A stretch of DNA of 36,034 nt from Bacillota bacterium (GTDB lineage: Bacteria > Bacillota > Bacilli > Alicyclobacillales > SLC66). Position numbers and translations under genes: made by a program. Location: contig JAJZEE010000032.1 of the NCBI GenBank assembly GCA_021805735.1, positions 1 to 36,034 of the forward strand, given 5' to 3'. Below the pieces are notes generated by a model that did not search any database, was not told the DNA's origin, and was given only the letters and a program-made list of their open reading frames with translations. Shown here piece by piece: positions 1 through 36,034 of the stretch (positions within the stretch are counted from its first letter, which is position 1; each line of letters begins with the position of its first letter).

Positions 1-173
1 GGCATCACCTCAAGCTCGATCACCTCCGCCTGCCTCTCCTGCGCCACTTCCCGAAGGATGGCCTTCAGGCGTTCATCCACACCGCTTACGAGTACGCCGC
101 GACGATATTTGGGACACCAGACCACATGATACTTGTAAGAGTACACAATATTTCGATTGGATTTGTATTCCAT
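1..173 (-). CDS. tnpA: IS200/IS605-family transposase TnpA, N-terminal part (runs off window)
   Basis: Reading leftward from the ATG at 171-173, 57 codons are open and continue past the window edge. The protein starts MEYKSNRNIVYSYKYHVVWC and continues PKYRRGVL, the conserved opening of Y1 (HUH) single-strand transposases of IS200/IS605. These enzymes cut and join one DNA strand with a tyrosine and recognise hairpins at the element ends. The HUH motif and catalytic tyrosine would lie outside the window, so activity cannot be judged. A probable left-end hairpin sits about 70 bp upstream of the start, as expected. Family assignment is firm; whether a tnpB follows is unknown. Confidence 0.9.
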   Translation of the reverse strand, partial: MEYKSNRNIVYSYKYHVVWCPKYRRGVLVSGVDERLKAILREVAQERQAEVIELEVM

Positions 174-231
174 GGCATCAGTATACTACTATAATCTATC
201 TATTTCCAGAACGAGGATCAAGAGATACGCC

Positions 232-1272
232 TTATATCCCCAGCGCTGAAGCGCGCGGCTTTACCGCGCTTTCAGGTAATGAGGTGTCCCACGCTACTCC
301 GGAGATGGTCGATCCAGCCCCAGCTAGTGCCGCAGCTATGATTAGGACCGGCAAGGCGTAGCCTTGGCCAAGAATGACCATCGGCAGTCCAGCCGCAGCG
401 ATGGCGATCATGCCGTCACGAAGCGGACGCCGCAGTTGGAATCTGAGCAGTGCCAAGCTCGCTGCCAAAAGGCCGACTGCCTTTATGCTCAGCGTCAATC
501 CCCATCCAGCGGAGCCAAACGTGTGCTTGGCGATGATCGGTCCCAGCACTTGCCACACCCCCATCTGCACCGGATTCATCACGGCAAATGCTCCGGTAAT
601 CAACCAGATCCAACGGCGACGCCGAAAGTACGCCCAGCCATCGCGCATCTGCTCAAGAAGCGAATGATCAGTGACAACAGGATGGGAAGGAATGCGGACT
701 CGAGTCATGCAAACAGCGGCGATGAAGAAGCTCGCGGCATCTATCGCAATCCCCCAACCCCCGCCCAGAGTCGCGACCAAAATCCCGGCAACTGTTGGTT
801 CGACGATTCTGGCAGCACTGCGCGAAGCATTTAGCAGCGAATTCGCCTGCTTGATATCCTTGCTGTCGACTAACTCTGGGATAATGCCTCGCATAGCTGG
901 GGAAGTGAAGGCTCCCAACATGCCGTTTACTATGGCTAATGGGAAAATCCCATACGGATTCGCCCCGCTAAGGACGATAGCGGCAATTCCTGTTTGAGAT
1001 AACCCAGAACCCAAGTTGCCAAGGAGTATCAGCCTGTCTCGACGATAACGATCCGCAATGCTGCCACCGATAAGCACGATCAAGACATTAGGGAGAATTT
1101 CTGCAGCAAGAATGTAGCCCAACAACTGCTGCCCTTGCCGAGCTTGAAGCACGGCAAATGCTAGAGCCACGGGTGTCATAGCGCTGCCAAATAAGGAAAT
1201 GGTTCGACCCATGTAGAACAATCGAAACTGAGAGCCAGAGAGCGCCCCTGTTTTTAATAGGGATTTGACCAT
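232..1272 (-). pseudogene. MFS efflux transporter truncated at its C-terminus by the IS element
   Basis: A major facilitator permease of the enterobactin-exporter-like (MFS_3) type. Seen: hydrophobic segments throughout, FRLFYMGRTISLFGSAMTPV near the N-terminus, and the loop GGSIADRYRRDRL, a motif A variant. Family members end about 60-70 residues after a GVxWDT motif; here GVAWDT (283-300) is followed by only 16 residues, PESAVKPRASALGI of which are encoded by the IS end hairpin, then TAA at 232. At least the last membrane segment is missing, so the gene is probably dead. The start is taken at ATG 1272, behind AAAGGAGGG; in-frame ATGs at 1317 and 1323 have no ribosome site. The substrate cannot be told. 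Confidence 0.8.
246..275 (-). repeat. Imperfect hairpin at the IS200/IS605 left end
   Basis: CTGAAGCGCG (246-255) pairs with CGCGCTTTCAG (265-275) around a 9-nt loop, with one bulged base. Such a bulged subterminal hairpin is the usual TnpA binding structure in this family. It also codes the last residues of the interrupted MFS frame. Confidence 0.6.
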
Positions 1273-1333
1273 ATGCTCGCGTGTGCCCTCCTTTATTCGT
1301 TCCCGGCCGGGTTCCATTATCATAAAATCTTTG

Positions 1334-1379
1334 TCAAAGCAAGTATAGACTTATAATTTTCTTTGATTTATACTAGTAT
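1334..1379. promoter_or_regulatory. AT-rich upstream region with inverted repeats (possible operator)
   Basis: TCAAAG (1334-1339) and CTTTGA (1361-1366) form an inverted pair, and ATACTAGTAT (1370-1379) is a perfect 10-bp palindrome, all in the AT-rich stretch upstream of the MFS gene. This could be a repressor operator. No convincing -35/-10 pair with proper spacing was found, so this is weak. Confidence 0.25.
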
Positions 1380-1444
1380 TATGGGAATCGAAACAAGTCG
1401 TTTTTGATTTGGTTGCTCCATAAAACGAACGTATGTCCTGATTG

Positions 1445-1477
1445 AAGGAGGTGCGCTCTATAAGAGCGCACCTCCTT
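1445..1477. repeat. Perfect 15-bp hairpin with a 3-nt loop
   Basis: AAGGAGGTGCGCTCT (1445-1459), loop ATA, then its exact complement (1463-1477). One arm contains a Shine-Dalgarno core, the other the anti-SD core. Neither strand has a real T-run after it, so it is not a standard intrinsic terminator. It lies between the MFS gene and the toxin remnant. It could be a terminator relic, an SD-masking structure or a small palindromic repeat. Confidence 0.6.
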
Positions 1478-1580
1478 GGTTAGAACCCTGAGCACATTTT
1501 CCTCTGCGTTGTCAGTTCTGGTGATTCGGTCCAGAAACGATATCCCCTCCAAATGGAGATTACGACAATGGCGCTGGGGA

Positions 1581-1819
1581 TTATGCCGCCAAAATGTATA
1601 CCATTTGTTCTTCGTGGTTAACTTCCAAAATTACGCGGTACGGGCCCACTCGCAAGCGCTTGAGTTTCCCTTTTCCCTTGAGTGGCTTAATATCTCCTAT
1701 CGGTGTCGCACAGAGAGGCCCGTCAACGCCAAGTGAATGCGTTCTTGAACGGTCCGGGTCTGCTTGGTGATGAATTTCAAGGAGTCGCGGCTAACTGTCA
1801 GTCGATAATCCGAGTTCAC
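1581..1819 (-). pseudogene. RelE/ParE-type toxin, frameshifted
   Basis: From the GTG at 1817-1819 the frame reads NSDYRLTVSRDSLKFITKQ and continues to LALTGLSVRHR before a stop. In another frame the family's C-terminal half follows: PIGDIKPLKGKGKLKRLRVG, then PYRVILEVNHEEQMVYILAA and TAA at 1581-1583. The 239-nt span is not a multiple of three, so one frameshift, near 1700-1710, separates the halves. RelE toxins are small mRNA interferases; the family's basic LKG..LRLRVGPYRV region is still recognisable. The start overlaps the upstream antitoxin by 29 nt, normal for such a pair. It is inactive unless recoding occurs. Confidence 0.7.
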
Positions 1820-2039
1820 GCTTGGCGTCCTCCCAGGAGACAAAACCAGAATCGCTATTCAGTTGTCATTCCTCTTCTTCACTGAGTGGCAACTCGTCGG
1901 GTTCCATCCTGTCAATCTCGTCCCAATCCGGTCGTGCATGACGAAGCGCCAAAAACTGCAAATAATCATAGGCCGATTGCTTGACCTCTTCAGGAAGCGC
2001 CTCCACCAGCTCAATCAAGTCGCGAGTACTGATTGCCAT
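1791..2039 (-). pseudogene. Antitoxin of the RelE-type pair, interrupted by an in-frame TGA
   Basis: The ATG at 2039 follows AAGGAGG with a 6-nt gap. The first 57 residues (MAISTRDLIELVEALPEEVK, then ..DWDEIDRMEPDELPLSEEEE) end at a TGA at 1866-1868. In the same frame beyond it the typical antitoxin tail continues, QLNSDSGFVSWEDAKRELGL, to a TAG at 1791-1793. A single C-to-T change (CGA to TGA) explains this. The tail normally wraps the toxin, so the short form probably cannot neutralise it, which is tolerable because the toxin is frameshifted too. Recognised from the LIELVEALPEE start and SWEDxKRELGL tail of antitoxins paired with RelE toxins. A 57-residue functional product is less likely. 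Confidence 0.65.
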
Positions 2040-2208
2040 AAACATCCTCCTTCAAGTCAAGACGGATACCTATTTCGAAGTTCCTGAACCCCTCGCTCTT
2101 CCCGTCTTCACTGTATCATCGCCCTCATTGTGCCGCAAGATCCAATAGCCAAACAACATATTCACGAATCAGGGGCGGGAATTTCGCGGTTCAAATGCCA
2201 TCTCAATT

Positions 2209-2253
2209 CCCTCTTTTGAGTTTATTTGTCGTTTATCGGTCCGTAAAAGAGGG
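2209..2253. repeat. Inverted repeat CCCTCTTTT / AAAAGAGGG downstream of the DUF4085-like gene
   Basis: A 9-bp perfect stem (2209-2217 with 2245-2253) and a 27-nt loop just past the stop of the gene at 2272-2763. The loop is long and there is no T-run after the stem, so it is a poor terminator candidate. Nothing else was recognised in 2040-2271 beyond a weak promoter-like stretch for the antitoxin. Confidence 0.25.
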
Positions 2254-2271
2254 CGCTCTTCCATTAACAAC

Positions 2272-2763
2272 TCACAATGACGGTGTGAGTTTCTTGATTG
2301 AAACATTTTTATCGGGGAAATGTATGAGTAATGTTGTACCTGATGCGAAGAGGATTTCATGGGACAAGAGTTTTTCATCGACGTCTAAAAACTCGTCGTA
2401 ACCCCAATCGTCTAGGCCACTCATCGTTCCGCCATCCGTGAAATAGTCAAATGAAATCTTTGAAACGTTTTTATATTGAATTATCCATTTTCCTCCCTGC
2501 AAAAGTAAGTGGATTGTTACTGTAACATGGTACTTTGCTCGTTGTGCCCCTTGTGAGATATCTATTTTTATCAACTCGCTGTCATGAAATCCAACAGCAG
2601 AATGACATTGACTAACCCGCTTCGGTAATCGTTCCCTAACACTTTGTCCGAACCTTGCCCAATAAGCCTTAGAATTATCCTCCCATTTGGTCTCCGCATG
2701 TTTTCTGATTTGTTCGTCTTCGTCATTCATGTCCGACCATAATTGGTCCGTGAAATACTTCAC
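2272..2763 (-). CDS. DUF4085-like protein of unknown function
   Basis: A 163-residue soluble protein. The start chosen is GTG at 2761-2763, giving V/M-KYFTDQLWSDMND, because a GAGGTGG ribosome site lies 6 nt upstream and this matches the MKYFTxxxW opening of DUF4085 proteins; the frame is open for 22 more codons upstream but those overlap the previous gene. Other family-like features are the VGFHDSELIKIDI segment and an acidic, hydrophobic C-terminal half. No catalytic motif, signal peptide or membrane segment is visible. It begins 1 nt after the stop of the GNAT gene, so the two are surely cotranscribed. The sequence is AT-rich compared with the core genes, suggesting acquisition. Confidence 0.65.
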   Translation of the reverse strand: MKYFTDQLWSDMNDEDEQIRKHAETKWEDNSKAYWARFGQSVRERLPKRVSQCHSAVGFHDSELIKIDISQGAQRAKYHVTVTIHLLLQGGKWIIQYKNVSKISFDYFTDGGTMSGLDDWGYDEFLDVDEKLLSHEILFASGTTLLIHFPDKNVSIKKLTPSL

Positions 2764-2764
2764 T

Positions 2765-3190
2765 TCACCACCTCTCTTCCCGCGCATTACTGCCCGATTG
2801 AAATCTAAAATTTCTCGTCGCCATTCCATCTGCTCTTACCATTCCCAGTCGCTCATAAAATGGCTGTAAAGATTTATCACAGAGCAAATCAACCATGTAG
2901 AAATCACTTAACTCACTCATTATTCGACTTACCAACTCTTTGCCAATCCCCTGTTTCTGATAATCAGGCAACACTTCCAGCAAAGGAATATACGCTGACA
3001 GGACTCCATCGCTTATCGCATTGATGAAACCAACCACTTGATTGTTGGCTTCATCGACAGCCAATACAAATTTAAAGCTTCCTTGAAGAATTCGTAGATG
3101 GGCATCTGGAGACGGCGGGTTAGCCCAATTCACGAAAAAGCCGTGAAGCATTTGATGTGTGATACCTTCGATGGAGGTTTTATAAATCAT
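2765..3190 (-). CDS. GNAT-family N-acetyltransferase
   Basis: A 141-residue single-domain acetyl-CoA-dependent acetyltransferase. The acetyl-CoA pyrophosphate loop is clear: LPDYQKQGIGKELVSRIM (Q-x-x-G-x-G), preceded by strand FVLAVDEANNQVVGFINAI and followed by DLLCDKSLQPFYERLGM. The substrate cannot be told. Start ATG 3190 is behind AAAAGGGAGG with 8 nt spacing; an upstream in-frame start at 3223 lacks a ribosome site. First gene of a two-gene operon with the DUF4085-like gene. Confidence 0.9.
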   Translation of the reverse strand: MIYKTSIEGITHQMLHGFFVNWANPPSPDAHLRILQGSFKFVLAVDEANNQVVGFINAISDGVLSAYIPLLEVLPDYQKQGIGKELVSRIMSELSDFYMVDLLCDKSLQPFYERLGMVRADGMATRNFRFQSGSNAREERW

Positions 3191-3474
3191 TAGCGTTGCC
3201 TCCCTTTTATACGTTACACGCATCCTCTGGCGCTTAACGGACCGTTAGTTTAGCAAAATCATCACGTTCGTTCTTCCGGGGTGGTTCCTCCTGCAGACAG
3301 TGCCATCAAAAACACCCGCATGTGCCAGAAGTTTGCATCTATTCTGCTGCCATTCCGTATGATATTGTCATCGTTGGCGCCATAACGGTATTGTATTCCA
3401 TTCCTCGCTCTCCAAAGCGAGTGCCGAGCAGAACTTCGGAATTAAAATGGGTAGAAACGCTGTCAAGCTTACCT

Positions 3475-3580
3475 CGCACAGAGCGGCCCGTCAACGCCAA
3501 ATGAATGCGTGCTTGAACGGTCCGGGTCTGCTTGATGATGAATTTCGAGGAGTCGCGGCTAACCGTCAGTCGATAAACCG
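3475..3580 (-). pseudogene. Orphan fragment of a RelE-type toxin (second copy)
   Basis: These 106 bp match 1707-1812 with 7 differences (about 93% identity, counted by eye). Translated on the minus strand they give SVYRLTVSRDSSKFIIKQ and TRTVQARIHLALTGRSVR, the toxin N-terminal half. The similarity stops abruptly at both ends and no antitoxin or C-terminal half flanks it. The rest of 3191-3606 shows nothing recognisable apart from a TTAACGGACCGTTAG palindrome at 3234-3248. It is a duplicated or recombined relic; no function is expected. Confidence 0.7.
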
Positions 3581-3606
3581 ATTTGAAGGCGTTTGGGAGG
3601 GGTTCG

Positions 3607-4788
3607 TCATGTCTCCTTCCCAAAACCACGTCTCTTCCAAACCAGCCCTGACGCCATTGAAAACAGGACTCCGGTAAAGATATATGGAAACAGGGAGTTG
3701 AGATTATAGAGGCTTGTTCCAACAATGGGTCCGAGGGCAGTCCCCAGCCCCTGGGCAGCGCTTATGCGCCCGGCTACGGCGCCCTGTTCAGTCTGGTTCA
3801 CAGACAAGGATGCGCCCGAGGTAGCGCCGGGCAAGACGAGTCCGACCCCCAGTCCCAAGAGTATGAACCCTGTATAAACGGCCTGCATATGGCTGTGAAA
3901 CAACAGACTCACAGAGGCCAGCAAAAAAATCGGAGCCCCAATAGTGAGGAGCGCCCTGGAGGATAGTTTCAGAAGTCTCACAAACAGCAATTGCGACACT
4001 ACGGAGACAGCTCCCGCAAGCATGAAAAGAAACCCCGCAATTTGCGCCGTTCCACCCGATGAGAGATGAAAATGGCCTTCAATAAAGAATCCGGTTGTGA
4101 CCTGAATGGCAAGCACAGAAGCCTGAAGTGAGGTGATGATAAAAAGATACGTCAAAATCCGCCTGTCAAATAATTTGATTCTCGCGGCAACTCTGTCACC
4201 CGCGCCGGACGCGACTTGTGATGGCGGCAGATAAGCCCATACCACGAAAAAGCCGATCAAAGGCAACAAGGATCCAAGATAGAGAGGGGCCATAAGGTGG
4301 TATGCAGAAAATACACCCATAGCCGGTCCGATAATGGATCCCAATCCGCTTGCCATCCATACCAGTGAAATTGCCGCCGTTCTTTCTCTGCCGCTCGTTG
4401 TATCCGCGATGTAAGCCTGGGCGGCTACGGGAACGGTCGAAAAGAACACCCCCGAGGCGACTCTAATCAGCAAGAGCGACACAAATAACAAGAAAGCCGG
4501 AGTGCGATGCGATAATCCCCAATCACCCACAATGCCAAACAACATATAGAGCACAAAACAGCTTCCTAAACCGATTAACATGACACGCTTGCGACCGATG
4601 ATTTCACTCTGCCTGCCCCAAAAAGGACTGGCCGCCAACCACATGAGAGAGGATAGCGTGAAAAACAATCCCGTTTGAACCGTGCTTATGCCTGTCTGGA
4701 TTGCCAACGGGGCTAAAACCGGGTTAATCGCGTTGCCACAGGAATACTGAAACAATACAGCGAAAAAAATGACCAACATTGCTTTCAT
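3607..4788 (-). CDS. MFS transporter, TetA/DHA1-like drug efflux
   Basis: A complete 393-residue, roughly 12-segment permease. Motif A is clear in the first cytoplasmic loop (FWGRQSEIIGRKRV), and the helix 5 motif C region reads SGLGSIIGPAMGVF; the second half has the matching GLGVGLVLPGATSGASLSV and GRISAAQGLGTALGP segments. These are typical of proton-driven drug exporters of the DHA1 group. Start ATG 4788 is preceded by AAGGGG with 6 nt spacing. Monocistronic as far as seen. The end overlaps the decayed RelE region, which lies immediately downstream. The substrate is unknown. Confidence 0.85.
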   Translation of the reverse strand: MKAMLVIFFAVLFQYSCGNAINPVLAPLAIQTGISTVQTGLFFTLSSLMWLAASPFWGRQSEIIGRKRVMLIGLGSCFVLYMLFGIVGDWGLSHRTPAFLLFVSLLLIRVASGVFFSTVPVAAQAYIADTTSGRERTAAISLVWMASGLGSIIGPAMGVFSAYHLMAPLYLGSLLPLIGFFVVWAYLPPSQVASGAGDRVAARIKLFDRRILTYLFIITSLQASVLAIQVTTGFFIEGHFHLSSGGTAQIAGFLFMLAGAVSVVSQLLFVRLLKLSSRALLTIGAPIFLLASVSLLFHSHMQAVYTGFILLGLGVGLVLPGATSGASLSVNQTEQGAVAGRISAAQGLGTALGPIVGTSLYNLNSLFPYIFTGVLFSMASGLVWKRRGFGKET

Positions 4789-4910
4789 AAAATGCCCCTT
4801 ATATTCTTGCAGTTACCGCCCCAGTTAACCTTACTTCACGAGAGACCGACTTAGTATTTGCCATTGGGCGAACAGTTCTCCGCCGATCAAATCAGCCGAA
4901 AGAATGGGCC

Positions 4911-5435
4911 CTATGAAATATGTGACAAGTAGCGTTCTTCGAGAATAGTTCGGTGGTGAAGTTCATGCCCTGCAATGATGTAGGCCAAGGCAAGAGCAGA
5001 CGTCGGATATTCTCCAACCGTGCTGCGCCGCGACCATGCATCTTCGGACAGTGTTCCAATTAAACTCAGAGTGGCGTCACGGACGATTCTGAAGTCAGAC
5101 AGGATTTGGTCAAATGGAATCCTATTGAAATCGGTCTCTCGAACCCAGATGTCTTGATCAAAACCAGGAAGCACCGATGTATCTCCACGGGATGCGCAGA
5201 GCAGACGGTAAGCCATGACGCGCTCAGTGTCGGATATGTGACCCACAACTTCCTTGATCGTCCACTTATCGCTGTCGTAGCGGTAAAGAGAGGCTGTTTC
5301 CGATAGGCCGGCCAACAGCTTGACGGTGTCGTAATGCTGATTCACCAGGACTTCACGGATGTTGTCTTCAGGCACGAGCTTGATATATCGGTGGAAGTAG
5401 GGGTTGTATTCACTTGACACTGGTCGCGCTGACAT
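4911..5435 (-). CDS. DinB-like (DinB_2) four-helix metal-binding protein
   Basis: A 174-residue protein of the DinB/YfiT superfamily. Family marks: EYNPYFHRYIKLVP near the N-terminus, KWTIKEVVGHISDTERVMAY with the first metal-binding histidine, and a C-terminal AGHELHHRTILEERY with the remaining histidine ligands. Some relatives are bacillithiol or other thiol transferases, but most are uncharacterised, so the reaction is unknown. Start ATG 5435 has GAGGAG 8 nt upstream; the GTG at 5441 is too close to that site. Located among unrelated cargo genes and probably transcribed alone. Confidence 0.85.
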   Translation of the reverse strand: MSARPVSSEYNPYFHRYIKLVPEDNIREVLVNQHYDTVKLLAGLSETASLYRYDSDKWTIKEVVGHISDTERVMAYRLLCASRGDTSVLPGFDQDIWVRETDFNRIPFDQILSDFRIVRDATLSLIGTLSEDAWSRRSTVGEYPTSALALAYIIAGHELHHRTILEERYLSHIS

Positions 5436-5660
5436 CGGCACATCTCCTCACATTAGTTATGAAGCATTCGTTTGCCGCGCACTCGCACCCGTGAGTTTAA
5501 GCAGCTCGTTGAGGATCTCGGCGTAGATATTCTGCATTGTACCACTTCATCCGCCTTAGACTAAGGGGCCGCCCTAAGCCATCTGCTGTACATAGTTCAC
5601 GATGCAGCGCATCGAAGCGCTGGCATTCAACAGAGTATAACGCCGATCGGGTATGGCGGT

Positions 5661-6269
5661 TTGGTGATCAGATGGCGTATATTACACGTATACTTCCACA
5701 ACTCGAACACGGGTTGGCAGAGGAACAGCGGATCTGACATCGAGCTTGTGAAAAAACACGGCATCCCGAAAATAGTTGAGGAGCAAAGCGAATTTCCTTT
5801 TGTAGCCGTATCCCCCCAATGTCCTGCGAACACGGATTGGACTTACGAGTTCGATAGCTTACTCGCGCTGCTTGACGAGATTATGGAGCATTATGCCATC
5901 GATCCTGCTCGCGTGTATTTGACTGGACTCAGCATGGGCGGGCTTGGAACGTGGATGCTGGCCATGGAAGCTCCCCATCGGTTTGCCGCCATTGCGCCCA
6001 TTTGCGGAGGCGGTCGGAAGGAGAAAATTGAACGACTGAAAAATGTTCCGGTGTGGGCATTCCATGGGGCAAAGGACGCCGTTGTGTCTATTTCGCAGTC
6101 CGAGACGTTGGTGGACGCCCTGAGGGAGTGCGGTGGAGATGTAGAATTTACCGTCTATTCGGAGGCAAATCATGACTCTTGGACAGAGACATATGACAAT
6201 CCAAAGTTATACACTTGGTTTTTGTCGCACGCAAAAGGGGAAGAAGTTGCAGACACAGACGATCATTGA
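5661..6269 (+). pseudogene. Alpha/beta-hydrolase esterase, N-terminally damaged
   Basis: From SGSDIELVKKHGIPKIVEEQ onward this matches the phospholipase/carboxylesterase-like family of dienelactone-type hydrolases. The triad looks intact: serine in GLSMGG, aspartate in HGAKDAVVSI, histidine in EANHDSWTE. Relatives have about 45 residues before this, with a YLPxGY segment and an LFLHGxGERG oxyanion loop; here the in-frame upstream codons (TTG at 5661 onward) give unrelated sequence and there is no ribosome site. Most likely a 5' deletion or recombination scar. No terminator or promoter was recognised in 5442-5660. A shortened but active enzyme is unlikely without the oxyanion loop. Confidence 0.7.
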
Positions 6270-6321
6270 AGTTTAATTGTTGTGTCCATGGTCACGTTCG
6301 TGCGTATCTGCACCCGTTAGA

Positions 6322-6801
6322 TCAGTAAGGATTGCGGGTTTCTCCCTCAAATGAACTAACCCATTGGATGTTTCGCTGATAAAGTGACGGAAGCGTTTTT
6401 TGGATCACTGTAGGCAAAACATTATGGCTCACAAGATTCTCTTCGTTAAACTCTATCCAATAAAACTCAAGGTGAGATTCTCTGGACTCTGGATTACTGG
6501 ATGGGGTTAGCGAGTCAACCTGAACTTCAAACAAATGACATACTTCGTGGAGATAAGCCTTATTCGAAACCTCTTCGATAAAGACCTCCATTGCCCCAAG
6601 AAACCTACCAACTGAACAAGATTCAATCCCTAATTCCTCTTGCAGTTCCCGTCGTAAAGCTGATTTTGCTCCTTCTCCTAGTTCAACGCCTCCGCCAGGC
6701 AGAAATGAATGTGACCCTTTCATCTTAGCGATCAATAATTTATTATCTTTGACGATGACCGCCCGAGCAATATGCCTAAATCTCGTCGCCAGAACTAACA
6801 C
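6322..6801 (-). CDS. Nudix hydrolase
   Basis: A 156-159-residue pyrophosphohydrolase with the Nudix box GGGVELGEGAKSALRRELQE followed by ELGIE, matching G-x5-E-x7-REUxEExGU, so divalent-metal-dependent cleavage of a nucleoside-diphosphate-linked substrate is expected. It starts ..FRHIARAVIVKDNKLLIAK, usual for stand-alone Nudix proteins. The start is odd: GTG at 6799-6801 overlaps the GGGAGG ribosome site itself, while 8 nt after that site the in-frame codon is CTG (6790-6792). Either a non-standard CTG start or a poorly placed GTG is used. The substrate is unknown. AT-rich, within the accessory region. Confidence 0.85.
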   Translation of the reverse strand: MLVLATRFRHIARAVIVKDNKLLIAKMKGSHSFLPGGGVELGEGAKSALRRELQEELGIESCSVGRFLGAMEVFIEEVSNKAYLHEVCHLFEVQVDSLTPSSNPESRESHLEFYWIEFNEENLVSHNVLPTVIQKTLPSLYQRNIQWVSSFEGETRNPY

Positions 6802-6995
6802 CTCCCGAAACTCATTGGTTTACGTATTGGACATTCGTCCCCGCTAGGTACAGTAGCAAATGGAGCCACTATTTTGTCGATATTCCGCGATTCAGAAATA
6901 CTCGCGTATTTGTTCCGGACTTTCTACAATGAAGCTTCGACGCGGACCGATCAGGGTTCGGTACGTCTATTACATTCACTCAAGTTGAGCAGTAC

Positions 6996-7610
6996 TCACG
7001 CCGTGCCTTCCTTTGCTAACGATTCCGCTCGTTGCTTGATTCCTAGCATACACTTGCGCATCATGATGATGTCACCTACATCCAAAAGGAGCGAAAAGAT
7101 AATGGCTGGGGAAAACCATCTATACTTGAGGTGAACACGAGTAATCAGACGTGCACTGTTGGAGTCCATAGGATACAGCCCCCAGTACCACGTAGTTTCA
7201 TTTTTCTTGTCGCCCCACAATATCCATTTGACCTCGGCAAAATCTCTGACGAATAATCCTACCCTTCCGTCTGGACTGAGAGGAATCAATTGCCCCACGT
7301 AGATTTGTTGCAATTTCGGAAGAATTCGATCAGCACTGCGAATCCCGAGATTGTCAATCCAGTCGTAGCTATACCAACCCGCACGTTTGCATCCAATCTG
7401 CACCAACCATGGCCAAATATGTTCGGGACATGCCTCCACCGTAACGGCGCGTGTTGCATTAAACGTGGGTTTGGGTACGATGTCGTCTCCAGTCATGGTA
7501 CGAGCAACTTCTTCGTCTGTCGCTCCCCACCTGAGTTGCCACGGACGTAACCAGACTAAATAGACACAAATTGCACAAACCACAACGATACTTGCAACGA
7601 TGAAATTCAT
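6996..7610 (-). CDS. SRPBCC-family membrane-anchored protein
   Basis: A 204-residue protein with an N-terminal membrane helix (FIVASIVVVCAICVYLVWL, about residues 3-21), then a START/Bet v1-like domain: VTVEACPEHIWPWLVQIG, then RAGWYSYDWIDNLG and the tryptophan-rich LFVRDFAEVKWILWG. This W-rich pattern is common in uncharacterised SRPBCC proteins that bind hydrophobic ligands. A second hydrophobic stretch (about 165-180) may be another membrane segment. Start ATG 7610 is behind GGAGG with 9 nt spacing. In the 194 bp downstream (6802-6995) I see nothing. Confidence 0.75.
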   Translation of the reverse strand: MNFIVASIVVVCAICVYLVWLRPWQLRWGATDEEVARTMTGDDIVPKPTFNATRAVTVEACPEHIWPWLVQIGCKRAGWYSYDWIDNLGIRSADRILPKLQQIYVGQLIPLSPDGRVGLFVRDFAEVKWILWGDKKNETTWYWGLYPMDSNSARLITRVHLKYRWFSPAIIFSLLLDVGDIIMMRKCMLGIKQRAESLAKEGTA

Positions 7611-7733
7611 CCACCATATCCTCCCTCCGTCATTTTGTAGTTAACCTGCCCGTTAGCGACATTGACCATAAAAAGGAATGTTCCCTCCTCGTTAACTGTA
7701 CGTCAGTGTGTCGCTCCGGTCAAACCCTTGCCG

Positions 7734-8235
7734 TCACTGTACAAAGTACCGTTGAAACGACTGCTGGCGAGCGATGCCACTCAGTGTTACGTGCAGGTGC
7801 GTCGTTTCCGGTTTCTCATGACCCGGGATCGATCGCACGACTACCAACGGCGCGCCCTGGTCAATAAGATCGTCGCTAAAGTGTGTCTCATCGTGCGTGG
7901 ACTGACCTTCTCGCGCAGTCCGCAACGGTCAGCAATCCGATTGTGCAGGTTTTGGATTTGATGGATCGCCAGCCGATGCGCGTCTCGCGTCGTGACGATT
8001 AGCGCGATGTCAGCATGGCGCCGCCCACCGAGATGTTGCTGTAACCAAATCCACAACCGCATCCGTTGCCTTGTGCGACCAAGCCATACCGTTCTCGCAA
8101 TGCGATCGCTCTGGCCACGACGTTCTCAGAGAGGCGAAAGCGACCCTTCTCGTCGCGTCGCGCCCGCGATAGGAGCGCCTCCCATCCAGTGTAAGGGCAG
8201 TACGAGGATCTCAAACATTTCCTTTCAGACCGCAA
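7734..8235 (-). pseudogene. Tyrosine recombinase/integrase remnant
   Basis: The C-terminal catalytic half of a XerC/D-like recombinase is split over two frames. Frame one (8062 to about 7890) contains HRLAIHQIQNLHNRIADRCG and EKVSPRTMRHTLATILLTR, with the HxLRHTxAT-like box; frame two continues GAPLVVVRSIPGHEKPETTH and SGIARQQSFQRYF to a TGA at 7734. The junction is near 7860. Where the family has its tyrosine nucleophile (TTxxY) this reads TTHLH, so even a repaired frame would lack the active residue. The upstream part (8063-8235) is further degraded. It is a dead integrase marking an old mobile unit. Confidence 0.75.
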
Positions 8236-8277
8236 GACGGATTTTGGCTTCTCACTGTTCAGTTTTATTTATGTGAC

Positions 8278-9324
8278 TTACTCGACGTAAACTTTAACTT
8301 GATGAATAGAATTGTTCATGTAACCTAGTACGTTCCATACGGCCTGCAGAGGTTGAACTCTTCCGAGTTCATCCGTAGCGCGAGACATAAGGGTGTATTC
8401 TCCAGGGTGTTGTACCATCCAAGCAAAGTTCCAACGCCGCCAAGTGTATGGTTGTTCAGGGTCAAGCCAATCGGCCGGCTGCCATGTACCACCGCCGTCC
8501 GTACTGATATGTATGCCAACCACCTTGGCAGTCCCTGACCATGCGATGCCATAAACAGTGTGGCGGCCATGTCGTATTGTCTGCTGGTCAATCGGATATG
8601 CAATGCTCGAGTTTACTTGCATTTCGGTCACGGGAATACCGTGTGTGTAGTCGTTTGGTCTGGTATAAAAGACATAATCACGAGTTTGGTACGGACCGTC
8701 AAAGGAGTGATCGATCACCACAATACGTCGAAGCCATTTGACTGACGCCATCGCGTACCATCCGGGAACAATAAGACGAACCGGAAACCCGTAGTAAATG
8801 GACAGAGGTTCGAAATTCATGCAAAGGGCCAGCAGCGTATCTGGGGCTAGCGCCTTGGTTAGGGGTAGGCTGCGAGAATATGATAATGAGGCGGGCATAT
8901 CGGGTCTGTATCCTATGTCCATTCCCTCAAAAACAACATCTCTAGCTTCCGGCCGGACACCAGCTAAATTCAGAACGGTAGACAGAGGAACACCGGTCCA
9001 TACGGCATTGCTGATTGCTCCTAATTTAAACTGCTCCCCAAGTGTCTTGGGGTTCCACAAAGCACGTTTATTTCCTGCGCATTCTAATGTCACGCTTAGT
9101 GTGATTTGTGGAAGAAGCAATAAGTCGTTGTAGGTCAACCGAAGTGGTGCCTTGACATATCCTGTTACGCTTAGATGCCACTTCCGAACGTCAACCCGTG
9201 GATACGGCATGTGATTACGTCGATAAAATAAGGAGACAGGCGTGACCCGCTCGATCGGCATTGTTAAAGGCAACTCTCTATTTTCAGGGGAAAATGACTT
9301 TGGTCTATGATGTCTTTCATCCAA
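8278..9324 (-). CDS. Sulfite-oxidase-like molybdopterin oxidoreductase
   Basis: A 348-residue protein with the sulfite oxidase architecture: an oxidoreductase Moco-binding domain (about 30-220) and a C-terminal dimerisation, immunoglobulin-like domain (about 235-345, e.g. GTAKVVGIHISTDGGGTWQP). Cys82 in TLECAGNKR is the expected molybdenum ligand, and GFPVRLIVPGWYAMASVKWL is a family signature. Expected reaction: sulfite to sulfate, electrons to an unseen acceptor. No signal peptide or Tat motif is visible, so a cytoplasmic location is likely. It starts at TTG 9324, 8 nt behind GGGAGG. Some close relatives act on other substrates; the true substrate is inference. Confidence 0.88.
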   Translation of the reverse strand: MDERHHRPKSFSPENRELPLTMPIERVTPVSLFYRRNHMPYPRVDVRKWHLSVTGYVKAPLRLTYNDLLLLPQITLSVTLECAGNKRALWNPKTLGEQFKLGAISNAVWTGVPLSTVLNLAGVRPEARDVVFEGMDIGYRPDMPASLSYSRSLPLTKALAPDTLLALCMNFEPLSIYYGFPVRLIVPGWYAMASVKWLRRIVVIDHSFDGPYQTRDYVFYTRPNDYTHGIPVTEMQVNSSIAYPIDQQTIRHGRHTVYGIAWSGTAKVVGIHISTDGGGTWQPADWLDPEQPYTWRRWNFAWMVQHPGEYTLMSRATDELGRVQPLQAVWNVLGYMNNSIHQVKVYVE

Positions 9325-9459
9325 ATTGGCACCCTCCCGACAGAATCCCGCCCAGAATCAACACTCGTTAAGCTTATGCCTGATCACTCACTCCGATGCG
9401 AAGGGAAGGCACGAATTTGGATTGTACGTGCGGTGTTCAACAGTGCTGTACTCATACTA

Positions 9460-9506
9460 AAAGCCGCCTTCGCTTCAGCGTCTGTAGCCGAAACGAAGGC
9501 GGCTTT
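9460..9506 (-). terminator. Intrinsic terminator of the LysM protein gene
   Basis: AAAGCCGCCTTCG (9460-9472) pairs perfectly with CGAAGGCGGCTTT (9494-9506). On the minus strand the stem ends in CTTTTAGT, so it terminates transcripts from the gene at 9552-11252. Confidence 0.85.
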
Positions 9507-9551
9507 CTCAAGAGCAGGCCAGGCCCCTTTTATGAGATATGCCGACGGAGC

Positions 9552-11252
9552 TTACGCGCCAGGCGCCGTGACGTTGACGGTCACGACGGTTGAGACGGAG
9601 CCAGCAGTGATGGTAATGTGAGCCGTTCCCATCGCAGATAACGAAATGGGTATTGCAATGTTACCGTATTGATCGCTCGTTGCAGTGCCATTAGCAGATA
9701 CCACACTTGGGTTATCACTTGAGTAGGTCACCGTTGCATAGGGCACACCCGTTGCGCTCTGATCCTTAACGGCGCCATCCAATGTGAATGTAGTTGGATT
9801 ATAAGCGAATTGAACGGTGTTTGATCCCATGTTAATAGTAGCTGGAGATCCAATCACATTGATCACCGCAGAATTGGCAGTCGTGGACGCAATCCCATTT
9901 ACTGTTGCGGAGACTCGGTAGGTGCCTGGCGCTTGGGCCGTAAACATATGTGTTGTTGGGTCAACTGAGGCAGTACTGGCATCTCCACCTTGTACAGCCG
10001 TGACCTGATACGTGGGGGTTCCCGTCAAAGCCATCGGGGAAGTTCCCACCCAAATTGCATCTGTAGCTCCAGTCACCGTCGTAGCAGTAGCCGCATTGAC
10101 GGTTACGGCTTCGTCCGACGCCGGCGTTGAAACAGCCGTTGCGCCGGTCGCGTTCGTCCCCGTAGCAAACGTCACCGAATCTTGTTCGGTAACTACGGAG
10201 AGATCGCCCTGCAAATCGCCTTTGGCGAAGCCAAAATGCAGGGTAAACTGCCCATTGTCAGCGCTAAAGGCACCGAATCCAATTGTTCCCGTAATGGATT
10301 GGCCAGGGGCTATCGAGGCATACTGGTTACCACTGAAATAACCCGGTATGAGGCTTGGGGATACGTAAATCGGCGTAGTCTCCGAATAACCGCCAGCCGC
10401 AGTGATCGACCAGAGTTTTGGCTGGATTACACAATTGTTGACCGGGTCAGTGTTGGTCACTGTTACAGTCAGCGTTTCACGCGACATCGAGTTGAACGTT
10501 ATCTTCATGCCATTGGCATCTTCATAGCTGTACGGCAGCTGTGCTTTGGTTCCATCCGACAATACAACCGCAACATCTTGCCGAGGCGTGGTCAGACTCG
10601 ATCCGGAAGCCGATCCACCACTTGAGGCCGAGCCTGTTGTCGGCGCTGCCGAAGCGGCACCAGTAGCTGTGCCACCCGTTTCCGTAGCAGTTGTAGCCGA
10701 TGGAACTTTCAGGACTTCCCCAACAGTTAGGCTGTCGGGATTACTTAACGCGTTCGCCTGCACCAAAGCCTGAACAGTGACGCCTGTTGCTTGGGCAATT
10801 TTCCAAAGGGTATCTCCAGATTGAACTGTATAAGCAGCGGTTCCTCTTGGGATAATTAGTTTAGACCCAACTTGGATTTGATCCGCATTGGTGACACCGT
10901 TCGCTTGCACGATGCTTGGCACAGAGGAACCTGTAGCCTGTCCGATTTTCCAAAGGGTATCACCCGATTTAACAGTCCAGATACTGGGGATTTTCAAGCC
11001 TTGCCCGACGTAAATTGAAGCCATGTTCGTAATGCCGTTGTATTGAGCGATTTGTGCAACTGGAACGCCTGTACTTTGCGAAATTTTCCACAGAGTATCT
11101 CCACTTTTAACAATCCAGACGGTAGGCTGATTCATACCGATGGTTGCAACATTAGTCACGGTTTGAGTGGATGCCGTTGTATTTGCGTATACCAATGGAG
11201 CAGACGTGCCAAGAAGCGTAACCATTGTTATTACTGCTATTCCACGTTTCAT
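9552..11252 (-). CDS. Secreted three-LysM protein with immunoglobulin-like C-terminal domains
   Basis: A 566-residue exported protein. A signal peptide (MKRGIAVITMVTLLGTSAPL, cut near VYA-NT) is followed by three LysM repeats (about 44-90, 92-137 and 139-183), each with a (V)KSGDTLWKI-type core that binds peptidoglycan or other N-acetylglucosamine polymers. A Ser/Thr/Gly-rich linker follows, then a DUF4352-like beta domain (about 220-350), another beta-rich segment and a C-terminal Big_1-type fold (VPYATVTYSSDNPSVVSANG). No catalytic domain is visible, so a wall-bound structural or adhesive role is likely. ATG 11252 is behind AGGAGG with 7 nt spacing; a strong terminator follows. Confidence 0.88.
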   Translation of the reverse strand: MKRGIAVITMVTLLGTSAPLVYANTTASTQTVTNVATIGMNQPTVWIVKSGDTLWKISQSTGVPVAQIAQYNGITNMASIYVGQGLKIPSIWTVKSGDTLWKIGQATGSSVPSIVQANGVTNADQIQVGSKLIIPRGTAAYTVQSGDTLWKIAQATGVTVQALVQANALSNPDSLTVGEVLKVPSATTATETGGTATGAASAAPTTGSASSGGSASGSSLTTPRQDVAVVLSDGTKAQLPYSYEDANGMKITFNSMSRETLTVTVTNTDPVNNCVIQPKLWSITAAGGYSETTPIYVSPSLIPGYFSGNQYASIAPGQSITGTIGFGAFSADNGQFTLHFGFAKGDLQGDLSVVTEQDSVTFATGTNATGATAVSTPASDEAVTVNAATATTVTGATDAIWVGTSPMALTGTPTYQVTAVQGGDASTASVDPTTHMFTAQAPGTYRVSATVNGIASTTANSAVINVIGSPATINMGSNTVQFAYNPTTFTLDGAVKDQSATGVPYATVTYSSDNPSVVSANGTATSDQYGNIAIPISLSAMGTAHITITAGSVSTVVTVNVTAPGA

Positions 11253-11370
11253 CGGTTATCCTCCTGTAATCTATGAGTCACTGATCAGCGCCGTAACCCA
11301 ACATACCATGCCACACACCATTGGTCATTGATCAAATGATGTTATGTAAACATACTTACGACCAAGTATG

Positions 11371-11440
11371 GCAGTCTATCCCGGAAAATCGCCGCAGGCG
11401 CATTTTCGACCCGGTTGTTGGTGCTGCGTAGCAGCATGAA
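11371..11440 (+). repeat. Short relative of the structured repeat
   Basis: A ~70-bp unit beginning AGTCTATCCCGGAAAATCG and ending GGTGCTGCGTAGCAGCATGA, directly before the full repeat copy. It shares both end sequences with the full copies (compare GGTGCTGCGCAGC in the second copy) but lacks the central stem. With the next feature and the terminator at 11691, it accounts for much of the gene-free stretch 11253-11757; nothing else was recognised there. Confidence 0.6.
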
Positions 11441-11655
11441 AGTCTATCCCGAAAAATAGATCGTCCGTGCCGGTCGGAGTCATATATTGCGCCCCTGCTC
11501 AGACAGCGCTGTCGCTAAACTCGCAACGGGCGCAATATATGACTCCTCCCCGAGCGGGCCTTGTATTTGCGAAAAACCTTGCCGCGCCTTTTCATTCCCT
11601 GATGGTGGCGCGAAGCGGTGAGATTTTGCTTCGCAAAACTCAGGCATGAAAGTCC
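11441..11655 (+). repeat. Structured interspersed repeat, copy A
   Basis: About 215 bp, opening AGTCTATCCCGAAAAATAG and closing CGCAAAACTCAGGCATGAAA then GTCC. The core is a perfect 19-bp stem, GGAGTCATATATTGCGCCC (11476-11494) with its complement at 11528-11546, around a 33-nt loop holding the palindrome GACAGCGCTGTC. A second small hairpin, TTTTGCTTCGCAAAA, lies near the far end. The whole block recurs inverted at 27552-27765. Apparent reading frames here are open only because of the repeat sequence and have no ribosome site. It may be a MITE-like or REP-like element; the family is not recognised. Confidence 0.8.
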
Positions 11656-11690
11656 ACCACGGAGCTTAACGGTACTTAGTATGGTTCGAT

Positions 11691-11730
11691 GACAACAAAA
11701 GCCTCGGTGTACAGCGAGGCTTTTGTTGTC
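11691..11730 (-). terminator. Intrinsic terminator of the L,D-transpeptidase gene
   Basis: GACAACAAAAGCCTCG (11691-11706) pairs perfectly with CGAGGCTTTTGTTGTC (11715-11730), loop of 8. On the minus strand the second arm carries CTTTTGTTGT, consistent with termination after the gene at 11758-12591. Confidence 0.8.
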
Positions 11731-11757
11731 CAGCGCATATACCACTACTGAATGCCA

Positions 11758-12591
11758 CTATGGATGAATATCCCCGCGCGCAATATCGTACGCAGCTTGC
11801 AACCTAACTGCCGTTTTAGATCCCACAATCCCGTCTACAACTAATTGTTGATCTCTTTGAAATGACCGTACTGCGGCGTCCGTATTACCATCAAACACAC
11901 GACTAAGCGGAGCGCGATAATACCCAAGGGCTTGTAACATATCTTGTACCTCGGTTACGTCCGGTCCAGGTGACACGTTTAAATGTAGAACTCGGTGAGT
12001 GATTACTTGTCCTGTGATCGTTACAAGTGTTCCAATCGGTACGATATTGTACAATTGTGTTACATCCGAGTTATTCATTCGGATACAACCATGACTGACG
12101 GAACGACCAATATCCTGTGGATCGTTTGTACCGTGGATAGCGTATCCCCCATTGGGGACAGAAAGACGCATCCACGCCGCACCAAATTCCCCTCCTGGAT
12201 TGGGATATTTTTCAGTTATCACCCAATCCCCAAGTGGGGTTGGCGTACTGTTTTTTCCGGTCGATACTCGATAACTCGCCGTAATCTTGCCGGCATCATA
12301 CAGGAAAAGTATGTTTCGAACATTATCAACGTTGATATGGTAACGACCCCCACCCCATTGCACTTCCCCTGTTCCAAGGGCAGTCCACGTCATGGGACCA
12401 ACAATTCCATCCGGATGAAGTCCACTGGCCTGTTGGAATTTTATAACGGCTTGCTGCGTGTCAGTATTGTAGATGCCATCCCACGGACCGGTATAGTACC
12501 CAAGCACGAGAAGACGCCTTTGAACTGCAATGACATCTGGTCCTTGCATATATGGTGTCGTAACTCGTAGAAACCGACTTGCAATTACCAT
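11758..12591 (-). CDS. L,D-transpeptidase (YkuD) flanked by two peptidoglycan-binding domains
   Basis: A 277-residue protein in the order PG_binding_1 (about 15-72), YkuD catalytic domain (about 84-195), PG_binding_1 (about 205-270). The catalytic signature is HGTND (His153) and SHGCIRM with His167 and nucleophile Cys169, the residues used to make 3-3 cross-links in peptidoglycan. The binding domains show GYYTGPWDGIYNTDTQQAV and GYYRAPLSRVFDGNTDAAV. No signal peptide is seen, as in several Bacillus spore or wall YkuD proteins. The start is ATG 12591 behind AGAGGGG with 7 nt spacing; the open frame extends 16 codons further without a ribosome site. Its own terminator follows. Confidence 0.9.
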   Translation of the reverse strand: MVIASRFLRVTTPYMQGPDVIAVQRRLLVLGYYTGPWDGIYNTDTQQAVIKFQQASGLHPDGIVGPMTWTALGTGEVQWGGGRYHINVDNVRNILFLYDAGKITASYRVSTGKNSTPTPLGDWVITEKYPNPGGEFGAAWMRLSVPNGGYAIHGTNDPQDIGRSVSHGCIRMNNSDVTQLYNIVPIGTLVTITGQVITHRVLHLNVSPGPDVTEVQDMLQALGYYRAPLSRVFDGNTDAAVRSFQRDQQLVVDGIVGSKTAVRLQAAYDIARGDIHP

Positions 12592-12778
12592 GTTAATCCC
12601 CTCTCTTGCGATAACATCCTCCGAATGCAACTGCGCCAACCGTTGTCCTCCAAGCTAGGCGGCCGCTGATATTTGAATATGCAAAAAACAGCAAGGAGGA
12701 AACTCGGTCCATTAAAATGGGCGCCCAGTTTCCGTAGGGATTAGTCGGTCACCAGACCCATATGTCTGGATTGATGCC

Positions 12779-12821
12779 AAAAAGAGCAGGGTCGTTATGA
12801 CCACCGCTCGTGATTGACCCT
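12779..12821 (-). terminator. Probable terminator of the CotS-like gene
   Basis: AGGGTC (12788-12793) and GACCCT (12816-12821) form a short stem with a long loop; on the minus strand GCTCTTTTT follows directly. Stem is modest, so moderate confidence. The remaining 12592-12787 holds nothing recognised. Confidence 0.45.
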
Positions 12822-12826
12822 CGTAA

Positions 12827-13822
12827 CTAGCGCAGTTCGTGCGCATAATGATCCAACTCCATCACCCACTGGCGGATCTGCGCCTCCCGCCGCAACACGC
12901 GTTCCAGCTTGAGCGCCGGCGCTCGGTGCTCATCCAGGGGCGTCCGCGCCGCACGTCGTAATATCTTGACTGATTTATACGGCAATAACATCCAACCAGC
13001 CAACAGATCGCAATCCGCCCGCCGCAGCGGGGAGGCGTGACGATATCCGTCCAATATGGCCCGGGTAAACGAGAAGTCCCAATCTGTATTCTTCCCGGTC
13101 AGACGAATCATCCGAAACAGATCATAGACCGGCAAGTCGATCCGCAGCGTCTCGAAGTCGATCAGGTGTGGACCGCTCTTTGTGAGCACAAAGTTGGCGG
13201 GTCCACTGTCGCCATGGCACAGGGAACCTGTCGCGCGCGCCGCGCGAACCAGAGAAGGGTAATCGGCTGCGGTGAGTCGTTGGAACGCTTTACTGGTCCG
13301 TTCCAGCAAATCATCTTTATACGGGCCAAGCGCAGCGCTCAGCGCGCTGGAGTGCCGAAATGGACCTGATCCCGCAATCGCCTGTTTGAGTATCTCCCGT
13401 CCTGACTGAAAGAACACGGGCCACTGCCCCAGTTCCTGCTTCGCGCCCGGTTGAACGATCCGTCGAGTTCGCCCGGCGCGGTGAAACTTCGCCAGCGCGG
13501 CGGCGCAAGCCGCGAGCGCCCCGCGGTCGGACGGTGATGGGGTGGATCCCTGTAACCATGGGGTCAGGACGTATAACGTTTCGTGACCCGGCAACCGCGC
13601 CACGGGCCCCCACGCAAACTGTGCGAATCCGCGGCCCCTCACGATACCGAGCGCCCGCCCCATCCAACGCAATTGCGCCCGTGAATAGGCCATTCGCTTC
13701 AGGCAATACTGTCTGTCGCGTCCGTCCACAAGATGATAGACGCCCGACTTGACTGTCCGTGCCAGCCGTACGTCGATGTTGAAAGCTTGCAGCACCTGTG
13801 ACCTCAGACGTTCACTCACCAT
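12827..13822 (-). CDS. CotS/YsxE-family spore coat-associated kinase-like protein
   Basis: A 331-residue protein with the aminoglycoside phosphotransferase (APH) fold. Visible: N-lobe HLVDGRDRQYCLKRMAY with the ATP-lysine, catalytic loop LCHGDSGPANFVLT (Brenner motif HGDxxxxN) and metal-binding LIDFETLRIDLPVYDLFRMI. Combined with the C-terminal basic helical tail this resembles CotS, YutH and YsxE of spore formers, which sit in the spore coat; the substrate is unknown. ATG 13822 has AAAGGCGGG about 9 nt upstream and is preferred; a GTG at 13852 in the same frame (AGGA 6 nt upstream) is the alternative. It may be cotranscribed with the gamma-glutamyltransferase gene upstream. Confidence 0.8.
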   Translation of the reverse strand: MVSERLRSQVLQAFNIDVRLARTVKSGVYHLVDGRDRQYCLKRMAYSRAQLRWMGRALGIVRGRGFAQFAWGPVARLPGHETLYVLTPWLQGSTPSPSDRGALAACAAALAKFHRAGRTRRIVQPGAKQELGQWPVFFQSGREILKQAIAGSGPFRHSSALSAALGPYKDDLLERTSKAFQRLTAADYPSLVRAARATGSLCHGDSGPANFVLTKSGPHLIDFETLRIDLPVYDLFRMIRLTGKNTDWDFSFTRAILDGYRHASPLRRADCDLLAGWMLLPYKSVKILRRAARTPLDEHRAPALKLERVLRREAQIRQWVMELDHYAHELR

Positions 13823-13931
13823 ACGCCAAACCCGCCTTTGGAACGCTGTCACGCTGTTCCTAGATCGATTTTGTATATCGTATGGCGAACCGCTTATTTG
13901 TGGACCATCTCAGACATTGCGTCTTCGCGCG

Positions 13932-15539
13932 TTACCACGCCGCAATGGCGCCGTCAGTGCGCCCCTCTGTTCCACCCGCCAGCACGCCCGACTCATCGCG
14001 CCAAATGATCTGTCCTCGGCCAAACCCACCGCTGTCCAGCGCCAGATGCACGTCGTGACCAAGCTCCTTCAACTCAAGCGCGACATGCTCTGGAACACTC
14101 CGTTCCAGTTCCACGGCGCGGCCTTTCGTCCACTGCCACCGCGGCGCATCCAGAGCCGCCTGCGGGTTCAGATGAAAGTCGATGGCGTTCATGATCACTT
14201 GCACATGCCCCTGCGGTTGCATGAATCCCCCCATCACGCCGAACGGACCGATCGCTCGACCGTTTTGCGTAACGAACCCGGGAATAATCGTGTGATACGT
14301 GCGCTTGCCTGGTTCCAGATAGTTGGCCCTTGTGCTGTCAAGCGAAAACGTGTGACCGCGATTTTGCATGCTGATACCTGTTCCAGGCACCACAATGCCA
14401 GAACCAAACCCCATGTAGTTGCTCTGAATCAGCGAAACCATCGCGCCATCCGCATCCGCCGTCGCCAAATAGACGGTTCCGCCGCGCGGAGGCGATCCCG
14501 CCGTCGGTTCACCAGCCCGCTCGCCGATGAGTTCCCGTCTGCTCCGCGCGTAAGCCTGTGATAACAGCATCTCCGCCGAAACGGTCATATGAGTCGGATC
14601 GGTGATGAATTCAAGCGCGTCCGCGAATGCGAGTTTGATGGCTTCGATTTGGCGATGGTAAGTGGCAGGCGTCTCCTTGACAGTAAACTCATCGTGCTGC
14701 AGCATGTTCAGCGCCATCAACGCGACCAGCCCCTGCCCATTGGGCGGAAGTTCCCAAATGTCGTACCCGCGATAAGAAACGCTGATCGGATTCACCCACT
14801 CTGGCCTGTACGCCGCCAAATCGGCCGCCCGGAGATAGCCGCCGAACTCTTTGAAGCATTGTTCCATGCGCTCGGCGAGTTCCCCCTGATAAAAAGACAG
14901 CGCTCCAGTCTCCGCGATCGCGCGCAAGGTCGCGGCATGATGCGGCGACCGCCACATTTCCCCTTGCTTTGGAGCGCGTCCTTGCGGCGCGAATGTCGCA
15001 AACCAGGCTGCATACTCTGGTCCTTTCAGATGCTTTGCATACACGTCAAAGGCGCGCGCCCACGATTTTGCGAGAACTGGTGACAGCGGAAATCCCTCTT
15101 CTGCATAAGCGATGGCCGGCTCAAGGACAGTCGTCAAAGGCAATCGACCAAGTCGCCTGGAAAGCTCCGCCCACCCCGCAGGTGCGCCTGGTACTGTGAC
15201 GGGCTGCACGCCGAACCGCGGCAGCGCATCGTAACCCGCCTTGCGGACCGCCTCAGCGGACATGAGTTGCGGAGCGGGTCCGCTGGCATTTAGACCATAC
15301 AGGCTGCCGTCTTTATGGACGATGGCAAACAGGTCGCTCCCGATGCCATTGGAGGTCGGTTCGACCACCGTCAAACAGGCTGCCGCAGCAATCGCGGCGT
15401 CGATCGCGTTGCCTCCCTGCTGCAGGATCTGAAGACCGGCCTGCGCAGCCAACGGTTGCCCTGTGGCGACCATGCCGCGCTTTGCAAACACAGTTGTACG
15501 GCGAGACGCGTAAGGATAGTACGAAGCATCAAATTTCAT
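13932..15539 (-). CDS. Gamma-glutamyltransferase family protein, cytoplasmic YwrD-like
   Basis: A 535-residue Ntn-hydrolase. The precursor cleaves itself before Thr355 (PPRGG-TVYLATADADGAMV), whose hydroxyl then attacks gamma-glutamyl substrates such as glutathione. Other signatures are GGNAIDAAIAAAACLTVVEP, the glycine-rich GFGSGIVVPGTGISMQNRG and VMGGFMQPQGHVQV. No signal peptide is present, unlike secreted Bacillus Ggt, and the length fits YwrD-type paralogues. ATG 15539 follows GGGGGAGG with 9 nt spacing. It begins 36 bp after the histidine kinase stop, so it may be the third gene of that operon. Natural substrate is unknown. Confidence 0.88.
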   Translation of the reverse strand: MKFDASYYPYASRRTTVFAKRGMVATGQPLAAQAGLQILQQGGNAIDAAIAAAACLTVVEPTSNGIGSDLFAIVHKDGSLYGLNASGPAPQLMSAEAVRKAGYDALPRFGVQPVTVPGAPAGWAELSRRLGRLPLTTVLEPAIAYAEEGFPLSPVLAKSWARAFDVYAKHLKGPEYAAWFATFAPQGRAPKQGEMWRSPHHAATLRAIAETGALSFYQGELAERMEQCFKEFGGYLRAADLAAYRPEWVNPISVSYRGYDIWELPPNGQGLVALMALNMLQHDEFTVKETPATYHRQIEAIKLAFADALEFITDPTHMTVSAEMLLSQAYARSRRELIGERAGEPTAGSPPRGGTVYLATADADGAMVSLIQSNYMGFGSGIVVPGTGISMQNRGHTFSLDSTRANYLEPGKRTYHTIIPGFVTQNGRAIGPFGVMGGFMQPQGHVQVIMNAIDFHLNPQAALDAPRWQWTKGRAVELERSVPEHVALELKELGHDVHLALDSGGFGRGQIIWRDESGVLAGGTEGRTDGAIAAW

Positions 15540-15575
15540 CAGATAGTTCCTCCCCCGGTTAGATCAGGCGTCGCG

Positions 15576-16940
15576 TTAGCGATCTGTTGGCAGGGTCACG
15601 CGAAATATAGTGCCCTGCCCCACTTTGCTGTCGACGTCAATGCGTCCATGATGACTGTCGACAATCCACTTGGCGATGGCGAGTCCGAGCCCTGCGCCAG
15701 ACCCTCCTCGACTGCGCGATTTCTCGGCGCGGTAAAACCGATCGAAGATCTGCGGCAAATCGTTCGCATCAATGCCCATGCCTGTGTCCTCCACCTCAAG
15801 GCGCACAGCCGATTGGCGAATCCGCGTCAGGCGGATGCGAATTTCGCCTTCCTGCGTATATTGAATCGCATTGTTAATCAAAATGACGCACAGTTGATGA
15901 AGTCTACCGGAATCGCCCCACACGGAGATTGCACCCTCGGCGTCGCCCTCATGCCCACTGTGAGCTTCACCGGGGGAGTTCGGCGCTGCATTCGCATTCT
16001 GTCCAGGCGCCACCTCGTCCCCTTGAATGTCCACATGCATACCGATGCCCTTAGCTTCCGCGAATACCTGCAACGTGTCAAACACCTCCAGGACGATTTC
16101 GTCCAATCGAACCCGCTCATGCGCGATCAGCGTCTGGTGTGAGTCCGCCTTTGCGAGAGTCAGCAGATCGCCCGTGAGTCGCACCAACCGTCGCGACTCT
16201 GATTTGGCGTGGTTGATCCACTCCAGATTGTCCATGACACTCTGATCCGCATGCCCCAGGACAATGTCCAGATTCGCCTGAATAACGGCAAGGGGGGTCC
16301 GCAGTTCGTGCGAGGCGTCGCCGACAAACTGTTGCTGTCGCTCCCAAGACCGGCGAATCGGTCGCAATACGCGTTCCGAAGCAACAAAAAACACGCCGGT
16401 TGCCAAGACGATGCCGCCGACTCCCACCCACAAAAGAACACTGATCAAGCGACTGAGCAGAGCCATATCGCGGTCAATGTCGATCACAAACTGCGCATAG
16501 CCAGCCACACTGCCGCTGGCTCCTTCCAGTTGAACGGTCATGACCAGAGTGTGTATGCGCAATGTGCGTAAGTAAACTGTCGAAAACAGCACATTGTGAT
16601 GCATGCCTGCCAGAGAAAAGGGAAGACTGGACGCCAGGGAACTGTTGTCAGCAAACAGTACGGCCCCTTGGGGATTCCGGATCACCATCAGCGGGTGACG
16701 GGACAATGCGGAATATGGATGTTCCAACAAGATCCCAGTGCGCAGAGCGCTGGGACCCTCCAGAAACAGCAACGCCCGCCGCACCAGCGGAAAGCTTTGC
16801 GAACTCAGTTGTAGGTCCAACTCCCTCATGGTAAGCCGATCGGTGACCTCGTAAATGCTCACCGCCACCATCACATACAACAGAGCGAAAATGGTCACCA
16901 GCAGAAGTGTCAGTTTGATCCGCGCATGGGTGAACAACAT
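15576..16940 (-). CDS. Sensor histidine kinase
   Basis: A 454-residue membrane kinase. TM1 is about 8-29 and TM2 about 163-187, enclosing a ~135-residue external sensor with no recognised fold. HisKA follows with phospho-acceptor His211 (GDASHELRTPLAV); the ATPase domain has the N box LINNAIQYT, G1 DTGMGI, F box FDRFYR and G2 GSGAGLGLAIAKWIV. Between about residues 306 and 336 lies a low-complexity insert rich in Ala, Asn, Gly and His (PGQNANAAPNSPGEAHSG..), unusual at that place. ATG 16940 uses an AAGGGG site inside the end of the response regulator gene, one base beyond its stop. It forms a two-component pair with the preceding gene. Confidence 0.92.
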   Translation of the reverse strand: MLFTHARIKLTLLLVTIFALLYVMVAVSIYEVTDRLTMRELDLQLSSQSFPLVRRALLFLEGPSALRTGILLEHPYSALSRHPLMVIRNPQGAVLFADNSSLASSLPFSLAGMHHNVLFSTVYLRTLRIHTLVMTVQLEGASGSVAGYAQFVIDIDRDMALLSRLISVLLWVGVGGIVLATGVFFVASERVLRPIRRSWERQQQFVGDASHELRTPLAVIQANLDIVLGHADQSVMDNLEWINHAKSESRRLVRLTGDLLTLAKADSHQTLIAHERVRLDEIVLEVFDTLQVFAEAKGIGMHVDIQGDEVAPGQNANAAPNSPGEAHSGHEGDAEGAISVWGDSGRLHQLCVILINNAIQYTQEGEIRIRLTRIRQSAVRLEVEDTGMGIDANDLPQIFDRFYRAEKSRSRGGSGAGLGLAIAKWIVDSHHGRIDVDSKVGQGTIFRVTLPTDR

Positions 16941-16941
16941 A

Positions 16942-17634
16942 TTATAGCCCCTTTAGCACATAGCCAACACCGCGGACGGTGTCTATGCTGCAACCCATGC
17001 CTTCACCGCCCGCCGTTTCCATAGACTGCAGTTTTTTGCGCAGAAAGTGGACGTAAATCTCCACTGCATTGGTATCGAGCGGCGCTTCGAGTCCCCATAC
17101 ACGATCGAGAATCAGTTCCTTCGGCAATACCTGACCCGGATTACGCAGGAAGAGTTCCAACAGTTGAAACTCCTTGGCCGTCAGATGAAGGACCACGTCG
17201 CGACAGGTGACCTGCCGCGTCAACAAATTGAGACGAAACTCGCCAACCACCAGTTCTTTGGTTCCCATCACATCGCCAGTACGCCGCGTCAAGGCCCGAA
17301 TCCGCGCGAGCAGTTCAGTGGTGGCAAACGGTTTGACCAAATAGTCATCGGCGCCGCTGTCGAGTCCATGGACACGGTCGTCAACTGCATCTTTCGCTGT
17401 GAGCAACAGCATCGGCGTTGAGACTCCTTCATCTCGCAGGGTGCGCACGATGTCATATCCGGACATGCCAGGCAACATGACATCAATGATAAGAACGTCA
17501 TAGACTTCAGCGCGCCCCATGTCAAGTCCAGTCACTCCGTCATGGGCGACGTCCGTTGCGTACTGTTGCTCAGAGAGCAGTTGCGCCAGCGCCTGAGTCA
17601 ACTTTACCTCGTCATCGACAATCAGGATGCGCAT
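16942..17634 (-). CDS. OmpR/PhoB-family response regulator
   Basis: A 230-residue regulator. The receiver has the acidic pair Asp7-Asp8, phosphorylation site Asp51 (DVLIIDVMLPGMSG), a conserved Thr and Lys in PMLLLTAKD, and LVKPF. The winged-helix domain (about 130-228) ends VDTVRGVGYVLKG with the recognition helix region DTNAVEIYVHFLRKKL. It should bind direct repeats in promoters when phosphorylated by the kinase encoded next. The upstream region holds four CTTGAA half-sites (see that entry), suggesting autoregulation. The regulated process is unknown; neighbours are a gamma-glutamyltransferase and a cupredoxin. Confidence 0.93.
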   Translation of the reverse strand: MRILIVDDEVKLTQALAQLLSEQQYATDVAHDGVTGLDMGRAEVYDVLIIDVMLPGMSGYDIVRTLRDEGVSTPMLLLTAKDAVDDRVHGLDSGADDYLVKPFATTELLARIRALTRRTGDVMGTKELVVGEFRLNLLTRQVTCRDVVLHLTAKEFQLLELFLRNPGQVLPKELILDRVWGLEAPLDTNAVEIYVHFLRKKLQSMETAGGEGMGCSIDTVRGVGYVLKGL

Positions 17635-17683
17635 CGCTTCACCCCTTCCCTCCAGACTTCCGGATCCAGTTTAATCTCCCCGG

Positions 17684-17804
17684 CTTGAAAACGGCTTAAT
17701 AACACAGGGCCGACTTGAACCGGCTCAGACCTGCGTTTTCAAGAATATTTCAAGGCGTATGGCTAGACGCAAGTTCACGAGGCTAACTGTCACGCCCAAT
17801 TATA
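17684..17804 (-). promoter_or_regulatory. Upstream region of the two-component operon with four CTTGAA half-sites and a TATAAT box
   Basis: CTTGAA occurs on the plus strand at 17684-17689 and 17714-17719 (30 bp apart), and as TTCAAG at 17738-17743 and 17749-17754 (11 bp apart). The two pairs face each other. On the minus strand a TATAAT lies at 17804-17799, upstream of all four, about 165 bp before the response regulator start; its -35 is poor. The 11- and 30-bp spacings put sites on the same helix face, as for OmpR-type regulators. Autoregulation is inference. Confidence 0.45.
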
Positions 17805-17847
17805 CAGGACCCAGGAAAAGGAGAGTAGAGGTTCGGTCATGAACGTT

Positions 17848-18357
17848 TTACGGTAACACGACGAGCATGCCAACCATCGGACCGTGCTGCTCCACCGTCC
17901 GGTGAATCTCGCACACGATCGGGAAATACCCGGCATGTGTCGCGAAAAATCTCACGGTTTTCATCTCTCCCCGGGAGACGGACGTCTTGACGCCGTATGC
18001 TTCAATCGTTATGGGATGCACCGGCCCTTTTACTCCATAAAAATGGAGCGCCACATCGTCGCCGCGATGGACCACGATCACACCTGGATCAAAGCGGTAC
18101 ACTGCAATCGCGGGATGTCCTTTGGGCGCGGACTTGATTTCATTGGTCACGATCGTATATTCCACAGTCGGCGCTGTGACGGTTGCCTGATGCGGTCTCG
18201 GCATTCCGTCTGTCTGTGTCGTGTGCGGCTTTGCTCCAGTGGCCGCCGCCGATACTCCCGTTTGCAGCGCTAATCCAACGAGCGTTCCCAGACTCGCAAG
18301 CGCCAACAGGCGCAGCCATTTTCTTTCATGGCGGAACCATTTTTGCTCATAAGACAC
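17848..18357 (-). CDS. Membrane-anchored or secreted cupredoxin-like protein
   Basis: A 169-residue protein with an N-terminal hydrophobic segment (WLRLLALASLGTLVGLAL) that is a signal peptide or anchor, a short Thr/Pro-rich linker, and a single cupredoxin domain. Probable copper ligands: His in GPVHPITIEAYG, then Cys, His and Met in PIVCEIHRTVEQHGPMVGM, the typical C-x-x-H...M arrangement. Likely a small extracytoplasmic electron carrier or copper binder. The start GTG 18357 is chosen because the GTGGGG stretch lies 8 nt upstream and the signal segment follows directly; a GTG at 18444 gives an implausible extension. Upstream of, but 213 bp away from, the two-component genes on the same strand. 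Confidence 0.8.
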   Translation of the reverse strand: MSYEQKWFRHERKWLRLLALASLGTLVGLALQTGVSAAATGAKPHTTQTDGMPRPHQATVTAPTVEYTIVTNEIKSAPKGHPAIAVYRFDPGVIVVHRGDDVALHFYGVKGPVHPITIEAYGVKTSVSRGEMKTVRFFATHAGYFPIVCEIHRTVEQHGPMVGMLVVLP

Positions 18358-18650
18358 TGCCAGGACCCCACTCTCTTGACGAACTATGAGCGCATTCAGG
18401 CGCGCATACTGGCAATATGACCCCCGAACTGAAGAAGTATGCACCAGGGGTTGCGCAAATCACTCCTAACAAACCGCCGCAAGCAGGCTACATGAATGGT
18501 ACAATCCGGGTGGGCGCCTGCCGTCGCAAGATATCGCCGATGAGTTCTCATTACAAATCCGTTCGAACAAATATGCGGAATGGTTCGTCTCTCAAGTATG
18601 TGGCCGAGAGTGTGACACACGCCGCCAAATTGCCATAAAGGATGGGTTTC

Positions 18651-19271
18651 ATGTCTCCGCACGCGCTTCTGGCACATTATGGATACTTCGGCATTGTAAT
18701 CGCCCTGATACTGGAATTTCTTTTGATCCCATTTCCCGCAGAAACAATTCTGATCCTGTCAGGCATATTGTGGCATCGAGGCGTTTTGCATCTGTTTCCG
18801 CTGCTGGTGTTCGCCACCTTGGGCTCCTTCACTGGATCGCTCATCGCCTACTACATCGGTTTTTATGTTGGTCGGCCCGTTCTGCTGCGCTACGGACGTT
18901 ATGTGAAGCTGGACGAGGCTAAACTTGACAAAGCGGAACGCGCCTTTGAAAAGTATTCCCTCTCTATCGTCGGACTGGGTCGTTTCATCGCCGGGATTCG
19001 CGTTCTGATCGCCTACGTGGCCGGTATGAATAAAATGCGCATCTGGCTGTACGTGATCATCACGATTATTTCGGCCGCACTGTGGAGCGCGCTGTTTGTT
19101 CTGATCGGCGCAACCCTGAGCACCTATTGGCATGTGATCCTGGGTCTCGTCGTGACACATCCGGCTCCTTCAGTCGCTGTCCTTGTGGCGCTCGTGGCGC
19201 TGTGCGTGTACTTCTGGCGCAAACAACGCCTCAAGAACCGCAAGACGCGGGCCTTCACGGCTGAGTCCTGA
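18651..19271 (+). CDS. DedA-family membrane protein
   Basis: A 206-residue integral membrane protein of the DedA/SNARE-associated (VTT) family. Marks: FLLIPFPAETILILSG early, GSFTGSLIAYYIGFYVGRPV, then the family's conserved FEKYSLSIVGLGRFIAGIRVLIAYVAGMNKM with the essential arginines. Relatives act as lipid flippases for undecaprenyl phosphate or phospholipids and need the membrane potential; which applies here is unknown. ATG 18651 is preferred over 18642, which touches the AAAGGA site. The 88-bp gap to the ABC permease is short, but the two may have separate promoters. Confidence 0.88.
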   Translation: MSPHALLAHYGYFGIVIALILEFLLIPFPAETILILSGILWHRGVLHLFPLLVFATLGSFTGSLIAYYIGFYVGRPVLLRYGRYVKLDEAKLDKAERAFEKYSLSIVGLGRFIAGIRVLIAYVAGMNKMRIWLYVIITIISAALWSALFVLIGATLSTYWHVILGLVVTHPAPSVAVLVALVALCVYFWRKQRLKNRKTRAFTAES

Positions 19272-19359
19272 TCCCTAACCGTTTGCGCAGGCTCATCCCG
19301 CGCACCGTTGCCAGGATATATTGTACAATGAATCTTGGCATACGGACTGAGGTGACGGG

Positions 19360-21087
19360 ATGAACCGCCTGTTTTTGTACATCCGGACAAAGCATCGCAT
19401 CGGTTGGCCAGACCTGCTGGTGACCATTATCATTGTAGGCGCGCTCTATGCCATTCTCGACATGGGCAGGAGCATGGTGGTGCCTTTGTCTTCCACGAAC
19501 CAGCCGGTCATTCATCTGAATCCCATCTACCTGCCCTACTATGCGGGACAGTCGCTCATGCGCATGTTCATTGCGTACGCGCTATCCTTGGCGTTCTCTC
19601 TCGTATATGGCCGCATTGCGGCCTATCACAAATTTGCGGAGCGCATCATGATTCCCGCGCTCGACATACTGCAATCCGTACCCGTCCTGGGTTTTTTGTC
19701 GATTACGGTGACTGGGTTCCTGGCCCTGTTCCCCGGCAATCTCTTTGGCGCTGAATGCGCCTGTATCTTCGCCATCTTCACAAGCCAGGCATGGAATATG
19801 ACTTTCAGCTTTTACCACTCGCTAACCATAATGCCCAATGACCTCAAAGAAGCCGCAGACATCTATCGATTGCGGCCCTGGGCGCGCTTCATCAAACTGG
19901 AAGTGCCGTCCAGCATGATCGGTCTCGTATGGAACAGCATGATGTCCTTCGGCGGGGCCTGGTTCTTCCTCGCCGCCTCAGAATCAATCACTGTGCTCCA
20001 TAAAAACATTCAGTTGCCCGGTATCGGATCGTATATGTCCAAGGCGTATCTGAAGGGCGATGTGCAGGCCATGCTGTACAGTATCGCGACCATGATCATC
20101 GTGATCGTGGCCGTCGATCAGTTTGTGTGGCGTCCGATCGTCGCGTGGTCGCAAAAATACAAGCTCGACGTCAACGACTCGGAGAACGAACCCACGTCCT
20201 GGTTTTTGCAATTGCTGCGGCGTTCCGAATGGGTACAAGCCGTGCTTGCGGCCATCTTCCGACCGCTCGCCAGTCTGCCGACGAAGATTGGGAGGACCAT
20301 GGCCAGATTGTCGATTCCCCGGCGAAAACGAATGGTGCGGCTCCCCAAACAGACTTCCTGGATCTTTCTTGCGCTTGTTGTTCTTTTCGGCGCCCGCTTC
20401 ACCGTCGGAGCCGTTCACCAGGTTGTTCAACTTGGCTGGACACAGATTTTGAACGCGTTCCAGGTGGGTTTTTACACGTTCCTGCGCGTCATTGCCGCTA
20501 CCGCCTTGGGCGCGCTCTGGGCAATCCCTGTCGGCGTCGTCATCGGGTTAAACAGCCGCCTGTCCCGCATCGCTCAGCCGGTCGTCCAGGTCGCCGCGTC
20601 CTTCCCCGCCAACATGGTGTTTCCTTTCGTGACCATGTTCTATGTGGCCTGGCACTTCAACCTGAACATAGGCTCCGTACTGCTCATGATGCTTGGCACA
20701 CAGTGGTATATCCTGTTTAACGTGATTGCAGGCGCCATGGCCATTCCAAGCGGGTTGCGCGAAGCGTCGTCGATTCTTCACCTGAGCAGCCTCACACGGT
20801 GGAAAACGCTTATTTTGCCCGCCATTTTCCCCAATCTGATTACAGGGATGATCACGGCAAGCGGCGGCGCCTGGAACGCCAGCATCGTGGCTGAGGCAAC
20901 CAGGTGGAAATCGCATACACTGTCTGCTTCGGGGCTCGGCGCGTATATCGTGCACGCCACGACAGACGGCAACTGGGCGCAGATTACACTCGGCATCGCT
21001 GTCATGTCGATATTTGTCGTGATCGTTAACCGGATTCTGTGGCGACCGCTATACAGGCTCGCCGAGACCAAATATCGTCTGGATTAA
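19360..21087 (+). CDS. ABC transporter permease, two fused NitT/TauT-type domains
   Basis: A 575-residue protein made of two BPD_transp_1 domains in tandem (about 60-270 and 365-565), so one chain supplies the whole channel. Each half has an EAA loop: EAADIYRLRPWARFIKLEVP and EASSILHLSSLTRWKTLILP. In both, the glycine usually found four residues after the second alanine is replaced (Arg and His). The fold and GGAWFF/GGAWNAS segments resemble the nitrate, sulfonate and taurine importer group. The ATPase gene follows 62 bp downstream. No substrate-binding protein is encoded nearby, so substrate and even direction are open. Confidence 0.85.
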   Translation: MNRLFLYIRTKHRIGWPDLLVTIIIVGALYAILDMGRSMVVPLSSTNQPVIHLNPIYLPYYAGQSLMRMFIAYALSLAFSLVYGRIAAYHKFAERIMIPALDILQSVPVLGFLSITVTGFLALFPGNLFGAECACIFAIFTSQAWNMTFSFYHSLTIMPNDLKEAADIYRLRPWARFIKLEVPSSMIGLVWNSMMSFGGAWFFLAASESITVLHKNIQLPGIGSYMSKAYLKGDVQAMLYSIATMIIVIVAVDQFVWRPIVAWSQKYKLDVNDSENEPTSWFLQLLRRSEWVQAVLAAIFRPLASLPTKIGRTMARLSIPRRKRMVRLPKQTSWIFLALVVLFGARFTVGAVHQVVQLGWTQILNAFQVGFYTFLRVIAATALGALWAIPVGVVIGLNSRLSRIAQPVVQVAASFPANMVFPFVTMFYVAWHFNLNIGSVLLMMLGTQWYILFNVIAGAMAIPSGLREASSILHLSSLTRWKTLILPAIFPNLITGMITASGGAWNASIVAEATRWKSHTLSASGLGAYIVHATTDGNWAQITLGIAVMSIFVVIVNRILWRPLYRLAETKYRLD

Positions 21088-21149
21088 CCCCATGCTCACT
21101 GGGAACGTCCGCTCTATCACTGTTTCGCACGGGAAAGGAGGCGTTTGGC

Positions 21150-22466
21150 TTGACTGCCGCCACATTGATTGAAGTCAAGAATCTCTCCAAGGTATTTTCT
21201 GGAGCAAACGGCAACCAGTTTCACGTCTTGAGCGATATTGACCTGCGGGTGACGGAAGGCGATTTTGTCGCCCTGCTGGGCCCCTCGGGATCGGGCAAAA
21301 GTACACTGTTGCGCATTATTGCCGGACTGATTCAGCCGACCACTGGACAGGTTTTATACAGGGGTCAGCCATTTAGCGGAACCAACCCCGGCGTCAGCAT
21401 GGTGTTTCAGTCCTTCGCCTTGTTCCCTTGGCTCACCGTTCTGGAAAATGTCGAACTGGGGTTGCGGTACGCGACCATCACCCGGGCGCAGAAGCGGGAC
21501 AAAGCGATCGCGGCCATTGACATGATCGGACTTGACGGATTTGAAGGCGCGTACCCCAAAGAACTGTCCGGCGGCATGCGGCAGCGCGTGGGAATCGGCA
21601 GAGCGCTCGTCATGGAACCGGACATACTGCTCATGGACGAACCATTTTCAGCGCTCGATGTACTGACGGCGGAAAACCTCAAGCGCGATATTCTGGAACT
21701 CTGGCAGATGGGTAAAATTCCGACGAAAGCGATCGTTCTTGTCACGCACGGCATTGAGGAAGCTGTCTATATGGCTGACCGCGCCCTGGTGTTATCCAGA
21801 GATCCAGCGCGTATTGTGAACAACATGCAGATCCCCCTCCCGCACTGGCGCGACCGCAAGTCCGATCCCTTCACCCGCCTCGTGGACGAATTGTACTCGA
21901 TTCTCACTCAGGCGAAAGACGCCAAGGCAATCGTGGCGGAAACGAGCGCTCCCACGGTCCGCAAGATAACGATCATTCCCGACGTCGCTCCAGGAGCAGT
22001 GACCGGTTTCATCGAATTGGTGGACGACTTGGGCGGGCGGGTGGATCTCTACAAGATCGGTGAATCGCTGGCCTTTGACCTGGAAGATCTGCTGCCGATT
22101 GTGGAGACATGCCGAATCTTTGAATTTGCGACCGTGTCATCCGGCGACTTTGACTTGACGCCGATTGGCCGGAAGCTCGCCGACGCGACAGTTCTGGAGC
22201 GAAAAACCATCTTTCGCGAACAGTCGCTGAGGTATGTGCCGTTCATGGAGCGCATCCTCTGGGTCTTGCAGTCCAAACGCAACAGTCAGATGCCCCGCGA
22301 ATTTTTCCTCGAGATTCTTCAAAAAAATCTGGGTCGGGAAGAAGCGGAAACGCAACTTGACACGCTGATCAGTTGGGGTCGCTATGCGGAATTGTTTGCC
22401 TACGACGAGGATTCCAAGCTTCTCTATCTTGAAGAAATGGACACTGACGACGCCGTTCCGGAATGA
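21150..22466 (+). CDS. NitT/TauT-type ABC ATPase with C-terminal AAA-associated domain
   Basis: A 438-residue ATPase, partner of the fused permease. Walker A GPSGSGKST, Q-loop VFQSFALFPW, signature LSGGMRQRVGIGRAL, Walker B ILLMDEPFSALD and H-loop VTHGIEEA are all intact. Beyond about residue 290 lies an extra ~140-residue domain (IPDVAPGAVTGFIELVDDLG.., later FLEILQKNLGREEAETQLDT) resembling the AAA-associated C-terminal domain found in some of these ATPases, a likely regulatory module. TTG 21150 is the start, 8 nt behind AGGAGG; the open frame extends back into the permease gene without a ribosome site. Confidence 0.88.
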   Translation: MTAATLIEVKNLSKVFSGANGNQFHVLSDIDLRVTEGDFVALLGPSGSGKSTLLRIIAGLIQPTTGQVLYRGQPFSGTNPGVSMVFQSFALFPWLTVLENVELGLRYATITRAQKRDKAIAAIDMIGLDGFEGAYPKELSGGMRQRVGIGRALVMEPDILLMDEPFSALDVLTAENLKRDILELWQMGKIPTKAIVLVTHGIEEAVYMADRALVLSRDPARIVNNMQIPLPHWRDRKSDPFTRLVDELYSILTQAKDAKAIVAETSAPTVRKITIIPDVAPGAVTGFIELVDDLGGRVDLYKIGESLAFDLEDLLPIVETCRIFEFATVSSGDFDLTPIGRKLADATVLERKTIFREQSLRYVPFMERILWVLQSKRNSQMPREFFLEILQKNLGREEAETQLDTLISWGRYAELFAYDEDSKLLYLEEMDTDDAVPE

Positions 22467-22498
22467 CTGACTTCATCGTCTCATCGTTGCCGACGCCG

Positions 22499-22527
22499 TG
22501 CACACGGTTTTTCCGTTGTGCTATAAT
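22499..22527 (+). promoter_or_regulatory. Sigma-A-type promoter of the bacilliredoxin gene
   Basis: TGCACA (22499-22504), a 17-bp spacer, then TATAAT (22522-22527) preceded by TGC, an extended -10. Transcription would begin about 30 bp before the start at 22565. Confidence 0.7.
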
Positions 22528-22564
22528 CAGTGTTACTCCGCATGAAAGGGAGGCACGGATACTC

Positions 22565-22996
22565 ATGGCATACGATTCACCGATCTTTTTGGAGATCATT
22601 CAACCCATGCGCGAAGAACTCACGCAGATCGGTTTCCAGGAACTGCGGACACCCGAGGCGGTCGAACAGGCGCTTGAGAACAGCTCTGGCACAACCCTGA
22701 TTGTCGTCAATTCGATTTGCGGGTGCGCTGCGGGCATTGCGCGCCCCGCTGTAGCTGCGGCATTGGCGCAAGGTCCTAAACCCGACCACCTGGTGACTGT
22801 GTTTGCCGGTCAGGATGTCGAAGCTACCAAAAAAGCCCGCACCTATTTTACGAACTATCCGCCTTCGTCGCCCTCGATTGGGCTCATGAAGGACGGACAG
22901 TTTTTACAATTGATCGAACGGCGTCAAATCGAAGGACACAGCACAGACGACGTAACGGCGCAACTGACGGCCGCCCTGCGGAAGCATTTCCTGTAA
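22565..22996 (+). CDS. Bacilliredoxin (BrxA/BrxB, YphP/YqiW family)
   Basis: A 143-residue thioredoxin-fold protein with the CGC motif at 52-54 (VVNSICGCAAGIARPA), the hallmark of bacilliredoxins. These remove bacillithiol from S-bacillithiolated proteins after oxidative stress. N-terminal PMREELTQIGFQEL and C-terminal IGLMKDGQF..ERRQIEGHS are equally family-typical, and the length is normal. The ATG at 22565 is behind AAGGGAGG with 11 nt spacing and a good promoter. BrxA and BrxB cannot be told apart here. It implies that this organism makes bacillithiol. It converges with the next gene, with 12 bp between the stops. Confidence 0.93.
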   Translation: MAYDSPIFLEIIQPMREELTQIGFQELRTPEAVEQALENSSGTTLIVVNSICGCAAGIARPAVAAALAQGPKPDHLVTVFAGQDVEATKKARTYFTNYPPSSPSIGLMKDGQFLQLIERRQIEGHSTDDVTAQLTAALRKHFL

Positions 22997-23008
22997 GCCG
23001 CGCTGCGG

Positions 23009-23587
23009 TCAAACGTTGGAACCGGCAAGCGCAAGATCATCATAACGTTCCCAACGGGCCTTTTGACGCGCATATACGCGGACGGCATTGACGGGAAAAG
23101 ACGCCAACGCCCTGCTGAGTTCATCGGCTTCGCGCGCGAGTTTCTTCATGTCGTCAAACCCTGTTCCAAATGACGACATGGCCAGGGTTACATGAGGACG
23201 AAACGGTCGTTCCTCACTCTGCGAACCAAGACCGCACTGCGCGCGCCAGGAGTTGGTGCGGTCCAGTAAGTCTTGGCGCAACATCCCCAGGGGGTCGGTG
23301 GAAGGAACAGGCGCGCCTTCGCTCGCGACTGCCGGCAGAACAGACAGATACAGAACTCGCTGCCCAAACCACGCGCAGGAACCCAACGATAGAAAAAATG
23401 GCGCATGTTTCTTAAGGACACTCTGCAGTGCATGCAGCCACTCCGCAGTTTCCGTGTAGTCTGCCGGCGGAATCAGGGTGATGTGCGGTTCGATATGATC
23501 TGCGTGCCGACCAGGATAACGTCTACGCAGATCGTCTAGTTGCGCCTGGATGTCTGCGGGGGGCGCGATTCCCATAAAATATTTCAT
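23009..23587 (-). CDS. 2H phosphoesterase (LigT / 2'-5' RNA ligase-like, ThpR/YjcG type)
   Basis: A 192-residue protein with the two HxT motifs that define 2H phosphoesterases: EPHITLIPP (about residue 35) and RPHVTLAM (about 131), both with intact His and Thr. Typical activity is hydrolysis of 2',3'-cyclic phosphates on RNA or small nucleotides. N-terminal [10 protein letters not shown] and length fit the ThpR/YjcG group. ATG 23587 with GGAG 9 nt upstream. It is divergent from ornithine aminotransferase (68 bp apart). Physiological substrate not known. Confidence 0.85.
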
Positions 23588-23655
23588 CTGGAGACACTCC
23601 GTTCACATTGGGATGGATGTTAACGTCGATACTATCACACAGGAGGGATCACAAT

Positions 23656-24858
23656 ATGAACTCACAGGAAATCATCACGATGACGGAAACGTATGGCGCG
23701 CACAACTATCATCCCCTGCCCATCGTCATCGCCAAAGCAGAACGCGTCTGGGTCTATGATCCCGCCGGCCGCAAATATATGGACATGCTCAGCGCCTATT
23801 CGGCAGTCAACCAGGGTCATCGCCATCCGCGCATCATCCAGGCGCTAAAAGATCAAGCCGATCGCGTGACCCTCACTTCGAGAGCGTTTCACAGCGACAA
23901 TCTCGGCGCCTTTTACAAACGAGTTTCCGAAGTCACCGGCAAGGATATGGTGCTGCCGATGAACACCGGAGCCGAAGCGGTTGAAACTGCGGTGAAAGCC
24001 GTACGGCGCTATGCGTACGACGTGCGTGGCGTTGCCCCCGGGCAGGCCGAGATCATCGTCTGCGAAGGCAATTTCCACGGCCGCACGCTGACCGCCATTT
24101 CCATGTCTTCAAACCCCGAGTATCAACGTGGATTCGGACCGCTTACTCCAGGGTTCAAACTCATCCCATACGGCGACATCGACGCCCTCAAAACGGCAAT
24201 CACTGTAAACACAGCCGCGTTCCTTGTCGAACCCATTCAGGGTGAAGCGGGGATCATCATACCGCCAGAAGGTTACCTCAGGCAGGCTTATGAACTCTGT
24301 CGGGAAAGCGGCGTGCTTTTTGTGGCCGACGAAATCCAGAGTGGATTCGGGCGCACGGGTCGGATGTTTGCGTGTGACTGGGAAGGCGTGCACCCGGACG
24401 TCTACGTGCTTGGCAAGGCGCTCGGCGGAGGCGTGATGCCCATCTCAGCCGTTGCGGCAAACCGGGATGTGCTTGGCGTCTTTGAACCGGGCTCCCACGG
24501 ATCCACCTTTGGCGGCAACCCGCTCGCCTGCGCCTGCGCCATCGCAGCCCTGGATGTCATCGAACAGGAAGACCTGCCTCAACGTTCCCTGGAACTGGGC
24601 CAATACTTTATCGAAAAACTCCGCCAGATCCGTAACCCCGCCATCCGGTCCATCCGGGGCAAAGGCCTGTTTGTGGGCGTAGAGCTGACTCACGCCGCCC
24701 GTCCTTATTGCGAAGCACTGATGGAACGCGGCCTGTTGTGTAAAGAAACACATGAAAATGTAATTCGCTTTGCGCCACCGCTCATCATAACCAAAGACGA
24801 ACTGGATCTCGCGCTCACCGAAATCACTCAAGTACTTAGCGCTCCGGTGCACGCATAA
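23656..24858 (+). CDS. rocD: Ornithine aminotransferase
   Basis: A 400-residue class III PLP enzyme that moves the delta-amino group of ornithine to 2-oxoglutarate, giving glutamate semialdehyde, on the arginine/ornithine catabolic and proline route. Seen: N-terminal [20 protein letters not shown] and [14 protein letters not shown], which are specific to RocD rather than Arg[27 protein letters not shown]; and the PLP lysine Lys254 in VLGKALGGG. The length is exactly family-like. ATG 23656 follows AGGAGG with 9 nt spacing. No other roc gene is nearby, so it is probably expressed alone. Confidence 0.93.
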
Positions 24859-24995
24859 GCGTACATCGTACAGGAACACCCATGCGAACCCGAACTGTAT
24901 TCAGCGCGCATCGGCCGCTCGACCAGAGACATCCGGATCTCTTGTCATCACATCGTCACTACACTGTCAGGACATTTGTCGTAAACTGTGGTACG

Positions 24996-25283
24996 ATGAC
25001 GACTAATTCCGAATATGGTCGAATACACACTACGATAGAGAAATCGGGTGCTAAACAGTTGCCGAAGCACACAAACGGCTCGCGCCCTGACCGTGATCCT
25101 CTGCCCGCGGACGCGTTTCAGACAGTCGAACAGATGGCCGTGCTGCGCGGACTCATGGAAGAACTGTTTAATCAGAACTGCAGTCTCCACGATCCCTTAA
25201 TGATCAGTCTGTCATCGCAACTGGATGACTTGGTCGTCCGTGAGATGCGCAAACGATCCCGGAACACCAGGTCATCTCGCTGA
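24996..25283 (+). CDS. Spo0E-like aspartyl-phosphate phosphatase (start uncertain)
   Basis: The C-terminal ~50 residues (LRGLMEELFNQNCSLHDPLM, then SLSSQLDDLVVREMRK) form the two-helix Spo0E fold with the SQxLDxLI-like signature, here SSQLDDLV. Spo0E proteins dephosphorylate Spo0A and delay sporulation. The first ~45 residues are unlike the family, basic and probably disordered. None of the possible starts (ATG 24996, TTG at about 25059, ATG 25134) has a good ribosome site; ATG 24996 also overlaps a TACGAT -10-like element, so a later start is likely. Encoded just before the peptidoglycan glycosyltransferase. Confidence 0.65.
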   Translation: MTTNSEYGRIHTTIEKSGAKQLPKHTNGSRPDRDPLPADAFQTVEQMAVLRGLMEELFNQNCSLHDPLMISLSSQLDDLVVREMRKRSRNTRSSR

Positions 25284-25315
25284 TCGCCCGCCGTCCAAGC
25301 CGGGAGGAATTCGAC

Positions 25316-26014
25316 ATGAAAAAGGCGCTTTCCACGCTCGTTGCGCTTGTCCTCTTAATCACAGTGTCCAGTGCGCTTTATGTACAATCCGTATGGAATC
25401 CCCGTATGCCAGCTCTACTGGTGGCCCGGGTGCGAAAGATCGCCGCCGCGCACGGCGGCTACGTTCCTCTTCAACGCATTCCCATCTTCCTCCAACTAGC
25501 GCTGATCGCGACTGAGGACCGCAGCTTCTACCACAATGACGGGATCGATTTCGAAGGCATCGCGCGCGCCTTTGTCGTCGATATCACGCATGGAAAACCA
25601 CTTCAGGGCGGCAGCACAATTACGGAACAATTGGTGAAAGACATATTTTTGTCAGATCGCAAGACCATCCCGCGCAAGCTCAAGCAAATCGCGCTCGCGA
25701 TCATGCTCAGTCGATCCATGTCGAAAAACGAAGTCCTGTCTCTATATTTGAATGAAGTCTATCTCGGACAAGGATCCTACGGTGTCGGGCAGGCTGCAAA
25801 GACATATTTTGGACGTCCAGTATGGAATCTTACGCCGGCGCAGTGCGCAATCCTGGCGGGTCTGCCGCAAGCGCCCAGTCTCTACGACCCTCTGACCGAT
25901 CCCCGCTTGGCGCGTATACGACAGGCCGAAGTGTTGCAGGGAATGGTCGCAGTGGGGTACATTACCCCACAGCAAGCGCGGGCCATCAGCCATCAACCAC
26001 TTGGAACCGTGTGA
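25316..26014 (+). CDS. Monofunctional peptidoglycan glycosyltransferase (GT51)
   Basis: A 232-residue membrane-anchored lipid II polymerase. One N-terminal membrane helix (about 4-24) is followed by a GT51 domain with all five motifs: ATEDRSFYHNDGID with catalytic Glu68, QGGSTITEQLVKDIFLS, RKLKQIALAIMLSRSMSK with NEVLSLYLNEVYLGQGSYGV, and AILAGLPQAPS. The transpeptidase domain of class A PBPs is absent; the chain ends shortly after the GT fold. Start ATG 25316 follows GGGAGGAA with 6-7 nt spacing. It could serve the vegetative wall or the spore cortex; context (Spo0E-like and SleB-like neighbours) makes the latter conceivable. Confidence 0.9.
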   Translation: MKKALSTLVALVLLITVSSALYVQSVWNPRMPALLVARVRKIAAAHGGYVPLQRIPIFLQLALIATEDRSFYHNDGIDFEGIARAFVVDITHGKPLQGGSTITEQLVKDIFLSDRKTIPRKLKQIALAIMLSRSMSKNEVLSLYLNEVYLGQGSYGVGQAAKTYFGRPVWNLTPAQCAILAGLPQAPSLYDPLTDPRLARIRQAEVLQGMVAVGYITPQQARAISHQPLGTV

Positions 26015-26518
26015 CAGTTACAATGGCCGTCTTACAATGGTCGTCGACTGCCTTTTCCCAGCCTGAAGTACCACTGCCCTTCGTCCGCAACATAAAAGCG
26101 TATGCCAATCCACTTCAGCGGCGACCACACCTCCATGACTCGTGTGCGCATGCCCGGACACCCCCCGCTTCGACCATAGCATCCCGGCGCGCAGATCACT
26201 GTCGAACGCTGCTGTCTGTCAGATTTTTGTTTTCGACCAGACCAGACGTTTTCCCAAGCAGTGTGACAAACTTCCCTTCACGGTAATCACTTCCCCCTGC
26301 GCATGCCGTCGCTTTAACGGTATTTGTGAGGTGCTGTGTCGCTGCGCGCCCGTCGCGCGAGCTCGCCTGTACCACCGCATAACCCCCGACATGCCGAGAG
26401 GCGTCTGCCAGCGTTGGCAAAAACTGCGGGTAGTCCGGGTATCGCGCTCATGATATGGTGGAGGAAATCGCTCCGCATGACTCAGTTCCCAGGGAGCAGA
26501 CACCCCCGAGGAGGTCCT
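26015..26518. other. Gene-poor 504-bp stretch; possible small minus-strand ORF
   Basis: No convincing gene on either strand. The best candidate is a 39-codon minus-strand frame at 26151-26032 (inner ATG at 26136) ending KWIGIRFYVADEGQWYFRLG then KGSRRPL, whose composition looks protein-like, but its ribosome site is poor and no family is recognised. Other open frames are compositionally random. No strong hairpin was noticed. Confidence 0.3.
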
Positions 26519-27379
26519 ATGCAAAAGAAACGAATTGCGGGCATGATAAGTATTGCCGCCCTGTCGCTGAGTTCATTGCTGTTCGGCGCCCCGGCGTTTG
26601 CAGCCCAACTGTATACAGTGAGCCCCAATGACACGCTCTGGCTCATCAGTCAAAGAGAGCATGTGTCTCTGACCAGCCTTGAGGCTGCAAATCCAGGCTT
26701 GCAGGCGAATAATCTGCAAATCGGCCAACAGTTGCAACTTCCGCAGCAGACGGCAACCACAACTCCCACGACAACTACGGCCAGCACGGCGTCAAACCGA
26801 ACGTATATCATACAGCAGGGCGACACCGAATGGCTGATCGCGAAGCGTCTGGGAGTATCCTGGTACGCATTGCAAGCCGCCAATCCGCAAGTGAACCCGA
26901 CAGACCTGCAACCCGGTCAGATACTTCAAGTTCCAGAAGCAAACACGTCGCCGCCCGTTGCAGCCACTGGCGCTTCTGGTTCTACGTCCGTTGCGACGTC
27001 GGCAAGCGGAGGCAGCGACCTGTATTGGCTGACCCGCGTTATCGCGGCCGAAGCCGGGCAACAGCCAATGAATGCCAAAATCGCCGTCGGCGATGTGATT
27101 GTGAATCGGATGCACAACCCCTATTATGCAAACACGATCCAGGGGGTAATTTTCCAAACCATCAACGGGCATGCGCAATTCACCTGCGTCGCCAATGGTT
27201 GGATATGGAAAGTGCAGCCGACAGCGCAGGATGCCTCAGCGGCCAAGGCTGTCTTAAACGGAGACAATGTGGTGCCAAACGCCTATGTGTTCTACAATCC
27301 GGCGCAAACCCCATCCACTAGTTGGGTGTACACCCAAACGGTGATTGCAAGCTACGGTAATCTGACATTCGCGGAATAG
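26519..27379 (+). CDS. LysM-containing SleB-like cell-wall hydrolase
   Basis: A 286-residue exported enzyme. The signal peptide (to about residue 29, APAFA-AQ) precedes two LysM repeats (about 31-75 and 95-139), a Ser/Gly/Ala-rich linker and a Hydrolase_2 (SleB/CwlJ-type) domain: LYWLTRVIAAEAGQQPMNAK with catalytic Glu178, VGDVIVNRMHNPYYANTIQG, and the C-terminal NPAQTPSTSWVYT. These enzymes are lytic transglycosylases or amidase-like cortex hydrolases used in germination or in wall turnover. ATG 26519 follows GAGGAGG. A terminator lies directly downstream, so it is monocistronic. Confidence 0.9.
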   Translation: MQKKRIAGMISIAALSLSSLLFGAPAFAAQLYTVSPNDTLWLISQREHVSLTSLEAANPGLQANNLQIGQQLQLPQQTATTTPTTTTASTASNRTYIIQQGDTEWLIAKRLGVSWYALQAANPQVNPTDLQPGQILQVPEANTSPPVAATGASGSTSVATSASGGSDLYWLTRVIAAEAGQQPMNAKIAVGDVIVNRMHNPYYANTIQGVIFQTINGHAQFTCVANGWIWKVQPTAQDASAAKAVLNGDNVVPNAYVFYNPAQTPSTSWVYTQTVIASYGNLTFAE

Positions 27380-27400
27380 ATCCGCAAGACTGGAACTCTC

Positions 27401-27430
27401 ACGCAACCGTTCCCGGTTGCGTCTTTTTAT
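27401..27430 (+). terminator. Intrinsic terminator after the SleB-like gene
   Basis: ACGCAACCG (27401-27409), loop TTCC, CGGTTGCGT (27414-27422), then CTTTTTAT. Classic stem plus T-run. Confidence 0.9.
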
Positions 27431-27505
27431 TTAGGCACATTACTGTCAGCTTTTCTCACAAATACCGGTTGGAACCGTCGTGACAGCCGAATCATGACCA
27501 GCAGT

Positions 27506-27535
27506 GTGACAAATCGCCCACGTCTATGCTAAGAT
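27506..27535 (+). promoter_or_regulatory. Possible promoter ahead of the repeat and chemotaxis cluster
   Basis: GTGACA (27506-27511), 18-bp spacer, TAAGAT (27530-27535). Moderate match to sigma-A sites. If used, the cheA transcript would have a leader of about 320 nt containing the whole structured repeat copy B. Confidence 0.35.
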
Positions 27536-27551
27536 CACCTTGATTACGTAA

Positions 27552-27765
27552 TAGACTTTCCTGTCTGAGTTTTGCGAAGCAAAATCTCAGCGCTGCGCAG
27601 CACCATCGGAGCAATGAAAACTCGCCGCGAGTTTTTCACTGGTGCGAAGCCCGCTCCGGTCGGAGTCATATATTGCGCCCGTCGCGAGTTTAGCACAGCG
27701 GTGTCTGAGCAGGGGCGCAATATATGACTCCGACCGGCAGGAACGACCGATTTTCCGGGATAGAC
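27552..27765 (-). repeat. Structured interspersed repeat, copy B (inverted relative to copy A)
   Basis: Read on the minus strand it follows copy A almost base by base: GTCTATCCCGGAAAATCG at the start, the same 19-bp stem (27662-27680 with 27713-27731) and a 32-nt loop differing at a few places, then the TTTTGCTTCGCAAAA hairpin and CAGGAAAGTCTATTACG at the end. The first and last bases repeat AGTCTAT in the same orientation, which could be unit boundaries or a target duplication. It fills most of the gap between the SleB-like gene's terminator and cheA; frames open across it are not coding. Confidence 0.8.
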
Positions 27766-27796
27766 CACAACTCAGTATAGATGGAATATCCGACTT

Positions 27797-27817
27797 GATC
27801 GAGACGCCGATCATGCG
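27797..27817 (+). repeat. Short palindromic repeat, copy 1, upstream of cheA
   Basis: GATCG-AGACGC-CGATC followed by ATGCG. The block AGACGCCGATCATGCG recurs with one change at 31698-31713, and the inverse form at 31646-31664. Confidence 0.55.
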
Positions 27818-27862
27818 ACACGGCAGGCTAACTCGGAGGTACAGCGTAGGGAGTGACCGTGT

Positions 27863-29848
27863 GTGCCAAAAGAATATATATCCATGTTTATCGATGAGAC
27901 CCGTGAACATCTCCAGATATGGTCGGACGGTCTTATGGAAGTGGAGAGAGCAGGAGACCTGTCCACCATCGCCAATGTGTTTCGGGCCGCTCATACTATT
28001 AAAGGCATGGCCATGACCATGGGTTTTTCTCGAATGAGCGATATTACGCACCACGCGGAGCATTTGCTGGAAGACTTGCGGCAACACCGCATCGCGAGTT
28101 CCCCGGCGGTGATCGGCGCGCTTTTGCACGCCCTGGATACACTTGAGACGCTCGTGGACGCGATAGCGGACACAGGGGTAGAACCCGATTTGCCGCTCAA
28201 TGAGACGTTACAGGAACTTGCGAGCGCTCTCGCCCCGGAAATGGCGGGCGCCTCACCTTCCGGGAACCCCACTCTTCCCGCTGCGGCTGATTTCCCAGGA
28301 CCTGAGACTGTTGCCGTACTAAGGACGATCATCGATAGCGGCCATCGTATATACCAGATTCACCTTGGTTTTACAGAGGATTGTCTTATGCCGATGGCCA
28401 GATTCGCTCAGTGGCTGCAGCGCATCGATCAAAACGACGTACTGTACATGCATCCCGACGCAGTCGTGCTTGAATCAGGGAACTATTCAGGAGACATCAA
28501 GGTACTGCTTGCATCCACGGAAGACAGCGCAACTGTGGAAGGTGTTCTGGGGGAGATTTCGGAACTCGTTGTCCAGTCGATCACAGAGTGGACGGACGAA
28601 AACCGGTCCGGCGTGCTTTCGCCGTCAACCCCCGCTCATCAGGATGCAGCAACGGCAGATCTCGCCAACAACGACAGTCGCATGCCACTGAACAGCGCCA
28701 ATGAACGGTCGCAACGAAAGCGCGGTTCGACTGTACGGGTGGATACCGACAAACTTGATCAGCTAATGAGCCTGGTCGCCGAACTGGTCATCGATAAAAC
28801 TCGTCTGGAACGCATTCAATCGGACATAGATCACAGCGGCCTCAGCGACACCGTCGATCACCTGAGCACACTGTCAGGCCAGTTGCAGGAGTTGATCATG
28901 TCCACACGCCTGGTGCCGCTTCAGACAGTATTTAGCCGCTTTCCGCGAATGATGAGAGACACTGCTCAACAATTGGGAAAATTGCTTGATTTCGTCATAG
29001 TGGGCGAAGCCACAGAACTTGACCGCGCCGTGGTCGAAGAAATCGGCGACCCGATTATGCATATGCTGCGAAACGCCCTGGATCATGGATTAGAACTTCC
29101 TGCCGAACGGGTCGCAAAGGGGAAACCCCCGACCGGACGCATTGTACTGAGCGCCTTTGCCTCGGGCAATCATGTCTTCATTGAAGTGGAAGATGACGGG
29201 AAGGGCATAGACCTGCAGAGGGTTCTCGCCAAAGCCATGGATCGCGGACTCGTGGATAGACACACCGCGTTGTCAGATCAACAGATTCAGCAACTGCTGT
29301 TTACTCCGGGATTCACGACGACCGACACTGTGAACGATCTGTCAGGCCGCGGAGTAGGTCTGGACGCTGTCAAGAACAAGGTAGAATCGCTGTCTGGAAA
29401 AATCGATATACACAGTGAACTTGGCAAAGGCGCCCGCTTCACCGTGCGGTTGCCCATGACTCTCGCCATCATGACCGGTCTGCTCGTGCGCATCGGCGAC
29501 AATCCTTACTTGATCCCGGTCAACAGCATTGGTGAGACTGCCATCCTGAAAACAACGCAAACAGTAGGGGGCAGAGAGACCGTCGTCTGGCGCGGAAGGG
29601 TCGTAAATGTCGTCCGAACGCGTCAATTGTTCGCGGAAAGTGGTCAGGGTCAGGAACGCCATATTGTCTTTATCAATAGAGGGGATCGCGTGGCAGGCCT
29701 TGTTGTGGACGAGTTGCTAAATCAATCAGAAGTCGTTGTCAAGGCGCTGGACAGCAGACTCACGGCAATTCCCTATTTTTCCGGAGCAACCATATTGGGC
29801 GATGGAGAAGTGGCGTTAATCATCGATCCAAACGCTTTTATAGAGTGA
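27863..29848 (+). CDS. cheA: Chemotaxis histidine kinase CheA
   Basis: A 661-residue kinase with the standard P1-P5 order. P1 HPt domain: His44 in [18 protein letters not shown]2-like region (about 155-240) and a polar linker precede P3 dimerisation ([20 protein letters not shown]). P4 has [11 protein letters not shown] (N box), VEDDGKGID and [17 protein letters not shown]5 is CheW-like ([20 protein letters not shown] to the C-terminus). It takes signals from receptors and phosphorylates CheY/CheB-type regulators, none of which is encoded here. GTG 27863 is the start, with GGGAG 9 nt upstream. First gene of cheA-mcp-cheW; 58 bp to mcp. Confidence 0.95.
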
Positions 29849-29906
29849 CGTCAGAACGATCTTTGCATCTGACAGGGATGGGCACAATGAAAAAGGTGGT
29901 ATTCTC

Positions 29907-31616
29907 ATGGTAAGCATCCGCATGAAACTGATCATTTCGGCGCTCGCGGCAAGCATCATATTTGTCATCACGATTGGACTTGTCGCTCAGCAGTATGGAC
30001 GGTCACAAACACAGGCCCTGAACATCCTGACCGGTGATGATCGCATCTTGACCGCCGTTGAGACCGTCGATCATCTGGTGCGGTCGGCGGATGATCAGAG
30101 CGCCCGTTACCTGATGGCGACCGGAAACCAGGAGCAGACATACATGAACGAGTATCAGGCAGATCTCACAGGAATTACCACTCATGTTGAAAGCTTGCTG
30201 ACGTTGATCAAACATAGTTCGCCCAGTCAGCAGGCAATCTACAACCGTTACCTGAGAACGTTCGAGCAAAACTGGTCTTCGTATCTGCTAAAAAATTACC
30301 AGTGGATGACCATGATCGATACCAGTCAACAGCGAACGCTAGCGCAGGCCGACTTCGTGAAAATTCCGCTGAGTCCGATTACGCGATCACTCACTGACTT
30401 CACCACAAGCGTCAGGCTGAACCGAACCAACGCACAGTCGGCTTTCGAAAAGAACATGTCCTATGCGCGTCTGACCGCTCTCATTGGCACCATCATCGCT
30501 CTCATCGTAGCGCTGGTGCTCCAGATTGCGCTCTCCGCGCAACTCACGGCCGGCGTTCGTCGCGTCGTCGAACTCGCCAAAGACATGGCCAAAGGCCAGT
30601 TCACTCATTCGTACAAAGGCCCTGTGCCAAGTGACGAAACGGGGGAACTTCTCAAGGCGTTTGGGCAGATGGAGCTAGCCATGACGCAATTGATCGGCGA
30701 AATACAACACACCGCGAGCGAGCTGGCGGGTACGAGCGAAGAAATGAACGCGACCACGGAGGAGGTCGCCTCCGCCGCCGGTCATCTGGCAGAATCGGCT
30801 ATGCACGTCAGTGAAGCAGCCGACCTGCAAAACGCGCATATTAACGCCATGGAAGCTGTCTTGCAGCAAGTTCTCTCGGCCATTTCAACTGTCGAGGAGA
30901 GTGCGCTCGCTACTTCGCGGTTAGTTACTGAACTCGTAAACAAAAATACACAGGGCGACTCGGTTGTCAAGCGAACTCTGTCTCAGATGAATCTGATTGC
31001 AGACAATGTGGAAAGCAACCAGGTGCGCATCGACCGACTGGGCGCGCGTTCGAACGAAATCGGTGAAATCATCCAGTTCATTGACGATCTCGCAGAACAG
31101 ACAAACCTACTCGCTCTAAACGCTGCCATCGAGGCGGCGCGGGCAGGCGAACAGGGACGCGGGTTTGCCGTCGTCGCCGATGAGGTGCGAAAACTCGCGG
31201 AAAAGTCTCGCGCGGCGTCATCGGACATTGCCAAACTGATCGTACTCATGCAACAGGAGACAGCCGCTTCTGTCAGGGCCGCCAATGAAGAAAAGAAACA
31301 GGTCGACGCCGGCACTGCGGCCATGACAGAAGTCAGCGGTATATTTGCCGTCCTTGACTCGTCCGTCAAGGATGTATCGGAGCACACCGCGGAAGTCTCT
31401 CTCTCTGCCACCCACATGGTCCGCCAAGCGATGGCCCTGCGCGAAGCTATGCAACACATGAGCAGACTATCGTCGCAGGTCGCGGAGGAAATCATGACCG
31501 TTTCCGCAACGGCGCAGGAACAGACTGCGGCCACGGAAGAGATCGCGGCCGCAGCGGCAACAGTTTCAGAACACGCGCAAACTCTCAATCGCCAGTCGCT
31601 GCGATTTCAAATCTAG
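29907..31616 (+). CDS. Methyl-accepting chemotaxis protein
   Basis: A 569-residue receptor: TM1 about 7-27, a ~160-residue external four-helix-bundle sensor (4HB_MCP-like, with [17 protein letters not shown]), TM2 about 188-210, HAMP about 208-262, then the long cytoplasmic coiled coil. The signalling tip is intact ([20 protein letters not shown], then [22 protein letters not shown]). Glu/Gln-rich helices supply potential methylation sites (e.g. [14 protein letters not shown] and [15 protein letters not shown]). The ligand is unknown. ATG 29907 follows AAGGTGG with 7 nt spacing. Its place between cheA and cheW suggests a dedicated signalling array. Confidence 0.95.
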
Positions 31617-31645
31617 CCAGTATCGCCGAGTAACTTGTTCTGGTG

Positions 31646-31713
31646 CATGATCGGCGTTCCGATCGACCCGGATATTCACGCAACGCTTGCGATTGGCAGA
31701 CGCCAATCATGCG
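31646..31713. repeat. Pair of short palindromic repeats (copies 2 and 3) in inverted orientation between mcp and cheW
   Basis: Copy 2, CATGATCGGCGTTCCGATC (31646-31664), and copy 3, GATTGGC-AGAC-GCCAATC then ATGCG (31691-31713). Each folds alone; together they are roughly inverse complements (CATGATYGGCGT.. against ..ACGCCAATCATG) and could form one larger hairpin in the 137-bp mcp-cheW gap. There is no T-run, so this is not a simple terminator. Confidence 0.6.
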
Positions 31714-31753
31714 GATCCGAAGATACAACGACCGCATTGGAGGAGGCTTCCCC

Positions 31754-32134
31754 TTGAAACTCGTCAAGTTCCGCATCGCGCAGGAGTACTTTGCTCTCCC
31801 CATCGAGACAATCCGGTCCATTGAACGTGTACCGACCGTTCGGCGCGTGCCTACGGCCCCGTCTCACATCGTCGGCATAGCGAATCTCCGCGGTACTGTA
31901 GTGACAGTCATCGACATGCGGCAACGCCTTGGGGCGGTTCTCGCCCCTTGGGGAGATGATACCAGACTGCTCGTGACCAAGGATGCCGCGTACCTCGTCG
32001 ACGAAGCCCTCGACATTCTGGAAGTCGACGAGGCGCTCATAGAGTGGCGAAACAGAGAGGGAGATTCCGCCCACGGCGTGTTTCAGGAACACGATCATGT
32101 AGTGGGCGTACTTCGGTTGGACGTGCTCGCGTAA
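31754..32134 (+). CDS. cheW: CheW-like chemotaxis coupling protein, short
   Basis: A 126-residue CheW domain, at the short end for the family (usually 140-165). Core segments are present: LVKFRIAQEYFALPIETIRS, IERVPTVRRVPTAPSHIVGI with ANLRGTVVTVIDMRQRLG, and VVGVLRLDVLA at the end. CheW links receptors to CheA. TTG 31754 is the start, 7 nt behind GGAGG; longer in-frame extensions lack a site and cross the palindrome pair. The stop lies only 20 bp from that of convergent hemH, with no clear terminator between them. Confidence 0.88.
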   Translation: MKLVKFRIAQEYFALPIETIRSIERVPTVRRVPTAPSHIVGIANLRGTVVTVIDMRQRLGAVLAPWGDDTRLLVTKDAAYLVDEALDILEVDEALIEWRNREGDSAHGVFQEHDHVVGVLRLDVLA

Positions 32135-32154
32135 CAGCGGCGAGCGGGGAGCAA

Positions 32155-33105
32155 TCAGGCCAGCAATTCCTCGACAGCATCGGCGAGAGCCCCGATCAGC
32201 CTCCTGTCCGTGTTGAGTGAAGCCGTCCGCTCAAAATGGATCCCCAGCCCCCCAGCCCGCGCCGCTGCCTCGATATCCAAGTCGTACAGCACCTCAAGGT
32301 GGTCGGACACAAACCCGACAGGGCAACTGAGCACCGCCCTGTACCCCTGTGTCGCCAGGTCGTCCAGCACCTGCAAAATGTCTGGACCCAACCACGGTTC
32401 TGCAGTGCGGCCCGCGCTCTGCCAGCCAAATTGCCAGTCTGGCCAGCCGACGCGGACGGCTAGCGCTCTGCTCGTCTCCAGCAGTTGCGCAGGATACGGA
32501 TCTCCCAGTTCCACAATCCGCGCGGGAAGGCTGTGAGCCGAAAAAACGATCTTGAGGCGTTCCTTTTCTTCCTCAGAATAGCCACCCAGGCTCACCTTCA
32601 GCCGCTCTTGCAGCGCGTCCAACAATGCGTCCTGCAGATGCCACTGGCGCACGAACGACAGATCTTCGACGCCATACTGCGCGGCAGCTTCAGTCGCTTC
32701 CCGGATGTATACAGCGACGCTCATGGACGAATAGTGCGGCGCCAGCACTATGCCGACGCATCGCGTAACGCCCTCTCTCGCCATCTGCGCAACGACATCA
32801 GCGATGAATGGGGAGCAGTGCTTCATGCCCACGTACACTCTGCACTCTCCATGACTCAGGACATCGCTTCCCCGCTCTGGACGGAGGCGTCGGTTCAACT
32901 CTTCCTCAAGCAATCGCGCCTGTTCCCGCGTAATCTGATTGAGCGGTGAGCAGCCGCCAATCGCTTCATAGCGACCCTTCAGTTGATCCAGCAATTCCTT
33001 CGTGGGAGGGCGTCCGTGCCTGATGTGCGTATAGTACGCTTCGATTTCATCCAGATTGGCAGGCGTTCCATACGCCATCAACAAGACGCCCAGCGCGCCT
33101 TTCAT
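32155..33105 (-). CDS. hemH: Ferrochelatase (coproporphyrin III ferrochelatase type)
   Basis: A 316-residue class of soluble ferrochelatase. The metal-site histidine is in KIVFSAHSLPARI and the conserved glutamate in VGFVSDHLEVLYDLD; other marks are LLMAYGTPANLDEIEAYYTH and APHYSSMSVAVY. In Firmicutes this enzyme inserts iron into coproporphyrin III in the coproporphyrin-dependent haem route (also called CpfC). ATG 33105 overlaps the hemE stop by four bases, indicating translational coupling. The usual third gene, the oxidase hemY/cgoX, is not downstream here; cheW converges instead. Confidence 0.94.
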   Translation of the reverse strand: MKGALGVLLMAYGTPANLDEIEAYYTHIRHGRPPTKELLDQLKGRYEAIGGCSPLNQITREQARLLEEELNRRLRPERGSDVLSHGECRVYVGMKHCSPFIADVVAQMAREGVTRCVGIVLAPHYSSMSVAVYIREATEAAAQYGVEDLSFVRQWHLQDALLDALQERLKVSLGGYSEEEKERLKIVFSAHSLPARIVELGDPYPAQLLETSRALAVRVGWPDWQFGWQSAGRTAEPWLGPDILQVLDDLATQGYRAVLSCPVGFVSDHLEVLYDLDIEAAARAGGLGIHFERTASLNTDRRLIGALADAVEELLA

Positions 33106-34163
33106 GAACTCGTTCCCTCGCTTCGTTCCGTTAACTTTTGCTCGCTGTATTCATGGACAAAGGCGGTCAACCGCTGCAACTGGTCCACCTCAACCATTTT
33201 CAACACCCCATGACCCAGATTGAATATGAACCCTGGGCGCTGAATGCCCGCGTCGATGATCGCGCGGGCGCGCCGCTCCACTTCCGGCCACGGGCCCAAC
33301 AGAACAGTTGGATCCAGATTGCCCTGCAGCGCAAGATCGTTCCCGATTCGTTGACGCGCGATGTGCACAGGTGTTCGCCAGTCGACGCCAATGACATCGG
33401 CGCCGGTTTCTCGCAAAAGCGGCAACAGATCCGCCGTCGTGACCCCGAAGTAAATCAGGGGGGCATTGAGATCCTTGAGGCTGGCGAAGATTTTTTTCAT
33501 CGCAGGCAGTACATATTCCCGAAAATCCTCAGGGGCCAGACTCCCCACCCAACTGTCAAAAATCTGAATTGCGGACGCTCCCGCATGAATCTGGGCGCGC
33601 ATGTAAACGATGATCATTGTCGCCAATCGATCCATGAACTGCCGCCAGGTCTGTGGATCTCTATACATCATGCTCTTTGTCAGCAGGTGTTCTCGAGACG
33701 GCGCGCCCTCTATCATGTAACTGGCAAGGGTAAACGGCCCGCCAGCAAACCCGATCAAAGGCACGGTAAGTTGGCCGCGCAACAGACGTATGGTCTCGAG
33801 AACATGAGGCAAATCGCGCTCAGGATCCACTTCCGTCAGCTCTGCAACATCATCTTGCGTGCGAACAGGACGGTGAATCACCGGACCACGATCCGCTTCA
33901 ATTTCAAACGGCACCCCCATGGCGCCAACGGGAATCATAATATCGGAGAACAGTATGGCGGCGTCAACCCCCAACTGCTGAACAGGAAGCATGCTTACCT
34001 GCGCGCATAATTCTGGCTGTTCGCAGATCTCCACCAGGCTGTACCGTTCCTTGATCTTGCGATACTCAGGCTGGTAGCGACCCGCCTGCCGCATATACCA
34101 CACTGGCAAGCGATCTACTGGCTGCCTCCTGCAAGCCCGTAAGAACAAATCATTTTCGATCAT
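33102..34163 (-). CDS. hemE: Uroporphyrinogen III decarboxylase
   Basis: A 353-residue TIM-barrel enzyme that removes four carboxyls from uroporphyrinogen III to give coproporphyrinogen III. The substrate-binding N-terminal signature PVWYMRQAGRYQPEYR is intact, as are the catalytic aspartate loop ILFSDIMIPVGAMG, GFAGGPFTLASYMIEG and the C-terminal FNLGHGVL. ATG 34163 is behind AGAGGA with about 10 nt spacing. First gene of hemE-hemH, with an extended -10 promoter about 35 bp upstream. Confidence 0.95.
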   Translation of the reverse strand: MIENDLFLRACRRQPVDRLPVWYMRQAGRYQPEYRKIKERYSLVEICEQPELCAQVSMLPVQQLGVDAAILFSDIMIPVGAMGVPFEIEADRGPVIHRPVRTQDDVAELTEVDPERDLPHVLETIRLLRGQLTVPLIGFAGGPFTLASYMIEGAPSREHLLTKSMMYRDPQTWRQFMDRLATMIIVYMRAQIHAGASAIQIFDSWVGSLAPEDFREYVLPAMKKIFASLKDLNAPLIYFGVTTADLLPLLRETGADVIGVDWRTPVHIARQRIGNDLALQGNLDPTVLLGPWPEVERRARAIIDAGIQRPGFIFNLGHGVLKMVEVDQLQRLTAFVHEYSEQKLTERSEGTSS

Positions 34164-34196
34164 CAGACCAATATCCTCTCTGGAATGCCGAAGTCA

Positions 34197-34205
34197 ATCA
34201 TAGCA
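34197..34205 (-). promoter_or_regulatory. Extended -10 promoter of hemEH
   Basis: On the minus strand TGC-TATGAT (34205-34197) lies about 35 bp before the hemE ATG. The -35 is poor, which extended -10 promoters tolerate. Confidence 0.55.
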
Positions 34206-34367
34206 CGCGCGTGACGATGAACATGCGGCGAATCGACAACAGATCGTCCACATAATCGCCAAAGGGGAGGTCGGGGAGTGTTGCGATTTGGTCAGACCGC
34301 TCGCATAAACGACCCGATCCCTTGCCTTAGACTACTGCATCTGCGAAGAAACCTCAATTGCTATCCA

Positions 34368-34396
34368 TTGAACGGAGTTCATCAATGCAGTATGAT
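34368..34396 (+). promoter_or_regulatory. Sigma-A-type promoter of the CcdC-like gene
   Basis: TTGAAC (34368-34373), 17-bp spacer, TATGAT (34391-34396). The start codon is at 34456, giving a leader of about 50 nt. Confidence 0.65.
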
Positions 34397-34455
34397 TGCC
34401 AAGCGGGTATAAAAGCGCACACCCGCTCGAGTCACTCGGGAAGGGAGCATGTCTC

Positions 34456-34965
34456 GTGCCAGCTTTGTCAAACCAGACACTACAGATATTAAGCACTGTG
34501 ATCATTGTCGTGGGCGCCCTCTCAGTGATCGCCGTCCGACTGCAGGCCGCCAAGAAGCCGACATCGGCGCGCAAGATTCTCATTCCTCCCCTGGGAATGA
34601 GCACCGGATTCCTCATGTTTTTCGCGCCGATGACGAGAATTCCTTTTACGTATGGGGTCATCGCCTTCCTATTTGGCTGCGTATTCTCGATACCTCTGAT
34701 CACGACGTCAAAGATGCATCGCCAAAATGGCGAGGTGTACCTCAAGCGGTCACCCGCCTTCATCATCGTATTGCTCGCTTTACTGCTCATCCGGCTTGCC
34801 CTTCACACGTATATTGAAAAATACGTCACGATTCCGCAAACAGGAGCCATCTTCTTCATCCTCGCTTTTGGCATGCTGCTGCCGTGGCGGGTGGCCATGT
34901 ATGGTCGGTACAAAAAATTTGTCGCGCAGGGCGAGTCGTCGCTGCGTCAAGCGACAGAATCATAA
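34456..34965 (+). CDS. CcdC-family membrane protein
   Basis: A 169-residue protein with about five membrane segments, matching the CcdC/DUF1453 family: VRLQAAKKPTSARKILIPPL, GMSTGFLMFFAP and GCVFSIPLITTSKMHRQNG, then YLKRSPAFIIVLLALLLIRL. CcdC was named from its place in a Bacillus cytochrome c maturation locus, but its role is unproven. GTG 34456 is the start, 8 nt behind AAGGGAG; an ATG at 34449 is out of frame. No other cytochrome genes are present. Confidence 0.85.
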   Translation: MPALSNQTLQILSTVIIVVGALSVIAVRLQAAKKPTSARKILIPPLGMSTGFLMFFAPMTRIPFTYGVIAFLFGCVFSIPLITTSKMHRQNGEVYLKRSPAFIIVLLALLLIRLALHTYIEKYVTIPQTGAIFFILAFGMLLPWRVAMYGRYKKFVAQGESSLRQATES

Positions 34966-35021
34966 TCTGATTCACACGAACAGCATTGAGCGCCCGTTCA
35001 TTGCATAGGACACCTTCTCGT

Positions 35022-35042
35022 TTGTAACCCTAAGGGTCACAA
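35022..35042. promoter_or_regulatory. Dyad symmetry upstream of the NlpC/P60 lipoprotein gene
   Basis: TTGT-A-ACCCT-A-AGGGT-C-ACAA: a near-perfect dyad with a one-base centre and one mismatched pair, 23 bp before the start codon. The loop is too tight for an RNA hairpin, so an operator is the better guess. Weak. Confidence 0.3.
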
Positions 35043-35064
35043 GGAAATCGAGGAGGTGTTTTTG

Positions 35065-36034
35065 ATGAAGGCAACACGTTGCCTGACGTCGGTCGCCAGT
35101 GCCCTGGCCCTGATCGTCATGACCGGATGTTCGGGCCAGGCGGCGGCTTTTCCGCCTATTACTGGACACAGGGCAGTTCCTACACCGCCCACATCGGCAT
35201 ATGCCGGACAGACGCTGCACAGGTTTTACCGAGTGATCGGAAGCGAGTTTGATCGTCGAACCGGAACTGTGACCGTTCACGCCCAAGGCATTGTTCACGG
35301 ACCACTGACTGCAGCCGCATTTCGCCGCATGGGCAATGAAACGACACTGGATGCCGCAAGCCTGGATGGAATTGTCAATTTCGGCACGGCCGAATATCCA
35401 ACTCGCAATGTACAACGCATCCGTTTACTGGATCATCGTTCCGGCTGGCGTCATTATGCCTATCATGGATGGCGTGGCACGGTGCGATCCGGATCTCAGG
35501 CCGCCGGCAATCATTCCCCCACAGCCGCGACGGCCACCGGCAGCACAGGAATCGCGGACAGCGGAGGAGCAAGCATAGTCGCCAACGTTCCGGTTCCATC
35601 GTCATCGGGAGCCAGTGACGCCAGCAACGGCGCAAACGGGAGTTATGCCTACCAATCTCCGGGCGCCACGGCCGCGGCGTCGGCGACAGGCGGGAGCATA
35701 CCCGTTCCACCGCCAGGCGTGCGCATCGATCCAAATATCACACCGTCGGCAGGCATCCATGCCAGCAGAACCGCCAAGGTGACCGCTGTGGAGCAGATCG
35801 CTCAGAGCAAACTTGGAACGCCCTACATCTGGGGCCACAATGAAGATCGTGGACAGTACGGATTTGACTGCAGCAACTACACGGAGTACGTGTATCATCA
35901 CTCGCTGGGCTACCTGTTTACCACGTCAAGCAAGGGCCAGTATCTCCATGTCGGAGTTCCGATCAGCACGAGCAGCATGCTGCCGGGGGATCTCGTTGCC
36001 TTTGACCAGGGAGGTCACACGGGAATTTTTGTGG
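35065..36034 (+). CDS. NlpC/P60-family lipoprotein, C-terminus outside the window
   Basis: Open from ATG 35065 (AGGAGG 8 nt upstream) through the window edge, 323 codons. Signal peptide ending in a lipobox, VMTGC (Cys22), so a lipid-anchored surface protein. An N-terminal domain of unknown type (about 30-150) is followed by a ~90-residue Ser/Ala/Gly/Pro linker and an NlpC/P60 cysteine peptidase domain: GTPYIWGHNEDRGQYGFDCS with nucleophile Cys, SSKGQ, LPGDLVAFD and the catalytic histidine in GGHTGIFV. Such enzymes cut gamma-D-glutamyl-diaminopimelate or related wall-peptide bonds. The rest of the domain is missing from the window, not from the gene. Confidence 0.9.
   Translation, partial: MKATRCLTSVASALALIVMTGCSGQAAAFPPITGHRAVPTPPTSAYAGQTLHRFYRVIGSEFDRRTGTVTVHAQGIVHGPLTAAAFRRMGNETTLDAASLDGIVNFGTAEYPTRNVQRIRLLDHRSGWRHYAYHGWRGTVRSGSQAAGNHSPTAATATGSTGIADSGGASIVANVPVPSSSGASDASNGANGSYAYQSPGATAAASATGGSIPVPPPGVRIDPNITPSAGIHASRTAKVTAVEQIAQSKLGTPYIWGHNEDRGQYGFDCSNYTEYVYHHSLGYLFTTSSKGQYLHVGVPISTSSMLPGDLVAFDQGGHTGIFV

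Follow-up and report, generated by a model that had tools for sequence, protein, structure and literature searches.

In haloarchaea, single-strand elements of the PATE type have been well described. By definition, PATEs have near-terminal palindromes, but no terminal inverted repeats (TIRs), no target duplication and no transposase (PMC3119063); in the IS200/IS605 scheme, a tetranucleotide flanks the left end of the element and another one closes its right end (PMC6006769). Here, we describe a repeat family of an uncultured Bacillota lineage, starting from two copies, A and B, contained in a window of 36,034 nucleotides (the whole stretch of DNA that was analysed). The family is a high-copy one: close genomes provide empty sites resolved to the base, the target is clear, there is a strand bias, and the arrays evolve. 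Two questions become directly testable: which enzyme and which strand are involved in the movement, and why a loop is kept between genera while the stem enclosing it is rewritten. No description of the family was found in a literature search which covered few subscription papers and is, as such, weak evidence of novelty.

Units, size classes and arrays

Copies A and B share 85% identity over 213 bp (E=1e-61), in line with a preliminary description of this DNA, which had recognized a repeat of about 215 bp aligning almost throughout. On the plus strand, A is an array. It is preceded by a CTAT at 11376..11379, assigned as the host target by analogy with the empty sites mapped for other copies, and opens with a short unit at 11380..11447, the 70-bp short form which had already been seen joined head to tail before copy A. 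This unit contains a left hairpin (CCGG-AAAATCGCC...GGCG-ATTTT-CCGG), a right hairpin (TGCTGC-GTA-GCAGCA) and the right end CATGAAAGTCTAT, and is followed by a long unit at 11448..11657, delimited by sequence and alignment, whose right end has decayed to AGTCCAC. Copy B is one long unit on the minus strand, at 27551..27759, running from the left end CCCGGAAAATCG (27759) to the right end GAAAGTCTAT (27551), with its CTAT target on the left, at 27760..27763 of the same strand. The AGTCTAT motif previously attributed to both ends holds only approximately, A ending with AGTCCAC and B beginning with GGTCTAT: the key tetranucleotide is CTAT.

All genomes used are draft MAGs; G000 is the window's own genome, G001 and G002 belong to the same genus. 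Copy B, used as a query, matched 85 stretches of G000, where, allowing up to 3 mismatches, the left-end pattern GTCTATCCCGGAAAATCG was likewise found 85 times, as against 0 for a reversed control pattern, and the short form gave 52 matches. A single duplication, to which the preliminary description would have fallen back had further copies been missing, is thus ruled out. Comparable numbers were found in G001 and G002. Among GTDB genomes, in a scan that may omit records from the window's own genome or close to it, the exact left-end pattern occurs in two Bacillota MAGs only, DX2.bin20 and JA1.bin52, which may coincide with G002 and G001.

Measured from left CTAT to right CTAT, units fall into classes of 72-74, 154-160, 176-190 and 209-215 bp, all featuring one left end, CTAT directly followed by CCCGGAAAATCG, and one right end, CATGAAAGTCTAT. 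Short units consist of a left palindrome, CCGG-AAAATCGCC-gca-GGCG-ATTTT-CCGG, and of a right hairpin, TGCTGC-nnn-GCAGCA. In longer units, a long hairpin, which short units do not have, replaces the tip of the left palindrome, and the longest ones feature an extra right hairpin, TGAGATTTTGCTTCGCAAAACTCA; a subterminal hairpin is present at both ends. The elements contain no genes and are too short to encode a transposase. Head-to-tail joining at GTCTAT involves 55 of 130 units. At one locus of G000 (L099, about 1440-1505, contig C54), repeated left-end starts (GTCTATCCCGGAAGGTGTATCCCGGAAGGTGTATCCCGG) form an array of truncated left ends.

Insertion sites, strand bias and the mobilising enzyme

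For 22 loci, the two flanks were joined without the element and used to query G001 and G002. One or both of these genomes gave base-exact empty sites for copy B (L001), L010, L105, L115, L124, L128, L131 and L148, and a less clean one for L094; conversely, L240 is an insertion in G001 for which both G000 and locus L241 have the empty site. The empty counterpart of copy B in G001 reads ...GCCTAT and, directly across the insertion point, CACGTAATC. Array A is also absent from G001, where the flank breaks off at the junction and the boundary is not base-exact. Overall, about 10 insertion sites have a precise empty counterpart in a related genome, where only one target tetranucleotide is present, in most cases CTAT. 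The comparison of empty sites in relatives, suggested in the preliminary description, was informative for copy B itself. It is almost certain that the family is mobile DNA. One insertion, L124 (G000:C64:8493-8563), lies at a CTAT inside a cluster of TTATCCACA-like, DnaA-box-like sequences, a site empty in both G001 and G002.

The left end CCCGGAAAATCG directly adjoins the host tetranucleotide, insertion taking place precisely 3' of it. In L131, TTAT is present both in the empty site and on the left side of the filled one, with CTAT at the right end, indicating that the left tetranucleotide is contributed by the host and the right one by the element. The left tetranucleotide is other than CTAT in 37 of the 130 units: among these, the right one equals the left in 2, differs from it in 35, and is CTAT in 27. 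L115 has CTAA on both sides. Since left and right tetranucleotides vary largely independently, ordinary target-site duplication is excluded. Of 75 single or last units, 42 are followed by a right flank starting with CC, which makes CTAT^CC the preferred site.

A classical DDE MITE, endowed with terminal inverted repeats and producing a target duplication, would also be small, multicopy and devoid of genes, and a MITE was among the possibilities initially listed. The left end CCCGGAAAATCG and the reversed right end ATAGACTTTCATG, however, have no inverted repeat in common, CCCGGAAAATCG and CATGAAAGTCTAT not being inverted repeats of each other, and the two tetranucleotides differ independently. 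In its strict sense, this reading is refuted for most copies and is extremely improbable for the family.

As each unit closes with its own CTAT, every copy offers a fresh target, which results in head-to-tail stacking. One feature of the arrays is not predicted by this plain model: of 10 tandem pairs in which unusual bases follow the left CTAT, 5 have the identical bases after the next CTAT, and at L354/L131 and L388 the host flank repeats the unusual bases following CTAT. As a guess, this could arise if the new left end annealed to the host complement and mismatches were then repaired towards the host. The variant bases common to array units could also be taken to favor a spread independent of any transposase, by template switching or recombination between CTATCC-type sites and hairpins, and the rewriting of stems with pairing maintained, together with the nested truncated hairpins of L291 (see below), does resemble hairpin template switching. 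Boundaries are, however, precise and reproducible at unlinked loci, flanking homology does not exceed 4-6 bp and empty sites are clean, so that such a spread is a quite improbable origin for the family.

The anatomy of the units fits both the PATE definition and the IS200/IS605 scheme, and for this reason we favor a Y1 HUH enzyme, provided in trans, as the mobilising agent. It is probable that A and B are non-autonomous, gene-less elements, inserted 3' of CTAT by such an enzyme, acting in trans on single-stranded DNA. A single-strand mechanism is likely in itself; the class of the enzyme and the formation of a single-stranded circle are suggested by analogy. In this scheme, an IS200/IS605-like tyrosine HUH enzyme, supplied by another element, would recognise the folded hairpins on single-stranded DNA and cut at both CTAT sites; the cut ends would be joined into a single-stranded circle, which would then be inserted 3' of a CTAT during replication.

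No Y1 transposase with the family ends, and no flanking LE/RE motif pair, was found around any of the examined IS200/IS605 copies; similarly, none of the Y1 copies examined in these draft assemblies has ends related to the family. Because the genomes are draft MAGs, an autonomous copy could have been lost in assembly gaps. IS200/IS605 copies were considered as parents and set aside: the left ends that could be read use TTGAC or TTAC-like sites, and the other copies, not resolved to both ends, showed no CTAT ends nearby. On the 5' side of the left hairpin, which begins almost at the boundary, no guide tetranucleotide could be recognised. At 1-180, the window itself contains part of an IS200-like tnpA truncated where the contig ends (PF01797 at 3-146, minus strand); it is among several copies located at contig edges.

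The preliminary description had also proposed a REP-like unit, with a Y1 transposase responsible for its movement. This is the closest of its readings, as far as subterminal hairpins, insertion 3' of a tetranucleotide, the lack of target duplication, head-to-tail copies and empty sites are concerned, although the family is not a canonical REP. REP or REPIN-type elements, mobilised by a domesticated RAYT (TnpAREP), share with the family short hairpins, many copies and a single-strand logic (PMC6006769). The foot, however, is CTAT, with no GT[A/G]G (GTAG or GTGG) at the hairpins, no examined Y1 gene has the family ends, and no match to the RAYT model NF047646 exceeds the curated 80-bit cut-off in 8 genomes, the best one, at 38 bits, coming from an IS200-like TnpA. 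A 298-aa RAYT candidate (G000:C150) was rejected, being the antisense reading of a helicase-like gene. Mobilisation by a RAYT is accordingly regarded as unlikely.

Orientation was analysed over about 1.1 Mb of G000, in stretches, by comparing 61 well-supported elements or arrays with the regional GC skew, with which gene direction correlates at 0.88. In Bacillota, the G-rich strand is taken as leading. In 42 cases, the strand reading CTAT-left end-right end is opposed to the G-rich strand, and in 16 it coincides with it (p=0.0009); CTATCC motifs are distributed equally over the two strands (161:163). A strand bias is the outcome expected of replication-coupled single-strand transposition. IS608 and ISDra2 have their transposed strand in the lagging-strand template (PMC5371812). 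The sign of the bias found here is opposite to this rule, provided that transposition concerns the strand having CTAT on its 5' side. Either the enzyme is a different one, or the complement is the active strand, or the bias is increased by selection against one of the orientations with respect to genes.

The complement would be the active strand if the family were a rolling-circle derivative of the IS91/Helitron-like type, with target ATAG at the 3' end of that strand and arrays arising from failed termination. Head-to-tail arrays would be explained, the complementary strand would sit in the lagging-strand template, in agreement with the orientation bias, and Y2 transposases are present in G001, G002 and G031. 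IS91-like ends (TTGGACTAAACCGC...GACCGC.GTT.AGTCCAA), however, do not resemble those of the family, and no Y2 match was obtained in G000 and G010: we consider a rolling-circle origin rather improbable, and mobilisation in trans by a Y1 enzyme preferable. The IS91-like elements themselves, at L396, L397 and L398 (G001, G002, G031), feature a recombinase-like gene along with Y2_Tnp, and TTGGACTAAACCGC ends.

The long hairpin and its carriers

In copy A, sequence and folding place the arms of the long hairpin at 11476..11494 (left) and 11528..11546 (right) of the plus strand; the loop between them (11495..11527), delimited by hairpin alignment and pairing test, is the part conserved family-wide. 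In copy B, on the minus strand, left arm, loop and right arm lie at 27713..27731, 27681..27712 and 27662..27680, respectively, the arms being placed by sequence and fold and the loop by sequence and hairpin alignment. The 19-bp arms are the same in A and B, and both copies fold far better than dinucleotide shuffles (z ~ -6).

From these two copies, the stem had been described as identical and the loop as variable. This is true for A versus B only: when 46 distinct hairpins of G000-G002, G005 and G010 are aligned, the loop, CTGCTCAGACA-(small hairpin)-AACTCGCGACG, is the strongly conserved part, and the stem changes with compensation. Sequence is thus constant exactly where it is unpaired, the opposite of the impression given by two copies alone. 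The two helices are paired in 92.2% of cells, versus 81.3% in shuffles; helix pairs changed on both sides are 16, versus 8.6 expected, and double-change cells 131, versus 40 expected, values reached by 0 of 500 shuffles. In slid controls, at most 50% of cells are paired. RNAalifold, independently, proposes the same stem, with compensated changes in 15 of 17 pairs. The covariation check envisaged in the preliminary description has thus given a positive answer.

Strong folding and stem covariation would suit a structured RNA (sRNA, riboswitch or terminator) dispersed by duplication, another of the early proposals. This proposal received no direct support: no Rfam family matches at gathering score, and relaxed thresholds return only sub-threshold matches, mostly to animal or plant miRNA, none of them credible. 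Moreover, precise insertions and empty sites denote mobility of DNA, and the hairpin is missing from short units, so that a dispersed RNA is very improbable. Stem covariation is real, yet equally expected of a DNA hairpin. Part of it may result from hairpin template switching at replication, and not from selection, which would leave loop conservation unexplained; the loop is presumably bound by some factor. In locus L291 (about 1390-1500, G000:C162), two truncated half-hairpins precede in a row a full one, which suggests template switching in the loop.

A covariance model of the hairpin found 44 matches in G010 and 15 in G005, and none in the other tested family members; over 250 genomes drawn from the class Bacilli, it recovered, apart from G000, a single borderline match. 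A sister element acts as the carrier in G010: its left end is CTACCCGGAAAATAGG, its right end GCCATGGCGGTCTAC, and it features head-to-tail joining and an unrelated stem, CCCGTATCCCTTTGCTC. In G005, the carrier is a different repeat of about 230 bp (GCATTTTGCGCTGT...), with stem GGCGGTCACGCATACTGG, and at L309 the loop is inverted relative to its surroundings. Five loci of G005 (L320, L318, L314, L309 and L331) show a dispersed repeat of about 230 bp (GCATTTTGCGCTGTCCTCATTTTTTCAGAAACGAGACC...) carrying the loop in both orientations. At three G010 loci (L334, L332 and L328), a minisatellite-like tandem array of a unit of about 20 bp (GGGTCTGTGCCAGCCGCT), belonging to the left part of the sister element, lies upstream of the hairpin.

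Tentatively, the long hairpin could be regarded as a separate functional or selfish module, whose loop of about 33 nt (CTGCTCAGACA-hairpin-AACTCGCGACG) would be recognised by some factor and borne by a stem of free sequence, provided that pairing is kept. Unrelated short repeats would carry this module in at least three genera (G000-G002; G010; G005), and the carrier would be moved by a single-strand transposition system with a strand polarity, relative to replication, the reverse of that of IS608. We hold this reading to be doubtful.

Comparison with known systems

REP and REPIN sequences associated with RAYT are, like the units described here, small, palindromic and multicopy (PMC3116915, PMC8266576, PMC6006769); in contrast to them, the family has no GTAG or GTGG foot, is accompanied by no RAYT above cut-off, and its unit has two distinct ends. 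With IS200/IS605 elements, and IS608 in particular, it shares insertion 3' of a tetranucleotide, a similar closing tetranucleotide, subterminal hairpins and a replication strand bias (PMC6006769, PMC5371812). Unlike them, it carries no tnpA, targets CTAT, shows a bias reversed with respect to the lagging-strand-template rule, and has no recognised guide sequence.

The closest resemblance is to the PATEs of Haloquadratum walsbyi, which have no TIRs, near-terminal palindromes and no target duplications, are too short for a transposase, and occur in many copies, with empty sites between strains and a targeting sequence of 4-5 bp (PMC3119063). Here, the host belongs to the Bacillota, and no IS605-type transposon sharing these ends, which could be the parent, was found; the family differs from PATEs, as presented in the passages cited (PMC3119063), in that units stack head to tail and that a long, covarying hairpin has a conserved loop. 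The position of the long hairpin in the left palindrome recalls the SMR-A of Haloquadratum, small inverted-repeat units located inside the near-terminal palindromes of PATEs (PMC3119063). With respect to SMR-A, it is here the loop, and not the arms, that is conserved between genera, and the mobility seen is that of the carrier of the long hairpin. The family is PATE-like, with an unusual conserved-loop hairpin.
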